A stretch of 64,000 bases of DNA from an uncultured Bacilli bacterium. GTDB lineage: Bacteria; Bacillota_I; Bacilli_A; RFN20; CAG-631. A program made the position numbers and the translations under genes. The notes beneath the pieces were generated by a model. The model saw only the letters and a list, made by a program, of their open reading frames with translations, had not been told where the DNA came from and made no database searches. The stretch covers positions 1 through 64,000 of the forward strand of contig CANQFQ010000004.1 in the NCBI GenBank assembly GCA_947599835.1, read 5' to 3'. Shown piece after piece: positions 1-64,000 of this stretch; the stretch's first letter is position 1; every line of letters starts with the position of its first letter.

Positions 1-206
1 CTTAACAATCTTGCCTTTTTCTCATTTTTCTTTAAAGAATAAAAAATATTAGTCCCGTGATAATTTCCATAAGAAAATCCAATGAAAATATTTTCTTTTA
101 TTGAAAGATGATCTTTCTCTATTTTTTTTGTTAATTTTTTATTGATTTTATGTAATATTTTATATTCAAAAGTATGTTTTAACGCTTGTTGATAAATTAA
201 AGCCAC
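1..206 (-). CDS. hypothetical protein, N-terminal part only (runs off the window)
   Basis: An open frame on the minus strand starts at a GTG at 206-204 and stays open to the window edge (68 codons). An in-frame TGA lies just upstream, so this GTG is the only usable start, and a GGTGAT motif lies about 6 bases before it. The visible part is Lys-rich with no recognisable domain. It is the next minus-strand gene after the ComK-like gene, about 30 bases away, and may be co-transcribed with it. No function is proposed. Confidence 0.45.
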   Translation of the reverse strand, partial: MALIYQQALKHTFEYKILHKINKKLTKKIEKDHLSIKENIFIGFSYGNYHGTNIFYSLKKNEKKARLL

Positions 207-235
207 TAAAAATCACCACAAATTCTATTACTTTA

Positions 236-637
236 TTATATGGGTGATAGGGACATTTCTATGCGTAATTTAAATAAAATATTTAAGTTTAAATATTTAT
301 AAAGAATTTTAGGAGTTAAATCCACAAAAATCGTATGATTTGCAAAATGTAATAAACTTCCGTAATTCAATTTATTAATTTTTAAAATGTGGAGCATGTT
401 GATATATTCGCAATCCGCTTTTCTAGTTGATTTCGTGGGCTGAAATAACATATGATCCAAATAATAAGGACTTTTATAGTTATAAAATTGTTTTAATTGT
501 AGCCCTTTAAATTTTTTACATAAATTGGAGATCATTTGTGTCGGTGAAACATTAATTTTTTGTGTTTGTCCGTTGGAATAGTATAAAAGACAACCTTCTT
601 GAATGGTTTTGATGCAATCGATATCATTAAATTTCAT
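236..637 (-). CDS. ComK-family competence transcription factor-like protein
   Basis: 133 aa, shorter than Bacillus ComK (about 190 aa). The resemblance is spread along the protein: the ISNLCKKFKG segment near residues 36-46 matches the IIENSCKYYG region of ComK. LFQPTKSTRKADCEYI near residues 64-79 matches the FFPTSSPxRPDCVWI core, followed by an His-Ile pair and a late aromatic/Leu-rich helix. ComK activates DNA-uptake genes in Bacilli. The ATG has a GGTGA motif 6 bases upstream. The acidic, degradation-linked C-terminus of Bacillus ComK is absent. The call rests on motif recall only. Confidence 0.6.
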   Translation of the reverse strand: MKFNDIDCIKTIQEGCLLYYSNGQTQKINVSPTQMISNLCKKFKGLQLKQFYNYKSPYYLDHMLFQPTKSTRKADCEYINMLHILKINKLNYGSLLHFANHTIFVDLTPKILYKYLNLNILFKLRIEMSLSPI

Positions 638-702
638 ATGTTTTCACCAACAAAATTTTAACATATTTATTCGATTTAAACGTTTCAAGTTCGTTTTAAC
701 AT

Positions 703-1965
703 TTAATCATCTTGTTGTAATTCTTTTGGTAAGATTTGTACTTTAATTTTTTCAACCCGAAAATCTTCAACATTCAAAATGGTAAAAAGATAATTTTCAA
801 AAGTAAATTGATCCTTAACTTCTGGGAATTTTTCTAACATTTCAGTGGACCAACCACCAATGGTCGTGTATTCACTTTCGAAATCTTTATCATCATAATC
901 TACCAAATCAAAAAAGTCATAAATATTCATCGCTCCATCGACAATATAAGTATGTTCATCAACTTGATGATATTCTTCTTCTAATGTATCCGTTTCATCT
1001 AGAATATCTCCGACTAATTCTTCTAAAATATCTTCCATGGTTAAAATACCCATAGTACCACCAAATTCATCTTTAATAATTGCAAGATGTTTGTGTGATG
1101 CTTTTAATTCTTTTAAAATTGATGAAATGGCTTGTGTTTTATAAACATATAAAGGCTCACTAAGCATGTTTTCAATGTGAATTTCTTGTTTAGCTAAAAT
1201 CGTTTTTAATAATAATTTCGTATTTAAAATACCAACAACATCATCTAAACTGTTTTTATAAACAGGAATTCGCGAATGATTGTATATATTTTCATCATTT
1301 ATTAAATTTTGAATATCATCATCAATATTCCAAGCAAAAACATCTACACGAGGAATCATGATTTCATGTGCCGTTGCATCCGTAAATTCAATGGCAGACT
1401 TTATAAGTTCACTTTGTTGTTCATCAATTAAACCATCCTCTTCAATCGTTTCGACCATTTTCATTAACTCATCATCAGTATAAGAAGGTTCATTTTCTTT
1501 CTTTTTCCATAATTGAGCAGGTAATGCGATTACCTTATTTACGATAAAAGTTATAGGGGTAAGAAGCCATGCGATGATTTTTAAAGGAATGGCAAACCAC
1601 AAAGATAAAGGATAATTGAATTTCGCACCAATAGTTTTTGGTAAAATTTCACCAAATGTTAATACGATAACAAGCATTCCAACAGCCGCAATGGTAGGAG
1701 CATAAGGTGTGTTAAACCATTGAATACATAAAGCTGTAGCAAGCGAAGAAGCAGCAATATTGACTATATTATTGCCTACTAATAAGGTGGATAATAATTT
1801 CGGGTAATTTTCTACAAAACTATTTGCACTAATAGCTAGTTTTTCTTTATTTTCAGCGGCTTTTTTTAATGTCAATTTGTTGACTTTTGAATAGGCCATT
1901 TCAGCGGAAGAAAAAAAGGAAGAGAAAAGAATCAAGAGGACAAGGCCAATGATAGCAATAATCAT
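703..1965 (-). CDS. CNNM/CBS-domain transporter, HlyC/CorC family
   Basis: 420 aa. The N-terminal CNNM (DUF21) membrane domain with about four helices covers residues 1-150 and begins with SSFFSSAEMAYSKVNK, typical of the family. A conserved DDELMKMVETIEEDGLIDE linker follows, then a CBS pair (residues 200-335, including IMIPRVDVFAW and HSRIPVY) and a C-terminal CorC_HlyC domain ending near residue 418. The family is linked to Mg2+/Co2+ efflux or resistance; it is not a haemolysin. The start overlaps the stop of the upstream paralogue by 4 bases, so the two are translationally coupled and may form a hetero-oligomer. Confidence 0.9.
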   Translation of the reverse strand: MIIAIIGLVLLILFSSFFSSAEMAYSKVNKLTLKKAAENKEKLAISANSFVENYPKLLSTLLVGNNIVNIAASSLATALCIQWFNTPYAPTIAAVGMLVIVLTFGEILPKTIGAKFNYPLSLWFAIPLKIIAWLLTPITFIVNKVIALPAQLWKKKENEPSYTDDELMKMVETIEEDGLIDEQQSELIKSAIEFTDATAHEIMIPRVDVFAWNIDDDIQNLINDENIYNHSRIPVYKNSLDDVVGILNTKLLLKTILAKQEIHIENMLSEPLYVYKTQAISSILKELKASHKHLAIIKDEFGGTMGILTMEDILEELVGDILDETDTLEEEYHQVDEHTYIVDGAMNIYDFFDLVDYDDKDFESEYTTIGGWSTEMLEKFPEVKDQFTFENYLFTILNVEDFRVEKIKVQILPKELQQDD

Positions 1966-3002
1966 TTGATATCACCCTCTTTAAGATGAATAACTGTAGT
2001 AGAATCTTCCATTTCACCGACTAATTCTTCTAATACATCATCCATTGTAAGCATTCCAATAGCATTTTTTTTGTCATCGGAAACAATGGCGATATGTGTT
2101 TTCTTTTTTCTAAATTCTTCAAATACATCATCAATTTTAGTTTCTAAATTTACAAAATAAGGACGAACTAAAACTTTTCTTAAAGTATAATCATGATTTA
2201 TCATGACTTGTTTTAAATAATTTCGAACATGTAAAATACCAATAATATGATTTTCATTATTTGAATAAACTGGAATTCGTGAATAATCGCTTTCTAACAG
2301 AAAATGAATAATGTCTTTTGGACTTGTTTTAATATCTAACAAGGTCATATTTTCTTTTTTGGTATAGATTTCTTTCACTCGAATATCGCCAAAATCTACG
2401 GCAGATTGGATAATATCACTTTCTTCTTCTTCGATTAATCCTTCTTCTTCAATGGAATCAATAATATCACTAAATTCATCTTCGGTAATAATCGGTTCTT
2501 TTTTATTTACTTTAAAAATTTTGTCTAATAATTTAATTAAGCCAGTGTAAATAATAGAAATTGGAAATAAGATGATTTTCATAACAAAAATAGGATAAGC
2601 ACAAATCATTGCTACTTTATCCGACCAAACCGAAGCAATGTTTTTAGGGATAATTTCACCAAAAATTAATACAACAATTGTGGTAAAAATGGTTGCCACT
2701 AATGTACCTAAGGCACTATTTCCTTTAAATAATACAATCCCAATGACTGTGGCAATTGTGGAAGCTAAAATATTCACAACATTATTTCCAATTAATATTG
2801 TGATTAATGAATTATCAAATTTATCAATTAATTTTAAAGCTAATTTAGCACTTTTGTTATGATTATCTGCTTTGACGCTTAATTTAATTTGATTACAAGT
2901 CGAAAAAGCGGTTTCGCATGCAGAAAAAAATGCACTCAAAAAAAGTAAAATAAAAAATAAAATATATAATAACGGCCCATCAGGATCCATAGTGAGATTC
3001 AC
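1962..3002 (-). CDS. CNNM/CBS-domain transporter, short paralogue
   Basis: 346 aa, paralogous to the gene that overlaps it by 4 bases. It has the same CNNM membrane domain (residues 12-160, with SAFFSACETAFSTCNQ), the linker ITEDEFSDIIDSIEEEGLIEE and a CBS pair with YSRIPVY and MLTMDDVLEELVGE. It stops there: the CorC_HlyC C-terminal domain present in its partner is missing. As a coupled pair of one long and one short paralogue they may assemble together. That is inference from gene order. Confidence 0.88.
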   Translation of the reverse strand: MNLTMDPDGPLLYILFFILLFLSAFFSACETAFSTCNQIKLSVKADNHNKSAKLALKLIDKFDNSLITILIGNNVVNILASTIATVIGIVLFKGNSALGTLVATIFTTIVVLIFGEIIPKNIASVWSDKVAMICAYPIFVMKIILFPISIIYTGLIKLLDKIFKVNKKEPIITEDEFSDIIDSIEEEGLIEEEESDIIQSAVDFGDIRVKEIYTKKENMTLLDIKTSPKDIIHFLLESDYSRIPVYSNNENHIIGILHVRNYLKQVMINHDYTLRKVLVRPYFVNLETKIDDVFEEFRKKKTHIAIVSDDKKNAIGMLTMDDVLEELVGEMEDSTTVIHLKEGDIK

Positions 3003-3101
3003 TTCCTTAACATCACTTTAATTATATTATATGATTTTCATAGAATAATCAAGTGTATAAATTTTTAAAATTTCAGCATAATACATGAGAGGTGATAAAA
3101 A

Positions 3102-3320
3102 TTGGAAGAAGAAATTATTACGCATATCCGAAAAGATAATTTAAATCGCATTATTGAATTTAAAACCAATAAAGGTAATATTTACAATTTTGAAATGGCA
3201 AAAGAGGCCATCACTTTTGATAAAATAAAAAATGCTAAAGTGATCAAAAAAAATAATGGAAGAACTTGCATTCAGTCGAAAGATTCTAATCAATCTTTTG
3301 ATGATTTTCCCGAGTTTTAA
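3102..3320 (+). CDS. DUF3892-like small protein
   Basis: 72 aa from a TTG start, with GAGAGGTGAT 6-15 bases upstream deciding the start. The pattern EIITHIRKDNLNRI, then FEMAKEAI, then an Asn/Gly-rich turn and a terminal FDDFPEF matches the DUF3892 layout (ITxVRKDxxGxI ... DNLPxF). Function of the family is unknown. The last 35 bases overlap the 3' end of the convergent membrane-protein gene, so the two transcripts are antisense over their ends. Confidence 0.65.
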   Translation: MEEEIITHIRKDNLNRIIEFKTNKGNIYNFEMAKEAITFDKIKNAKVIKKNNGRTCIQSKDSNQSFDDFPEF

Positions 3321-3888
3321 TCCAAATAGAACGCATTGAAAAAATAAATTTAATGACAAAAAGAGATAAGAAAAAAAGCATTATTAAATTTATTAAAATA
3401 CCGACATATCCCATAATGGTTAACCCAATTCCTATCGAACGGATAGATCCAGAATAGGCAATTCCAAAAACAGCCGCACAAACTAAAAATTTTGCGAGAT
3501 AAGCGATAAATAATTTCAAAATATATTGTCGATAGTCACGATATTGTTTTTGAAAATGTGGGTGATTTAAAAAGAAAGATAAAAACAAAGTCGCACACAA
3601 GAAAAAAAGAAAAACTAAACACATAGGGTGTAAGCACCTTAAAAAAGAAAGAATGGCTTCCTTCACTAAAAGGAAAAAATGATTAGATTCCGTAATAGGC
3701 ATAAAAGCTACCACTTTTCCTACAGAAGTTTTATAAAAGAGGGGCTCAAGATCATTCATGCTATATCGAAATCCAATACATAAAGGTGCAAAATGAATGA
3801 TATCAACAATAATAAAAGCCATAGCTATGATAGAACCTATTGCAATGATGATTTGGTAAATAAAATAAGTCCATTGTTCTTTTTTCAT
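3286..3888 (-). CDS. hypothetical four-helix membrane protein
   Basis: 200 aa with four or more hydrophobic segments (about residues 8-30, 85-105, 120-145 and 150-180). Basic loops such as HPHFQKQYRDYRQY suggest which loops face the cytoplasm. No enzymatic motif is visible and I do not recognise the family. It converges on the DUF3892-like gene and overlaps its 3' end by 35 bases. Confidence 0.6.
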   Translation of the reverse strand: MKKEQWTYFIYQIIIAIGSIIAMAFIIVDIIHFAPLCIGFRYSMNDLEPLFYKTSVGKVVAFMPITESNHFFLLVKEAILSFLRCLHPMCLVFLFFLCATLFLSFFLNHPHFQKQYRDYRQYILKLFIAYLAKFLVCAAVFGIAYSGSIRSIGIGLTIMGYVGILINLIMLFFLSLFVIKFIFSMRSIWIKTRENHQKID

Positions 3889-3988
3889 TTTCTTATCGAC
3901 TCCTTTTTCAATTATAGCATAAAACTTATTTAGTTATCTACATGCAAAACCGTATGCACATTTCTAATTTTTAAAGAAAAGATAAAAG

Positions 3989-4008
3989 AATAGTATTAAA
4001 ATACTATT
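3989..4008. promoter_or_regulatory. 20-bp perfect palindrome upstream of the thioredoxin-fold gene
   Basis: AATAGTATT-AA-AATACTATT reads the same on both strands (9-bp arms, 2-bp centre). It sits 60 bases upstream of the start at 4068 and has no U-run that would make it a terminator. Size and symmetry fit a dimeric repressor operator; the regulator is unknown. Confidence 0.35.
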
Positions 4009-4067
4009 GAAAAAAAATAAAATAAATGCTATTATTAAATGGCATAAGACATAAGGAGGTTTTTCTT

Positions 4068-4748
4068 ATGAAAAAGTTTTTTAGTAAAATTATTAATTAT
4101 ATTAAACGGACTGCATGGATTCAACCTTTATTAATTGTTGTGGTTATATTTTTAATTCTATTTTTATTAAACCCTATTGCTAATGGTATTAGCAGCATTG
4201 TTTCTTGTATTGGCGATACAAATAATATGGAAGAAATTACTTTTAAAGAATACACAGAAAAAGTTGAAAATAGTGCAGTAAAGGGCACAGATAATGATCC
4301 TGTTGAATTTGTTGTTGTATTTACTTCTGATACTTGTTCTCATTGTAAACAAATGAAACCTTATATCAATACTTATGTAAAATCAAAAGGTAGTAAAGTA
4401 AAACTTTATAATGTTGATGTAACTTTCAATACGAAGAAAGATCGTTATAACGATAAAACAGTCACTGAAGAAAGATTACAAAATTTAGATGAAAGAATTA
4501 ATCAATATTATGAAAATAACACTTCCAAAAATAATGTAGGTGCAGAACCTGCAGGCCCAGATGAACAATTCCAATTAATCGGCACGCCAATGTTTATTTG
4601 GTATTATAATGGATTAGAAGTCAAAGTTGACGTTAATCCTGCTACAATCAATAACAACACAGAATTTAGAGAATTTATTTCTTTCCCTAAGGTTGATGAT
4701 TTTGCTGATTGGGATGTTGAATTTGATGCCAAAAAGATTTTAGGTTAA
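4068..4748 (+). CDS. membrane-anchored thioredoxin-fold protein
   Basis: 226 aa from the ATG at 4068, chosen because AAGGAGG lies at 4053-4059; an upstream in-frame ATG at 4026 has no ribosome site. One N-terminal membrane helix (about residues 16-40) is followed by an extracytoplasmic thioredoxin fold with SDTCSHCKQMKP, a CxxC redox centre (Cys-Ser-His-Cys), and a cis-Pro loop at GTPMFIWY. An insert rich in Asn, Asp and Lys separates the two halves. Likely a thiol:disulfide oxidoreductase at the outer face of the membrane; the direction of electron flow cannot be told. It is alone in its transcription unit. Confidence 0.8.
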   Translation: MKKFFSKIINYIKRTAWIQPLLIVVVIFLILFLLNPIANGISSIVSCIGDTNNMEEITFKEYTEKVENSAVKGTDNDPVEFVVVFTSDTCSHCKQMKPYINTYVKSKGSKVKLYNVDVTFNTKKDRYNDKTVTEERLQNLDERINQYYENNTSKNNVGAEPAGPDEQFQLIGTPMFIWYYNGLEVKVDVNPATINNNTEFREFISFPKVDDFADWDVEFDAKKILG

Positions 4749-4761
4749 TTTTAAAAAAATA

Positions 4762-4834
4762 AAAAACACTAATTTGATTTGTATACATTCATTTTTGTAA
4801 TTAGAATGAAATTCAATATCCATTTAGTGTTTTT
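4762..4834. terminator. possible long-loop terminator after the thioredoxin-fold gene
   Basis: AAAAACACTAA (4762-4772) pairs with TTAGTGTTTTT (4824-4834), followed by more T. The 51-base loop holds a smaller TTCATT/AATGAA stem. The long loop lowers confidence. Confidence 0.4.
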
Positions 4835-4866
4835 TTAATGTTTTATTTTAAATAGAAATTGGAATC

Positions 4867-4905
4867 AAAAAGATGCTTCTATGACTTTAAAAAGCATCTT
4901 TTTTA
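4867..4905. terminator. bidirectional rho-independent terminator between convergent genes
   Basis: AAAAGATGCTT (4867-4877) pairs with AAGCATCTTTT (4892-4902), a perfect 11-bp stem with A-run on one side and T-run on the other. It lies between the thioredoxin-fold gene (+) and trmL (-) and suits both. Confidence 0.8.
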
Positions 4906-4915
4906 AATTCATTAT

Positions 4916-5407
4916 TTAGCCTTCTAATACATTGATTAAGGACAAATTAGGATAATTTTGTTGCCTTAATGCTTCGTAGATCACAATGGCAACCGCATTG
5001 GACAGATTCAAACTTCTCGCATCTTTGTGCATCGGAATTCTAAATGCAGTTTTGCTATATTTTTGTTTGATGGTATCAGGGAGCCCTTTACTTTCGCCAC
5101 CGAACATAAAATAATAGTCTTTACTAGCATCACCACACTCAATTTGACTATGAGGTAGAGTTGCAAAGCGTGTTAAAATATAAATACTTTCTGGATGATT
5201 TTTTTGTAAAAACTCTTCGAAATTTTCATAGATTTCATAATGAAAATCTTTTAAATAATCCATTCCAGCTCTTAAAAAAGATTTATCATCTAGTTTAAAA
5301 CTGAGTGGTTTAATCAGATGCAATTTGGCATTAGCCGCCATGCAAGTACGCATAATATTCCCTGTGTTTGGTGGAATTTCAGGTTGATATAAAATAATAT
5401 GATTCAT
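4916..5407 (-). CDS. trmL: tRNA (cytidine/uridine-2'-O-)-methyltransferase TrmL
   Basis: 163 aa, the usual length for TrmL, a SPOUT-fold (SpoU) enzyme that methylates the wobble-position ribose of certain leucine tRNAs. Diagnostic segments are the N-terminal LYQPEIPPNTGNIMRTC, the FGGESKGLP loop in the middle, and the C-terminal knot strand RIPMHKDARSLNLSNAVAI. It begins 3 bases after the stop of yebC, so the two are probably co-transcribed. Confidence 0.93.
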   Translation of the reverse strand: MNHIILYQPEIPPNTGNIMRTCMAANAKLHLIKPLSFKLDDKSFLRAGMDYLKDFHYEIYENFEEFLQKNHPESIYILTRFATLPHSQIECGDASKDYYFMFGGESKGLPDTIKQKYSKTAFRIPMHKDARSLNLSNAVAIVIYEALRQQNYPNLSLINVLEG

Positions 5408-5409
5408 CT

Positions 5410-6123
5410 TTACATTTCTACGTTGTGATAAACATTTTGCACATCTTGCGCTTCATCGAGCATATCTAACATTCGATTAAATCTTGCCATATGTTCTTCA
5501 TCTAATTTGACGGTTTCAAATGGAATAATTGTTGATTCTGCCGTAATAAATTCACTAATGCCAGCTTTTTCTAAAGCTTCTTTTACTTTATAAAGATCTT
5601 TTGGTGCAGCATATACAACGACATTGCCGTCTTCTTCAGTAACATCGGTTATTTCAGCATCTGTTTCTAATAAAATCTCTAATGTTTCATCTACGGTTTT
5701 TCCATTAAATTCAACAATTGCCGTATGATTAAATAAATGTGATACACAACCTGTAACTCCAAGTTTACCTCCACATTTTGTAAATGCTGAACGTATTTCT
5801 GAAACGGCACGATTGACATTGTCAGTCAAAGCTTCAACAATAATACAACAATTACCAGGACCATAACCTTCATAACGTGAACTTGTTAATGCTTCTCCAG
5901 TACCACCTTTGGCTTTATTAATCGCATTTTCAATAACGTGTGATGGAACTTGTGCTTTTTTGGCTTTTTCAACCGCACTACGTAAAGCAGTATTCATTGT
6001 AACATCAGGTACGCCACTCTTCGCTGCCATATAGACTTCACGGCTAAGACGATTATAAAGTGCTGATTTTGCAGCAGCGGTAGCTGCCATCGCTTTTGCT
6101 CTTACTTCATGTGCTCTTCCCAT
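5410..6123 (-). CDS. yebC: YebC/PmpR family protein
   Basis: 237 aa, typical length. It starts MGRAHEVRAKAMAATAAAKS, the variant of the YeeN-type subfamily (others start SGHSKWxNI), and carries VEALTDNVNRAVSEIR and FTKCGGKLG, the conserved core. Members act as transcription regulators or as ribosome-associated factors that relieve stalling at difficult motifs. trmL follows 3 bases downstream. Confidence 0.92.
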   Translation of the reverse strand: MGRAHEVRAKAMAATAAAKSALYNRLSREVYMAAKSGVPDVTMNTALRSAVEKAKKAQVPSHVIENAINKAKGGTGEALTSSRYEGYGPGNCCIIVEALTDNVNRAVSEIRSAFTKCGGKLGVTGCVSHLFNHTAIVEFNGKTVDETLEILLETDAEITDVTEEDGNVVVYAAPKDLYKVKEALEKAGISEFITAESTIIPFETVKLDEEHMARFNRMLDMLDEAQDVQNVYHNVEM

Positions 6124-6165
6124 AATTTTATTGTATGAAGATTGTACTTCATACCGCTCCTTTCT

Positions 6166-6612
6166 TTAATAATTGATTTCATCGATACCTAATGATTGAT
6201 TAACATATCGACCAGCAATGAAAACATATTCGCTTAATATTGTATAATATTCTACGTATGTTTCATTTTTTTCTACATTTTTTAATAAATTCAAAACTTT
6301 TAAAATTAAAGGCTGAACTAAAAATAATTCACATGCTAAATTATTTCCCATTCGAACGATATTTTTTTGATTATCAAAAACTTTCTTTTTAAGATAGAGA
6401 TATTCGTTTTCTAATTCTTTGACTTGACGAAGATCTAAAGTTATTTCATTTGTTTGTAAATGCTTTTGTGTTAAAAAAATATTTTTGATAATTTTTTGAA
6501 AAGAAAAAGTTAGATTTAAAGTTGGATATTTAGTTAGCATATAGATTAATTTACCAAAAGAAGCTTCTAAAGATTTCAGTTCAATCATTAAATTATCGCT
6601 TTCCCAATTCAT
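6166..6612 (-). CDS. hypothetical helical protein
   Basis: 148 aa, predicted mostly alpha-helical, without membrane segment or recognisable motif. A heptad-like stretch near residues 60-85 could form a coiled coil. The start is preceded by AAAGGAGAATT on the minus strand. It lies between nifJ and yebC in the same direction. No function is proposed. Confidence 0.55.
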   Translation of the reverse strand: MNWESDNLMIELKSLEASFGKLIYMLTKYPTLNLTFSFQKIIKNIFLTQKHLQTNEITLDLRQVKELENEYLYLKKKVFDNQKNIVRMGNNLACELFLVQPLILKVLNLLKNVEKNETYVEYYTILSEYVFIAGRYVNQSLGIDEINY

Positions 6613-6635
6613 TTTAATTCTCCTTTAATTTTGAA

Positions 6636-6668
6636 AGTTAGAGTTGGTCACAAAGACCAACTCTAACT
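6636..6668. terminator. 14-bp perfect hairpin downstream of nifJ
   Basis: AGTTAGAGTTGGTC (6636-6649) and GACCAACTCTAACT (6655-6668) form a perfect 14-bp stem with a 5-base loop. It directly follows the nifJ stop on the minus strand. The following U-run is short, so it may act as a partial terminator or an mRNA 3'-end stabiliser. Confidence 0.7.
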
Positions 6669-6673
6669 AATTT

Positions 6674-9600
6674 TTATTCAGCCATTTTTTTCAATTTATT
6701 CCAACGTCTTACAGAATAAGCTTTGTTTGCATCTAATAATGCTTGGGCATTATCTGGATTTACTTTTGGTAATTGATTATAACGTGTTTGAGATAAAATA
6801 TAATCAAAATATTTATCAAAATTAGGATCTTTACAATCTAATTGAAGAGGATTCTTACCTTCTTGTTCTAAGCGAGGGTCAAATCTAAAGATTGGCCAAT
6901 AACCACATTCTGTAGCATCACGTTGAGATTTTTGATGGTTTACTAAACCACCTTTAATACCATGTTCAATGCAAGGTGCATAAGCAATAATCAAAGATGG
7001 ACCATTATATGATTCAGCTTCTTTTAATGCTTTGATGGCTTGGTTGATATTTGCACCCATAGAAATTTGTGCAACATAAACATGTCCATAGGCCATTGCA
7101 ATCGAAGCTAAATCTTTTTTAGCTGTCTTTTTACCTGCTGCTGCAAACTTAGCAATTGCACCGGTTTGCGTAGATTTTGAAGCTTGACCACCGGTATTCG
7201 AATAAACTTCAGTATCTAAAACTAAAATGTTAATGTTTTCATTGCAAGCAATGACATGATCTAAGCCTCCGTAACCAATATCATATGCCCAACCATCACC
7301 ACCGATAGACCAAATGGATTTATTGACTAAATCACGACGATGATCTAATAAAGCCTTAATACCTTCGTTTTTACTTTCTTTAACAAGAGTTAATAACCGA
7401 TCTTTTAAGCCTCTAGTGATTTCACGATTGCTTTGATTTTCAAGATATTGCGTTAAAATGTCTTTTAATTCAGGTTCACAACCTTCAAGATTGGCTTCGA
7501 TAATATTACGAATTTCATTTAATTTCATATCGGTTGCAATCCGCATACCATAAGCATATTCAGCATTATCTTCGAATAAAGAGTTAGACCAAGCAGGACC
7601 TTCTCCATTTTCATCCTTAACGAATGGTGTTGAAGGAACAGAACCACAATAAATAGATGAACAACCTGTGGCATTACCAACTAACATATCTTTACCAAAC
7701 AATTGACTAATCAAACGATAATATGGTGTTTCACCACAACCAGCACAAGCACCAGAAATTTCAAAATAAGGTTTCAAGAAGGATGCACCTTTGAACGTGT
7801 TGGTGTTGAAATAATTCGATCTATAAGGAATTTTATTGTAATAATAATCTGCTGAAGCAGATAAATGTAATTCTTGTTTTACATCTACCATAGATAAAGC
7901 TTTCTTATCAACGCCTTTTCCTGGACATTCAGCTACACATAAACCACAACCTACGCAGTTATCTGGAGAAACTTGAATTTTGAATTTCAAACCAGCCATA
8001 TTTGGACCTAATGCTGGAATGACATCTTCTCTTCCATCTAAAGGAGCATTTGCCACTTCTTCTTCAGTAGCAAGGAAAGCTCTAATTGTAGCATGTGGAC
8101 ATACAATGACACAACGACCACATTGAATACAATTTTCTTTATGCCAATGTGGAACTTCTGTAGCGATCGTTCTTTTTTCACGATAAGTAATATTTGGTTG
8201 CATACTACCTTTCAATAAATCGCCTTTGGTAAATGCTGAAACAGGTAAATCATAACCTCTTAAGTGATTAATTTCTTCGACATAATTGTCAAAATATTCA
8301 TCATCAGATTTACGTTCTACTTTATTCACTGTTAAATCTTTCCATTCAGGTTTAACACGAACACGTTTAACTTTGCCACCTTTATCAATTGCTAAATAAT
8401 TTAATTTAACAATTTCTTCACCTTTTTTACCATATGATTTTTTAGCGGCTACTTTCATTAATTCTACAGCTTGATCATAAGGCATAATGTTAGCAAGTTT
8501 GAAGAATGCAGATTGAAGAATAGTGTTTGTTCTTCTACCCATACCAATCTTATGAGCAATATTTGTTGCATCAATAATATAGAATTTAGCTTTCTTTTCT
8601 GCTAATTGTTTTTTGAAACTATTTGGTAGGTAAGCTTCAAGTTCATCACTATTAAAGGTTGTATTTAATAAGAAAGTACCACCTTTTTTAAGACTCTTTA
8701 ACATATCATATTTAAAGACATAAGAATCTAACGAACAAGAAATAAAATCGGCATGTTCAATATAATATGTGGAATGAATTGGTGTTTTTCCAAAACGTAA
8801 ATGAGAACGTGTAGCGCCACCGGCTTTTTTAGAGTCATAAGCAAAATAAGCTTGAGCATACAAATCTGTATTGTCACCAATGATTTTAATGGAGTTCTTA
8901 TTAGCGGAAACTGTTCCATCAGAACCTAATCCGTAGAATAAACAAGAAGTATAGTTACTTGCAACATGGAAAGTATCATCTACAGGAATGGATTTGAACG
9001 TAACATCATCATTAATGCCGACTGTAAAATCAGTGTGAGCAGCACTAGATTTCATGAAATCATAAACAGATTTGATGTGTTTAGGTTGAGTATCTTTGCT
9101 AGATAATCCATAACGACCACCAATGACCATAATGTTATTGCGATTCATTTGTTTTAATGCAGCGACAACATCAAGATATAAAGGTTCACCTGTAGCACCC
9201 ATTTCTTTTGTTCTATCTAAAACAGCAATTCTTTTTACTGTAGTAGGTAAAACAGAAACGAGATGTTTTGCCGAGAATGGACGGTATAAATGAACTTTTA
9301 CTAAACCTACTTTTTTATTTTTAGCATTTAATGCATCGACAACTTCTTTTGTTGCTTCGGTAACAGAACCCATTGCCACAATAACATCCGTTGCATTTTC
9401 AGCACCATAGTAAGTAAATGGAGCATATTTACGGCCTGTAAGTTCACTGATTTTAGCCATGTATTTTTCAACAACTTCAATCACATGGTTATAATGTGCA
9501 TTTTGAGCTTCTCTACCTTGGAAATAAATATCGTCGTTTTCAGCACCCCCACGAGTTAAAGGATTACTGTGTGGATTTAAAGCATTCTTACGGAATTTTT

Positions 9601-10201
9601 CGACAGCTTCCATATCAAGTAAAGAGGCTAATTCATCATAATCCCAAGTTTCAATCTTTTGAATTTCATGAGAAGTTCTAAAACCATCAAAGAAATGTAC
9701 GAATGGATAAGAAGCTTCAATTGCAGCTAAATGTGCAACAGGAGCTAAATCCATAACTTCTTGAACTGAATGTGAACATAACATTGCAACACCTGTTTGT
9801 CTTACTGCATAAATATCTTGGTGGTCACCAAAGATAGATAAAGATCTTGTTGCTAAAGCTCTTGCAGAAACATGAAAAACAACAGGTAATAATTCGCCAA
9901 CACATTTATACATGTTAGGAATCATAAGTAATAAGCCTTGTGAAGCTGTAAATGTTGAAGCAAGAGAACCTGCTTGTGCAGCTCCATGAACTGTACCTGC
10001 AGCACCTGCTTCAGATTGCATTTCTACAACTTTTACTTTTGTGTTAAATACATTTTTACGACCGGCTGCTGACCAAGCATCAATATATTCAGCCATCGTT
10101 GATGATGGAGTAATAGGAAAGATACCAGCAAATTCTGTAAAAGCATAGGCAACATGCGCAGCTGCGGTATTTCCATCCATCGAAACAAATTTTCTTGCCA
10201 T
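6674..10201 (-). CDS. nifJ: pyruvate:ferredoxin (flavodoxin) oxidoreductase
   Basis: 1175 aa from the ATG at 10201, chosen for the GAGGAGG site just upstream; an in-frame start 16 codons earlier lacks one. It converts pyruvate and CoA to acetyl-CoA and CO2 with reduced ferredoxin, the central anaerobic step. The single-chain domain order is complete: N-terminal pyruvate-binding domain (GIFPITPSS), transketolase-like and linker domains. Two 4Fe-4S sites follow (CIQCGRCVIVCP and CVGCGLCVAECP). The TPP domain has SGACAGCGETPYYR, GGDGWAYDIGYGG and DTEVYSNTGGQASKS, and the C-terminal region is present. It marks an anaerobic lifestyle. Confidence 0.97.
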   Translation of the reverse strand: MARKFVSMDGNTAAAHVAYAFTEFAGIFPITPSSTMAEYIDAWSAAGRKNVFNTKVKVVEMQSEAGAAGTVHGAAQAGSLASTFTASQGLLLMIPNMYKCVGELLPVVFHVSARALATRSLSIFGDHQDIYAVRQTGVAMLCSHSVQEVMDLAPVAHLAAIEASYPFVHFFDGFRTSHEIQKIETWDYDELASLLDMEAVEKFRKNALNPHSNPLTRGGAENDDIYFQGREAQNAHYNHVIEVVEKYMAKISELTGRKYAPFTYYGAENATDVIVAMGSVTEATKEVVDALNAKNKKVGLVKVHLYRPFSAKHLVSVLPTTVKRIAVLDRTKEMGATGEPLYLDVVAALKQMNRNNIMVIGGRYGLSSKDTQPKHIKSVYDFMKSSAAHTDFTVGINDDVTFKSIPVDDTFHVASNYTSCLFYGLGSDGTVSANKNSIKIIGDNTDLYAQAYFAYDSKKAGGATRSHLRFGKTPIHSTYYIEHADFISCSLDSYVFKYDMLKSLKKGGTFLLNTTFNSDELEAYLPNSFKKQLAEKKAKFYIIDATNIAHKIGMGRRTNTILQSAFFKLANIMPYDQAVELMKVAAKKSYGKKGEEIVKLNYLAIDKGGKVKRVRVKPEWKDLTVNKVERKSDDEYFDNYVEEINHLRGYDLPVSAFTKGDLLKGSMQPNITYREKRTIATEVPHWHKENCIQCGRCVIVCPHATIRAFLATEEEVANAPLDGREDVIPALGPNMAGLKFKIQVSPDNCVGCGLCVAECPGKGVDKKALSMVDVKQELHLSASADYYYNKIPYRSNYFNTNTFKGASFLKPYFEISGACAGCGETPYYRLISQLFGKDMLVGNATGCSSIYCGSVPSTPFVKDENGEGPAWSNSLFEDNAEYAYGMRIATDMKLNEIRNIIEANLEGCEPELKDILTQYLENQSNREITRGLKDRLLTLVKESKNEGIKALLDHRRDLVNKSIWSIGGDGWAYDIGYGGLDHVIACNENINILVLDTEVYSNTGGQASKSTQTGAIAKFAAAGKKTAKKDLASIAMAYGHVYVAQISMGANINQAIKALKEAESYNGPSLIIAYAPCIEHGIKGGLVNHQKSQRDATECGYWPIFRFDPRLEQEGKNPLQLDCKDPNFDKYFDYILSQTRYNQLPKVNPDNAQALLDANKAYSVRRWNKLKKMAE

Positions 10202-10499
10202 AATTTTCCTCCTCAATACAATATTTTTTATATATATAAAAAACACCACTAGTAATTATACTACTTTCTTATGTTATTTTCATCTAAAAATATATTTTTT
10301 TCTTTAAAAAACATTTATTTTAACACTTTTTTTGGTTCATAAAGTAATCATTATCATCATTTGTCGTCGTCTTATCCTATGACTAGCATCGAAAACTAAG
10401 TACAATCCATCGTTTTCAATCGAAAATTAGCTAATCAATGAGGTGTTAAAAAAAACATTAAAAATTAGATGAAAATCATATAATAAAATGGTGATATTT
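10202..10499. other. divergent intergenic region between nifJ and alr
   Basis: On the minus strand a TATAAT is found at 10260-10255 for nifJ, with only a weak ATGAAA -35 17 bp upstream. On the plus strand a TATAAT at 10479-10484 lies just before alr, giving a very short leader. The middle has repeated ATCGAAAA(C/T)TA motifs around 10388-10430 with an intervening GTTTTC, which form a small inverted repeat of unknown role. Confidence 0.4.
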
Positions 10500-11513
10500 A
10501 TGAAAAAAGCTTTTGTTCAAATTAATTTAGATGCTATTTTATATAATTATCGGCATTTAGTATGTCAATATCATAAACCCGTCATTGCAGTGATTAAAGA
10601 TAATGCTTATGGCATGGGGGCTATTCAAGTCGCCCATCAATTAAAAAATGAACCCGGTATTATTTTTGCTGTAAAAGATTTTGATGAAGCCATCGAATTA
10701 AGAAATGCGAAAATATCGAACGATATATTGGTTTTAGGAGTTTTTGAAAAAAAAGATCTGGATTTGGCTTTGCATTATCGATTAACCGTGGTCGTACATA
10801 CATTGCAACAACTAGAGGACCTCAAAGATAGCTATCTTCCTTTTCATTTAAAAATCAATACTGGAATGAATCGATTAGGCCTTTCTGTCGATGATTTTAA
10901 CCTTGCATATCAAACCATTAACGAAAATCAAAATCAGTATCAGTTGAAAGGAATTATGACGCATTTTGCTACAGCGGATCTTCATCATCAACAATATCAT
11001 TTATTTGTTGAAACTTTAAAAAAGATAGATAGAAGTGACTTAATGATTCATTGTTTAAGTTCTAATTCGTTATTTGAAGAAGATTTTACAACGCATTTAA
11101 GAGTGGGTATTAAATTATATGGCTTTTCTGAAAGAAGCTCATTATATAAAAGTGCTTTAGAACTTTACGCGCCTATCGTTTATAAAACTTCCGTTAAAAA
11201 GGGTAGTTTTGTGGGATATGATTTTAATTATCAAGTGCCAGAAGATGGATTTTTATATGTTTTACCTTTAGGTTATTCCAATGGCTGGGGAAGGTTTGTA
11301 AAAAGCTATGCTTATCTAAACGATGTCTATTTAGTACAAGCAGGAAACATCTCCATGGATTATAGTGTTTACTATACGCAAGAAGACATCAAAAAAGATA
11401 CGATTTTAGAATTAATTGGCATGCATATTCCTTTAGAACACCTCGCCGATTTAAATCGTATCAGTTTATATCAAATATTAACAAATTTACGAGTAGAACG
11501 ATATTATTTATGA
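10500..11513 (+). CDS. alr: alanine racemase
   Basis: 337 aa from the ATG at 10500; GGTGAT at 10490-10495 favours this over an ATG 12 bases earlier. It interconverts L- and D-alanine for peptidoglycan. PLP-binding Lys is in AVIKDNAYGMG (residue about 33). The second catalytic region is present as LPLGYSNGWGR with its Tyr, and a NISMDYS segment matches the CMDQ region. Somewhat shorter than the usual 360-390 aa. The last 10 bases overlap the convergent rlmH gene. Confidence 0.92.
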   Translation: MKKAFVQINLDAILYNYRHLVCQYHKPVIAVIKDNAYGMGAIQVAHQLKNEPGIIFAVKDFDEAIELRNAKISNDILVLGVFEKKDLDLALHYRLTVVVHTLQQLEDLKDSYLPFHLKINTGMNRLGLSVDDFNLAYQTINENQNQYQLKGIMTHFATADLHHQQYHLFVETLKKIDRSDLMIHCLSSNSLFEEDFTTHLRVGIKLYGFSERSSLYKSALELYAPIVYKTSVKKGSFVGYDFNYQVPEDGFLYVLPLGYSNGWGRFVKSYAYLNDVYLVQAGNISMDYSVYYTQEDIKKDTILELIGMHIPLEHLADLNRISLYQILTNLRVERYYL

Positions 11514-11950
11514 TATTTAGTATGATTTAAAATGCTATAAGCACGATAAATTTGCTCTAATAAAATCACGCGTGTCATTTGATGTGTAAAAGTCATTTTA
11601 GAAAGACTCATAGAAAAATCAAATGGCATCTGTTCGGATAATCCCCAAGGACCTCCAATAACAAAAGTAATGTCACTATTTTTATACAAAGTAATGGATT
11701 CTATTTTTTTAGATAGTTCTACACTATCTAACATTTGACCTTGAATGGCCAAAGTAATCACATAACCTTTGCAATATTTTTGAATTTCTTTATTTTCTTC
11801 TTGCATTGCCAAATGAGGGTTTTCTTGAAGAGATTCTTTGATTTCAAAAATTTCAATTTTAGTATATTTACTTAAGCGTTTTAGATATTCATTAGCCGCT
11901 TCTTGTAAATATTTTTCTTTTAGATTTCCAACACAAACTAGGCGAATCAT
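11504..11950 (-). CDS. rlmH: 23S rRNA (pseudouridine-1915-N3)-methyltransferase RlmH
   Basis: 148 aa from the ATG at 11950, preceded by AGGAG on the minus strand; a longer frame upstream has no ribosome site and would overlap the exonuclease gene widely. The SPOUT signature FVIGGPWGLSEQM and the terminal LLEQIYRAYSILNHTKYHK are diagnostic. It overlaps the exonuclease gene by 4 bases (ATGA-type coupling) and alr by 10 bases, tail to tail. Confidence 0.94.
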   Translation of the reverse strand: MIRLVCVGNLKEKYLQEAANEYLKRLSKYTKIEIFEIKESLQENPHLAMQEENKEIQKYCKGYVITLAIQGQMLDSVELSKKIESITLYKNSDITFVIGGPWGLSEQMPFDFSMSLSKMTFTHQMTRVILLEQIYRAYSILNHTKYHK

Positions 11951-12471
11951 GTGAGAACTCCTTGTGTAGCATTTAAATAATCTAAAATATAAAGAATGGC
12001 ATGACAATCAATTAATGAATTATGAAAATCAAATTCATTAAAGCCTAAAGATTGTGCTACTTTAGATAATTTTAAATATTTAGGATTCAATCTTTCTTTG
12101 ACTATCTCTTGGACATCCCGCCAATTTAATTGATTCGGATAATGATATTTTTCAAACATTAAAGAAATTATTTTTTTATCAAAGTCATATCCATAAGCAT
12201 AAATAATATCGGCATCGTGAATATCTTGATAAATTTGTTTGACCATTCTTCTTTCAGTCATTCCTTCTTGCTTTAGTTTAGAGATTGTAAGATGGGTTAT
12301 TTTTTGAACAATAGGTGGAATTAAATTTACATTTCGATTGAAATAATTGACTTCTCTTTGTTGACCTTTTTCTATAATAATTGCTGAAAATTGAGTGATT
12401 TTTAATTCATTATTGGCTTTGACTGAATTTCCCTCAATATCTAAAATAACAATTTTATCGTAATTAAACAT
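11947..12471 (-). CDS. DnaQ-like DEDDh 3'-5' exonuclease domain protein
   Basis: 174 aa. Exonuclease motifs are visible: ExoI as ILDIEGN (Asp and Glu near residues 11 and 13), ExoII around AYGYDFDKKII, and ExoIII as HNSLIDCHAILYIL with the His and Asp of the DEDDh class. Stand-alone proteins of this size act as RNases or DNA exonucleases; substrate is unknown. Coupled to rlmH by a 4-base overlap and preceded by nagA 18 bases away. Confidence 0.8.
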   Translation of the reverse strand: MFNYDKIVILDIEGNSVKANNELKITQFSAIIIEKGQQREVNYFNRNVNLIPPIVQKITHLTISKLKQEGMTERRMVKQIYQDIHDADIIYAYGYDFDKKIISLMFEKYHYPNQLNWRDVQEIVKERLNPKYLKLSKVAQSLGFNEFDFHNSLIDCHAILYILDYLNATQGVLT

Positions 12472-12489
12472 AGTAAATCCAACTTTCGA

Positions 12490-13629
12490 CTAACGAACTT
12501 TTTGACCTTCTTTGAAAACGGCGAGTAAATCTAAAGTTTTAGCATCTAGACAGACTAAATCAGCTAATTTATTTTTGGCAATCACGCCTCTATCTTTTAA
12601 ATGAAGACATCTAGCTTGATTGGTAGAACTAGCTTTGGCTAGGCCTATCAAATCAATGTCGGCAAAGTCAGCTAAATTTTTAATTGCTTGCGACATCGTA
12701 AGTAGTGATCCAGCTAAAGGTCCTGTGGTTAAATAAGCAGCGCCATCTCTTTTAACAACATCCAAACCTCCAAGAATAAAGTGGTCTTCTTTACTATGTT
12801 TTCCACTTAAGGAATCAGTAACAATCATAAAACGGTCAGGACCGACAATTTTATAAGTCGTTCGAACGACATCTCGATGAATATGAATGCCATCCAAAAT
12901 CATTTCAGTAAATAATTGATCAAAATAGAAAGCAGCGGTTACAACGCCAGGATTACGATGATGGTGGCCACTCATAGCATTATGGGTATGTGTTGTACTC
13001 GCAAGTCCGTAAGGAATTGCGGCTTCGATTTGTGAAAATGTAGCATCTGTATGTCCTGCTGAGCAAACAATTCCATTTTGGGTAGCAAATTGGATAAACT
13101 CTAAAGCATTTTCTTTTTCAGGAGCTAAAGAAATATAGCGAATATTTTTCTTAGAAGCCTTCATCATTTTTTGCAATTGTTCAATGTTCGGATCGGCAAT
13201 AAATTTTTCATTTTGCGCTCCTTTATATTTTAAAGCAATATAAGGACCTTCAAGATGAATTCCGAGTAAAGAAGGAATTGCTTTTTTAGCTTTTGCTACA
13301 GTTTTACAAACTTTTAATAAGGAGTTTAAATCAGCCGTTAATGTGGTTGCAAGAAAACTTGTTGTACCTTCATCAAGTAAAGATTCAGCAATGATCTTAA
13401 GTTGCTCTTCATCAGCGGTCATAAAGTCATAACCAGCTGAACCATGAATATGAAGGTCAATGAAACCCGGCATTAAAATATTTCCTTTTAAATCGATGAC
13501 TTCTTGATTTTTATTTTCTTCTACATAAGGAACTTGGCTTACTTTGACTATTTTTTTATTTTCAATTTCTAGATAGCCATTTTCAATGACTTTTTTATTT
13601 GTAACAATTTTTGCGTTTTTTAAAATCAT
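12490..13629 (-). CDS. nagA: N-acetylglucosamine-6-phosphate deacetylase
   Basis: 379 aa, normal length. An amidohydrolase TIM-barrel with PGFIDLHIHGSAGYDFM (metal-binding His-x-His), HLEGPYIALKYKGAQN, SAGHTDATFSQ, HTHNAMSG and the catalytic Asp in VTDS. It removes acetate from GlcNAc-6-P, feeding glycolysis and cell-wall precursor recycling. The usual partner nagB is not in this window. First gene of a probable nagA-exonuclease-rlmH unit. Confidence 0.94.
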   Translation of the reverse strand: MILKNAKIVTNKKVIENGYLEIENKKIVKVSQVPYVEENKNQEVIDLKGNILMPGFIDLHIHGSAGYDFMTADEEQLKIIAESLLDEGTTSFLATTLTADLNSLLKVCKTVAKAKKAIPSLLGIHLEGPYIALKYKGAQNEKFIADPNIEQLQKMMKASKKNIRYISLAPEKENALEFIQFATQNGIVCSAGHTDATFSQIEAAIPYGLASTTHTHNAMSGHHHRNPGVVTAAFYFDQLFTEMILDGIHIHRDVVRTTYKIVGPDRFMIVTDSLSGKHSKEDHFILGGLDVVKRDGAAYLTTGPLAGSLLTMSQAIKNLADFADIDLIGLAKASSTNQARCLHLKDRGVIAKNKLADLVCLDAKTLDLLAVFKEGQKVR

Positions 13630-13721
13630 AATTCTTCACCCAAAAACATTATAACCTTTTTTTTAAAAATAAAAAGCCATTTTAAATACTTTCATGTATA
13701 ATATAAGCGGTGATATTAAAA

Positions 13722-14375
13722 ATGGAAAAAGTGATCTTTCAATTATATAAGCATTTTATTGATCGCATGAATGAATTTTATCAAGAAAATGAAACGATTC
13801 AAGAAAGTGATATTGTTTTTGTTGGCGATTCAATTATAGAAATGCTCGATGTTAAGCAACTTCAATTACCATCTTATCGCATTTATAATCGTGGTATCAT
13901 AAGTGATAAAAGCGCGGGGGTCTTGATGTCTTTTGATGATCGTGTGCTAGCTCTTCGTCCTAAAGTGGTTGTCTTATTAATTGGGTCCAATGATATTTGT
14001 GATGGATATTTAATCAAACAAATTAAGCAAAATATCGAAGATATAATTTTAAAATTAAAAAAAGCCAAGATTCAGTTTGTTTTATTGACCTGCCTTCCTC
14101 CATGTTATGATTATAGCGCTAAGCATGTGGATCCCATCTATGGAAATTGTAGAAATATTTTGAAAATGCAAGAATTAAATCAAGAGATTATTTCTTTTGA
14201 AAAACGATATGATCATGTTCATGTTGTGGATGCATTTCACATTTACGCAAATGAAAAGTTATCTTTAGATAGTAAGGATACTTTAGATGGAGTACATTTA
14301 ACTCCTATGGCTTATGAAAAATTATTTAAGGTTTTAAAACCTTTATTAATTCAATTAATGAAAGGAGAAAAATAA
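13722..14375 (+). CDS. SGNH/GDSL-family hydrolase
   Basis: 217 aa from the ATG at 13722, chosen because GCGGTGAT lies 8-15 bases upstream. Block I FVGDSIIEML holds the catalytic Ser, block III is VLLIGSNDICDG (Asn), and block V is DTLDGVHLTPMAYEKL with Asp and His. Likely a platelet-activating-factor acetylhydrolase-like esterase acting on acetylated sugars or lipids. No signal peptide, so probably cytoplasmic. A TATAAT at 13697-13702 is a candidate -10. The next gene starts 1 base after its stop. Confidence 0.85.
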   Translation: MEKVIFQLYKHFIDRMNEFYQENETIQESDIVFVGDSIIEMLDVKQLQLPSYRIYNRGIISDKSAGVLMSFDDRVLALRPKVVVLLIGSNDICDGYLIKQIKQNIEDIILKLKKAKIQFVLLTCLPPCYDYSAKHVDPIYGNCRNILKMQELNQEIISFEKRYDHVHVVDAFHIYANEKLSLDSKDTLDGVHLTPMAYEKLFKVLKPLLIQLMKGEK

Positions 14376-14376
14376 A

Positions 14377-14762
14377 ATGATTTTTAAGGTCCCTTTATTA
14401 TGGTTATGGATCGTTTTATTCGTTGTACTGATGGTTGTGTTAGGTGTTTTCATTTTGATGATTGTCCGGCACATGAAAACGAAAAAACAATATCAACAAG
14501 AGCAAGAAGTGATTGATAATTATTATGTTAACATTATAGAAAGTGTTGGTGGAATCAATAATATTTTAAAAGTTGAAGCTTTACAATCAAGACTCAGTTT
14601 TTATTTAAAAGACCAAAGTTTATTACAAAGTGAAAAATTAAAAGAAATTCATATTCATGGAATTGTTAAAACTTCCAAAAAAATAACATTAGTGGTGGGA
14701 GAAATGGCAGTAAAATATGCCACGAATATACAAAAAGAAATGGAGCAAGGAGGAAACAAATA

Positions 14763-14763
<1 letters not shown>
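14377..14763 (+). CDS. membrane-anchored EIIB(glucose)-like domain without phospho-cysteine
   Basis: 128 aa. One N-terminal membrane helix (residues 5-31) is followed by a charged linker and a domain (residues 52-120) that matches the glucose-family PTS EIIB fold: ESVGGINNIL, VEALQSRLSF, then KLKEIHIHGIVK and VVGEMAVKYATNIQKEM. In active EIIB the second motif reads DACxTRLR; here Leu 69 replaces the phospho-acceptor Cys. Phosphotransfer is therefore not expected, and a sensing or scaffolding role is inferred. Its stop overlaps the dut start (TAATG). Confidence 0.65.
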
Positions 14764-17425
<2,662 letters not shown>

Positions 17426-17429
<4 letters not shown>

Positions 17430-18028
17430 AAAATAATTATGAAGAATTCATGGATAAAATAAATGAAATTAAAAAATTAAAAGAAAAGCCAACCCTTTTA
17501 TTGCATACATGTTGTGCTTTATGTTTTAGTAGTGCATATTTGCAATTAAAGGATTATTTTAAAATAACTGTCTTTTTTTATAATCCAAATATTTATCCAT
17601 TAGAAGAATATGAAAAACGTAAGCAAGAAGTTTTAAGGATGATCCAAATTTTTAATAATGAATATCATACCGAAGTACAATTTATTGAAAAAATCGATAC
17701 CTTTGATGATTATAAAAGCAAAAAAATTCATTCAAAAGGCTGCTTAGACTGTTTTCATTTAAGATTATTAAAATCTTTTATGTATGCCAATGAAAATCAT
17801 TTTGATTATATGACAACGACACTTACGGTAGGTAGACTTAAAAATTCAAAGTTATTAAATCAAATAGGTCAATCCCTACAATCCATGTTTGATCCTACCC
17901 AATATTTAATCAGTGATTTTAAGAAAAATGGGGGCATTGATTTGAGTTTGCAGTGTAAAGAAAAATATCATATCTATGCCCAATGTTATTGTGGTTGTGA
18001 ACCTTATTATCAAGAAAAATCTCAATAA
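17426..18028 (+). CDS. queH: epoxyqueuosine reductase QueH
   Basis: 200 aa. QueH is the non-QueG enzyme that reduces epoxyqueuosine to queuosine in tRNA and binds a 4Fe-4S cluster and a second metal. The N-terminal HTCCALC pair of cysteines, FFYNPNIYPLEEYEKRK, and later Cys residues (KGCLDCFHLRL, QCYCGCEPYY) are typical. ATGA overlap with queA. With tgt and queA this completes the tRNA-modifying end of the pathway; precursor-making genes are not in the window. Confidence 0.93.
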
Positions 18029-18054
18029 ATGGACATTCTTTATAAAATTTTTAG

Positions 18055-18084
18055 GCAAGTAAAGAAATTTATTTGCTTTTTTTT
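18055..18084 (+). terminator. rho-independent terminator after queH
   Basis: GCAAGTAAA (18055-18063) pairs with TTTATTTGC (18068-18076) with one G-T wobble, a 4-base loop and an eight-T run. It closes the tgt-queA-queH transcript. Confidence 0.85.
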
Positions 18085-18223
18085 TAAAAGTCTTTGTTTT
18101 CTCATTGATTTCATCTTTTTTGATAAAATGTGTTTCTTTTTTTGAAAAAGTGAATAGTATAGTAATAAAATGGCACAAAAAAAAGGAAAATATAGGAATT
18201 TTTAAGCAGGAAAGTAGCTTGCA

Positions 18224-18254
18224 ATTGACAAAGTCGGGGGGGGTATGGTATCAT
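18224..18254 (+). promoter_or_regulatory. promoter with G9 tract in the spacer, distal to the capsule locus
   Basis: A consensus TTGACA (18224-18229) is followed by AAGTC, nine G (18235-18243) and then TATGGTATCAT. The -10 could be TATGGT at 18244 (spacer 14) or TATCAT at 18249 (spacer 19), neither at the optimal 17. A homopolymer in a spacer can gain or lose bases in replication and so alter promoter strength. A near-identical element is at 34453. Confidence 0.65.
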
Positions 18255-18484
18255 AGAAATGTTATTTTTTATGGAAAAAAAGATATTTTTAGGATACCAT
18301 TTGATGATTTTCGGTCGATTTTTTGAAAAAACTCATTTTTTAAAGATTCTATCGAAAAAATAGGCTTATTTTTATAAAATGATATAAGAAAAACTATCGA
18401 TTTTTTCAATAAAAATAATCAAAAGATATTTTTTTTGATGTAATTTGCTATTTTTGTAGAGAAATACATATTTTTCCAAAAAGA

Positions 18485-18513
18485 TTGCATTTGATTGCAA
18501 AAATAGGTATAAT
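18485..18513 (+). promoter_or_regulatory. sigma-A type promoter, capsule locus leader
   Basis: TTGCAT (18485-18490), a 17-bp spacer and a perfect TATAAT (18508-18513). Transcription would start near 18520 and give a leader of about 470 bases before the first capsule gene. The leader begins with the palindrome and the attenuator-like hairpin listed next. Confidence 0.65.
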
Positions 18514-18530
18514 CTAAATGTCATTAAAAT

Positions 18531-18556
18531 TAATATATATATGCTTATATATATTA
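18531..18556. repeat. perfect A/T inverted repeat in capsule leader
   Basis: TAATATATATA-TGCT-TATATATATTA, 11-bp arms and a 4-base loop, about 10 bases after the expected start of transcription from the 18485 promoter. It would form a 5' hairpin in the RNA or an operator in DNA. Confidence 0.5.
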
Positions 18557-18575
18557 GATGGGGAGCATGAAATTT

Positions 18576-18722
18576 ATGATAATACCGATCAACAGGCGGA
18601 ATGCGTTGATTTTACGGAAAAATTTGAAGCGAAGAAACGCATTCTTTGTTTTTTGTTTTGACCTGTTTATGATTAATGATAAAATTTTAAGTATCCAAGA
18701 TGACAGCATCATGAATCTATAA
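18576..18722 (+). CDS. possible leader ORF inside the capsule leader
   Basis: 48 codons from ATG 18576, or 51 from 18567. GGGGAG at 18560-18565 is 10 bases from the second ATG. The product is basic in its first half (NRRNALILRKNLKRRN) with a short Phe-rich hydrophobic stretch, and resembles nothing I recognise. It overlaps the hairpin at 18599-18644, so translation would affect folding, as expected in attenuation. It could equally be chance. Confidence 0.3.
   Translation: MIIPINRRNALILRKNLKRRNAFFVFCFDLFMINDKILSIQDDSIMNL
18599..18660 (+). terminator. attenuator-like hairpin with U-rich tail in the capsule leader
   Basis: GAATGCGTT (18599-18607) pairs perfectly with AACGCATTC (18636-18644), with an inner ATTTT/AAAAT stem in the loop, followed by a T-rich tail (TTTGTTTTTTGTTTTG). 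It lies 80-140 bases into the leader. This is the layout of a transcription attenuator. The loop is longer than in a standard terminator, so strength is uncertain. Confidence 0.4.
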
Positions 18723-18886
18723 ATTTACTGCGAGATTCATGAAAAACGAATCATTGTCAAGTTATTTTAAAATGTAAAAAAATGACAAAAATCTCATAAA
18801 TTCGATTAAATTGGAAATTTTTATTGGAATAATTCAAAAATAATACAAAAATTTTAAGCGAATTTCACTTTTATATCATGAAATCA

Positions 18887-18916
18887 TTGACATTTTGCTA
18901 GTTATATAGCAATAAT
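18887..18916 (+). promoter_or_regulatory. promoter with overlapping inverted repeat before the sugar kinase
   Basis: TTGACA (18887-18892) with a plausible AATAAT -10 at 18911-18916 (18-bp spacer). The spacer holds the inverted repeat TTGCTA-GTTATA-TAGCAA (18895-18912), placed where a bound protein would block polymerase. The first structural gene starts at 18994. Confidence 0.45.
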
Positions 18917-18993
18917 AGCAAAGGTCATATCGTTTGACTTCTTTTTGTTTTCTATATATATGTGCTTTTTTATTTTTAGGGGAGAGGGGAATT

Positions 18994-20118
18994 ATGGTTT
19001 TACCAGATAATTTAAAAAATATTATTACAGAATATTTTGATCCAAATAAAATCGTGGATATTAAAACAATCAACCAAGGACATATCAATTCTACGTATCT
19101 TGTAGAATTACCAGAATGTACTTATATTTTGCAAAAAATTAACGATTTTGTTTTTAATAATCCGTATGGAGTAATGCATAATATCGAAACGATTACAAAA
19201 TACATTAAAAAGAAAGTCATTTATTTAGGAAAAGATCCGAATCGTTCTTTATTAAATATTGTATTGTCTTCAAGTGATCAAAGCATCGTTTTTATGGATG
19301 ATGCTTATTGGCGTTGTTTCCAATATATTAAAAATGCTACTACCTATGATATCGTACCTTCAAAAGAAGTGTTTGAAGAAGTCGGTAGAGCCGTTGGAGA
19401 ATTTCAAACGCTTCTTTGTCATTTCCCCATACAAATTTTAGATGAAACAATTAAACATTTTCATGATACTCCTTTTCGTTATGCTCATTTTTTAGAAACT
19501 ATACGAAGAAATAAATATCATAGAGCAGAAGAATGTCAAGAAGAAATCCAATTTTTCCAAAAAAATGAGGGGATTTATGACCTCATTAGTAACAAACTCA
19601 AAAATAATATTATTCCTTATCGTGTAAATCATAATGACACCAAAATTAATAATGTCATGATTGATAATAAGACACAAAAAGCTTTGTGTTTGATTGATTT
19701 AGATACGGTGATGAAAGGAACATTACTCTATGATTATGGTGATGCATTAAGATTAGGGGCATCCACAGCAAGAGAAGATGAAGTTGATCTTTCTAAAGTT
19801 GCTATCGACTTAGAGTTATTTGAATATTTTACAAGAGGATTTTTAAAAGAAGTAAAGTCGATTATTACCCCGAATGAAATAAAAGGCTTGTATGAGGGCT
19901 ATTTGTTAATGACAATTGAAGTCGCTATGAGATTTCTTGATGACTTTATTGGTGGGGATAAATATTTTAAAACAGAATATGAAAAGCATAATTTAGATAG
20001 ATGCAGAAATCAAATCAAACTCGTTGAAGAAATCATGTATCATAAGGAACAACTTTTACAAATCATTGTCAATGTGTTAAAAGAATTAGAATATCCAGAT
20101 GAATATTGTGTTGCATAA
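18994..20118 (+). CDS. APH-fold sugar kinase, N-acetylhexosamine 1-kinase (NahK)-like
   Basis: 374 aa from the ATG at 18994, chosen for GGGGAGAGGGG just upstream. The fold is that of aminoglycoside phosphotransferases, but the sequence follows NahK: QGHINSTYLV, YILQKIN, NPYGVMHNIETIT, catalytic VNHNDTKINNV, and metal-binding IDLDTVMKGTLLYDYGDALR. NahK phosphorylates GlcNAc or GalNAc at C1. Here it would feed sugar-1-phosphate to nucleotide-sugar synthesis for the capsule genes that follow. The stop region overlaps a weak upstream frame of the next gene, whose own start is at 20138. Confidence 0.82.
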   Translation: MVLPDNLKNIITEYFDPNKIVDIKTINQGHINSTYLVELPECTYILQKINDFVFNNPYGVMHNIETITKYIKKKVIYLGKDPNRSLLNIVLSSSDQSIVFMDDAYWRCFQYIKNATTYDIVPSKEVFEEVGRAVGEFQTLLCHFPIQILDETIKHFHDTPFRYAHFLETIRRNKYHRAEECQEEIQFFQKNEGIYDLISNKLKNNIIPYRVNHNDTKINNVMIDNKTQKALCLIDLDTVMKGTLLYDYGDALRLGASTAREDEVDLSKVAIDLELFEYFTRGFLKEVKSIITPNEIKGLYEGYLLMTIEVAMRFLDDFIGGDKYFKTEYEKHNLDRCRNQIKLVEEIMYHKEQLLQIIVNVLKELEYPDEYCVA

Positions 20119-20137
20119 AAAGAGGGGTAATTCGTAT

Positions 20138-20965
20138 ATGTACAAAGTTTTAAAAAGAATAATCGATTTTTGTACAGCATTAATTATGGGAATTATCTTA
20201 TTCATTCCTTTATTAATCGTTGCAATATGTATTAAGATTGATAGTAAGGGTCCTGTTTTTTTTAAGCAAGAAAGAGTGGGAAAAAACGGGGAAATATTTA
20301 AGATATATAAATTTAGAACAATGGTTGCTAATAATGGTGAAAATCAAAAAGATACAACCACAAAATTTGGAAATTTTTTAAGAAAAACGAGTATTGATGA
20401 ATTGGGTCAAATTATTAATATTTTAAAAGGCGAAATGTCATTTGTTGGTCCAAGAGCATGGATGCCAGAATATTATGATTATATGACAGAAGAACAAAAA
20501 CATCGATATGATGTTGTTCCAGGAATCACGGGACTTGCACAAGTCCATGGTAGAAATGATATTAGTGTCGTTGATCGAATTAATTACGATTTAAGTTATA
20601 TTCAACATTTATCTTTAATTCAAGATATTAAGATTTGTTTTTTGACTCTCAAAGTTCTTTTTACCAAATGTTCTGAAAATGAAGGAAAAAGAAGAATGCA
20701 AAATGAAATTGATGATTTAAAACAATATAAAGAAAGTCATGAATTGAGTTTATCTGAAGCAACAGCAGCAAATGAAAATTATGAAGAAAATGAAACGATT
20801 GCAGTTGAAGCACAGTATGAAGAGGCTCAGGAATTTGTTTCATTAGAAGAAATAGAAGAAAATGATCATAGTATAGACGATGATGCACATGAAGATGATG
20901 TTGAAACAGAAAAAGAAGAAAGCACGGAAGAACAAAATGAAAAAGAAACGGTAGGAAGTAAATAA
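20138..20965 (+). CDS. initiating sugar transferase (monotopic phosphoglycosyl transferase) with acidic tail
   Basis: 275 aa from the ATG at 20138, with AGAGGGG at 20121-20127. One re-entrant membrane segment (residues 10-35) precedes the catalytic core FKQERVGKNGEIFKIYKFRTM, then SIDELGQIINILKGEMSFVGPRAWMPEY and PGITGLAQVHGR. The enzyme moves a phospho-sugar to undecaprenyl phosphate and starts repeat-unit synthesis. The last 85 or so residues are an unusual Glu/Asp-rich tail absent from typical family members. Standard minimal enzymes end near residue 195. Confidence 0.9.
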   Translation: MYKVLKRIIDFCTALIMGIILFIPLLIVAICIKIDSKGPVFFKQERVGKNGEIFKIYKFRTMVANNGENQKDTTTKFGNFLRKTSIDELGQIINILKGEMSFVGPRAWMPEYYDYMTEEQKHRYDVVPGITGLAQVHGRNDISVVDRINYDLSYIQHLSLIQDIKICFLTLKVLFTKCSENEGKRRMQNEIDDLKQYKESHELSLSEATAANENYEENETIAVEAQYEEAQEFVSLEEIEENDHSIDDDAHEDDVETEKEESTEEQNEKETVGSK

Positions 20966-20997
20966 AATCGATCAAAGCAAAGGAGGGAAAAAGCAAA

Positions 20998-22206
20998 ATG
21001 AAAATATTACTTTTAGGTTTGTACAAAATCGCAGATAGTAATAGTGGCTATATTTATGCTGATTTAATCAAAGAATTTGCGAAAGAAGGCCATGAAGTTT
21101 ATGCTGTAACTCCAACTCCTTTCAAAACGGAATGTTTGATCGATAGCAATCATGCAACCGTTATCAAAGTTAAAAATGGTTCTACGGAAAAAGTAGGAAA
21201 AATAAAAAAAGTAATCAATTTATTTTTACTCGATAGAAGAACCATTAAGGCCATAAAAAAATATGCCAAAGGAATGGTTTTTGATTATATCATTACAATG
21301 TCTTCCAATTTATCTTTTTATAAAACAATGAAATATTTTAAGAAAAAGCATTGCGCTTTTTCTTATTTGCTTTTAAAAGATATTTTTCCACAAAATGCAC
21401 TCGATATGGGAATGTTAAAAACGACAGGAATTAAAGGCATTATTTATAAATATTTTAGAAAGAAAGAACAAAAATTTTATCAAAACGCTGATAAAATTGG
21501 CTGCATTAGTGAGGCAAATATAACATTTCTATTAAAGCATAATCCAGAAATGAATCCAAATAAAGTAGAAGTATGCCCTAATAGTGTAATTCCAGAAGAA
21601 ATCATCGTATCTAACGCAGAAAAACAACAGTTAAAAGAAAAATATCATCTGCCTTTGGACAAAATGATTTTTGTCTATGGTGGAAATTTTGGTGTTCCTC
21701 AAGGAGTCCCTTTTATTATTGAATGTTTAAAAAAGTTACAAAATAGGGAAGATCTCCATTTTGTATTCTTAGGTGATGGCACTGAATTTCATTATTTAGA
21801 AGAATTTGTAAATCAAGTAAAACCTAAAAATATTACTGTATTCAAACGATTACCAAGAGAAGATTTTGATAAAATGCTCTATAGTTGTGATGTAGGTCTA
21901 ATCTTTTTAGATTATCGGTTTACGATGCCCAATTATCCTTCGAGAGCACTTTCATATATGCAGGCCTCATTACCTATTTTAGCAGCAACGGATACGGCTA
22001 CAGATATTGGTAGGAATATTATTGAAGGTGGTTTTGGTTGGTGGTGTCCTAGCAATGATGTGAATCAATTTTGTAAGTTAGTGGAACAAATATCTCACGA
22101 AGATTTAACAGTCAAAAAGCAACTTTCTAAAGAATATTTAATACATCATTTTTCCGTTAAAAAAAGTGTGGAAATCATCTTAAAAAGTAAAAAGGAGCAA
22201 GAATGA
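20998..22206 (+). CDS. glycosyltransferase family 4 (WbuB-like)
   Basis: 402 aa, GT-B fold. The N-terminal half starts MKILLLGLYKIADSNSGYIYADL; the C-terminal donor domain has FVYGGNFGVPQGV, FLGDGTEFHYLE and PSRALSYMQASLPILAATD, the region that holds the UDP-sugar. A strong AAAGGAGGG lies 11-19 bases before the ATG. It probably adds the second sugar to the lipid-linked primer. The next gene begins 1 base after its stop. Confidence 0.85.
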   Translation: MKILLLGLYKIADSNSGYIYADLIKEFAKEGHEVYAVTPTPFKTECLIDSNHATVIKVKNGSTEKVGKIKKVINLFLLDRRTIKAIKKYAKGMVFDYIITMSSNLSFYKTMKYFKKKHCAFSYLLLKDIFPQNALDMGMLKTTGIKGIIYKYFRKKEQKFYQNADKIGCISEANITFLLKHNPEMNPNKVEVCPNSVIPEEIIVSNAEKQQLKEKYHLPLDKMIFVYGGNFGVPQGVPFIIECLKKLQNREDLHFVFLGDGTEFHYLEEFVNQVKPKNITVFKRLPREDFDKMLYSCDVGLIFLDYRFTMPNYPSRALSYMQASLPILAATDTATDIGRNIIEGGFGWWCPSNDVNQFCKLVEQISHEDLTVKKQLSKEYLIHHFSVKKSVEIILKSKKEQE

Positions 22207-22207
22207 A

Positions 22208-23404
22208 ATGAAGATATTACTGATTAATTCTGTTTGTGGGCTAGGCAGCACTGGAAGAATTTGTACAGATCTTGCTCAAATGTTGGAAAAAGAGGAACAT
22301 GATTGTAAAATTGCTTATGGTAGAGGGACTGTTTCGCCAGAAAATCAAAAATATGCAATAAAAATCGGCAGTAAAAAAGATTTTTACATTCATGCGGGAT
22401 TATCTCGCGTTTTTGATAATACAGGTTTTTATTCAAAACATGCAACAAAAAAATTAATTGCATGGATTGAAAATTATAATCCAGATGTTATCCATTTACA
22501 TAATATTCATGGATACTATATTAATATAAAATTGCTTTTTAATTATTTAAAAACATGTAAGAAAAAAATTATTTGGACTTTGCACGATTGTTGGAGTTTT
22601 ACGGGACATTGTTCACATTTTGATTCTATCCAATGTAACAAGTGGAAAGATCGTTGCTTTTCTTGCCCTTTAAAAAAGGAATATCCAAAATCTAATTTTC
22701 GTGATAATTCCAAGAAAAATTATCAATTGAAAAAAGAATTATTTACTGGAATTGAGGATTTGACTATCGTCACTCCATCACAATGGCTGGCTGATGTAGT
22801 TAAACAATCCTTTTTAAAAGAATATGAGGTTAAAGTTATCCATAATGGGATTGATTTAAATGTTTTTAAACCAATTTCAAATAACTTTAAAAAATTGCAT
22901 CATATAGAAAATAAATTCATGATTCTAGGAGTTGCAAGTGTTTGGTCTGAAAAAAAAGGATTAAATGATTTTATTGAATTGTCAAAAATCCTAGATGAAA
23001 GATTTCAAATTGTTTTAGTGGGATTAAATCAAAAGCAAATGCAAAAAATACCTAAAAATATTATAGGAATTGAAAGAACTAATAGTGCTAATGAACTAGC
23101 GCAAATATATACTGCAGCGGATGTGTTTGTTAATCCTAGTATCGAAGAAACAATGGGGCTTACAACTGTTGAAGCAATTGCTTGTACTACTCCGGTTATT
23201 GTTTACAATAGAACAGCTGTACCAGAAGTAGTTACTCCAGAAGTCGGCAAAATAGTTTCAAATTATTTTGAAATTAAAAACATATTAGATGAATCGATTG
23301 AAAATAAGAAAAAATTAGATGATATTTCGTCTTATATTCATGAATTTGATAAAAAAGAAATGTTGAAAAAATATATGCAATTATATTTAAATAATCATAA
23401 TTAG
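22208..23404 (+). CDS. glycosyltransferase family 4
   Basis: 398 aa, GT-B fold. N-terminal LINSVCGLGSTGRICTDLA, mid-region LHNIHGYYINI and IIWTLHDCWSFTGHCSHFD with a Cys cluster (FSCPLKKEYP) typical of this subgroup. The donor-binding motif is NPSIEETMGLTTVEAIACTTPVIVY. The acceptor and sugar cannot be told. Tightly packed with its neighbours, so co-transcribed. Confidence 0.85.
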   Translation: MKILLINSVCGLGSTGRICTDLAQMLEKEEHDCKIAYGRGTVSPENQKYAIKIGSKKDFYIHAGLSRVFDNTGFYSKHATKKLIAWIENYNPDVIHLHNIHGYYINIKLLFNYLKTCKKKIIWTLHDCWSFTGHCSHFDSIQCNKWKDRCFSCPLKKEYPKSNFRDNSKKNYQLKKELFTGIEDLTIVTPSQWLADVVKQSFLKEYEVKVIHNGIDLNVFKPISNNFKKLHHIENKFMILGVASVWSEKKGLNDFIELSKILDERFQIVLVGLNQKQMQKIPKNIIGIERTNSANELAQIYTAADVFVNPSIEETMGLTTVEAIACTTPVIVYNRTAVPEVVTPEVGKIVSNYFEIKNILDESIENKKKLDDISSYIHEFDKKEMLKKYMQLYLNNHN

Positions 23405-23422
23405 GAAAGGAAGGAATAAACT

Positions 23423-24472
23423 ATGTCTATTTTTAAAGAAAAAACTTTAATGATTACCGGTGGAACTGGGTCTTTTGGCAATGCAGTTTTAAAGCATTTT
23501 CTTCAATCCGATATTAAAGAAATTAGAATTTTTTCACGCGATGAAAAAAAACAAGATGATATGCGCCATGATTTACAAATCAAGTATCCAGAATGTGCCA
23601 ATAAAGTAAAGTTTTATATTGGCGATGTGAGAAGATATGAAACCATTAGAGATGCAATGTCAGGAGTAGATTATATTTTTCATGCGGCTGCATTAAAGCA
23701 AGTTCCCTCTTGTGAATTTTTTCCAATGGAAGCGGTAAGAACCAACATTATCGGAACAGATAATGTCTTGCATGCGGCTATCGATGCTAAAGTAAAAAGA
23801 GTAGTTTGTCTTTCAACCGATAAAGCGGCTTATCCAATTAATGCTATGGGAATTTCCAAAGCTATGATGGAAAGAGTCATTTATGCAAATGCAAGAGTCG
23901 CACAAGAACAAAATGGTCCAGTTATTTGTTGCACAAGATATGGGAATGTCATGTGTAGTAGAGGTAGCGTTATTCCTTTATTTATTGATCAAATTAAAGC
24001 AAAAAATCCTATAACCATAACCAATCCAGAAATGACAAGATTTCTAATGAATTTAGATGAAGCAGTTAATTTAGTTATGTTTGCGTTTGAACATGCAAAT
24101 CCAGGCGATTTATTTATCCAAAAAGCAGATGCAAGTACGATAGGTGATTTAGCAGATGCAGTTCAAGAACTTTTTGGTAAAACAGGTACAAGAATTATTG
24201 GAACGCGTCATGGAGAAAAACTTTATGAAACTTTAATGACTTGTGAAGAACGTCTTAGAAGTGAAGATATGGGCAATTATTTTAGAGTAGCTGCAGATAG
24301 TAGAGATTTGAATTATGATAAATTTTTTGTTCAAGGACATGTAAAAACTATGGCTGATGAAGCATATACAAGCCATAATACTAGACGTTTAGATAAAGAA
24401 GAAATAATTCAAAAATTAAAAACAGCTGATTATGTTAATGAAAAATTGAAAGAATTAGGGATCAACAAATGA
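23423..24472 (+). CDS. capE: UDP-N-acetylglucosamine 4,6-dehydratase/5-epimerase (CapE/FnlA type)
   Basis: 349 aa short-chain dehydrogenase. The NAD(P) loop is TGGTGSFGNAV, followed by FHAAALKQVPSCEFFPMEAVRTNIIG and a modified active site CLSTDKAAYPINAMGISKAMME (Met where other families have Tyr in YxxxK, as in CapE). It converts UDP-GlcNAc to the 4-keto-6-deoxy L-arabino sugar. First of three genes for UDP-N-acetyl-L-fucosamine. Confidence 0.92.
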   Translation: MSIFKEKTLMITGGTGSFGNAVLKHFLQSDIKEIRIFSRDEKKQDDMRHDLQIKYPECANKVKFYIGDVRRYETIRDAMSGVDYIFHAAALKQVPSCEFFPMEAVRTNIIGTDNVLHAAIDAKVKRVVCLSTDKAAYPINAMGISKAMMERVIYANARVAQEQNGPVICCTRYGNVMCSRGSVIPLFIDQIKAKNPITITNPEMTRFLMNLDEAVNLVMFAFEHANPGDLFIQKADASTIGDLADAVQELFGKTGTRIIGTRHGEKLYETLMTCEERLRSEDMGNYFRVAADSRDLNYDKFFVQGHVKTMADEAYTSHNTRRLDKEEIIQKLKTADYVNEKLKELGINK

Positions 24473-25665
24473 ATATTTTAGTAACGGGCGCTAACGGATT
24501 TGTAGGAAAAAATTTAGTGACTAATTTATTTAACTTGAAATATAAAAAAAATAAAACTAGACCTGCGATTGAAATTGATGAAATTTTTTGCTATGATGTT
24601 GATTCTTCTATGGCACAATTAGAAACATATTGTCAAAAAGCTGATTTCGTATTTCACTTTGCAGGCATTAATCGTCCATTAAAAGAAGAAGAATTTAAAA
24701 AAGGAAATGTGGATTTTACAACATTGTTATTAAATACTTTAAAAAAATATCATAATCATGCACCTATTATGGTATCAAGTTCCATCCAAGCGACTTTAAT
24801 TGGAAGATATAATAGTGAATATGGTAAAAGCAAAAAAGAAGCAGAAGAAATTTTATTTCAATATGCGGAACAAACGAAGACAAAAGTCTATATTTATCGT
24901 TTTCCCAATTTGTTTGGGAAGTGGTGCAAGCCTAATTATAATTCGGTGATTGCAACATTTTGTTATAATATAGCAAATAATTTGCCGGTTACAGTCAACG
25001 ATCCTAATGTTGAGTTAGAATTATTATATATCGATGATTTAGTCGAAGGAATGTTTGATTTATTAGAAAATAAAGAATGTCATTGTGATTTTGAACAATT
25101 AGTTCCAGTCATTCATAAAAAGGGTAAATATTGCATCATTCCAAATACCTATAAAATTAAATTAGGTGAAATTTTATCTTATTTAGAGGAATTCAAAGAC
25201 TATCCAATTACGCAAGTAATGCCGGAAATACCGGAAAGATCTTTTAAGAAAAAATTATTTAGTACTTATTTATCCTATTTACCCGAAAAGGAAATCATGA
25301 TTCCATGCAAAATGAATAGTGATTATCGTGGGAGTTTTACTGAATTATTAAAAACCGATAATCATGGACAAATTTCAGTCAATACGATTAAACCGAAACT
25401 AACCAAAGGAAATCATTATCATAATAGTAAATGGGAATTATTTATTGTTGTCGCTGGTCATGGTATAATAAAACAAAGAAAAATAGGAACTGAAAGAATT
25501 ATTATGCATGAAGTAAGTGGAGATAAAATCGAAGTCATTACGATTTTACCAGGCTATACACATAGTATAACCAATTTATCCGATACTGAAAATTTAGTTA
25601 CACTGATGTGGGCAAACGAAATCTTTAATCCAGATCATCCAGATACATTTGCAGAGGAGGTATAA
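24469..25665 (+). CDS. capF: UDP-2-acetamido-2,6-dideoxy-hexulose reductase CapF (SDR + cupin)
   Basis: 398 aa in two domains. Residues 1-250 form an SDR domain with VTGANGFVGKNLV and YGKSKKEAEEI. Residues 275-395 form a metal-binding cupin with GNHYHNSKWELFIVVAGHGIIKQR and PGYTHSITNLSD. This fusion is specific to CapF: the cupin epimerises at C3 and the SDR reduces C4 with NADPH. Overlaps capE by 4 bases. Confidence 0.93.
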   Translation: MNILVTGANGFVGKNLVTNLFNLKYKKNKTRPAIEIDEIFCYDVDSSMAQLETYCQKADFVFHFAGINRPLKEEEFKKGNVDFTTLLLNTLKKYHNHAPIMVSSSIQATLIGRYNSEYGKSKKEAEEILFQYAEQTKTKVYIYRFPNLFGKWCKPNYNSVIATFCYNIANNLPVTVNDPNVELELLYIDDLVEGMFDLLENKECHCDFEQLVPVIHKKGKYCIIPNTYKIKLGEILSYLEEFKDYPITQVMPEIPERSFKKKLFSTYLSYLPEKEIMIPCKMNSDYRGSFTELLKTDNHGQISVNTIKPKLTKGNHYHNSKWELFIVVAGHGIIKQRKIGTERIIMHEVSGDKIEVITILPGYTHSITNLSDTENLVTLMWANEIFNPDHPDTFAEEV

Positions 25666-25666
25666 T

Positions 25667-26812
25667 ATGCACAAAACTTTTAAAAACAATGGAAAGTTAA
25701 AGTTATTAATTATTGTAGGAACTAGGCCCGAAATTATACGTCTTGCTGCAGTAATAACAAAATGTAGAAAATATTTTGATTGTTTACTTTGTCATACAGG
25801 ACAAAATTATGATTATAATTTAAATGAAATTTTCTTTAAAGATTTAAAATTGGATGCACCTGAAATTTATTTAAATGCTGTGGGAAATGATTTAGGCGAA
25901 ACAGTCGGAAATATTATTGCTAAAAGTTATCAATTAATGCAAGAAATTCATCCTGATGCTTTATTGATCTTAGGAGATACCAATAGTTGTTTATCAGCTA
26001 TATCAGCAAAAAGATTGCACATTCCAATTTTTCATATGGAAGCGGGTAATCGATGCAAGGATGAATGTTTACCAGAAGAAACGAATCGAAGAATTGTAGA
26101 TGTGATTTCGGATGTTAATTTGTGTTATTCAGAAAACGCTCGAAGATATATCTTAGATTCTGGCGTAAGACCAGAATATACTTTTGTAGTTGGTTCTCCA
26201 ATGGCTGAAGTGATTCGTCAACATTTCAATGATATTCAACAAAGTGATGTATTAGAAAGACTTCATTTAAAACCAAATCAATATATTTTACTTTCTGCGC
26301 ATCGCGAAGAAAATATTGATATGGAAGATAATTTCTTTAGTTTAATGAATGCAATCAATGCTTTAGCTGAAAAATATGATATGCCAATTTTGTATTCATG
26401 TCATCCTAGAGCTAAAAAATTTATTGAACAAAGAAATTTTCGATTTGACCGAAGAATTATTCAAAGTCAACCCTTAGGTTTTTTAGATTATAATAAATTG
26501 CAAGAAAACGCTTTTTGTGTTGTTTCTGATAGCGGAACATTACCGGAAGAAAGCGCATATTTCAAATTTCCTGCGGTGTCTATAAGAACAAGTTCTGAAC
26601 GTCCAGAAGCTTTAGATCAAGGCGTTTTTATTCTTGGCAGCATTACTACCAACGGAGTGTTACAGGCTGTTGAATTAGCCGTTCAAATGCACCAAAATGG
26701 GCATGATGGAAGTGATGTTTTAGCTTATATAGATACCAATGTCAGTACAAAGGTTGTAAAACTTATACAAAGTTATACAACAGTCATCAATAAAATGATT
26801 TGGAGACGATAG
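25667..26812 (+). CDS. capG: UDP-N-acetyl-L-fucosamine synthase CapG (WecB-like 2-epimerase)
   Basis: 381 aa from the ATG at 25667 with AGGAGG at 25655-25660. UDP-GlcNAc 2-epimerase fold: VGTRPEIIRLAAVI, LGDTNSCLSA, HMEAGNRCKDECLPEETNRR, LSAHREENID, SDSGTLPEESAYFKFPAVSIR. After CapE and CapF this 2-epimerase yields UDP-L-FucNAc. The three genes in this order predict N-acetyl-L-fucosamine in the surface polysaccharide. Confidence 0.92.
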   Translation: MHKTFKNNGKLKLLIIVGTRPEIIRLAAVITKCRKYFDCLLCHTGQNYDYNLNEIFFKDLKLDAPEIYLNAVGNDLGETVGNIIAKSYQLMQEIHPDALLILGDTNSCLSAISAKRLHIPIFHMEAGNRCKDECLPEETNRRIVDVISDVNLCYSENARRYILDSGVRPEYTFVVGSPMAEVIRQHFNDIQQSDVLERLHLKPNQYILLSAHREENIDMEDNFFSLMNAINALAEKYDMPILYSCHPRAKKFIEQRNFRFDRRIIQSQPLGFLDYNKLQENAFCVVSDSGTLPEESAYFKFPAVSIRTSSERPEALDQGVFILGSITTNGVLQAVELAVQMHQNGHDGSDVLAYIDTNVSTKVVKLIQSYTTVINKMIWRR

Positions 26813-26832
26813 ATAAATTTTAAAAAAATATA

Positions 26833-26892
26833 TACAAATTTGTTTTTTGCGATATTTCTATACTCGCAAAAGCTAGCGATTTTAAATTTGTA
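26833..26892. repeat. nested inverted repeats after capG
   Basis: The outer arms TACAAATTT (26833-26841) and AAATTTGTA (26884-26892) enclose the inner arms TTTTGCGA (26845-26852) and TCGCAAAA (26864-26871). There is no T-run, so an mRNA stabiliser or processing structure is as likely as a terminator. The remaining bases to 27101 hold no gene. Confidence 0.4.
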
Positions 26893-27101
26893 AAATAAAT
26901 TAAAGAATGATGTCTTAAACATTTTATAAAAATATTTCTTAAATATATGTTAGAAAACAATAGTCAGTAAAATAATCTTTTTCGTTTTATAATTGCTTAA
27001 GAAAGCAATATTAAAAAGTAATAAGTCTAATTTAATTATTAAATGTAAAAAAAATACGTTAAATTCATTAATTTTTAAAGCAAAAATAAGGAGTAAATAG
27101 G

Positions 27102-28262
27102 ATGAAAGAAAATAAGGCTGTTTCAATAGTAATCACATTGTTTCCTATTCTTAGTGTATATGGATTATATGGAGTTGATTTTGGTACAATGGCCGTTATA
27201 TGTGTATCACTTTTTATTTTGCTTAAAAAAGAAAAAATAACTTTATATAAGTCACCATTACAAATATTATTTATCTATATTGCTATTTTAACGCCCATTC
27301 TTTTATTATCCTCACATATCTGTGGGCTAGATAAATTACCTACTGTTTTCCGCGTCTTTTTGCGATATGGGAAATTATTAATTCTATTATTTTTGGTTTT
27401 TAATTTAGGAATAAATAAATATTTTAAATTGGATTATGCGTTTAAGGTTATGAAATATGCTGTATACATAAATACAATATTTATTGTAATACAATGGATT
27501 TCTTATAAATTTTTGAATTATCCATTGATCAATCCTTTACTACCATTTGGTATAAATTCTGATGGAAGTTCTTTCATTGTAACTTTTAGAACATTGTATC
27601 GACCATCTGCATTTTTTGGAGAGCCCGCATATTTAGCCCAATATTTTTTCATCTTTTTATGCTATACACTTTTTGCTCCAAATTTGAAAGTGAACAATAG
27701 AATCATAGATACTAGTGTTGCGGGAGTAGGTATAATTTTATCCACTTCTGGAATGGGCATCGTTGGCTTAGTGATGTTATTAATAGTTTTCTTATTTTTT
27801 GGTATAAAGGGCAGAATAAAATTAAAAATGATCATATGTATTATTTTGACAGGATTAGTAATATCGTTATACAATACAAATTTTATGCAACTGATTTTAA
27901 GTAGAATCACTGATGGAGGAGCAATTGAAAGTCGGGTTGGAACTGGTTATAAGATATTTGGTGCATTACCCCTACAATTTATGTTATTTGGATGTGGGTT
28001 TGGAAATGTTCCTGTAGGAGTATATTTAGATGGAATAGAATATTCCTTAATTTGTATAGGTATTTTTGGAACAATCATTTTATTCTTTTTACTATTGAAA
28101 AATCTTAAAAAAAGTGTTTTTTGGATAAAAATGTTAACATTAACATTTTTAGGCCTTCTGTTAATTTCACAATCATTTACTGCGACCAATTTAATTGTGT
28201 ATTTTACTATTTTTAATTGTGTAGAACAGCATATAGTAAAAGAAAAATTAATAAATAACTAG
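27102..28262 (+). CDS. O-antigen polymerase/ligase-like membrane protein (Wzy-type)
   Basis: 386 aa, about ten membrane helices with one large outer loop containing FGEPAYLAQYFF and a later SRVGTGYKIFGALPLQFMLFGCGFGNVP, as seen in Wzy polymerases. No other polymerase candidate is in the locus. It would join repeat units at the outer face of the membrane. Good AAGGAG ribosome site about 8 bases before the start. Confidence 0.75.
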   Translation: MKENKAVSIVITLFPILSVYGLYGVDFGTMAVICVSLFILLKKEKITLYKSPLQILFIYIAILTPILLLSSHICGLDKLPTVFRVFLRYGKLLILLFLVFNLGINKYFKLDYAFKVMKYAVYINTIFIVIQWISYKFLNYPLINPLLPFGINSDGSSFIVTFRTLYRPSAFFGEPAYLAQYFFIFLCYTLFAPNLKVNNRIIDTSVAGVGIILSTSGMGIVGLVMLLIVFLFFGIKGRIKLKMIICIILTGLVISLYNTNFMQLILSRITDGGAIESRVGTGYKIFGALPLQFMLFGCGFGNVPVGVYLDGIEYSLICIGIFGTIILFFLLLKNLKKSVFWIKMLTLTFLGLLLISQSFTATNLIVYFTIFNCVEQHIVKEKLINN

Positions 28263-28302
28263 GATATTTTTATGTATCATGTTAGTTTGAAGGAGGCTCC
28301 TT

Positions 28303-29544
28303 ATGCTATCAGAAAAAAAAGATGAAATTAGAAATGAAAAAGGCTTAAATATTGTTTTTGCTTCAAATTATATGAGCATTCACCAACTATATTTTAGTCT
28401 ATCCATGTACAATATAAAAAATGTGAAGTATACATTTGTAGCTACTTCAGAAATTCCTAAGTTCCGTTTGAAAAGTGGATATATTGATTTAAATCATTCA
28501 TATGATTTTATTATATGTGCATATGAAAATGAGGAAAATAGAAATAAAGCTATCGATCTTTGCACAAATTGTGACGTTTTAATTACAGGTAGTGCACCTG
28601 AAATGTATATATCTAATCGGATGAAATTGAAAAAGTTAACATTTAGATATTCCGAGCGAATCTATCGAAAGAAATCGCAATTTTTTCAAATTCCACTTAG
28701 AGCTATTAAATATCATTTAAGAGATAAATTGAATCCAAATGTTTATATGTTGTGTAATAGTGCGTATGCCGCATCAGATTATAACAAAACATTGAATTAT
28801 ATAGGAAAAACATATAAATGGGGATATTTTCCAGAAGTAAAAGAATATGAAAATATTGATACAATAATGGAAAACAAAAAGAAAAATTCAATTTTATGGG
28901 TGGCACGACTGATTGAACTTAAACACCCTGAAATGGTTATTGAATTAGCCAAAAGATTAAAAGAAGAAAAATATGAATTTGTAATGAACTTAATTGGTGG
29001 TGGAGAATTAGAAAATAAGATTAAAGAAAATATAAAGGAAAACCATTTAGAAGAATATGTTAATGTACTTGGTGCTGTGAATTCTAAAGAAGTAAGAAAA
29101 TATATGGAAGAAAGTGAAATATTTTTATTTACTTCTGATCGAAGGGAGGGCTGGGGGGCTGTATTGAATGAGTCAATGAATTCATTATGTGCAGTGGTTG
29201 CTAGTCATGAAATAGGATCAGTTCCATTTCTAATCAAAGACAAGGAAAATGGCTTAATTTTTAAAGATAAAAATATAAATGATTTATATGAAAAAGTAAA
29301 ATACCTTTTAAATAATCCGATAGAAAGGGAAAAAATATCGAGAAATGCTTATCAAACTATGGTTAAGGATTGGAGTCCTCAAGTTGCTAGTGAAAGGATT
29401 ATTGTTTTATCAAATTTTTTACTAAATAAAGATAAAAACAATAAAGCAGAACCATTTAGTGATGGAATATGCAGTAAAGCTAAAAAATTAAAAGATAATT
29501 GGTATTTGAAAGCAAGCAAAAATTGTAAAAAAAGTGAAAATTAG
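28303..29544 (+). CDS. glycosyltransferase family 4
   Basis: 413 aa. Donor domain with ILWVARLIELKHPEMVIELA, LIGGGELENKIKENI and FTSDRREGWGAVLNESMNS, the last being the nucleotide-sugar site. The tail after residue 380 is Lys-rich. Preceded by AAGGAGG 9 bases from the ATG. A run of six G at 29153-29158 lies in a conserved Gly-Trp-Gly motif. Confidence 0.85.
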   Translation: MLSEKKDEIRNEKGLNIVFASNYMSIHQLYFSLSMYNIKNVKYTFVATSEIPKFRLKSGYIDLNHSYDFIICAYENEENRNKAIDLCTNCDVLITGSAPEMYISNRMKLKKLTFRYSERIYRKKSQFFQIPLRAIKYHLRDKLNPNVYMLCNSAYAASDYNKTLNYIGKTYKWGYFPEVKEYENIDTIMENKKKNSILWVARLIELKHPEMVIELAKRLKEEKYEFVMNLIGGGELENKIKENIKENHLEEYVNVLGAVNSKEVRKYMEESEIFLFTSDRREGWGAVLNESMNSLCAVVASHEIGSVPFLIKDKENGLIFKDKNINDLYEKVKYLLNNPIEREKISRNAYQTMVKDWSPQVASERIIVLSNFLLNKDKNNKAEPFSDGICSKAKKLKDNWYLKASKNCKKSEN

Positions 29545-29660
29545 ATTATAAATATCGATTAAGATGTGTTGTTTTTTATTGAGTGACGTAAGTCTACAAT
29601 ATGTAAAACATGATTTACTATGATATATAACGTTTTTAGTGCAAGGGAGATGATTCATAA

Positions 29661-31451
29661 ATGTTTGCGACCGAATGGGGAAAAAAGAGAAAAAGTAAAG
29701 AAAAGTTTACAAAATACAATTTTAAAAATGTTAAGAAAAAATCATTACTTGTTTGGAGCGAGCATTGTACTGAATGTGCAGTTCCGGTTTGTTATCAAAA
29801 ATGTGAAAAATATCGTAGACGTAAAGATGGTAAATGTAGATTATTTGAAGATGGCATTAATAAGACTTATCTCAAAGGAAGCCTTGATAAATATAGTTAT
29901 ACGATTTCTTTTCAAGGATGGTCAAAATTAGAAAGCGATTATCACATTCGGCAACATGGTAAATTTTTAAATAAGTTTATTGGTGGAATAAGTAATTTTT
30001 GTTTTCTAATGGCAAAAGTTTTTTCTAATGTTTTTGAAAGAAAAAAAACAAAAAAGCACTTTCCGGGTGCCGCATATGTGTTAAGAGAAAAATTTGCCAA
30101 TTTATTCGATAAATTTGGAAAAATTCCTAATGTGTTTTTTATAAGTGTTGATTGTCCGATGGATGATATTAATTTGATTTTAGAACTAAAAAATTCTGAG
30201 AAGTTTATTTATAGAAAATCCTTTCACCTAAATAAGGGATATAATCAATTTATTATTGACTATGATGAACTTAAAATGAATGAAGAAGAATTAAAAAAGG
30301 ATAATCATATCTTTATTTATCCCGATAAAGAAGTAAAACTTCAATTTTATGCTTTAGATTTTGTAACATTAAAAAAACAAGAATTAAAAAGAATTAATCA
30401 AGAATTTAGAATAGAAGTAAAGCCAGAACAAAAAAAGATAAAATGTGTTGCGTGGGATTTAGATAATACACTATGGAATGGAGTATTAATTGAAGGGAAA
30501 GTTACATTAAATCAAGATATTGTTCATCTTATAAAAGATTTAGATGCTAAAGGAATCGTCAATAGTATTGTAAGTAAAAACGATTTCGATGAAGCATACC
30601 GAAAAATAAAAGAATATCAATTAGATGAATATTTTGTTATGCCACATATTAATTGGACACCGAAAAGTGTAAATCTAAAAGACTTAGTAAAGAGAATGAA
30701 TATTGGAATCGACACCATCGCATTTGTCGATGATTCACCTTTTGAGTTAAAAGAAGTACAAGAAAATTGTCCTGAAGTATTATGTATTAATACACTAAAC
30801 GTAAACGAAATTCAGCAATTAGAATGTTTTAATGTGATTGTTACAGAAGACTCCAAAAAACGTAGAAGTACATATAAAATGATGGAACAAGAACAAAAAG
30901 AATTAGAAAATTGGAATGGAAATATTGATGATTTTCTTAAATCTTGTAATATGATATTAACGATTTCTTCTCCACAAACAAATGAAATTCAAAGGTGTTA
31001 TGAATTATTGCAAAGAACAAATCAATTAAATTCATCTGGTCGAAGATTGAGTTTGGAAGAAGTAAATAGTATTATTAATAATCATCAAAATTATGCAACT
31101 TATGTTTTAAAATGTAGAGATAAATTTGGTGATTATGGTATTGTAGGTTTTTCTATTATTGAAAAAAATGAAAACATTACGATTACTGATTTTGTGATTT
31201 CTTGTAGAGTTGCAAATAAAAAAGTTGAACATACTTTTATCCAAAGCATTTTTGAAGAATATGCAATGTTGGGCAAGAAAGCAATTTATATGAATTATAA
31301 AAAAACGATTAAAAATGGGCCCATATTTAAGGTTGTAAAAGATTTAAATATGAAACAAATAAGCGTTCAAGATGAGCTTGAAACGTATGAATACAATGAT
31401 TCATATGCTGAGCACATTGATATTATAACAGTTGAAAGGAATCTTAATTAA
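29661..31451 (+). CDS. FkbH-like HAD-IIIC protein with N-terminal cysteine cluster and GNAT-like C-terminus
   Basis: 596 aa. Residues 36-59 hold five Cys (C36, C39, C44, C48, C59), a likely metal site not usual in this family. A middle domain (60-250) is unrecognised. The HAD core starts at CVAWDLDNTLWNGV with nucleophile Asp 266 and continues to FVDDSPFELKE. The C-terminal part has GDYGIVGFSII and DFVISCRVANKKVE, as in the acetyltransferase-like part of FkbH. FkbH proteins load glyceryl or similar acyl groups onto carrier proteins. Here it may make a glycerate-type or related substituent for the polymer. No carrier protein gene is visible nearby. The ATG has GGGAG upstream. Confidence 0.75.
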   Translation: MFATEWGKKRKSKEKFTKYNFKNVKKKSLLVWSEHCTECAVPVCYQKCEKYRRRKDGKCRLFEDGINKTYLKGSLDKYSYTISFQGWSKLESDYHIRQHGKFLNKFIGGISNFCFLMAKVFSNVFERKKTKKHFPGAAYVLREKFANLFDKFGKIPNVFFISVDCPMDDINLILELKNSEKFIYRKSFHLNKGYNQFIIDYDELKMNEEELKKDNHIFIYPDKEVKLQFYALDFVTLKKQELKRINQEFRIEVKPEQKKIKCVAWDLDNTLWNGVLIEGKVTLNQDIVHLIKDLDAKGIVNSIVSKNDFDEAYRKIKEYQLDEYFVMPHINWTPKSVNLKDLVKRMNIGIDTIAFVDDSPFELKEVQENCPEVLCINTLNVNEIQQLECFNVIVTEDSKKRRSTYKMMEQEQKELENWNGNIDDFLKSCNMILTISSPQTNEIQRCYELLQRTNQLNSSGRRLSLEEVNSIINNHQNYATYVLKCRDKFGDYGIVGFSIIEKNENITITDFVISCRVANKKVEHTFIQSIFEEYAMLGKKAIYMNYKKTIKNGPIFKVVKDLNMKQISVQDELETYEYNDSYAEHIDIITVERNLN

Positions 31452-31527
31452 ATCTATTGTGTGTATATCTATTTTGAAAAATAATATACATTATTTGTGA
31501 AACTAATTTAAGAAAAGGATGGCCAAT

Positions 31528-32982
31528 ATGACAGATATTAAACAACAGAGTTTGAAAAAAAATTTTATATTTCAAGGACTTTATCAAATTATTATCTTTA
31601 TAATACCTTTGATTATATCTCCTTATTTAACTAGAGCTTTAGGAGATACTTCTTTAGGCATCTATTCATATACAAACTCAATTGTAAACTATTTCATGAT
31701 GTTTGCAATGTTAGGTATATCGAATTATGGTCAAAGAGTCATTGCTTCAAGAAGAAATGATAAAACGCAATTAAGAAAGACTTTTTGGAGTTTATATGTT
31801 GCGCATGTTATTTTTTCACTTTTGTCGATATTTATCTATATTATATTTATATTTTGCTTTAATAAGGAAGATAGAGTGATCTATCTGATTCAAACGTTGT
31901 ATCTTGTATCTGTTATATTTGATATTACATGGCTGTTTCAAGGATTAGAAAATTTCAAAACAGTAGTGATTCGAAATACCATTGTGAAAATATTAGAATG
32001 TTGTTGTATATTTATATTTGTAAAACACCCCAATGATTTACCTATATATACTTTAATTATGTCTATATCCGTTTGTCTTGGACAAATAATAATGATTCCA
32101 CAAGCGATTCATTATATTAAACCAATTAAGTTTAATAAAAATGATATGAAAGAGCATTTTAAGCCTTTGTTTATTTTATTTTTATCTGTCATTGCTTCTA
32201 GTTTATACAATATGTTTGATAAGACTTTATTAGGTCTATTATCCAGCAAAGAAAATGTCGCTTATTATGAATATTCAAATAAAATTATTTTAATACCTAT
32301 CACTATGCTAGGTGTAATTAGTACAGTTATGTTACCTAGAGCATGTCAATTTATAGCAAATAATGATATCAATAGTTCTCGAAAATATATGAAATACTCG
32401 CTAGAAGTGATATCGTTCATAGGATGTGGTTCAATCTTTGGATTATTAGGAATTGGTAATTTATTTGCATTATTATACTATGGTAAAAGTTTTGCCGTAT
32501 GTGGAAATATTATTATTAGTCTTACGCCATTAGTATTACTTATTCCAATTGGTCGTATTCTAAGAGCACAATATATTGTTCCTAAAGCAATGGATAAATG
32601 GTTAGTAATCAGCTATGCTATAAATTCAGTGGTTAATTTAACATTAACATTAATCTTAATACCAAAATTAGGAATATATGGTGCAGTGATTGGAACAATT
32701 GTTGCTGAAATCGCAGGATTGATTGTTCAAATGATTATAAGTAAAGAACTTATGAATATAAAGGATATATTAAAAGCAATAACACCTTATGTCATTTTTG
32801 GAATAGTGATGTTTGTCATAATATTTATTATAAAGAAATTTATTAACAATGGATGGATTGCTTTACTTGTTCAAGTCGGTGTTGGAGGAATCGTATATTG
32901 CTTGTTGAGTGGAATATATGTATTATGCTTTTCACCTATGAAAAAGGAAGTAAAAGAATTATTGTTTCATAAGAAAAAATAA
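31528..32982 (+). CDS. Wzx-type polysaccharide flippase
   Basis: 484 aa from the ATG at 31528; AAAGGA at 31514-31519 makes the ATG at 31519 impossible. About fourteen membrane helices, with the family N-terminus SPYLTRALGDTSLGIYSYTNSI and a RVIASRRND loop. It moves lipid-linked repeat units across the membrane for the Wzy-like polymerase. Confidence 0.9.
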   Translation: MTDIKQQSLKKNFIFQGLYQIIIFIIPLIISPYLTRALGDTSLGIYSYTNSIVNYFMMFAMLGISNYGQRVIASRRNDKTQLRKTFWSLYVAHVIFSLLSIFIYIIFIFCFNKEDRVIYLIQTLYLVSVIFDITWLFQGLENFKTVVIRNTIVKILECCCIFIFVKHPNDLPIYTLIMSISVCLGQIIMIPQAIHYIKPIKFNKNDMKEHFKPLFILFLSVIASSLYNMFDKTLLGLLSSKENVAYYEYSNKIILIPITMLGVISTVMLPRACQFIANNDINSSRKYMKYSLEVISFIGCGSIFGLLGIGNLFALLYYGKSFAVCGNIIISLTPLVLLIPIGRILRAQYIVPKAMDKWLVISYAINSVVNLTLTLILIPKLGIYGAVIGTIVAEIAGLIVQMIISKELMNIKDILKAITPYVIFGIVMFVIIFIIKKFINNGWIALLVQVGVGGIVYCLLSGIYVLCFSPMKKEVKELLFHKKK

Positions 32983-33030
32983 ATTTTAATAATATGTAAA
33001 ATAATTTGTAAAAAAAGGGGAAAATAAAAA

Positions 33031-33831
33031 ATGAAAATAATAATTAATGCAGATGATTATGGTAAAAACAGTATGATCAATCAAGCAATTGTCGAAGCGT
33101 TCAATAAAAAATACATTACCAATACCACCATCATGGCCAATATGGAAGGTTATGATGAAGCCGTATTATTAGCAAAAGAAAATAATTTTTTTGACAAAGT
33201 AGGTTTACATTTAAATTTCTTTTATGGAAATCCATTGTCAAATGAAATGAAAAATAATTCATATTTTACACAAAATGGAGTGATGACAGATAAGAATATC
33301 GTTAAATCAGTAAAAGCAAAATTTATATTGCCCAAAAAACAGAAACTGGCCATTCAAATGGAAGCAAAAAAGCAAATGGAAAAATATATTGAAAGTGGCT
33401 TTTCAGAAATGCATATTGATTCTCATTATCATTGTCATACAATTTTTTCTTTGTATCGAGGAGGAATACTTGTCGAAGCAAAACAAAAGAATTTTAGAAC
33501 AATAAGACTAAGTTTAAATTTAACGGTGTTAAAAAAAAGAACACTTATAAAAATTTATAAAAAATTTTTTAATGCTTCGTTAAGAAAGAATTTTAAAACG
33601 ACGACTTATTTTACATCTGCAAAAGACTTTGTTGAAATCGCAAAAAGACGATATGATCCTGTATCTAAACAAATACAATGGAAAGAATTAGAAAATTGCA
33701 TTTGTGAAATTATGGTCCATCCAGCATACGATGAGAATGGAAAATTAGTCAATTTATATGATGGTACTGATTTTGAAGAATTGTTTAAATATATTGATGA
33801 ATCGCAACTTATTTCTTATAAGGATTTATAA
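33031..33831 (+). CDS. YdjC/ChbG-like carbohydrate deacetylase
   Basis: 266 aa. INADDYGKN at the start gives the metal and catalytic Asp pair; MHIDSHYHCHTIF gives the His ligands; EIMVHPAYDENG near residue 230 carries the final His. ChbG removes an acetyl group from di-N-acetylchitobiose; the capsule context suggests a deacetylated amino sugar in the polymer or its precursor. Confidence 0.82.
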   Translation: MKIIINADDYGKNSMINQAIVEAFNKKYITNTTIMANMEGYDEAVLLAKENNFFDKVGLHLNFFYGNPLSNEMKNNSYFTQNGVMTDKNIVKSVKAKFILPKKQKLAIQMEAKKQMEKYIESGFSEMHIDSHYHCHTIFSLYRGGILVEAKQKNFRTIRLSLNLTVLKKRTLIKIYKKFFNASLRKNFKTTTYFTSAKDFVEIAKRRYDPVSKQIQWKELENCICEIMVHPAYDENGKLVNLYDGTDFEELFKYIDESQLISYKDL

Positions 33832-34548
33832 TATAAATAGGATAGTTTTTAAAACAAAGTTTATGTATAATAAAAATATATAAAAATATTTTTTAAAGAA
33901 TATAAAATCTTGAATAATTAAAAAATTATTTTAGTGATCTTTATATTCTTTTTTTATTCAAATAATTTTGCAAAGTTTTAATATTAACCATAAATAAATA
34001 TTTATCGGTAAATTCAGAGAATATTAAAAAAATAAGTTTTTAAGATAATTTTTGAAAAAGATCTTGAGGTTACGATCCTATCTTTGTATTTGAGTTCAAT
34101 GATATTTTTTATATGATGTTTAGCCAATCTGCATTTTAGGATTTTAGAATAAAATTACTAATAAAAAACATTTTTTTATTAAACAAATATTAGATTCTAT
34201 TTCATTCTTAAGATAACTTGTAAAATATTGTTTTGGAGTAAATGCAACAAAAAAATCATCATTTTGTCGATATTTTTTATTGATATTAATTCTATAAGTA
34301 TTTTTCTTGTTCTTTCATTCTCAATTTTACCTTTCTCATGTTGTCATCTCTGTGACTACAAAGTATCTTAGTTTTGAGACATTTTCAAATACTAACACTT
34401 AAGACATTATCATAGGCTAATCATAAAAATTATATACAAGCAATAAATTAACTTGACAAAAATCGGGGGGGGGTATAATTAAATAAGATTTTAATAAATG
34501 AATAATATACTTTATAAATAAAAACTGTTGTGCGAAAGGGAGATATAC
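33832..34548. other. 700-bp A/T-rich gap ahead of the acyltransferase
   Basis: No gene of convincing length on either strand. On the minus strand about 34300-34345 a short frame with MRKVKLRMKEQEKY resembles the first residues of some transposases but is followed at once by stops. The functional item is the poly-G promoter at 34453. Confidence 0.5.
34453..34479 (+). promoter_or_regulatory. promoter with G9 tract in the spacer, driving the acyltransferase
   Basis: Perfect TTGACA (34453-34458), then AAAATC and nine G (34465-34473), then perfect TATAAT (34474-34479). The spacer is 15 bp, two short of optimal, and 60% of it is the G run. Transcription would start near 34486, about 60 bases before the acyltransferase ATG, with no gene between. 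Gain of two G would give the ideal 17 bp spacing. Confidence 0.75.
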
Positions 34549-35655
34549 ATGAATGAAGGTCGAAAAATCAATCTAGATATATTAAGAATTCTTTCGATGA
34601 TATTTGTCGTGAGTTTACATTATCTTGGGAATGGTGGAGCATACTATAATATCACTAATGGTGATGTTAGTTTAATTAAGTTTAATTATGTATTATCTTC
34701 ATTTTTTCAAGCTTTATCTATAGTAGGTGTTAATTGTTTTGTTTTAATTACAGGGTATTTTTTAGTTAATGGTAAATTTAAAATAAAAAAGATTTTTAAT
34801 TTATTTTTAATAACTATATTTTATTCAGTCTTATTATTTATACCCTATGCTATAATTTATGGATTTTCTTTAAAAAATTTTATTAAGTCATGTTTGCCTT
34901 TATTAATGGGGACTTATTGGTTTATTACAGCTTATATCATTTTGTATATTTTAAGTCCATTTTTAAATATATTATGCAAACAAATGTCGAAGAAGCAATT
35001 TTTAATTTTCATTTGCATATTAATAGGAATTTTTTCACTTTGGAGAAGTATTATGCCATTTGCGGATAATGTTGAAAAAATACTTGGAACCAGTAGCGGT
35101 TATGGGATTGTTTGGTTTATAGTCTTATATTTTATTGGGGCTTATATTCATTTGCATGGTATCAATCTATTCAAAAAAAATATATTTAATTTAATGGGAT
35201 ATTTTATCGTGGCGATTGGAATGGTTGTTTCCAAATTATTAATGATTTTCCTTTCACAAAAATATATTGTCTTTGCAACAGGACAAAATTATTATTTTCA
35301 TTATGATGCAATCAGTGTTTTATTAGAATCTGTTTTCTTATTTGTTTTCTTTAAGAGATTAAATGTAAAATCTCAAATTATCTCTAAGATTGTTACATTT
35401 TTAGTTCCATCCATATTTAGTGTTTATTTAATTCACCAAAATTTTCAATGGACGAATCTATTATGGAATGATTGGTTAAAAGCAAATCAATTTGTAAATA
35501 GCAATTATTTCCTATTACACTATATGGGGTGTGTTTTATTAGTATTTGTATCTTGTATTATGATCGATCAAATTAGAAGAGGATTATTTTATTTGTTTAA
35601 TAAAATGATAATGAGTTTAAAATCAAAACATCACAATAACGATTGTATAAGTTAA
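34549..35655 (+). CDS. acyltransferase-3 family membrane protein
   Basis: 368 aa from the ATG at 34549 with AAAGGGAG 6-13 bases upstream. Ten or so membrane helices; the N-terminal NLDILRILSMIFVVSLHY contains the family's Arg and catalytic His, and FVLITGYFLV follows. These enzymes move acetyl or other acyl groups to exported sugars. It follows the poly-G promoter alone, so O-acylation could be switched independently of polymer synthesis. Confidence 0.85.
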   Translation: MNEGRKINLDILRILSMIFVVSLHYLGNGGAYYNITNGDVSLIKFNYVLSSFFQALSIVGVNCFVLITGYFLVNGKFKIKKIFNLFLITIFYSVLLFIPYAIIYGFSLKNFIKSCLPLLMGTYWFITAYIILYILSPFLNILCKQMSKKQFLIFICILIGIFSLWRSIMPFADNVEKILGTSSGYGIVWFIVLYFIGAYIHLHGINLFKKNIFNLMGYFIVAIGMVVSKLLMIFLSQKYIVFATGQNYYFHYDAISVLLESVFLFVFFKRLNVKSQIISKIVTFLVPSIFSVYLIHQNFQWTNLLWNDWLKANQFVNSNYFLLHYMGCVLLVFVSCIMIDQIRRGLFYLFNKMIMSLKSKHHNNDCIS

Positions 35656-36193
35656 TTAAAAAAGCCATTTTATCGGCAATTTTTATGAGAAATATTGGAA
35701 TTTATAAATGGTTTATAGAAGTATAGTCTATTCGTACATCATTTAGCTTAAGAATAGTTATGCTTCTATTATTTTTGTCTACGAAAGGTTTAAAGAAAAA
35801 ACTTTAAAGGCACATGAAAATTAGAAGGTGAATATTATACAAAATATAACATTTTAAATTGTACTATGTTGTTTAACAACTTATATTATGAGAACAAAAT
35901 TAAGCGATTATAGAACAATAAGAAAATCATTTATCAATAGTATAAAAATGATGTATCTATCGTTAAAAAATGATTAGTAACATATTTTTTTAGAAATAAA
36001 TGTACAGCAAAAATGAGAACTTGTTAGTTTGAATTGAAAGCCCAATTTCTTTTAGAAAGATATGTTGCAATTTAAAATTTAACTTAATGTTAATTGTCAA
36101 AATTAGGAATTCTTGACAAAGAAATTACTTTATATTATATTTAGTCATATGAATTTAGAAAAACACAATGTAAAATAAGGATGCGATTTTTAT
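35656..36193. other. 540-bp gap with promoter before licD
   Basis: No gene seen. Near the end, TTGACA (36113-36118), a 17-bp spacer and TATATT (36136-36141) form a good promoter, with about 50 bases to the licD-type gene at 36194. This gives the gene its own transcript within the capsule locus. Confidence 0.55.
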
Positions 36194-37009
36194 ATGCGAG
36201 ATAAACACTATTTAACTTTAAGAGAAATTCAGCTAAAAGAATTAAGTTTACTAATAAAAACTACTAAGTTTTTGGATGAAAATAATATTCGATATTTTTT
36301 AGATGGGGGTACTTTACTTGGAGCTGTAAGGCATAAAGGATTTATTCCTTGGGATGATGATATTGATATTGGTGTTCCGCGGCCAGATTTTGAAAAATTT
36401 ATTAATTTAGTAAAAAATAATCAAAATATTGATTTAAATGTAACATATTCAGAATTGAAAAATTCACATTTTCCTTTTGCAAAGGTTATAGATAAAAATG
36501 TTGTTTTGGAAAATTTAAACGATGCAGAAAGTGAGCATCTTTGGATAGATATTTTTCCTTTTGATGGAATTGAGGGATCACCTAAAAAAATAGAAAAAAG
36601 AATCAAAAAGATGATGTTTATTTCTAGAATGGTAGCTATACGATATTCAAAATTAAGTTTTGCTAAAGGAAAATTTTTTAAGCATTTAGTTAAGTTGTTT
36701 TTAAAACCAATTAGTTTATTTTATAGTCCTAAAAGGGTAATTAAATTATCTAAAAAAGATAATTTTGAAACTTCAAAATTTGCTGGTGATATTGTTTGGG
36801 GTACGGGCTTAAAAAATATAATTGAAAAAGTGAATTTTGATGATTATTGTTATCTTGAATTTGAGCATGAAAAATTTAAAGCGATTAAAAACTATGATAT
36901 TTATTTAAAAACATTTTATGGCGATTATATGACATTGCCACCAATAGAACAAAGAAAAACGCATAATTTTAAAGCGTATTGCATAGATGAAAAAGTTAAT
37001 AATGAATAA
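36194..37009 (+). CDS. LicD-family nucleotidyltransferase-like protein
   Basis: 271 aa. LicD core: YFLDGGTLLGAVRHKGFIPW followed by DDDIDIGVPRPDFEKF with the metal-binding Asp residues, and a C-terminal GDYMTLPPIEQRKTHN. LicD proteins transfer phosphocholine or related phospho-groups to surface sugars. No choline kinase or cytidylyltransferase (LicA/LicC) is in the window, so the donor is open. Paralogous to the gene at 38521. Confidence 0.88.
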   Translation: MRDKHYLTLREIQLKELSLLIKTTKFLDENNIRYFLDGGTLLGAVRHKGFIPWDDDIDIGVPRPDFEKFINLVKNNQNIDLNVTYSELKNSHFPFAKVIDKNVVLENLNDAESEHLWIDIFPFDGIEGSPKKIEKRIKKMMFISRMVAIRYSKLSFAKGKFFKHLVKLFLKPISLFYSPKRVIKLSKKDNFETSKFAGDIVWGTGLKNIIEKVNFDDYCYLEFEHEKFKAIKNYDIYLKTFYGDYMTLPPIEQRKTHNFKAYCIDEKVNNE

Positions 37010-37195
37010 ATACTATGGTTCATTTTATTCATTATGCTACATAAAATATATTAACTATCTTCATCGGTAGATTTCATATAGTGTTACAATCTTACAAAAT
37101 TAAAAATATTGTCAAAAGTTTGTTTTAAAATTTCAAATAAAAAGTATTTGATTATAAGTAATGAAACTCTATTATAAATTATAGGAGGTTGTATT

Positions 37196-38014
37196 GTGTC
37201 TTTTTCCTTTACGATAAAAAAAATATTAACAAAAATATATGATTTATTTGGAATAAGTATGCATAAATTTAGAAAACTAAATAAAGAATTAAATAATAAT
37301 TATATTCGTATAATTAATTATCATAGTGTAAGTGAAGGTTCAACAAACAATTTTGAAAAACAAGTCAAGTGGTTGCTTTCTAATTTTGAAAATTGTGATT
37401 TTGAAAAACTCCAACTTTTTTTAAATGGCAATTATCAATTTAAAGATAAACCAGGTATTATTTTTTCTTTTGATGATGGATTTCTTGACAACTATACAGT
37501 AGCTTATCCTATTTTAAAAAAATACAATGCGACAGGTTGGTTTATGATTTCTACAGGACTTATCGGCACTTACAATAATGTAAAAAAGTTGAATTATATG
37601 GATAAAGATCAATTACTTGATTTGATAAAAAATAATCAAGTAATTGGGTGTCATACTTATTCTCATCATAGAATGAATGTTAATGATACAAACGAAATAT
37701 TACAAAAAGAAATAATAGATGCAAAAATAACATTGGAGCAAATACTAAACCAAGAAATAAAAATATTTTGTTGGGTTGGTGGTGAAGAAGAAACTTATAC
37801 AAAAGAAGCCAGCGATATAATTAAAAAAGCAGGATATACTTATTCTTTTTTGACTTCGTCATATCCTATTCTTCCTACCACAAATCATTTACAATTAGAT
37901 AGAGTAAATGTCGAAAGTTTTTGGAGTTTGAGTTTAGTAAAATTTTGCATTTCTGGAAGTATGGATAAAAGATTAAGAAAAAAAAGAATAAGAGTACATA
38001 ATATATTAGAATAG
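37196..38014 (+). CDS. NodB-domain polysaccharide deacetylase
   Basis: 272 aa from a GTG start with TAGGAGG 8-14 bases upstream. NodB motif 1 is FSFDDGFLDNY (catalytic and metal Asp), motif 2 is GCHTYSHHRMN, with later LDRVNVESFW. No signal peptide and only a weak hydrophobic N-terminus, so it may act at or inside the membrane on lipid-linked sugar. The 186 bases before it hold no gene. Confidence 0.85.
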   Translation: MSFSFTIKKILTKIYDLFGISMHKFRKLNKELNNNYIRIINYHSVSEGSTNNFEKQVKWLLSNFENCDFEKLQLFLNGNYQFKDKPGIIFSFDDGFLDNYTVAYPILKKYNATGWFMISTGLIGTYNNVKKLNYMDKDQLLDLIKNNQVIGCHTYSHHRMNVNDTNEILQKEIIDAKITLEQILNQEIKIFCWVGGEEETYTKEASDIIKKAGYTYSFLTSSYPILPTTNHLQLDRVNVESFWSLSLVKFCISGSMDKRLRKKRIRVHNILE

Positions 38015-38030
38015 TAATATTTAGATTAGC

Positions 38031-38057
38031 ATCTACCCGTTTTGAGTGGATTTTTTT
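38031..38057 (+). terminator. probable terminator after the deacetylase
   Basis: ATCTACCC (38031-38038) pairs with GAGTGGAT (38044-38051) with one mismatch and one wobble, followed by seven T. Confidence 0.5.
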
Positions 38058-38520
38058 CTTATAGGTGTTTTTTTTCATCGGATACCTGACAGCTATTATT
38101 TTTAAGAATTATTTTAGTTAAGTCGATATTTCATCATTTTTTGCTAATTTTGATAGTAATGTATTTTAGGATTAATTTTACATAAAAAGTCTTGTTTAGA
38201 TGCATCATTCTTATTATTTCCAATTTTTAATAATATTGTTAAATTAACGAATAAAATGTCAAAATTGAAAATTTTGGCGACATTTTTATAAAAAATAATT
38301 CTTTAAAAATTATTACTTATTTGTTATTATTTTAGTAGTTTTAAAAAAATCTAATTTTTATACTACAAAATATGTAAAAAAGATTTATAAAAACTTGTAG
38401 TGAACATGAATTGGTTGGAAAATGCATTATAAATAGATTTAAAAAAGCCATTAGCCAGACATGAAAAAACTAAGAAAGGATAAATGAATTTATTATCGTT
38501 AAATTCATTCAAAAATTTAA
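38058..38520. other. A/T-rich gap with a 17-codon upstream ORF
   Basis: No larger gene is seen. A small frame at 38484-38537 (17 codons, MNLLSLNSFKNLNDGDK) has AGAAAGGAT just upstream. It ends inside the next gene, overlapping its start out of frame, which is the layout of a translationally coupled leader peptide. Confidence 0.4.
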
Positions 38521-39384
38521 ATGATGGAGACAAATGAAAGATTATTACAATTATCAGAATTAGATTTGCTCATTGAATTTGATCGAATATGTAAAAAATA
38601 TTCCATTCGATATTTTTTAGTTGGTGGAACACTTCTAGGAGCCATTCGGCACAAAGGATTTATTCCTTGGGATGATGATATTGATGTGGGAATCATGAGA
38701 GAAGATTATGAATTGTTTTTAAAAGTGTGTCCTAAAGAGCTTCATAAAGATTACCAATTGTGCAATTGGGATAATGACAATTTTCCACTTCCTTTTTCTA
38801 AATTGAGAATTAAAGGAACACAGCTAATAGAAGAAAGTTCAATGGATACTGACATTAATAAAGGAATTTATATAGATGTTTTCGTTTTTGATAAAGTTTC
38901 CAATAGTAAATTCAAACGTTCGTGGCAAAAAATAAGAACACTTATGTTAAGGAAAATACTTTTGGTTCGCTGTCATTATAAAGTACTGATTCATCAAAAG
39001 GGGTTAAAAAAATTTTTAGGAAAAATTTTATATTTAATGTTAAGAATCATTTATTTTCCATTTTCTACAGAAAGAATAAAAAAGAAACTGATCAAGGTCA
39101 TGTGCAAATATAATCACTTAGAAAATTGCAAGTATTGTGTGAATCATGGCGGGGCCTATTCTTATGAAAAAGAATTAAGGGAAATTCGTGATTATTCGGA
39201 AATGATATCTGCCGAATTTGAAGGAGTAAATTTTCCTATTCCGAAACAATATGATAAAATTTTGCGTGAAATGTATGGAGATTATATGACTTTACCGCCA
39301 TTATCGCAAAGAAGAAAACACAATATTTCCTTTGATCTTGGAAATTATCAAATTCATCGTCAGCAAGGAGAAATAGATTCATAA
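38521..39384 (+). CDS. LicD-family nucleotidyltransferase-like protein, second copy
   Basis: 287 aa. YFLVGGTLLGAIRHKGFIPW, then DDDIDVGIMREDYELF, and C-terminal GDYMTLPPLSQRRKHN, closely matching the LicD gene at 36194. There is no clear ribosome site directly before either ATG (38521 or 38524). A ribosome finishing the small upstream ORF at 38537 could restart here, so coupling is plausible. Confidence 0.87.
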   Translation: MMETNERLLQLSELDLLIEFDRICKKYSIRYFLVGGTLLGAIRHKGFIPWDDDIDVGIMREDYELFLKVCPKELHKDYQLCNWDNDNFPLPFSKLRIKGTQLIEESSMDTDINKGIYIDVFVFDKVSNSKFKRSWQKIRTLMLRKILLVRCHYKVLIHQKGLKKFLGKILYLMLRIIYFPFSTERIKKKLIKVMCKYNHLENCKYCVNHGGAYSYEKELREIRDYSEMISAEFEGVNFPIPKQYDKILREMYGDYMTLPPLSQRRKHNISFDLGNYQIHRQQGEIDS

Positions 39385-39483
39385 GTAGTAAATAATATTA
39401 TATATATAGGTTATTATTTTGATTTTTGTAATTTATAAGTTATAATGATTTTGTGAAATAAAAAGAAAGTGAGAGAAAAAAAG

Positions 39484-40164
39484 ATGGAAGAAAATAATAA
39501 TTCATTTAAATTTATATTTAGAGCTTTTAAAAGACATATCATCATCTTTTTATGTATTGTTTTTGTTTGTATTTTATTTGGTGGTTGTTATGCTAAAGCT
39601 ACGATAAAACCGAATTATCAATCCGAAAGTTTAGTGAGCATCAATGGTGGCGATACGAAAATAACTCCTGCAATTAAAAGTACGATTACAAGTAAATCCT
39701 TAGTGGTAGAAGTGGTTTATGATCATCTTAAAAATAAAAAAGTTACCCATAGTGATAAAAGTTTGATTACCCTAGATGAGATTGTACAAGGACTTCGTGT
39801 TGCCGATACGAACACAATGCTACAAGTCAAAATTACTTTTGCAAACAAAGACAAAAAAATTGTCAAAGCGGTTTTAGAAGAAATTTGTGCTGTAAGTATC
39901 GAAGCAGTCAAAGAAAAATATGCTAGTAATGAAATTGATGTCATTGCTGCAGCAAGTGAACCGGTTAGTATTGCTCGGTCAGCGAAACTTTATGTATTGC
40001 TTGCAGGAATGATAGGCATTGTAGTGGGTGCTGTATTTGTGTTATTTTATGAATCTCAAAGAAATTTACTTTATGAAACCAAAGATATTTCAAAATCTGC
40101 AGGTCATGTTTTTGAAATAAAATATAGTAAAGTTAAGGAGGATAATCATGAAACTTCTAAATAA
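39484..40164 (+). CDS. Wzz/CapA-like chain-length regulator
   Basis: 226 aa from the ATG at 39484, preferred over a GTG 15 bases earlier. Two membrane helices (about residues 18-38 and 172-192) flank an outer domain, the layout of Wzz-type co-polymerases such as CapA/CpsC. The adjoining gene encodes the CpsD-like partner and overlaps by 17 bases, the usual pairing. It should set polymer length with that partner. Confidence 0.8.
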   Translation: MEENNNSFKFIFRAFKRHIIIFLCIVFVCILFGGCYAKATIKPNYQSESLVSINGGDTKITPAIKSTITSKSLVVEVVYDHLKNKKVTHSDKSLITLDEIVQGLRVADTNTMLQVKITFANKDKKIVKAVLEEICAVSIEAVKEKYASNEIDVIAAASEPVSIARSAKLYVLLAGMIGIVVGAVFVLFYESQRNLLYETKDISKSAGHVFEIKYSKVKEDNHETSK

Positions 40165-40792
40165 AGACGATGCATTGAAAAGGGCATTCCATAATGTATT
40201 CAATAATGAACTTTTAAAAGAATCTATCATTAAGTTCCAAAATGAAATTGTTTCTATCATGCATCAACAACCGAAAACCATTGCATTAGTAGCTCCTAAA
40301 AATCGTTTACAAAGTGCCTTAATGGCTAAAGCGATGGCTGAAGTTTATGCAGCCAATAATGAAAAAACATTGTTATTAGAATTAGATTTATATTCTCCAA
40401 CAATGGCTACGTTATATGATTTACAAAAATCCTGTTCACTTCTAGATATTTCTTTAGATGCATCGAAAAAAGGTATTTTTAAAATCAATCAACAATTGGA
40501 TATAATTGCTTCCAAGCAAGATATATATCCAGCAAAGTTTTTATTATCTGATGAAGTTCAAAATGTTTTAAAAACATTAAAAGAAGCATATACACATATT
40601 GTGGTAACCTTACCACCTGTGTTGGAAAATTCAGATATTTTATTATTTAAAGATTTCTTCGATGCCATTCTTCTTGTCGCACATAAAAATCAAACCAAAC
40701 TCAAAGATATTTATGCAGCCCTTGATTTTATAAAAAAACAAGATCTTCCTTATGTGGGAACTATGATGTTAAGTAAAAAAGGTTTATTTTAA
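40148..40792 (+). CDS. CpsD/CapB-like protein with degenerate P-loop
   Basis: 214 aa. Homologous in layout to bacterial tyrosine kinases of capsule systems: Walker A' region TLLLELDLYSP (residues 74-84), then YDLQKSCSLLDIS, and a later HIVVTLPPVLENSDILL in the Walker B position. The Walker A place (about residues 48-64) reads VAPKNRLQSALMAKAMA, without the GKS/T needed for ATP binding. The usual C-terminal Tyr cluster is missing: the protein ends at KKGLF. It is likely a pseudokinase scaffold for the Wzz-like protein. Confidence 0.7.
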   Translation: MKLLNKDDALKRAFHNVFNNELLKESIIKFQNEIVSIMHQQPKTIALVAPKNRLQSALMAKAMAEVYAANNEKTLLLELDLYSPTMATLYDLQKSCSLLDISLDASKKGIFKINQQLDIIASKQDIYPAKFLLSDEVQNVLKTLKEAYTHIVVTLPPVLENSDILLFKDFFDAILLVAHKNQTKLKDIYAALDFIKKQDLPYVGTMMLSKKGLF

Positions 40793-40817
40793 TTCAGATT
40801 GTTTTGCATTCATTTTT

Positions 40818-40852
40818 TCGCAACTTTAGTGAGACTAGGTTGCGATTTTTTT
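40818..40852 (+). terminator. terminator at the end of the capsule locus
   Basis: TCGCAAC (40818-40824) pairs with GTTGCGA (40839-40845), followed by a run of seven T. Confidence 0.75.
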
Positions 40853-40870
40853 ATTTCCATTCGACGATAA

Positions 40871-40906
40871 AAAAATCACTGAGTTATTTAAACTTCAGTG
40901 ATTTTT
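40871..40906. terminator. bidirectional terminator between convergent genes
   Basis: AAAAATCACTGA (40871-40882) and TCAGTGATTTTT (40895-40906) form a 12-bp stem with A and T flanks, between the CpsD-like gene (+) and the next gene (-). Confidence 0.8.
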
Positions 40907-40921
40907 AGACAATGAAAAAAT

Positions 40922-41470
40922 TTATTCATCTGCATTTTTGATTGTAATTTGTTGAATGGCTTTTGCTAAAGAAATATTTTCTTTATTTTCGTGGTTTCTT
41001 TCAAGAAAGGCCATGTTGACACCTTCCCAAACAAATAAAGTCCCACTAATATTAATTAAATCAAACCATAGATTATAATTATGTAAAAGATAACTAACCA
41101 ATAAAATCGCAGCACCTACACCAATTAAAGACCATCCACCCACCATTTTCTTTTGATTGCTTTTAATGGTTTCATAAACGACTAAATAAATGTTTTGCTT
41201 CACGATTTCTTCACATTCTTTTATCGTATAATCCCCCAAATCTTTGATGATGATTTGCAAATTTAATTTATATTTTTTAGGTAAAAGCGTTACCGCTTCT
41301 TTGATATCTAAAAACAATTTTTCGTTGAGTTTTTCAATTTTATCATCACCGAAATTAGGATTTATAAGTTCTGCAAAAGTATCATAAACTAATTTTAACG
41401 TCGCAATGTTATTTTGAATGGAAAAATAATGTTGGAGTAATTTGAGTTGTAGGCTTTTATTTTTTTTCAT
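40922..41470 (-). CDS. hypothetical protein with two membrane helices
   Basis: 182 aa: a soluble helical N-terminal part of about 105 residues, then two membrane helices (about 112-130 and 134-152) and a short charged tail. A YTIKECEEIVKQNI segment is amphipathic. No family recognised. It is the only minus-strand protein gene between the capsule locus and the toxin candidate. Confidence 0.55.
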   Translation of the reverse strand: MKKNKSLQLKLLQHYFSIQNNIATLKLVYDTFAELINPNFGDDKIEKLNEKLFLDIKEAVTLLPKKYKLNLQIIIKDLGDYTIKECEEIVKQNIYLVVYETIKSNQKKMVGGWSLIGVGAAILLVSYLLHNYNLWFDLINISGTLFVWEGVNMAFLERNHENKENISLAKAIQQITIKNADE

Positions 41471-41820
41471 ACATTTTACTTCTTTCTTTTAAAATTATTA
41501 TAAGTTTAAAAACATAAAATTGCAATTTTAAAAAGGTTTTTTATTGTCTTTAAAAAAAGGATCTTTTTAGGCAAAGGAAATTTGACTTTGGTGGGTGGAG
41601 GTGATGTTTCATAATTGTCACGAAAAGGGAATTTTTAATAGATCAGCAACATAAGATTGATTACCTATGCTAAAAATGTTAGAAACATTTTTAATCAAAA
41701 GCATTGGCCTTGTTGCGTCTTTACAAAAAGTGGCGATAAAGGTATAATAAACAAAGAAAACATGTGATTTTAGGAAAGCTAAAAAACCTAACACATAGGA
41801 CATAAAAGGGAGGAAAAAAG
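41471..41820 (+). other. intergenic region with hairpin and strong promoter
   Basis: AAAAATGTT (41672-41680) and AACATTTTT (41684-41692) form a 9-bp hairpin. Just after it, TTTACA (41720-41725), a 17-bp spacer and TATAAT (41743-41748) make a strong promoter for the gene at 41821, which also has AGGGAGG upstream. Nothing else is seen. Confidence 0.6.
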
Positions 41821-42669
41821 ATGTCTAATAATAAGTCCAATCAAGAATGGGAAATTGAAAAAGTTTTAATAGATAATCCCATGTATAGTTCATTAGCAGC
41901 TTATTTTAATACCAAAGCACCCCAAGGAAGACTAGGAAGAGTGAAATTCACGGATACAGATTCTGTCGTCATTTGTGTCATGGGATATGGAAAAGCACGT
42001 TTATATCTTGATGTACATGTAGAAAAAAATGGGGCAATTAATACGATGGTGTTTGATTTTAGAGATATATTTGATAAATATATTACGAAAACCAAAGAAA
42101 TTGTGAAAGAACATGGAGAAGATTACGAAGAATTTGTTTTTAAAGTTCTTAGACAAGCTAATTTTGACCCAAAAAATGTGTGTCTTTTTAGTAATTACAA
42201 GGGTGGCATAGAAGATGATGAAGAAAAATATCCAGCTTTTGGAATATCGCTAGTTGGTTATACAAATCCGAAGTTCAATACATTTACTCCTTGGGCAGGA
42301 GTCCTCGATGAAGTACTAAATGCCTTAGATGCAGTGAATGGCTTTGTAGATAAAGATAAAAAGAATCGGCTAACAAAGAAAGATGTGGATGCAGCCGCTA
42401 TAAAATTCCCAGTTAAAGGTTGGATTATGATTGGGTTAGGTTATGCCGCAATCGTAGGTGGGTTGGCTTTAGTTATTTTTAATCGAAGTTGGCCTGCATT
42501 TTTAAGATGGATCGTGGCTATTATTTTAATATTACTTGGAAGCTTTTTTGGACCAATGATCCATTTATCTGTGCATTCAGATAAAAAGAATTATTATAAC
42601 AATTCTGGCGATTTATTGAAAAAATTTCATCGTGCTGAGCATAAAATGTTTCCTACAGTGAAGGAATAG
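41821..42669 (+). CDS. hypothetical protein, soluble N-terminus and two C-terminal membrane helices
   Basis: 282 aa. The first 195 residues are mixed alpha/beta with no known motif (WEIEKVLIDNPMYSSL, YGKARLYLDVHVEKN). Two membrane helices at about 202-222 and 228-250 follow, then a short basic tail. The N-terminal domain would face the cytoplasm. The next gene, also a membrane protein, begins 8 bases later. Function unknown. Confidence 0.55.
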   Translation: MSNNKSNQEWEIEKVLIDNPMYSSLAAYFNTKAPQGRLGRVKFTDTDSVVICVMGYGKARLYLDVHVEKNGAINTMVFDFRDIFDKYITKTKEIVKEHGEDYEEFVFKVLRQANFDPKNVCLFSNYKGGIEDDEEKYPAFGISLVGYTNPKFNTFTPWAGVLDEVLNALDAVNGFVDKDKKNRLTKKDVDAAAIKFPVKGWIMIGLGYAAIVGGLALVIFNRSWPAFLRWIVAIILILLGSFFGPMIHLSVHSDKKNYYNNSGDLLKKFHRAEHKMFPTVKE

Positions 42670-42677
42670 TTTAAAAT

Positions 42678-43265
42678 ATGGAAGCTCTCAAAACTTTTCT
42701 TTTTTCCCCGTGGGGAATGTTGATTTGTGCCGCTTTATTTATTTTAATTTTTAGATTTATTTATGCAATTACATCTTCATTTGGTATTGTTCGTCAAATC
42801 TGTATGATTGCAGGTATTGTGATCTTTTGTTATTTTGGCTTTAGAAATGCTAAAATTAATCCAAATGCAGATATGCGCCCCTTTATTGGGACGGATTGGT
42901 GGAAAAGTGCCGGAATTATTTGGCTAGGGGCTAGTTTGTTTTATATGTTTTTATTTGCTGATTGTGCATGGGAAAAACATTACTATGATGAATATCGATA
43001 TAGTTTTGTCAAACATTTTCTTGGTGCTCCTGAATTACAAGTGGTTAAAGAAGTAAAAGAAGAAACACATCCATTTCGTTGGGTATTATTTTCTGTCTTT
43101 TTGGGATTTGGAACCATGGGATTGTGTGAATTTCTTCGATCGATCATCACAAATAATTTCTTTGCAGAAGGTTATTCAGGTTGTGGCGTTTTTGGTTTAA
43201 TCTTTTTAGTCATTTATGTTTTAAGAATTATTTTAAAAATTGTGAAAACAGTCAAAGATCGTTAA
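42678..43265 (+). CDS. hypothetical multi-helix membrane protein
   Basis: 195 aa, five or six membrane helices, with Trp- and Tyr-rich loops (WEKHYYDEYRYSFVKHF). It lies in an apparent two-gene operon with the preceding gene and is followed by a strong terminator. Family not recognised. Confidence 0.55.
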   Translation: MEALKTFLFSPWGMLICAALFILIFRFIYAITSSFGIVRQICMIAGIVIFCYFGFRNAKINPNADMRPFIGTDWWKSAGIIWLGASLFYMFLFADCAWEKHYYDEYRYSFVKHFLGAPELQVVKEVKEETHPFRWVLFSVFLGFGTMGLCEFLRSIITNNFFAEGYSGCGVFGLIFLVIYVLRIILKIVKTVKDR

Positions 43266-43285
43266 ACCACAAAATAGATATTGTC

Positions 43286-43320
43286 AAGTATTTAAGCAAA
43301 AAACTTAAATACTTTTTTTA
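43286..43320 (+). terminator. rho-independent terminator
   Basis: AAGTATTTAAG (43286-43296) pairs with CTTAAATACTT (43304-43314), a perfect 11-bp stem, 7-base loop and T-run. Confidence 0.85.
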
Positions 43321-43493
43321 TAGAAATGATTTCATAATGAAATTCAATAGGAGAGTTTTTTAGTCCCCTTTGATTGCGAGTATCCTTTTTATAAAAAAAT
43401 GGTACGGATCTATGTTTCATGGTGGGAGTTGCTTTTTTCCAAAAATGCGTTATAATAAAAGCGGAAAAATTCTTTTGAGGGGAGGAAATATCA

Positions 43494-44060
43494 ATGTCAG
43501 AAAAAACAAAAAAATTTTTACCATGGATTTTAAAAGGAGTCGCTGCATTATTTGCAATTTTAGCTTTAGTTTTCATGTTTGTTCTTCCAGGTGTTAGCTA
43601 TTCGGCGAAAGAACAAGGTGTAAGCGGTAAAATGTGGATTGTAATGTCTAGTCTTGTTTTTGGCGGCGGAGTAGTTAAAGTTGATACTTTAGGTGTGAAG
43701 TTAGATATGTTTAAATTTAAAGGTGGATTATCTATTTTTGGATTAATCGCATTCGTTCTTTTAGTTGTAGGTTTAATTGCTCTAGTTTTGAGTTTTGTTC
43801 TTAAAGACAAATCTAAATTATTTGTTTTAATTGCTGGCGGAGCATTTCTTTTAGCAGGCGTTTGCGCATTATTAATTACAGTTGCAGGAACATCTGTAAC
43901 TACTACTGAACTTTTGTCATCAATTGCAGCAGAAACTAAAGTATCTTTTAAAGAATTTTTAGAAAACATGAATTTAGGAACAGGTGCGATTTTATTTGCT
44001 GTTTTCGGTATTCTTTCTGGCGCAACTTTATTAGTTGATCAATTTGTTATTGAAAAATAA
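43494..44060 (+). CDS. four-helix membrane protein, family copy A
   Basis: 188 aa with four membrane helices: about residues 12-32, 75-103, 107-128 and 160-182. A glycine-rich FGGG motif lies between the first two and an AGTS motif follows the third. It matches two other genes at 46851 and 47784 over its whole length (WxxKGVAALF, SLVFGGG, FKGGLSIFGL, GTGxILF). The ATG has GGGGAGG 9-15 bases upstream. Family and function are not recognised. Confidence 0.6.
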   Translation: MSEKTKKFLPWILKGVAALFAILALVFMFVLPGVSYSAKEQGVSGKMWIVMSSLVFGGGVVKVDTLGVKLDMFKFKGGLSIFGLIAFVLLVVGLIALVLSFVLKDKSKLFVLIAGGAFLLAGVCALLITVAGTSVTTTELLSSIAAETKVSFKEFLENMNLGTGAILFAVFGILSGATLLVDQFVIEK

Positions 44061-44109
44061 TTGATGATCTAAGATTGAATACTTATTAAAAAAAGTCATC
44101 TTTAAATCT

Positions 44110-44156
44110 ACCCGGTGAGGTCAACACATAGTGTTCATTTCACTGGGTATTTTTTT
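44110..44156 (+). terminator. terminator after membrane protein copy A
   Basis: ACCCGGTGA (44110-44118) pairs with TCACTGGGT (44140-44148) with one non-Watson-Crick pair. An inner AACAC/GTGTT stem forms the loop, and seven T follow. Confidence 0.8.
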
Positions 44157-44279
44157 ACCCATTGCTTTGGATTGAATTCGTTAATGGATGTTATTTTAAG
44201 AACGTTTTTAAAAACAAACTCGTTCAATTTCGAATATAGACACTAAAGTGATTTTTACAATTCTTTTTTAGCCCACATT

Positions 44280-44535
44280 TGTTTTTAAATTAAGTTTGAA
44301 TACTTTGTTGCGGTCAATTTATCTTTTAATTGTGGAAATAGAACAATGTAAATATTTTGCTGTGTCTGTTAAATTTAATTGCCTTTTTAAACATTTTTGT
44401 AAATCAAAACTTTCATCACTAGTTCATTGTTTGTTTCTTTTGTGTATCTTTTGTTTTACAATCTTTGCCATATTTTTTTCCTTTTCGACGGCAACAAATA
44501 CACTTACATTTGAACTTTTTTTGAAGTTTAAATTT
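44280..44535 (-). pseudogene. possible decayed DNA-binding gene
   Basis: Minus-strand translation gives a Cys-rich segment (KFKCKCICCRRKGKKYGKDC) and, after stops and a frame change, a helix-turn-helix-like segment (LNLTDTAKYLHCSISTIKR) interrupted by a TAA where Tyr would fit. The order zinc-binding then HTH resembles the N-terminus of some transposases. The evidence is thin: A/T-rich DNA gives many Lys/Asn-rich frames. Confidence 0.25.
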
Positions 44536-44590
44536 TAATTAAACTAGAATTGAAAATCAATAGGATGCTTGATAAGAAAAAATTCATATA

Positions 44591-44619
44591 TTGCATTTTT
44601 AAAAAAAATTGCATATACT
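44591..44619 (+). promoter_or_regulatory. promoter of antisense RNA copy 1
   Basis: TTGCAT (44591-44596), a 17-bp spacer, TATACT (44614-44619). The same arrangement is repeated at 45003-45030. Confidence 0.7.
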
Positions 44620-44625
44620 AGATGT

Positions 44626-44705
44626 AACAAGGACTTTTATAGTTAGTCCTTGTGAGAACTAATTATGATTATCACAATAGTGGTCATGTGATAATCATTT
44701 TTTTT
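44626..44705 (+). ncRNA. small RNA copy 1, candidate type I antitoxin
   Basis: About 80 nt from the expected start to a T-run. It contains two hairpins: AAGGACT/AGTCCTT (44629-44635 with 44645-44651) and ATGATTATCAC/GTGATAATCAT (44665-44675 with 44688-44698), the second followed by eight T as intrinsic terminator. It is fully antisense to the 3' two thirds of the small minus-strand ORF at 44643-44756. A near-identical copy lies at 45037. Confidence 0.65.
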
Positions 44706-44756
44706 GATTATTTTCTTTATTAAATAAACGAAAAGTAATCTAAAAATTAGTTTCAT
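44643..44756 (-). CDS. candidate type I toxin peptide
   Basis: 37 codons from the second of two adjacent ATGs (44756; the first is at 44759), with a strong AGGGAGG at 44771-44765, 8 bases away. The peptide is small, basic and hydrophobic: MKLIFRLLFVYLIKKIIKKN, then a DYHMTTIVIIIISSHKD tail. Size, composition, locked ribosome site and overlapping antisense RNA fit a type I toxin. I cannot place it in a named family such as Fst or TxpA. Confidence 0.55.
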   Translation of the reverse strand: MKLIFRLLFVYLIKKIIKKNDYHMTTIVIIIISSHKD

Positions 44757-44764
44757 CATAAGAA

Positions 44765-44876
44765 CCTCCCTTCTAGTGGGGCAACAATAAGTTACTACAC
44801 CCTAGATTAGAGTCCTTGCTACAAATAGGGTGGGACAACAGACTGCATTATGCCCCACTACTATTTTTATAGGGAG
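44765..44876 (-). promoter_or_regulatory. structured 5' leader sequestering the toxin ribosome-binding site
   Basis: Reading on the minus strand, three nested perfect stems are seen. CTCCCT/AGGGAG (44876-44871 with 44771-44766) is the outer one. TAGTGGGGCA/TGCCCCACTA (44860-44851 with 44783-44774) is next, and CACCCTA/TAGGGTG (44832-44826 with 44804-44798) is inside. The outer stem pairs the Shine-Dalgarno itself. It is the most G+C-rich stretch of the surrounding region. A weak promoter (TTGAAC, 18 bp, TAACTT) lies just upstream at about 44918-44890. Confidence 0.65.
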
Positions 44877-45002
44877 CATTTTTGCAAAGTTACCTAATTT
44901 TTTTCATTTGGTTCAAACGTGATAAAATAATGAAAAAATATTGTGAAGACCTTTAAATCATGCTTTTATGTTGTAATTTCTTAACCATTTAAAATTTACT
45001 GA

Positions 45003-45030
45003 TTGTATTTTTTAAAAGACTGCATATACT
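45003..45030 (+). promoter_or_regulatory. promoter of antisense RNA copy 2
   Basis: TTGTAT (45003-45008), 16-bp spacer, TATACT (45025-45030), matching the promoter of copy 1. Confidence 0.65.
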
Positions 45031-45036
45031 AAATGT

Positions 45037-45109
45037 AACAAGGACTTTTATAGTTAGTCCTTGAGAACTAATTATGATTATCACAGTGGTCATGTGATAA
45101 TCATTTTTT
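45037..45109 (+). ncRNA. small RNA copy 2 (paralogue of 44626-44705)
   Basis: The same two hairpins as copy 1: AAGGACT/AGTCCTT (45040-45046 with 45056-45062) and ATGATTATCAC/GTGATAATCAT (45074-45084 with 45094-45104), then six T. Within the RNA it differs from copy 1 by one substitution and deletions of 2 and 3 bases. On its minus strand the toxin frame is broken and the start codon is ATA, so this copy may be an orphan antitoxin. Confidence 0.6.
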
Positions 45110-45220
45110 AATAAGCTTATTCAATAACAATCAAAAATTAGTTTTATCAAAAGCTCTATTAAATCAAGGTTTAGGAGATTTTTTGATTTTTAAGCGGTTC
45201 ATTATAATAGCAACATTCCA

Positions 45221-45249
45221 TTGACAAATTTTATTAAGGTGGTTACTAT
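45221..45249 (+). promoter_or_regulatory. promoter of the lipoprotein gene
   Basis: TTGACA (45221-45226), 17-bp spacer, TACTAT (45244-45249). It shows that an in-frame TTG at 45221 is part of the -35 box and not the start codon. Confidence 0.7.
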
Positions 45250-45280
45250 TATCTTGAACAAAATAAAGGGGGAAATATTT

Positions 45281-46591
45281 GTGAAAAAAAGTTATTTATT
45301 AATGACGTTTTTAGCACTTTTATTAGTTTCATGCACAGATAATAAGACAAGTGAGAGTAGTCGTGTGAAGGGGTCAAATTCATCTAGTACCACAACACAA
45401 AGCAGTTCATCCACTGGAACTCCTATCAATGACAAAGTGGTTGACAGTGAATGGGAGCAAGCCTTTGATGAACTCAATACGACCAATGTTACATGTTCAA
45501 GAACATTTGGAACGCAAAAAATGACTTTAGAAATGGAATCCGCAACTAAAGTTCATGTGATCACTAATGATACAGCTGAAGAAAATTCGTTTGTTGAAAC
45601 TTATATGGCTGTCGTTGGTACAAACAAAATAAGATATACGAGATCTAATCCGACGAGTATCTTTACGAAGGCATATCCATATGAAGATGATTTCAATCAA
45701 CAATTGAGTCAACTAACTGAACCTGCTTTGATGATGAGTTCAATGGTTGCGACCTTGGATTTAAAGAATAATTATGCTGAGTTTAGTTATGATACAGAAA
45801 AGCAAGGTTATGTTGGTGATATAACTATGGAACCTGTTCCAGGTCAATCAACAACCATGAATGTTGTTCTTAAATTTGATGATAAGGAAATTACTTATAT
45901 TTCTTTAAAAACGGATAAAGCATCTTCTACTGGTGTTAGTGGTGATATGGAATATAGTCAGTTTGGTACAACAGTATTTGAACTTCCTGCGCTTATGAAT
46001 GAAACAGAATTTAAACAAGCAATTAACGCTTATAAAGAAGAAGATAACTATATCACTTCTATCGTTGTAACTAAAAATAGTGTATTCAAAGCTCAATTAT
46101 CTATTCAATTTGAAAACGTGAACCGTTTCAAAGTATTAAAAGATGGTGATTCTAGATTTGATATTGATGATTCTGGTGAAGAATATCAAGAATATATCTA
46201 TGATTATGATGGAACAAACTATTATCAATATTATAGACGTTCTAGAGAGGGCGAATATACGAAAGAAGAAATCACTAAGTCAATCTTTGATAAACAATAT
46301 AATGATTATATGGAAAAATCTAGATTCTTAGATAAGACTTTTGATACCGAAAGAAATCCATTAGTTGATTGTTTTAGTCTATTAACACTGAATGAAGAAA
46401 ATCAAGAATACAATGGTGCATTAAGAATGCAATTAGATGAAAATCTTTTTGAATCATTTGATTACACTTTTGAATTTTCTATCAAACAATTAATTAATGT
46501 TGCTGCTCGTGGTTCTGTTGATGGTGAAATCTATAGTTGTCGTATTGGTTCAATCAATGCAGTTCAATTAATCATGCCTGAAGCACAATAA
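45281..46591 (+). CDS. hypothetical lipoprotein
   Basis: 436 aa from a GTG with AAAGGGGGAAA 8-16 bases upstream. A signal peptide (KKSYLLMTFLALLLVSC) ends in the lipobox LVSC with the modified Cys at residue 18. A Ser/Thr-rich linker (to about residue 50) follows, and then a beta-rich domain of about 385 residues with repeated Tyr and acidic residues. It is anchored at the outer face of the membrane. The mature domain is not recognised and shows no catalytic motif. Confidence 0.8.
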   Translation: MKKSYLLMTFLALLLVSCTDNKTSESSRVKGSNSSSTTTQSSSSTGTPINDKVVDSEWEQAFDELNTTNVTCSRTFGTQKMTLEMESATKVHVITNDTAEENSFVETYMAVVGTNKIRYTRSNPTSIFTKAYPYEDDFNQQLSQLTEPALMMSSMVATLDLKNNYAEFSYDTEKQGYVGDITMEPVPGQSTTMNVVLKFDDKEITYISLKTDKASSTGVSGDMEYSQFGTTVFELPALMNETEFKQAINAYKEEDNYITSIVVTKNSVFKAQLSIQFENVNRFKVLKDGDSRFDIDDSGEEYQEYIYDYDGTNYYQYYRRSREGEYTKEEITKSIFDKQYNDYMEKSRFLDKTFDTERNPLVDCFSLLTLNEENQEYNGALRMQLDENLFESFDYTFEFSIKQLINVAARGSVDGEIYSCRIGSINAVQLIMPEAQ

Positions 46592-46599
46592 GAAAAAGC

Positions 46600-46638
46600 A
46601 TCCTATGGTTTAGAAATCCTAGATCATAGGATTTTTTT
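46600..46638 (+). terminator. terminator after the lipoprotein gene
   Basis: ATCCTATG (46600-46607) pairs with CATAGGAT (46625-46632), followed by T-run to 46638. Confidence 0.75.
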
Positions 46639-46850
46639 ATGGTGTGTTAGGTATCGTATTAATCTAGTTGTCAACTATCGTCAAGTGTAGTGATTTACAA
46701 GTTGTTCATCGTAATGCTATGAGAAAACGCATTGGTTATAGAGCAAAAGATAGGAATGTCAAATATGATTCAAGTGGATTTTTAATGGCCTATTTTGTGT
46801 TTTTATTAAAAAGGATATAATATAGTTAAACATTGAAGGGGGAATATCAA

Positions 46851-47471
46851 ATGTCAGCAAAAGTTAAAGGAATTTTATCATGGGTTTTTAAAGGCGTTGC
46901 CGCATTATTTATTGTGTTAGCATTCATTTTTATGTTTACCTTGCCAGGGGCTTCTATTTCAGTCACTCAAGAAGGCGTAACGGCGGAAGGTTATATTAAA
47001 ATGTCTGCGTTTGTGTTTGGTGGCGGAAATATCACTATTTCATTGTTAGGAATGAAATTAGATATTATGAGTTTTAAAGGTGGTCTGTCAATCTTTGGTT
47101 TAGTTGCGTTTATTTTATTGGTTTTTGGTTTTGTATTAACGATATTCAGTTTAGCATTAAGAAAACACGCTAAGGGATTTGCTTTATTCGCTGTTTTTGT
47201 ACTTTTGCTTGCGGGTATTAGTTCGTTTTTACTAACTACTGCAGGAACTTCTACAATGCTCACTATGATGGGAGAAACAGAAGCATCGAAAGTGTCTTGG
47301 ATTGAATTTGTTGATGGATTACATTTGGGATCAGGAACGATTGTGTGTGGAATCTTTAGTATCCTTGCAAGTGTTCTTTTATTCGTGGATGCTATAATGT
47401 TTGAAAAGCATAAGCAAGTAGAAGAAAACCATAAACAAAATAGTTTAACAAGGAGGGTTCGTTTTTATTAA
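46851..47471 (+). CDS. four-helix membrane protein, family copy B
   Basis: 206 aa from the ATG at 46851 with AAGGGGGAA upstream. Paralogue of the gene at 43494: WVFKGVAALFIVLAFIFMF, FVFGGGNI, FKGGLSIFGLVAF, TTAGTS and LHLGSGTIVCGIF align in order. A basic tail of about 25 residues (ending in RRVRFY) is unique to this copy. A TATAAT at 46816-46821 may be its -10. Confidence 0.6.
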   Translation: MSAKVKGILSWVFKGVAALFIVLAFIFMFTLPGASISVTQEGVTAEGYIKMSAFVFGGGNITISLLGMKLDIMSFKGGLSIFGLVAFILLVFGFVLTIFSLALRKHAKGFALFAVFVLLLAGISSFLLTTAGTSTMLTMMGETEASKVSWIEFVDGLHLGSGTIVCGIFSILASVLLFVDAIMFEKHKQVEENHKQNSLTRRVRFY

Positions 47472-47783
47472 GGTTTAGATAATATTAAGTATTTTATTAA
47501 GGATTAAATTTTATAAGCATATATCTGATTTTAAAAAAAAGAGAGTACGTGCGAAATACTCTCTAAAGAAATGCAAAAACACTTTTTCAAATATTATATT
47601 CAAAAGAATTTTTGCATTTCTATTATATGATATTTTTGCTTTAAAAAGCAAGAAAAAGTCGTTTTTTAAATGAAACATTGTTAATCTCAATCGACAAGGC
47701 AACACATGACGAAAAAGGGTGTTGCAATATGAATTGTAATAAAAAGTGTTAAAATTGCCGGTACTAGCATTGATTTAAGCGGT
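47472..47783. other. intergenic region with two strong hairpins and a truncated coding remnant
   Basis: AGAGAGTA/TACTCTCT (47540-47547 with 47557-47564) has an A-run on one side. GAAATGCAAAAA/TTTTTGCATTTC (47568-47579 with 47609-47620) is a 12-bp perfect stem. From 47733 the frame of the next gene is open and encodes KIAGTSIDLSG, which matches the AGTS region of the family, but without a usual start codon. Confidence 0.6.
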
Positions 47784-48434
47784 GTGCTTGGTTCAATATC
47801 ATTTAAAGATTATTTTGGTGTTTATAAAATTACTTCGGGTTTAATTTTGTTTGCTTGTTTTGCTATTATTGCTGGAGCAATCATTTTAGTTGAAAAACTA
47901 GTATTAGAAAAGAAGTTAGAAAAAGATATAACAAAAACCAAAGAAGATACAAAGGACATCATAAAAAATCATCGATCAGCATTTTTAAAAACCGTCGTTG
48001 TCGTGTTATTGGTGTTTGTCCTTATATTTGTATATAGATTTCCAATTCTTAATGGAGGCGGTGATTATCCTTTGTCGATTCAATCGCTCATTATGAATTT
48101 AGGTCAAGGTGGCGTGTCTGTCTTTGCCTTGGCATCAATTATTATATTTGCAATAGGTGTTATTATGCTAATTGTAAGCTTTGCATCAAAAGAAAAATCA
48201 AGAAAGTTAATAATAACAGCAGCATCAATGTTATTGATTGCTGGTATATTTATTTTCTTAACAAAGGTTTTAGGAACATCATTCGAATCCGGTGAAATTT
48301 TTTCTGAAACAACAACCTTCAAAGAATATCTAAATGGATATAAAATGGGTTCGGGAATTATCTTGTTTGGTATCTTTACTATCTTTAGTTCAATACGATT
48401 ATTTGTTGCTAGTGGAATTCGTAAAAAACAATAA
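47784..48434 (+). CDS. membrane protein family, 5'-truncated copy fused to a divergent full copy
   Basis: 216 aa from GTG. Residues 1-43 match only the C-terminal end of the family (SISFKDYFGVYKITSGLILF). They are followed by a charged linker and a second, nearly complete unit (residues 68-216) with the GTS and KMGSGIILFGIF motifs. The frame runs upstream to 47733 with more family sequence but no start, so the ancestral N-terminus has been deleted. Ribosome site poor. It may be expressed from GTG or be a decaying gene. Confidence 0.5.
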   Translation: MLGSISFKDYFGVYKITSGLILFACFAIIAGAIILVEKLVLEKKLEKDITKTKEDTKDIIKNHRSAFLKTVVVVLLVFVLIFVYRFPILNGGGDYPLSIQSLIMNLGQGGVSVFALASIIIFAIGVIMLIVSFASKEKSRKLIITAASMLLIAGIFIFLTKVLGTSFESGEIFSETTTFKEYLNGYKMGSGIILFGIFTIFSSIRLFVASGIRKKQ

Positions 48435-48442
48435 AAACTATA

Positions 48443-48480
48443 AGAGTAAATGGTTAGTAAATTAACTGTTTACTCTTTTT
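48443..48480 (+). terminator. terminator after the membrane-protein cluster
   Basis: AAGAGTAAA and TTTACTCTT form a 9-bp stem followed by T-run. Confidence 0.7.
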
Positions 48481-48554
48481 GTTATAATCAAAAAACATTA
48501 AAACGTCGTAGAACCGCATAAATACTGAAAAAAATGAATATAACAATCATAGAA

Positions 48555-48637
48555 TTGCAACTTTTTGGAAGGTTTTTTCATACATGTTGCAACTTTTTGG
48601 AAGGTTTTAAGAAGCCATATTGCAATTTTTTGGAAGT
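48555..48637 (+). repeat. three phased direct repeats upstream of the DUF4143 ATPase
   Basis: TTGCAACTTTTTGGAAGG begins at 48555 and 48587, and a variant TTGCAATTTTTTGGAAG at 48620. The periods are 32 and 33 bp, close to three helical turns, so all copies face the same side of the DNA. The last copy supplies the -35 box of the promoter. Layout fits cooperative binding of one regulator. Confidence 0.7.
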
Positions 48638-48648
48638 TTTGGTATATT
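48620..48648 (+). promoter_or_regulatory. promoter of the DUF4143 ATPase gene
   Basis: TTGCAA (48620-48625), 17-bp spacer, TATATT (48643-48648). Transcription would start near 48655, which rules out in-frame upstream ATGs and supports the start at 48673. Confidence 0.65.
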
Positions 48649-48672
48649 AAAAACGGAAAGAAAGTGAATGCT

Positions 48673-49974
48673 ATGGAAAGAAAAGCAAAGGAAGACTTAC
48701 TTAATTGGAAAAACACTCATGATGGAAAGCCATTAATCATTTATGGACCAAGACAAGTAGGAAAGACTTATTTAGTAAGAGAATTCGCTAAACGATATTA
48801 TGAAAATCTTTATGAAATCAACTTCGAATTAAATCAAGAACTAGTGAAGTTTTTTAATGGTGATTTAACAGTTGATAATATTTTGTTACAATTATCAGCT
48901 TATCAAATTAACAATAAAATAAAACCTCAAAAAACCCTGATATTCTTTGATGAAATTCAACGTTGTCCAAATGCTATAACCTTACTAAAAGCCTTTGCTA
49001 TGGATAAAAGATATGATGTTATTGCTTCAGGATCATTACTTGGTGTTAGTATGAGTAGTGTATCTTCATATCCTGTAGGATATGTAAGAACATTATATAT
49101 GAAACCTTTTTCATTTGAAGAATTCTTATGGGCTAATAATTATTCAAAAGAAGATATTAGTAAATACCAAGAATTCTTTGATAATGAACAAGAAGTACTT
49201 CCTTTGATTCATAGTACATTAAACAAACTATTTCTTGAATATATCATTGTTGGTGGAATGCCAGAAGCCGTTAAAACATTTGTAGAAACAAAAGATTTTG
49301 GCAATGTTTATCAAGTACAAAAAGATATCTTAGATTTATATCTAAAAGATGTTACTAAATACGCTTCAAATAACCTAAAAGAAAAAATTAAAGATTGTTT
49401 TAATTCAATTCCAGCTCAACTTGCTATGGATAATAAAAAGTTTCAATTTAAATATGTAAAGCCTAATGGTAGTGGACGTTATTATTATTCAAGTATTGCT
49501 TGGCTTGAAGATGCTGGTTTAGTTTATAAAGTACATCGATTAAAAACATTTGATAGGCCATTAAAGGCTTATAAAGACTTAGCTAGTTTCAAATTATATT
49601 TTGTAGATACAGGTTTATTACTAGCAATGTATGAAGAACCTGGAATTCAATCAGAAATATTAAATGGCAACTTAGGTATATTTAAAGGGGCTTTATTTGA
49701 AAATGTTATTGTAGAAAATTTAATTGCTAATGATATGCCGGTTTATTATTATCGTAAAGATAATAAATTAGAAATAGATTTTGTTACCTTTTATGATAAT
49801 AAGATTGTTCCTATTGAAGTAAAATCTGGAAGGAATACTCAATCTATAAGTTTTAATCATGTTATAAGGAATCACAATTTAGATTATGGCATTAAATTAT
49901 CTTTGAACAATGTGAATTGTTCAAACAAACAATTTAAATGTTTTCCATTATATATGGTAATGTTTATTAAATAA
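48673..49974 (+). CDS. AAA ATPase with DUF4143 C-terminal domain
   Basis: 433 aa. Walker A IIYGPRQVGKTYLV (residues 22-35), Walker B LIFFDEIQRCP, sensor-like VIASGSLLGV, then the DUF4143 region with LFENVIVENLI and an EIDFVTFYDNKIVPIEVKSG motif. That motif resembles a PD-(D/E)XK nuclease core with Asp and ExK. Members are common in mobile and defense regions; biological role is not established. Monocistronic between its own promoter and terminator. Confidence 0.88.
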   Translation: MERKAKEDLLNWKNTHDGKPLIIYGPRQVGKTYLVREFAKRYYENLYEINFELNQELVKFFNGDLTVDNILLQLSAYQINNKIKPQKTLIFFDEIQRCPNAITLLKAFAMDKRYDVIASGSLLGVSMSSVSSYPVGYVRTLYMKPFSFEEFLWANNYSKEDISKYQEFFDNEQEVLPLIHSTLNKLFLEYIIVGGMPEAVKTFVETKDFGNVYQVQKDILDLYLKDVTKYASNNLKEKIKDCFNSIPAQLAMDNKKFQFKYVKPNGSGRYYYSSIAWLEDAGLVYKVHRLKTFDRPLKAYKDLASFKLYFVDTGLLLAMYEEPGIQSEILNGNLGIFKGALFENVIVENLIANDMPVYYYRKDNKLEIDFVTFYDNKIVPIEVKSGRNTQSISFNHVIRNHNLDYGIKLSLNNVNCSNKQFKCFPLYMVMFIK

Positions 49975-49989
49975 GAAACAAATATGAGA

Positions 49990-50018
49990 AAGATTTAGTA
50001 CAAAACTAAATCTTTTTT
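49990..50018 (+). terminator. terminator after the DUF4143 ATPase
   Basis: AAGATTTAGT (49990-49999) pairs with ACTAAATCTT (50005-50014), 10-bp stem, then T-run. Confidence 0.85.
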
Positions 50019-50085
50019 GATACAAATATAAAATAATAATGGCTTATTAATGTAAAAAAAGTTATAATTTTGTCGGAGTGGTATT

Positions 50086-50736
50086 ATGGAAAAAACAACA
50101 GGTTATATTTATATTTTGACAAACCCATCATTTAAAGAATATGTAAAAATAGGTTATGCTGATGATGTTAATAAAAGATTAGCACAACTTAATCGAAGCG
50201 AATGTGTTCCATTTGCTTTTAGAGTCTATGCAACATATGAAGTAAGTTCTAGACTATCAGATAAAAAGATTCATGAAATTATTGATAAACTTAATCCAGA
50301 TTTAAGAGCAATTGAAAATTTTGATGGCAAGAAAAGAGTAAGAGAATTCTATGCTATGTCAAAAGAAGATGCTTATGCATTGTTAAAATCCATTGCTGAA
50401 ATCAATGGCATGGAAGATAAACTAAAATTAATAAAACCAAATGAAGATGAACAACATGCAGAAGCTTTAGCAGAAGAAATAAGAGAAAGAGGAGAACTTT
50501 TTTCGTTTACAAAATGTAAGATTCCTGTTGGATCAGAACTAGAATATATCTATGATAAAACCATTAAATGTTATGTTGTAGATGATAGAAAGATCAAATA
50601 TAACAACGAAGTTATGTATATGACAACACTTGCCAAGATATTAACAGGAAAACACACTGTTGCAGGTCCTACTTATTTTTCTTACAAGGGTAAGAATCTA
50701 GATGAATATTATGATATGTATCAAAGAAAGAAATAA
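50086..50736 (+). CDS. GIY-YIG-type protein (T5orf172 domain)
   Basis: 216 aa. N-terminal GYIYILTN (GIY position) and YVKIGYADDVNKRLAQLN (YIG position and Arg helix), then EKTTG/YEVSS strand region to about residue 110: the T5orf172 subgroup. The second half (residues 125-216) is a separate domain without assignment, ending in THFSYKG-like PTYFSYKGKNLDEYYDM. Probable DNA nicking or nuclease activity. First gene of a compact four-gene set ending at 54201. Confidence 0.82.
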   Translation: MEKTTGYIYILTNPSFKEYVKIGYADDVNKRLAQLNRSECVPFAFRVYATYEVSSRLSDKKIHEIIDKLNPDLRAIENFDGKKRVREFYAMSKEDAYALLKSIAEINGMEDKLKLIKPNEDEQHAEALAEEIRERGELFSFTKCKIPVGSELEYIYDKTIKCYVVDDRKIKYNNEVMYMTTLAKILTGKHTVAGPTYFSYKGKNLDEYYDMYQRKK

Positions 50737-50761
50737 AAAAACCGATAGAAAGGCAATATCC

Positions 50762-51088
50762 ATGAAAATATATAACAAATTAGTGAGAGATAGGATTCCT
50801 GAAATTATTGCGTCGGATAATGGTAAGACATGTTCTATTAGAACAATGCAACCCGTGGAATATCTAAAAGCATTAAATAAAAAACTACAAGAAGAACTTC
50901 AAGAATATTTAGAAAGTGGTGAAGTGGAAGAACTAGCTGACTTAGAAGAAGTGTTACGTGCGATTCTTGATGTTAAAAATGTATCTTATGATGATTTTGA
51001 ATCGATTAGAATTAAAAAAGCAAATGAAAGAGGAGCATTCAAAAAAAGAATATTTCTTGAATATGTAAAAGAACAAAATGATAAATAA
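50762..51088 (+). CDS. MazG-like NTP pyrophosphohydrolase
   Basis: 108 aa from the ATG at 50762 with AAAGG about 11 bases upstream. MKIYNKLVRDRIPEII is the standard N-terminus of phosphoribosyl-ATP pyrophosphohydrolase-like proteins. The metal-binding helix pair is KLQEELQEYLESGEVEELAD. No histidine operon is present, so a role in (d)NTP hydrolysis is more likely than in histidine synthesis. Its last 11 bases overlap the helicase start. Confidence 0.85.
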   Translation: MKIYNKLVRDRIPEIIASDNGKTCSIRTMQPVEYLKALNKKLQEELQEYLESGEVEELADLEEVLRAILDVKNVSYDDFESIRIKKANERGAFKKRIFLEYVKEQNDK

Positions 51089-53573
51089 TCAAAGATTAAA
51101 ACAACTTGGATTAACACGGATAGATGAATATTATTTTGATGATACGCATCATTCTTTTGTATACCTTGATAAGAAAAATAATTGTGTTATCATTGATGAC
51201 AATATTTGTAATAATGATAAGCCAATTATTTTTGATTATTCCAAATATTGCGAAATGCAAAATAACTACATGTTAAAATATGATAAGTTATATCGTTTTA
51301 ATTATGTAGATGATTCATTGTATGCAAAGATAGCTCATTGGTTAAATAAATCTGCCTTAGATATTGATATTAGCGATTTAGGTGGCTCATTTGATTTGAT
51401 TCATACGGATAATACATTACTTGAAAAATCATTTGAAGATTTATTTGTTGAAGCTTATGGCGATGATGCAACTAAATATCTAAAAAAAGAATATTCTATA
51501 TCTTTAAGTAATGGTAAGAATGCTTTTATCGATTATGTTATAGAGACTAAAATCCAAAACTATGCTATTGAAGAAAATGGTGTGCATTACCACCATCCTT
51601 GCTTAATTGGAAATGAATCATATGAAAAACAATTGGAAAAGCAAAATACCTTAAGTTTATATAACTTTAAGACTTTTAGATTTTCGACTCAAAATTTATG
51701 TTTTAAGGAACAAACAATCGACAGAATCAAACATTTTTTAGGAAATAAAGATGAATTCATCGATGCTATGTTAGTTAAAGAAAATCGTAAATTCAAACTA
51801 TATGAACATCAAGAAAAAATCTTAGAAGAGATACATAAATCAAGGCTAGATGGAATTAATACATCTTTAATTGTAATTCCAACAGGTACCGGTAAATCAC
51901 AAATAGTTATCGAAGATTTAAAATATTTAGTAAAGCAAAAAGAAATTCAAAAAGTTTTAATTATGGTGCCATCTATACCACTTAAAAATGATTGGTTAGA
52001 ACGAATCAAAATATTTAACAAGAAACTTCTTATTGATGTTAAGTTTTATAATACCGTTTTTGTTGAAAAGAATCGCTATCCTAAAGACTATTATGATTAT
52101 ATTGTTTTCGATGAAGCGCATCACGCTCAAGCGGCAAATTGTAAAAAGACTTTACAATATTTTAATCCAAAATATTTAATAGGTTTAACAGCTACTCCTG
52201 ATAGATTAGATAAAAAGAATTTAGATGAAATATTCGGTCAATACGAAACAAAGTTATCATTAAAAGAAGCAATAGAAAGAAAAGTAATAGCTAATATTAG
52301 ATGCTATCGATTAATTAGCAATATTGATTTAAGTTTGGTTCGTTATAATGGTAAAGATTATAACTATGCTGATCTTGAAAAAACACTCGTTATTGATTCA
52401 CGCAATGAATTGATAGCAAATACGATAAAGAAATATTTTCTACCTAAACCTAATTTTTATAAACAAGGTATAGTTTTTTGTGTTAACATTAAGCATTGTC
52501 AAAGATTAGAAAAACAGTTAAATGAAGTGGGAATCAAAGCTAAAGCAGTTTATGGTTCTAATAAAGATAACGATAAAATAATGGAGCAATATAAAAATAA
52601 AAAAATTCAATTCTTATTAAGTTGTCAAATCATTAATGAAGGCTGGGATTCACCACAAACTGAAGTGATTGTTATGGCACGTCCTACCTTATCCAAAGTA
52701 TTATATTTACAGCAAATAGGCAGGGGTGTTAGAAATTATCCTAACAAGGAATGTTTATATGTCATTGATGTAGTTGATAACTATGAAGGGAAATTAATAC
52801 CTTGGAATTTCAATGCTTTGTTTAAAATGGCTTCATATAGTGATTTTAAGGGTGTTATCAATAATGATGTTGATTATCTAAATATCTTAGGCCTATCCGA
52901 AAAAGAAATTTCCATGCAAGAAATAGATATTTATACTTTTGAAGAAAAATACCATGATTATTTATCACTTGAACAAGCAGCTAGAGAATTATTTATAGGT
53001 ACAGGTACCCTAAATAAATGGGTAAAGGCAAATCCTAGTTTTTCTAGTTTATCTTTACCTATTGGAAATAAGATGATGCCTTATTTTTCATATGATGATT
53101 TAGCAAATATCAAAACGATTAAAAAATTAAAAGATCATAATAACGATACCATATTACAAGATTTTATTGATTTTATCGACGAAAATACGCTTACTTATTC
53201 TTTTAAACTTATCTTCATGCTTAGTATGTTTAAATTAGCTGATAAGGAAGGAGAAGTAAATATAGATGATTTAATAAAGGAATATCGTTCATTCTATCAA
53301 GATCGATTGTTAAGAAAACTACCGGTCGATAGAAAGAATTGTATTTATGATAAAGAATATTTGGATGATAAAATTAAGATGAAGAAATCAATATTAGATA
53401 ATCCATTTGAAAAGTTTGAAAGGAAAAGATTTGTTTATTATAGTAAGGATTTAAATCTCTTATCATTTAATCCAAATCTATGGTCAAAGTTAGATGAAAA
53501 TATTAAAATAGAGATAGTTAATAAAGAAAAGAAATTTTTAAAAGAATATTATAAGAATTTAGGAGGCCTCTAG
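51078..53573 (+). CDS. fused endonuclease-like domain and superfamily 2 helicase
   Basis: 831 aa. Residues 112-205 resemble a Vsr/PD-(D/E)XK nuclease: FEDLFVEAYG, FIDYVIETKI with Asp 152, AIEENGVHYHHP with Glu 165, and QNTLSLYNFKTFRFS. Residues 240-600 are a DEAH helicase: motif I PTGTGKSQ (268-275), II DEAHH (345-349), III GLTATPDRL, V IINEGWDSP, VI LQQIGRGVRN. The C-terminal 230 residues hold a possible helix-turn-helix (LEQAARELFIGTGTLNKWV). Start overlaps the preceding gene by 11 bases. A DNA-restricting motor is inferred. Confidence 0.85.
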   Translation: MINNQRLKQLGLTRIDEYYFDDTHHSFVYLDKKNNCVIIDDNICNNDKPIIFDYSKYCEMQNNYMLKYDKLYRFNYVDDSLYAKIAHWLNKSALDIDISDLGGSFDLIHTDNTLLEKSFEDLFVEAYGDDATKYLKKEYSISLSNGKNAFIDYVIETKIQNYAIEENGVHYHHPCLIGNESYEKQLEKQNTLSLYNFKTFRFSTQNLCFKEQTIDRIKHFLGNKDEFIDAMLVKENRKFKLYEHQEKILEEIHKSRLDGINTSLIVIPTGTGKSQIVIEDLKYLVKQKEIQKVLIMVPSIPLKNDWLERIKIFNKKLLIDVKFYNTVFVEKNRYPKDYYDYIVFDEAHHAQAANCKKTLQYFNPKYLIGLTATPDRLDKKNLDEIFGQYETKLSLKEAIERKVIANIRCYRLISNIDLSLVRYNGKDYNYADLEKTLVIDSRNELIANTIKKYFLPKPNFYKQGIVFCVNIKHCQRLEKQLNEVGIKAKAVYGSNKDNDKIMEQYKNKKIQFLLSCQIINEGWDSPQTEVIVMARPTLSKVLYLQQIGRGVRNYPNKECLYVIDVVDNYEGKLIPWNFNALFKMASYSDFKGVINNDVDYLNILGLSEKEISMQEIDIYTFEEKYHDYLSLEQAARELFIGTGTLNKWVKANPSFSSLSLPIGNKMMPYFSYDDLANIKTIKKLKDHNNDTILQDFIDFIDENTLTYSFKLIFMLSMFKLADKEGEVNIDDLIKEYRSFYQDRLLRKLPVDRKNCIYDKEYLDDKIKMKKSILDNPFEKFERKRFVYYSKDLNLLSFNPNLWSKLDENIKIEIVNKEKKFLKEYYKNLGGL

Positions 53574-53574
53574 A

Positions 53575-54201
53575 ATGAAATTTAATGATTATTGGGAAAA
53601 GACTCATAAGAAATATTATGATGATAAAGTTATCTATGATCATTGGCTTGATTCATATAAAGTAACATTAGATAGTTGTAGGACAAAGATTCTTGATTTA
53701 GGATGTGGAACCGGTAATGATTCTTTATATCTATTTGAAAGAGGTTATCAAGTGTTAGCTTGTGATTATTCTTTAACTGCTTTAAAAAAGGTAAAGTGTA
53801 TACTTCCTGAAGTGGAAACTAAATTAGTTGATATAGCGAGTAAATTACCATTTGAAGATCATTCATTTGATGTCATTATTGCGGATTTATCTTTACATTA
53901 TTTTGATGATAAAACAACGATAAGTATTATGAATGAATTAAAAAGAATATTAACTAATAAGGGTCATTTACTAGCCAGGGTAAATTCCGTTTTAGATTAT
54001 AATTATGGTGCTGGTAGTGGTAAGCAATTAGAAAAGAATTATTATTTTGTAGATGGTTATAATAAAAGATTCTTTGACTTAGAAGATGCAAATAAATATT
54101 TTTCTATTATTGGTGAAGTAAATGTTAAAGAAAGTGAAATGTTAAGATATTCTAAACCTAAGAAAGTTATAGAAATTGATGTCAAAAAAGTTTCAAAATA
54201 G
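53575..54201 (+). CDS. class I SAM-dependent methyltransferase
   Basis: 208 aa. SAM-binding KILDLGCGTGNDSLYL (motif I), LACDYSLTALKKV (motif II) and FDVIIADLSLHYF (motif IV) as in small-molecule or protein methyltransferases of the Methyltransf_11 type. No NPPY or PCQ motif, so it is not a recognisable DNA methyltransferase. It starts 1 base after the helicase stop and closes the operon. Confidence 0.85.
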   Translation: MKFNDYWEKTHKKYYDDKVIYDHWLDSYKVTLDSCRTKILDLGCGTGNDSLYLFERGYQVLACDYSLTALKKVKCILPEVETKLVDIASKLPFEDHSFDVIIADLSLHYFDDKTTISIMNELKRILTNKGHLLARVNSVLDYNYGAGSGKQLEKNYYFVDGYNKRFFDLEDANKYFSIIGEVNVKESEMLRYSKPKKVIEIDVKKVSK

Positions 54202-54254
54202 CATCAATATAATTTAAAAAAATATTGACAAGAACGTTTATTTTTTATTAATTT

Positions 54255-54280
54255 AGCCTCTTTTAATAGAGGCTTTTTTT
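54255..54280 (+). terminator. terminator after the methyltransferase
   Basis: AGCCTC (54255-54260), 8-base loop, GAGGCT (54269-54274) and seven T. Confidence 0.85.
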
Positions 54281-54673
54281 CTTAAAAATGTATCAAGATT
54301 GTGTCATAATGTTTATTTGTCTCAATTTTGTATCAAAAAAGTCTCATAATTGTTTTGCATAAATTTTTAAAACGTATCGCGTTTGTTTCATTAAAATGGT
54401 TTTTTATCGGCAAAAATTAAACATTTTAATGAATTATATTTCAAAAACGGAGGAATATGTTGCGTGCTTTATTGCAGTTTTGCTTGTAAAAAAAGTTTAA
54501 AAACAATATTTAATTACAAAACAAATTAATGCTATTCTAATAATAAAGTAGTCAAATATTGACAAAGATGGTATAATTTTGTTGTAAAAGTTTGATTTTA
54601 AAAATTTTAACTTTAATCTTTTTGTTGTGTTTTATAGTTTATATTACGCAAAAATTTTTATTGGGGGAGAATT
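54281..54673. repeat. intergenic region with phased TGTnTCA repeats, ahead of the restriction-type operon
   Basis: Five copies of TGT(A/G/C)TCA or AGTCTCA start at 54289, 54300, 54318, 54329 and 54340, three of the four spacings being 11 bp. A TATAAT at 54571-54576 may be the -10 of the next operon but has only a poor -35. A ten-codon frame at 54457-54489 follows a GGAGG but is probably chance. GGGGGAG before 54674 is the ribosome site of the ATPase. Confidence 0.45.
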
Positions 54674-56152
54674 ATGGCACGAAGTATTGAAAACACACCT
54701 GCTCCAGAAGTTTTAATGAATTCGATGAGAGCTATCGGATACAATTTTAAAACTGCATTAGCTGATATTGTTGATAATTCTATTTCCGCTTCAGCAAAAA
54801 ACATTTATATATATTCGCCGATTAATGATGAATCATTATTTGTAGCTATTTTAGACGATGGCGAAGGAATGAATCGTGATGTTTTAGTTAACGCAATGAA
54901 ATACGGAAGTAGCAGAGATAATAGTTCAATCACGGACTTAGGAAGATTTGGCTTGGGATTGAAGTCTGCTTCTTTATCTCAATGTAGAACATTAATTGTT
55001 GCATCAAAATCAAACGGACAAATTGTTGCTATGAAGTGGGATTTGGATTTTGTTCAAAAACAACAAAAATGGAGTTGTTTAGAACTTGATAACGACGAAA
55101 TTAAGCAAATTCCTAAAATTGATAAGCTAAAAGAACTGACACATGGTACTTTGGTGGTTTGGCAAAACTTTGATATTGCATACAAAAAAAGTAATGGCCA
55201 TATTCTTGAATGCCTCATGGAAGAAATGGATGAAGCAATAAGGCATTTGCGCTTAGTTTTCCACCGTTTTTTAAATAAAAAAATTAATACCATAAACATG
55301 TATGTTAATAATGACAAACTCATCGGATATGACCCTTTTTTAGAAGATAACCCAAAAACAGACACAAAAAAAGTTAGTGATCTTACCGTTGAAAATTCAA
55401 TTATTAAAATTCAACCATTTATTTTGCCACATCAAACGGATTTAACTTCAAAAGATCTTGAAAAATTAGGAGGAATTGAATCATTTAGAAGTGGGCAAGG
55501 ATTTTATATTTATAGAAATGAAAGACTAATAATCTATGGTACATGGTTTAAATTATCATCTTCCAATATAAATCAAGAGCTATATAAATATGGACGTATT
55601 AAAGTTGATATTCCAAACACGTTAGATGAAATGTGGGAAATTGATATTAAAAAACAAAATGCCGTTGTTCCTAAGGCAATTTTAAACAATTTAAAGCGTG
55701 TTGTTTCGCAAGTGTGCAATAAATCGCAAAGCAAAATAGCTAAAAGGACAAGATTAACATTAGAAAAAGATGATTCTAAAATATGGAACAAAGGACGAAG
55801 CAAAAACAATAAAGATGTATATTTTGTTAATTTTGACAATCCATTTATTAAAAATTTTGTTGATGAATTTGATGATGTTGGTCAAAAAAAGGTTTTAAGA
55901 TTAATTGAAATTATTTCGAGGACACTACCATTTGATGATATATATAACACAATTTGTAATAAGCAACAAGAAGATGAATTAGATAATGACATCCAAAGCG
56001 ATATAGTTGATGAAGGAATAGCACAAGTAAAAAGGCTCGTTAAAATCACGCAAAAATCAGTTGAAGATTGCTTTGAAAGTTTAAAAAAATATGAGCCATT
56101 TAATGATGAAAAAATATATCAAAAAATTTGGGAGAAAATTAAAAATGAATAA
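54674..56152 (+). CDS. GHKL ATPase of the MORC/MutL-like restriction-associated group
   Basis: 492 aa. Bergerat-fold motifs: N box ALADIVDNSISA (Asn 35), G1 LDDGEGM (residues 60-66), G2 DLGRFGLGLKSAS (88-100), then HGTLVVW. A transducer-like region follows (to about 380) with GQGFYIYRNERLIIYGTW, and a C-terminal helical part. ATP-driven clamp activity on DNA is inferred from the family. First gene of five; its end overlaps the Z1 gene by 8 bases. Confidence 0.88.
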   Translation: MARSIENTPAPEVLMNSMRAIGYNFKTALADIVDNSISASAKNIYIYSPINDESLFVAILDDGEGMNRDVLVNAMKYGSSRDNSSITDLGRFGLGLKSASLSQCRTLIVASKSNGQIVAMKWDLDFVQKQQKWSCLELDNDEIKQIPKIDKLKELTHGTLVVWQNFDIAYKKSNGHILECLMEEMDEAIRHLRLVFHRFLNKKINTINMYVNNDKLIGYDPFLEDNPKTDTKKVSDLTVENSIIKIQPFILPHQTDLTSKDLEKLGGIESFRSGQGFYIYRNERLIIYGTWFKLSSSNINQELYKYGRIKVDIPNTLDEMWEIDIKKQNAVVPKAILNNLKRVVSQVCNKSQSKIAKRTRLTLEKDDSKIWNKGRSKNNKDVYFVNFDNPFIKNFVDEFDDVGQKKVLRLIEIISRTLPFDDIYNTICNKQQEDELDNDIQSDIVDEGIAQVKRLVKITQKSVEDCFESLKKYEPFNDEKIYQKIWEKIKNE

Positions 56153-58907
56153 AAAATATGACATTATAGATTTTGTTATAAGCCAATTTGATGCATCTGT
56201 GAAATGGGAAAAATTATTAGATCCTATGTTTTGCCCAACACAAGACTTTATAAAAGAAATTATTAATCAATCAAAAGAGCAATTAGGCCCGCAAAATGAA
56301 ATAAATGAAAAAATAGAATCGGATATTATTAGAGAAATAGAAGCAAAATATAGTATTTTTCAAGAAGAAGGAGTCGCTCTTTTAGATGATTATGAGCATA
56401 GTGATTTGTGGTATAAAGAGCTGATAAGTAACGAAGAATTTGACAAATATTATTGGGAAAGATATAAAAGATATTTAGGTAATAAACTTCAGCCAAAGGT
56501 CATAGAAACGTTAGATAAAGATACTTATAACATTATGTCATATCTAGGAAATCCGAACGAAAATGCTTCATTTTCTTTTAGAGGGTTAGTAGTAGGTGAC
56601 GTTCAATCCGGAAAAACATCAAATTATATTGGGCTAATTTGTAGAGCTGCAGATGCTGGATACAAAGTTATTTTTGTATTAACTGGAACAGTAGAAAATT
56701 TGAGAAAACAAACACAAATAAGGGTAGAAGAGGGTTTTGTTGGTTTTGATTCTGTCGATGGTAAAGATGTTGGTGTTGGAAGAGGAGATATAGTTCCAAA
56801 AATATTTACTAGTAGATCAAAAGATTTTACAGCAGGTGATGACTTTAACACCGCAAGCAAAATAAGCGATTATTCTTTAGAACCAATGATTTATGTTGTT
56901 AAGAAAAATGTCCCTGTATTGAAAAAAATATATTCAACTTTAAAGAAAATAAATACAAAACACGACAACCAAAAAATAAATTATCCTATGCTAATGATTG
57001 ATGATGAAGCAGATAATGCTAGCATTAATACAAACAAGGAAGACGATAATCCAACAAAAATTAACGAATTTATTAGAAAAATTCTTTCTTTATTTACTAG
57101 AACTAGTTATGTTGGCTATACGGCAACTCCATTTGCTAATGTTTTCATCAATTATTCGAGCGAAAAAGAAATGTTGGGTAGTGATTTATTTCCTAAAAAT
57201 TTCATATATGCTTTAAGTGCTCCATCAAATTATTGTGGATCTGAAAAATATTTTTCAAATAATGGTCCTCAAGTAAAATATATAACCGATGAAGACAGCG
57301 AAATCTTTTCGATGAATCATAAAAAGGATTGGTATGGCAGAAGACTGTTTGATTCTTTTTATTACGCTATAAATTCATTTTTTTTAGCAAACGCAATTAT
57401 GGATATAAGGAATCCAGAAAAAAACAAAAATAGATCAATGCTAATAAATATGTCTCGATTTGTTAATGTACAACACGAAATAAAAAAAATTGTTGAAGAA
57501 TATTATGAAAGTATAAAAATTTCAATTTCTCAAACCCATAGACTTAGCGCAGAAGAGGCATTATCAAACAAGTTTGTTGCATCATTAAAAGATACATTCG
57601 ATAAAGAATATTCATCTAGCTTAAACGAAACGGAAACACCAAGTTGGGAAGAGGTGTTCGGTTGTTTGTACGAAGCAATAAAAAATATAAAAATAATTGT
57701 TGTTAACTCTTCTCGCAATTCAGAAAAACTAGATTATAATAAAGCCGGTGACGAAGGTATAAGAGTAATCGCTGTTGGTGGATTAGCACTATCTAGAGGA
57801 TTAACATTAGAAGGATTGATAGTGTCATATTTTTATAGAAATACAACAACTTTTGATGTATTAATGCAAATGGGAAGATGGTTTGGCTATCGTGATGGTT
57901 ACTTTGATATATGTAGAATTTTTATCACTAAACAATCGGCTAGTTATTATAACGAAATACAAGAAGATATAGATTGTTTAAAAAAAGATATAAAAGAGAT
58001 GTGTGATCAACATAAAAAGCCGAAAGATTACGGAATTAGAGTAAGAAATATTTCCGAAGATTTAAATATTACAGCTGCAAATAAAATGAGAACAGCAGAA
58101 AGTAAAATAGAAAGAAAATCTTATTATGGAAGTGTGTTTGAAACACCTTATATGTCTTGTGATACTGAAATAATTAAATCTAATATTCAAGTGTCTTTTG
58201 ATTTTTTAAGCAAAATAAAGAAAGAACAAAGAGATATAAGCGTTTCTCACCCATATTTTAGAAATATAAAAAAAGAATATGTAATTGATTTGCTTGCAGC
58301 CTTAAAAATTCATAAGGCAAACTCAAATTTTGATACTAAACAAATACTTGAATTTTTAAATAAATGTGACAGCGAATTAGAAACATTTGATGTTCTTGTT
58401 ATGGGTGGTTCATCAAAAAATAAATTTGAATTTGATCCGCTAGGCATTAATATTAACTTGATTGAAAGAAAGTTTGATATTCACGAAAATGCTGAAGAAA
58501 AAATATTAAGAATGAGTGGCGCAAGGACAAGACTTGGTGGTCGTACAGATACACAATATGGATTAACTGATGAACTAAGAAAACAAATTAGTGAAGAACC
58601 TAAAACAACACAATCAGATTTTCTTGTAAAAGGAAGAAACCCTTTGATTATAATTTATTATGTTGCTCTTAAAATTGATGAAGATGATGAAAGTCGATTT
58701 GGTAGTGAAGTAAAACCTACAGTTTATGGCGTTCTTTTAGAAAAATTAAGATTAGAAAATATTAATTATGTTGTAGGGTTTTCAATTGGTTTCCCACGAA
58801 TTGATGGAGAAATTGAGCCTTCTACAACATATATGGTAAATAAAACATTAAATTATTTTGATTTTGACCACGATGATAATTATAATGGAGATGATGGCAA
58901 TGAATAG
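56145..58907 (+). CDS. Z1-domain superfamily 2 helicase-like ATPase
   Basis: 920 aa from the ATG at 56145, with GGGAG about 9 bases upstream. Walker A GDVQSGKTSNY (residues 151-161), Walker B LMIDDEADNASI (284-293), GYTATPFANVFI (324-335), then the Z1 block VGGLALSRGLTLEGLIV and LMQMGRWFGYRDGY with the arginine finger region. Z1 proteins occur mainly in restriction-type operons with GHKL ATPases. Overlaps neighbours on both sides, so coupled. Confidence 0.92.
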   Translation: MNKKYDIIDFVISQFDASVKWEKLLDPMFCPTQDFIKEIINQSKEQLGPQNEINEKIESDIIREIEAKYSIFQEEGVALLDDYEHSDLWYKELISNEEFDKYYWERYKRYLGNKLQPKVIETLDKDTYNIMSYLGNPNENASFSFRGLVVGDVQSGKTSNYIGLICRAADAGYKVIFVLTGTVENLRKQTQIRVEEGFVGFDSVDGKDVGVGRGDIVPKIFTSRSKDFTAGDDFNTASKISDYSLEPMIYVVKKNVPVLKKIYSTLKKINTKHDNQKINYPMLMIDDEADNASINTNKEDDNPTKINEFIRKILSLFTRTSYVGYTATPFANVFINYSSEKEMLGSDLFPKNFIYALSAPSNYCGSEKYFSNNGPQVKYITDEDSEIFSMNHKKDWYGRRLFDSFYYAINSFFLANAIMDIRNPEKNKNRSMLINMSRFVNVQHEIKKIVEEYYESIKISISQTHRLSAEEALSNKFVASLKDTFDKEYSSSLNETETPSWEEVFGCLYEAIKNIKIIVVNSSRNSEKLDYNKAGDEGIRVIAVGGLALSRGLTLEGLIVSYFYRNTTTFDVLMQMGRWFGYRDGYFDICRIFITKQSASYYNEIQEDIDCLKKDIKEMCDQHKKPKDYGIRVRNISEDLNITAANKMRTAESKIERKSYYGSVFETPYMSCDTEIIKSNIQVSFDFLSKIKKEQRDISVSHPYFRNIKKEYVIDLLAALKIHKANSNFDTKQILEFLNKCDSELETFDVLVMGGSSKNKFEFDPLGININLIERKFDIHENAEEKILRMSGARTRLGGRTDTQYGLTDELRKQISEEPKTTQSDFLVKGRNPLIIIYYVALKIDEDDESRFGSEVKPTVYGVLLEKLRLENINYVVGFSIGFPRIDGEIEPSTTYMVNKTLNYFDFDHDDNYNGDDGNE

Positions 58908-59814
58908 ACAAGAAGTTGAAGAAAAAATCAATGAAGTAAATGCAAATTCTCAATATGTTAGAGTTTCTGCAGAGCATCCATTAGAATTGTATTTAGGAAG
59001 AAATGAAGCTGGATATCCTACTTTAAGATACAATGGAAATTTTCAACCAACCAAGCTTGTCGGAAGCGATTTGTTAGAAATTAAACAAGTCAAAACAGCT
59101 AATTACGATTCATTGCTATTTTGTTATATTTCAAACGAAAATTATTCGTTGTTTTATAACTTTTGCGAAGATATAATTAATCAAACAAGCCAATATCAAG
59201 GTAGTGATGGATATACCGAAATAATTAATAGATATAATCAATGGAAAAAAATGTTTTACCGTTCTAACAAAATCCTTTCGGAAGGGGAAATAATAGGACT
59301 TATAGGAGAGTTACTTTTCTTGAAGGAATTTGTTTTTATTAAATATGGAATAAGTGAGGGAATAAATGGCTGGAGCGGTCCAGAAACGGCACATAAAGAT
59401 TTTTCTTATAAAAACGAATGGTATGAAATAAAAGCGATCCACAGTGGGAAAAATTCTGTATCTATTTCTTCAATTGAACAATTAGATAGCGATATAAATG
59501 GAAAACTTGTTGTTTATGTTTTTGAAAAAATGTCGGAATCTTTTTTAGGAATAACATTAAATCAATTAATTGATGAAATATCAAACTGCATTAAACTTGA
59601 TATAGATCGGGAAAAATTTTATGAAAAACTAAAACAAGTCGGGTATAGTTATAACGAAGTTTATGATTCTTTCGTTTATAAAGCAACTAATAAAAAAATG
59701 TATTTAGTTAATGATAGTTTTCCAAAAATAAGACGAAAAAACATGCCAATAGAAATCGGCAAAATTGAATATGAGTTAATGTTGTCTCTTATAGAAAAAT
59801 ACAAGGAGGAATAA
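58900..59814 (+). CDS. PD-(D/E)XK motif protein (DUF4420)
   Basis: 304 aa from the ATG at 58900 with GGAGATGAT upstream; ATGAATAG overlap with the Z1 stop. Nuclease core: GLIGELLFL (Glu 137), HKDFSY (Asp 167), then EWYEIKAI with Glu 176 and Lys 178, the D...ExK signature. It is the probable DNA-cutting subunit of the system. Confidence 0.88.
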   Translation: MNRQEVEEKINEVNANSQYVRVSAEHPLELYLGRNEAGYPTLRYNGNFQPTKLVGSDLLEIKQVKTANYDSLLFCYISNENYSLFYNFCEDIINQTSQYQGSDGYTEIINRYNQWKKMFYRSNKILSEGEIIGLIGELLFLKEFVFIKYGISEGINGWSGPETAHKDFSYKNEWYEIKAIHSGKNSVSISSIEQLDSDINGKLVVYVFEKMSESFLGITLNQLIDEISNCIKLDIDREKFYEKLKQVGYSYNEVYDSFVYKATNKKMYLVNDSFPKIRRKNMPIEIGKIEYELMLSLIEKYKEE

Positions 59815-59819
59815 CAAAA

Positions 59820-61925
59820 ATGGCTATTAGTTTTGAAGAATATAAAAAAGAATATATGGATGATATACATGTTAATGCCCAAATAGAGGGTTCTTTGCCA
59901 GAAGAATATTTTTTATCAAACACTATTGAAAAATTGGTGTCTATGGGTTATCTAGTAGATCCAAGGATTATCCCAATGCAAAAAAAATGTAGAAATAATA
60001 AAATAATGGCGTTTGATGGATATTGTTTCGATGAATCCGATAAATCTGTAGTTTTATTTTATTCTGATTATAAAGATGAAACTGGTATTAATTTAACTAA
60101 TAGCGATATAGATACAATAAAGAAAAGGATGCTTAATTTTTTACAAGAAGCATATGATGGAACATTAGATAATTACTTTGATATTACCGACGAATTACTT
60201 ACAGTTGGTCGAGATATTGGAAGAAGATTAAAAATTGATTATGTGGATTTAGAAAACGATAATTCTATCGATAAAATCAAATTATTTATTGTAACTAATA
60301 AAACATTAAGCGAAAGAGTTACTTCCTTGGGAACAGATGATGATCTTTTTTTAGGAAAAAAAGTTGATTTACAAGTGTGGGGATTACAAAGATTTTATGA
60401 CTTATACCAATCGGGGAGAGAAAGAGAGCCGATTATAATTGAAACAAAAAAATATGGAATAGAGGGAATTCCATGCATTAAAGCAGAAATGACCGGAAAT
60501 TTGGATTATGATGCTTATTTAGCAATTGTTCCCGGAAAGTTTTTAAATGATATATATTATGACCACGGTTCTAGTTTATTAGAAGGAAACGTAAGAGCTT
60601 TTTTAAGCAATAGAGGAAAGATAAATAAAGGAATTAGAGAAACAATAAAAAATGAACCAACGAAATTCTTTGCATATAATAATGGAATAGCATGTACAGC
60701 AGCAAATATTGCATTCTCAACTGATAATCGAATGATTACATCTATTGAGGATTTGCAAATAATAAATGGCGGGCAAACGACCGCGTCGTTAACATCGGCG
60801 GCTAGAAAGGATAAAATGTCGCTCGATAATATTTTTGTGCCTATGAAATTAACTGTCGTTAAAAACGAAGATTATGACATGATGATTCAAAATATTTCTA
60901 AATATGCAAATAGCCAAAACAAGGTAAAAGATTCAGATTTATTTTCAAATCATCCGTTTCATAGATTATTTGAAACTCTATCTAAAAAAATCCAAGCGCC
61001 TGTATATGGAAATAACGTTAACAATACTTTTTGGTATTATGAACGTTCTAGAGGGAAATACGAACAAGAACAATTTAAACTTGAAAGAAAAAGCGAAAAA
61101 GATGCATTTTATCGGAAATATCCTAAAAATCAAGTTATTAAAAAAGAAGAACTTTCAAAATATTTTACTGCTGCAGAATTATTGCGCCCAGATATGGTAA
61201 GCAAGGGCTCTGAAAAATGTATGTCTTTTTTTGCAGAGTATATTGATAATAAATATCAAAGTAATGACACGTATTTTAACGATGAGTTTTTCAAGCAATG
61301 TATTTGTGACACAATTTTATATAGAACTACAGATAGAATAGTTAATAAAGCATATTGGTATAATGTTGGTGGTTATAAACTTAATATTGTTCCATATACT
61401 ATTTCAAAACTTATTAGTTCTTTGCCAGAAGGATATTGTTTAAACTATGATTTAATTTGGAAAAAACAAGAATTATATCCGTCGTTAGTTGCTGAAATAG
61501 AAAAGATTGCAAAGCAAACAAACGAATTTATTCAACAATCTAATGGGGTCATCGTTACTGAATACTGCAAAAAAGAAGATACATGGAAAAAATATAAAGA
61601 AATAAAAATAAATTTTTCAAAACAATTTTATGATGATTTAATGAGTAAAGAATTACAAGAAACAAAACTTAAAGCAAGTCAAAAAGATGAAAAAATGAAA
61701 AAAGATGTAGATATTGAAGTTGAAATTATTAACTTGGGCGCACCATATTGGAGAAGACTAATTGATGAAGGGACTAAAAGAGGAATTTTATCTTCTACAG
61801 AAATTGATCTGCTTAAACTTCCAGCGTCTTTGGATACATCAAATCCAAAAGTCCCATCACAAAAACAAGCTCAATGGATTTGGAAAATTAGAGAAAAACT
61901 AGAAAATGCCGGAGTACTAATTTAA
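59820..61925 (+). CDS. AIPR-family protein
   Basis: 701 aa. AIPR block: FFAYNNGIACTAANIAF, IINGGQTTASLTSAA, FVPMKLTVVK and ISKYANSQNKVKDSDLFSNH. AIPR proteins were named for abortive-infection phage resistance and recur with GHKL/Z1/DUF4420 sets. Catalytic role not established. Residues 600-701 form a charged C-terminal part ending in a Trp-rich helix (QAQWIWKIREKL). Starts 5 bases after the previous stop with AGGAGG in the preceding gene end. Confidence 0.9.
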   Translation: MAISFEEYKKEYMDDIHVNAQIEGSLPEEYFLSNTIEKLVSMGYLVDPRIIPMQKKCRNNKIMAFDGYCFDESDKSVVLFYSDYKDETGINLTNSDIDTIKKRMLNFLQEAYDGTLDNYFDITDELLTVGRDIGRRLKIDYVDLENDNSIDKIKLFIVTNKTLSERVTSLGTDDDLFLGKKVDLQVWGLQRFYDLYQSGREREPIIIETKKYGIEGIPCIKAEMTGNLDYDAYLAIVPGKFLNDIYYDHGSSLLEGNVRAFLSNRGKINKGIRETIKNEPTKFFAYNNGIACTAANIAFSTDNRMITSIEDLQIINGGQTTASLTSAARKDKMSLDNIFVPMKLTVVKNEDYDMMIQNISKYANSQNKVKDSDLFSNHPFHRLFETLSKKIQAPVYGNNVNNTFWYYERSRGKYEQEQFKLERKSEKDAFYRKYPKNQVIKKEELSKYFTAAELLRPDMVSKGSEKCMSFFAEYIDNKYQSNDTYFNDEFFKQCICDTILYRTTDRIVNKAYWYNVGGYKLNIVPYTISKLISSLPEGYCLNYDLIWKKQELYPSLVAEIEKIAKQTNEFIQQSNGVIVTEYCKKEDTWKKYKEIKINFSKQFYDDLMSKELQETKLKASQKDEKMKKDVDIEVEIINLGAPYWRRLIDEGTKRGILSSTEIDLLKLPASLDTSNPKVPSQKQAQWIWKIREKLENAGVLI

Positions 61926-61945
61926 AGAAAAGGTAGAGGATAAAA

Positions 61946-63247
61946 ATGTTTAAAATAGTTGAACTGTTTAGCGGAATAGGAAGTCAAGCCAAAGCATTTG
62001 AACGTTTATCTAAGAAAAGAAAAGTTAAATTTGAAATTTTAAATACATGCGAATGGGATGTACACGCTATTGTTGCATACGATTATATTCATAATGGGGC
62101 AGAAATTGAAAAATCTATTAGTAATATGTCAAAACAAGACATTGAGTCTAGATTAGTAAATTTAGGTTTAAGTAATGATGGAAAAGTTCCAATGAAAGAA
62201 AAAACTCTTAATATGTATTCAATTGAAGTATTAAGAAGAATATATTCATCAATTGTAAAAACAAAAAATTTAATAAATGTTGAAAAGGTAAAAGGAAACG
62301 AACTTCCTAAAGAAATAGATTTGATGACATATTCATTTCCGTGCCAAGACTTATCAAATGTTGGAGCATTGCATGGCTATAACAAAGGCATAGATAGGGA
62401 TGCCCACACTAGAAGCGGTCTTCTATGGGAAGTAGAAAGAATACTTGTTGAAAGACAAAAAGAAAATCTTGAGTTGCCAAGATTTTTATTGCTTGAAAAC
62501 GTTACATCACTTGAAGCAAAAAGACATGTTAAAAACTTTGAAGAATGGAAAAAGAAATTAGAAGAGTTAGGGTATATAAATTGTGTTAATAAATTGTATG
62601 CTCCTGATTTTGGCATACCTCAAAATAGAAGAAGATTATTAATGCTCAGTGTATATGTTGGTAATGATAAGGAAATGAAAAAGATAGTAACAAAATATTT
62701 GAAAAATCACAATTTAAATGACCAAGAATATATTAAATCGCTGAATATTAATAAACCCAAATTAGCAAACTATTTAAGATTAGACTATACTAACAAAGAA
62801 TTATATGATGAAGCTTTGTTATCACAACCAAAAAATACTAAATCTAGAAAAACCATATGGGAAAAGAATAGCCAAATAATAAATAGTGATGGTACGATGA
62901 AAAAGATTGTTCAAACAATAACAACAAAACAAGATCGACATCCAAATTCTGGGAACATTTATTTTAATCCAAAAAATAAAAGCGCGAGATATAGATTTCT
63001 TACGCCTAGAGAATGTTTTTTATTGATGGGGTTTGATGAAAAGAACTTTGAAGTTTTGAAACATAATAATTTTCATTCAAGAAAAGAGTCTATGTTTTTT
63101 TCAAGAGATAAATTATATAAACTAGCGGGAAATAGTATTGTTGTAAATATGTTAGAAGCAATTTTTAATCAAGTGCTAGATATCGATGATTTAATAAAAA
63201 AAACAAATAATAAACGATTGAATTTTGAAAATAAATCGATAAAATAG
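61946..63247 (+). CDS. DNA (cytosine-5)-methyltransferase
   Basis: 433 aa. Motif I VELFSGIGSQAKAFERL, motif IV TYSFPCQDLSNVG with catalytic Cys 133, motif VI LLLENVTSL (183-190), motif VIII PQNRRRLLMLSVY, motifs IX-X FLTPRECFLLMGF and LYKLAGNSIVVNML. The target-recognition region lies around residues 235-330. It would protect the host's own DNA from the GHKL/Z1/DUF4420 complex. Recognition sequence cannot be read from the protein. Confidence 0.94.
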   Translation: MFKIVELFSGIGSQAKAFERLSKKRKVKFEILNTCEWDVHAIVAYDYIHNGAEIEKSISNMSKQDIESRLVNLGLSNDGKVPMKEKTLNMYSIEVLRRIYSSIVKTKNLINVEKVKGNELPKEIDLMTYSFPCQDLSNVGALHGYNKGIDRDAHTRSGLLWEVERILVERQKENLELPRFLLLENVTSLEAKRHVKNFEEWKKKLEELGYINCVNKLYAPDFGIPQNRRRLLMLSVYVGNDKEMKKIVTKYLKNHNLNDQEYIKSLNINKPKLANYLRLDYTNKELYDEALLSQPKNTKSRKTIWEKNSQIINSDGTMKKIVQTITTKQDRHPNSGNIYFNPKNKSARYRFLTPRECFLLMGFDEKNFEVLKHNNFHSRKESMFFSRDKLYKLAGNSIVVNMLEAIFNQVLDIDDLIKKTNNKRLNFENKSIK

Positions 63248-63281
63248 AAGTAGAAAATCACGTGAAAGAAAGGGGCGATGA

Positions 63282-64000
63282 TTGATATCAACAATTCGCA
63301 AAAAATTTAATGATTTTTTAGATGAGCACCAAACAAACATTTTATTTTTTCTTGCTTTGATTGCTTGTATCAGTATGGGTGTTTTTTCGCACATAACTTC
63401 TTGTTCAAAAACAAAAGATCCAATAGATTTAAATGTTTATTTAAAAGAAGAAATTTGCTTTGCAGATAATATATTTATTAAGGTTGATATGATGAATGTT
63501 ACAGTCGCCGAAGAAACGGAACCGAAAATCGATTCCGATGGCGATTTTTTGTCGTCTTATAAACTTAATTTAGGGTTATCTATACAAAGACGTAGCGAGA
63601 AACAAAAAAATAAACCAGTAAAAATAAATTCCAAAATGTTTAAATTAAAACAAATTAATTTAAAGTCAAAAAATATAATGGAAATATTTTTTTCAAGCTT
63701 AGTAATGACAACCATGTCTGCAATGATTTCCGGTACTGTTGAAGGGGAAATTAATATTATTGATTTAATTGGAGATTTTGTAGAAGAATATGGAAATGAA
63801 TCAATAGAAAATGCTAGGCTTTTAGAAGGCTCAAAATTTAAATCGATTTCTGCTGATAAAAATAGTTTTGAAGAATTTGAACTAGATAATCAAAGTGAAA
63901 TGGTACGTGTTATGATACATTTTCCAATAAAACAAGAATATTTAGAATCCGAAAATATTATTGTTTTGGCAGTAGATACGTGGCATAACATAGAAAAAAG
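63282..64000 (+). CDS. hypothetical membrane-anchored protein (3' end beyond window)
   Basis: 239 codons visible from a TTG start with AAAGGGGCG directly upstream; the ATG at 63279 in another frame ends after ten codons. An N-terminal basic segment is followed by one membrane helix (about residues 22-42, FLALIACISMGVFSH), with a Cys soon after. The rest is a soluble outer or inner domain of unknown fold. A second hydrophobic segment (SSLVMTTMSAMISG) lies near residue 143. It follows the methyltransferase by 34 bases and may belong to the same operon. Confidence 0.55.
   Translation, partial: MISTIRKKFNDFLDEHQTNILFFLALIACISMGVFSHITSCSKTKDPIDLNVYLKEEICFADNIFIKVDMMNVTVAEETEPKIDSDGDFLSSYKLNLGLSIQRRSEKQKNKPVKINSKMFKLKQINLKSKNIMEIFFSSLVMTTMSAMISGTVEGEINIIDLIGDFVEEYGNESIENARLLEGSKFKSISADKNSFEEFELDNQSEMVRVMIHFPIKQEYLESENIIVLAVDTWHNIEK

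Follow-up and report, generated by a model that had tools for sequence, protein, structure and literature searches.

The window, a 64,000-nt stretch of DNA from an uncultured Bacilli bacterium (contig CANQFQ010000004.1), carries on its forward strand an acyltransferase gene preceded by a promoter that can be read directly. It consists of the -35 box TTGACA (34453–34458), the bases AAAATC (34459–34464), a tract of nine G (34465–34473), and the -10 box TATAAT (34474–34479), which touches the tract. The gene (34549–35655, + strand, 368 aa) encodes an AT3/Acyl_transf_3 membrane protein, as determined by a family scan (PF01757, E = 6e-26). Its likely start is the ATG at 34549, with a ribosome site, AAAGGGAG, at 34535–34542. 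An earlier note, made from the sequence alone, had claimed TTGACA and TATAAT boxes with a 15-bp spacer containing nine G, and this held exactly. Its claims that the acyltransferase begins about 60 bases downstream with nothing between, and that two more G would give 17 bp, also held: the distance from the -10 box to the start codon is 69 nt, in which no ORF was found, and the spacer, AAAATC plus G9, is 17 bp minus two G. No match to a structured RNA in Rfam was obtained in the window. Long, very AT-rich non-coding stretches border the gene (33832–34452 and 35656–36193; region ~23% GC), possibly as the result of a later insertion or of decayed genes.

The acyltransferase is part of a Wzx/Wzy-type surface polysaccharide locus (18985–40792, + strand), as inferred from family scans and ORF lists. 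The locus also includes kinase-like, sugar-phosphate transferase, and FkbH-like genes, those for FnlA/WbcJ/WecB-like UDP-sugar enzymes, and the flippase, LicD-like, chain-length, and tyrosine-kinase genes. A second poly-G promoter, TTGACA-AAGTC-G8-TATGG-TATCAT (18225–18254, + strand; G8 at 18236), with an 18-bp spacer and an extended TG -10, is located distal to the head of the locus, ~730 nt upstream of its first gene. It may not be the sole promoter there, since a promoter-like TTGACA-18-AATAAT at 18887 is closer to that gene. In the leader that runs from the second poly-G promoter to the locus, the search for an attenuator gave only a weak fold (z = -1.8), and no surface-gene remnant was found by comparison with the sister genome. 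The LicD-like gene (36194–37009), next after the acyltransferase, provides an internal contrast: before it stands a separate promoter-like site of the ordinary kind, whose spacer is 17 bp (TTGACA-17-TATATT, 36113–36141, + strand). Because the head of the locus carries a poly-G promoter of its own, the capsule backbone need not stay constant, and the earlier claim that it would remain unchanged is not safe. That the acyltransferase modifies the capsule, also claimed, rests on gene neighbourhood only.

In dinucleotide shuffles of the window, a G8 run was expected 0.02 times per window, and two separate runs were observed, both in a TTGACA-Gn-TATxxT frame, for which the expectation was 0.00. Apart from these promoter tracts, a scan of both strands revealed no G or C run of ≥8 in the window, including the acyltransferase frame. 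NeuO and OafA are switched via repeats within the reading frame. A translational switch of that type was rejected here, since the tract is upstream of the -10 box, outside the frame, and the frame itself has no such run. An invertible promoter beside a chance G run would be another explanation, as surface switching by invertons is common in gut Bacteroidales, but it can be practically dismissed: there are no convincing inverted repeats around the promoter, its AT-rich arms are just 70–71% complementary, and the one 12-nt pair found does not enclose it.

In the 1.4-Mb genome there are ten distinct runs of G≥8, and eight of them lie inside -35/-10 spacers, where random placement would put ~0.001 (two of the eight promoters were counted with at least one mismatch in one box). 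These tracts have eight to ten G, and none of the eight spacers is 17 bp as assembled. No tracts of 5–7 G were found in such spacers of this genome, the G≥5 pattern having matched only tracts of ≥8. Of the two other runs, one (C1) is just 5′ of an ABC permease gene and one (C7) has no -35/-10 frame. Besides the acyltransferase and the polysaccharide locus, one poly-G promoter each precedes a NatA-like ABC ATPase, an exported protein of 1837 aa, and a Band_7/SPFH zinc-ribbon operon. Another precedes a Big_2 lipoprotein together with an operon for sugar transport. In a further case the promoter is followed by a short exported protein, after which come a SipW-like signal peptidase and a PARCEL-repeat surface protein; by eye, and without a family match, the short protein resembles TasA. 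A second signal-peptidase-like gene, also accompanied by an exported protein, lies behind the remaining one. Most of the genes and operons behind these at least eight promoters therefore probably concern the cell surface.

A surface bias was also observed for the class as a whole. The first genes behind poly-G promoters had a secreted or lipoprotein look in 99 of 147 cases (67%), against 88 of 627 other ORFs of the same loci (14%; p = 8.5e-37). A single simple rule, hydropathy plus lipobox, was used for both sets, and related loci make the p-value less independent than it appears. The Pfam matches include BspA leucine-rich repeats (LRR), Big_2, InlB-like repeats, SLH, and ABC ATPases. In a relative of the same order, two MBOAT O-acyltransferases are under poly-G promoters (L029 and L034), which in all likelihood represents an independent case of an acyltransferase so placed. 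NatA-like ABC ATPases under such promoters in other lineages (L078, L206, and L217) have 61–66% identity to that of this genome. The presence of this ATPase across distant lineages (L010, L078, L206, and L217) might mean that it is a shared target or that gene and promoter were transferred as a unit.

Three poly-G promoter sites were detected in the same-genus genome (G001) and none in two same-family genomes of another genus. They were present in 8 of the 279 genomes of the order sample (4 of 56 genera, 3 families), in 21 of 395 in the class sample, and in 54 of 396 in the Clostridia order sample, while the reversed pattern used as a control was found zero times in all genomes of these samples. 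A scan of named GTDB genomes returned at least 119 stretches. The matches were mostly from gut and rumen Clostridia and Bacilli, with others in Saccharibacteria, Ancillula, Streptobacillus, and Helicobacter; one was from a member of the order, Erysipelotrichaceae bacterium SIG219. Among the named strains with the pattern are Pumilibacter muris, Hydrogenoanaerobacterium saccharovorans, and Streptobacillus notomytis. In P. muris, an isolate from the mouse gut, the gene behind a poly-G promoter (L106) encodes a BspA-like LRR protein. The genome of Candidatus Ancillula sp. Gsp477_bin129 (G292) has 25 copies of one type, TTGACA-AGC-G9..15-TGC-TATAAT, with an extended -10. A phage origin was rejected, since of 2.9 million viral contigs only 4 matched. 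Because the hosts are mostly short-read metagenome assemblies, the tracts could be suspected to be sequencing or assembly artefacts, such as two-colour poly-G reads. This can be set aside almost entirely, as unique sequence lies on both sides of the tracts, the promoter frame is exact, the reversed pattern is absent from all tested genomes, and named strains carry the pattern.

A poly-C version of the promoter is rare, with 9 sites in 7 of 396 genomes (G518, G619, G327, G444, G457, G621, and G524), and was for this reason ruled out as an equal alternative. Its common layout is C8–10, then G plus mostly T-rich bases, then TATAAT. The spacers are only 15, 16, or 18 bp, with 16 bp in 7 of the 9 sites and never 17 bp. 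In 55 of 88 poly-G promoters a C is immediately 5′ of the tract, and G is far commoner than C on the coding strand (54 vs 7 genomes); spacing alone explains neither of these preferences. Both would favor the view that the tract is a regulator binding site or a structural element (A-like or G-quadruplex DNA) of a conventional regulon. We consider this very improbable, since the tract varies widely in length and in its distance from the boxes (spacers of 11–23 bp), which is unusual for an operator, the poly-C versions likewise avoid 17 bp, and the occurrence of the class across distant phyla makes a shared regulator unlikely.

The spacer was 17 bp in 14 of the 143 poly-G promoters, drawn from two genome samples, compared with 95 of 135 ordinary perfect consensus promoters, counted in genomes G279, G673, and G000 (p = 1e-26). 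The other poly-G spacers were chiefly of 15 (15 promoters), 16 (24), 18 (38), 19 (30), and 20 bp (10). The Clostridia sample dips at 17 bp (25, 7, and 20 promoters at 16, 17, and 18 bp, respectively; p = 0.001). A dip exactly at 17 bp is not universal, because the Bacilli sample has no 16-bp spacers and has 7, 18, and 18 promoters at 17, 18, and 19 bp, respectively. Many of the poly-G promoters counted are related, so the p-values overstate independence. We infer that the assembled majority length is usually one to three slips from the optimum, which would fit a common state that is OFF or low. Selection against very strong promoters would give a similar picture; against this, those same genomes abound in ordinary consensus promoters with a 17-bp spacer.

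Differences in tract length were observed between otherwise equal promoters. For example, promoters with identical AAAATATGC arms have G10 and G11 in one genome (G038) and G11 in a genome of another family (G172). Identical AAACTATAC arms in two species enclose G8 and G9, as do ATTTTGC arms in two species, and identical AATTGAATAC arms inside a single genome (G1022) enclose G8 and G9. The 25 closely similar promoters of the Ancillula genome range from 9 to 15 G. The tract differed in 19 of 35 homologous promoter pairs and was the same in 16, and the single ortholog pair in the genus, that of the Big_2 lipoprotein (L006/L021), has G8 in both members. Variation between otherwise equal promoters is thus shown for the class. 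The only same-genus genome lacks an ortholog of the acyltransferase, and variability of the acyltransferase tract itself is therefore inferred from the class; the comparison with related genomes suggested by the earlier note was thus fulfilled at the level of the class only.

These data bear on a further explanation, in which the G tract is a fixed detuner, i.e., a G-rich, off-length spacer that weakens a consensus promoter, any switching being incidental and unselected. That most poly-G spacers are off the optimum and that some homologous promoters, including the ortholog pair of the genus, are equal in tract length are consistent with it. Nevertheless, we regard it as unlikely. Changes in the hexamers would be a simpler way of weakening, yet the hexamers are consensus and the spacer is a hypermutable repeat. 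In addition, the absence of 5–7 G tracts from the spacers of this genome is as expected under selection for a slippage-prone length, copies with identical arms differ in tract length, and the targets are strongly surface-biased.

The acyltransferase site is therefore most likely a phase-variable promoter of the porA type, in agreement with the earlier note, whose proposal is supported as the best explanation by the eight promoters of the genome, the recurrence in other bacteria, the differences in tract length, the under-use of 17 bp, and the surface targeting. All of these, together with the promoter anatomy, are shown; switching itself is still inferred, as there were no reads and no second strain (one genome per species). 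A promoter of this type has a homopolymer of ~8 or more between the -35 and -10 boxes, as is the case here (G9, 15-bp spacer), and drives a cell-surface gene, which is met by an AT3 protein in a polysaccharide locus and by the class-wide bias, with acylation of the capsule, and the capsule as acyl acceptor, being inferred. In the proposed mechanism, G9 forms most of the spacer between two consensus boxes, and slippage of the DNA polymerase would add or remove G and bring the spacer nearer to or further from 17 bp, thereby increasing or decreasing transcription. This dependence of expression on length, like switching within a clone, is inferred. At the assembled spacing of 15 bp, little or no expression of the acyltransferase is predicted, and one or two additional G would raise it by giving a spacer of 16 or 17 bp. 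With at least eight such promoters, the cell would seemingly set a number of traits at random, most of them of the surface: whether a polysaccharide is acylated, possibly the production of that polysaccharide, and the state of an ABC exporter, of a lipoprotein operon, and of matrix-like exported proteins along with the signal peptidase that goes with them. G-runs before T are hot spots of point mutation (PMC12344412), and the tract could therefore possibly erode the adjoining -10 box.

MutS was present in all eight poly-G genomes of the order, against 74 of 273 genomes overall (P = 2e-5), an association confounded by phylogeny. It runs opposite to what the loss of mismatch repair as an enabler would require, and that idea was ruled out. 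Any switching would thus happen in repair-proficient cells, and long G tracts are perhaps affordable only with mismatch repair, a suggestion that phylogeny also confounds.

The mechanism itself is known. In Neisseria meningitidis, porA (poly-G) and fetA (poly-C) likewise have a homopolymer of ~9–11 in the -35/-10 spacer of a surface gene, with spacing near 17 bp optimal and tract length setting expression (PMC3639595, PMC7864442, PMC5320596). For porA, expression is graded across tracts of 11G, 10G, and 9G, and switching becomes more frequent when mutS is lost (PMC3639595), while shortening the spacer from its optimum of 17 bp abolishes transcription (cited in PMC7864442). Those cases involve few promoters in pathogenic Gram-negatives, whereas in the low-GC gut-type bacteria considered here a single design with consensus hexamers recurs at no fewer than eight promoters in this genome and at up to 25 in another. 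In Treponema pallidum, poly-G tracts of ≥8 are also upstream of surface-protein genes (tpr) and their length affects transcription, but the tract of tprL overlaps the -10 region and leaves the -35/-10 spacing unaltered (PMC7864442). NeuO (E. coli K1 capsule), OafA (Haemophilus), and OafB (Salmonella) also acylate surface glycans, the latter two being AT3 proteins like the one in the window (PMC9558356, PMC13001214); promoter spacing is not known to be their switch, and that of OafB is epigenetic (PMC9558356). The invertible promoters of gut Bacteroidales are alike in switching many surface loci of gut commensals at random at the promoter level, but they need inverted repeats and a recombinase, none of which was found here. 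The novelty would be the standardised, multi-locus version in gut commensals, with switching still inferred; a search of open-access papers, which did not extend to subscription articles or preprints, yielded no uniform multi-promoter version in such bacteria.

We lean, by a narrow margin, towards a bolder reading: that consensus promoters into which some nine G are built as a detuner, mostly leaving the spacer one to three slips away from 17 bp, are a standard and repeatedly evolved switch module, and that in many uncultured gut Bacilli and Clostridia this module underlies a genome-wide surface phasome that works through promoters alone. If so, phase variation by repeats at multiple loci would be common among gut commensals, any one locus being low or OFF in most cells, and would be a second genome-wide mechanism of surface switching in gut bacteria, alongside invertible promoters. 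The signature, found in many uncultured gut and rumen lineages with up to 25 promoters per genome, is machine-readable, so tract lengths in metagenomic reads would predict the ON/OFF state of surface genes without culture. Culturable hosts, e.g., Pumilibacter muris, allow direct tests.

Finally, the two same-genus genomes are 82% identical over the tgt/queA/queH block (13740–18254 of the window, up to the second poly-G promoter) and diverge just past queH. Just beyond the point of divergence, each has a poly-G promoter (L201 in G001). The cargo that follows is wholly unlike, being the polysaccharide locus in the window and exported proteins of 213 and 1105 aa in G001, and the site after queH resembles a hot spot for insertions with a switch promoter at its front.
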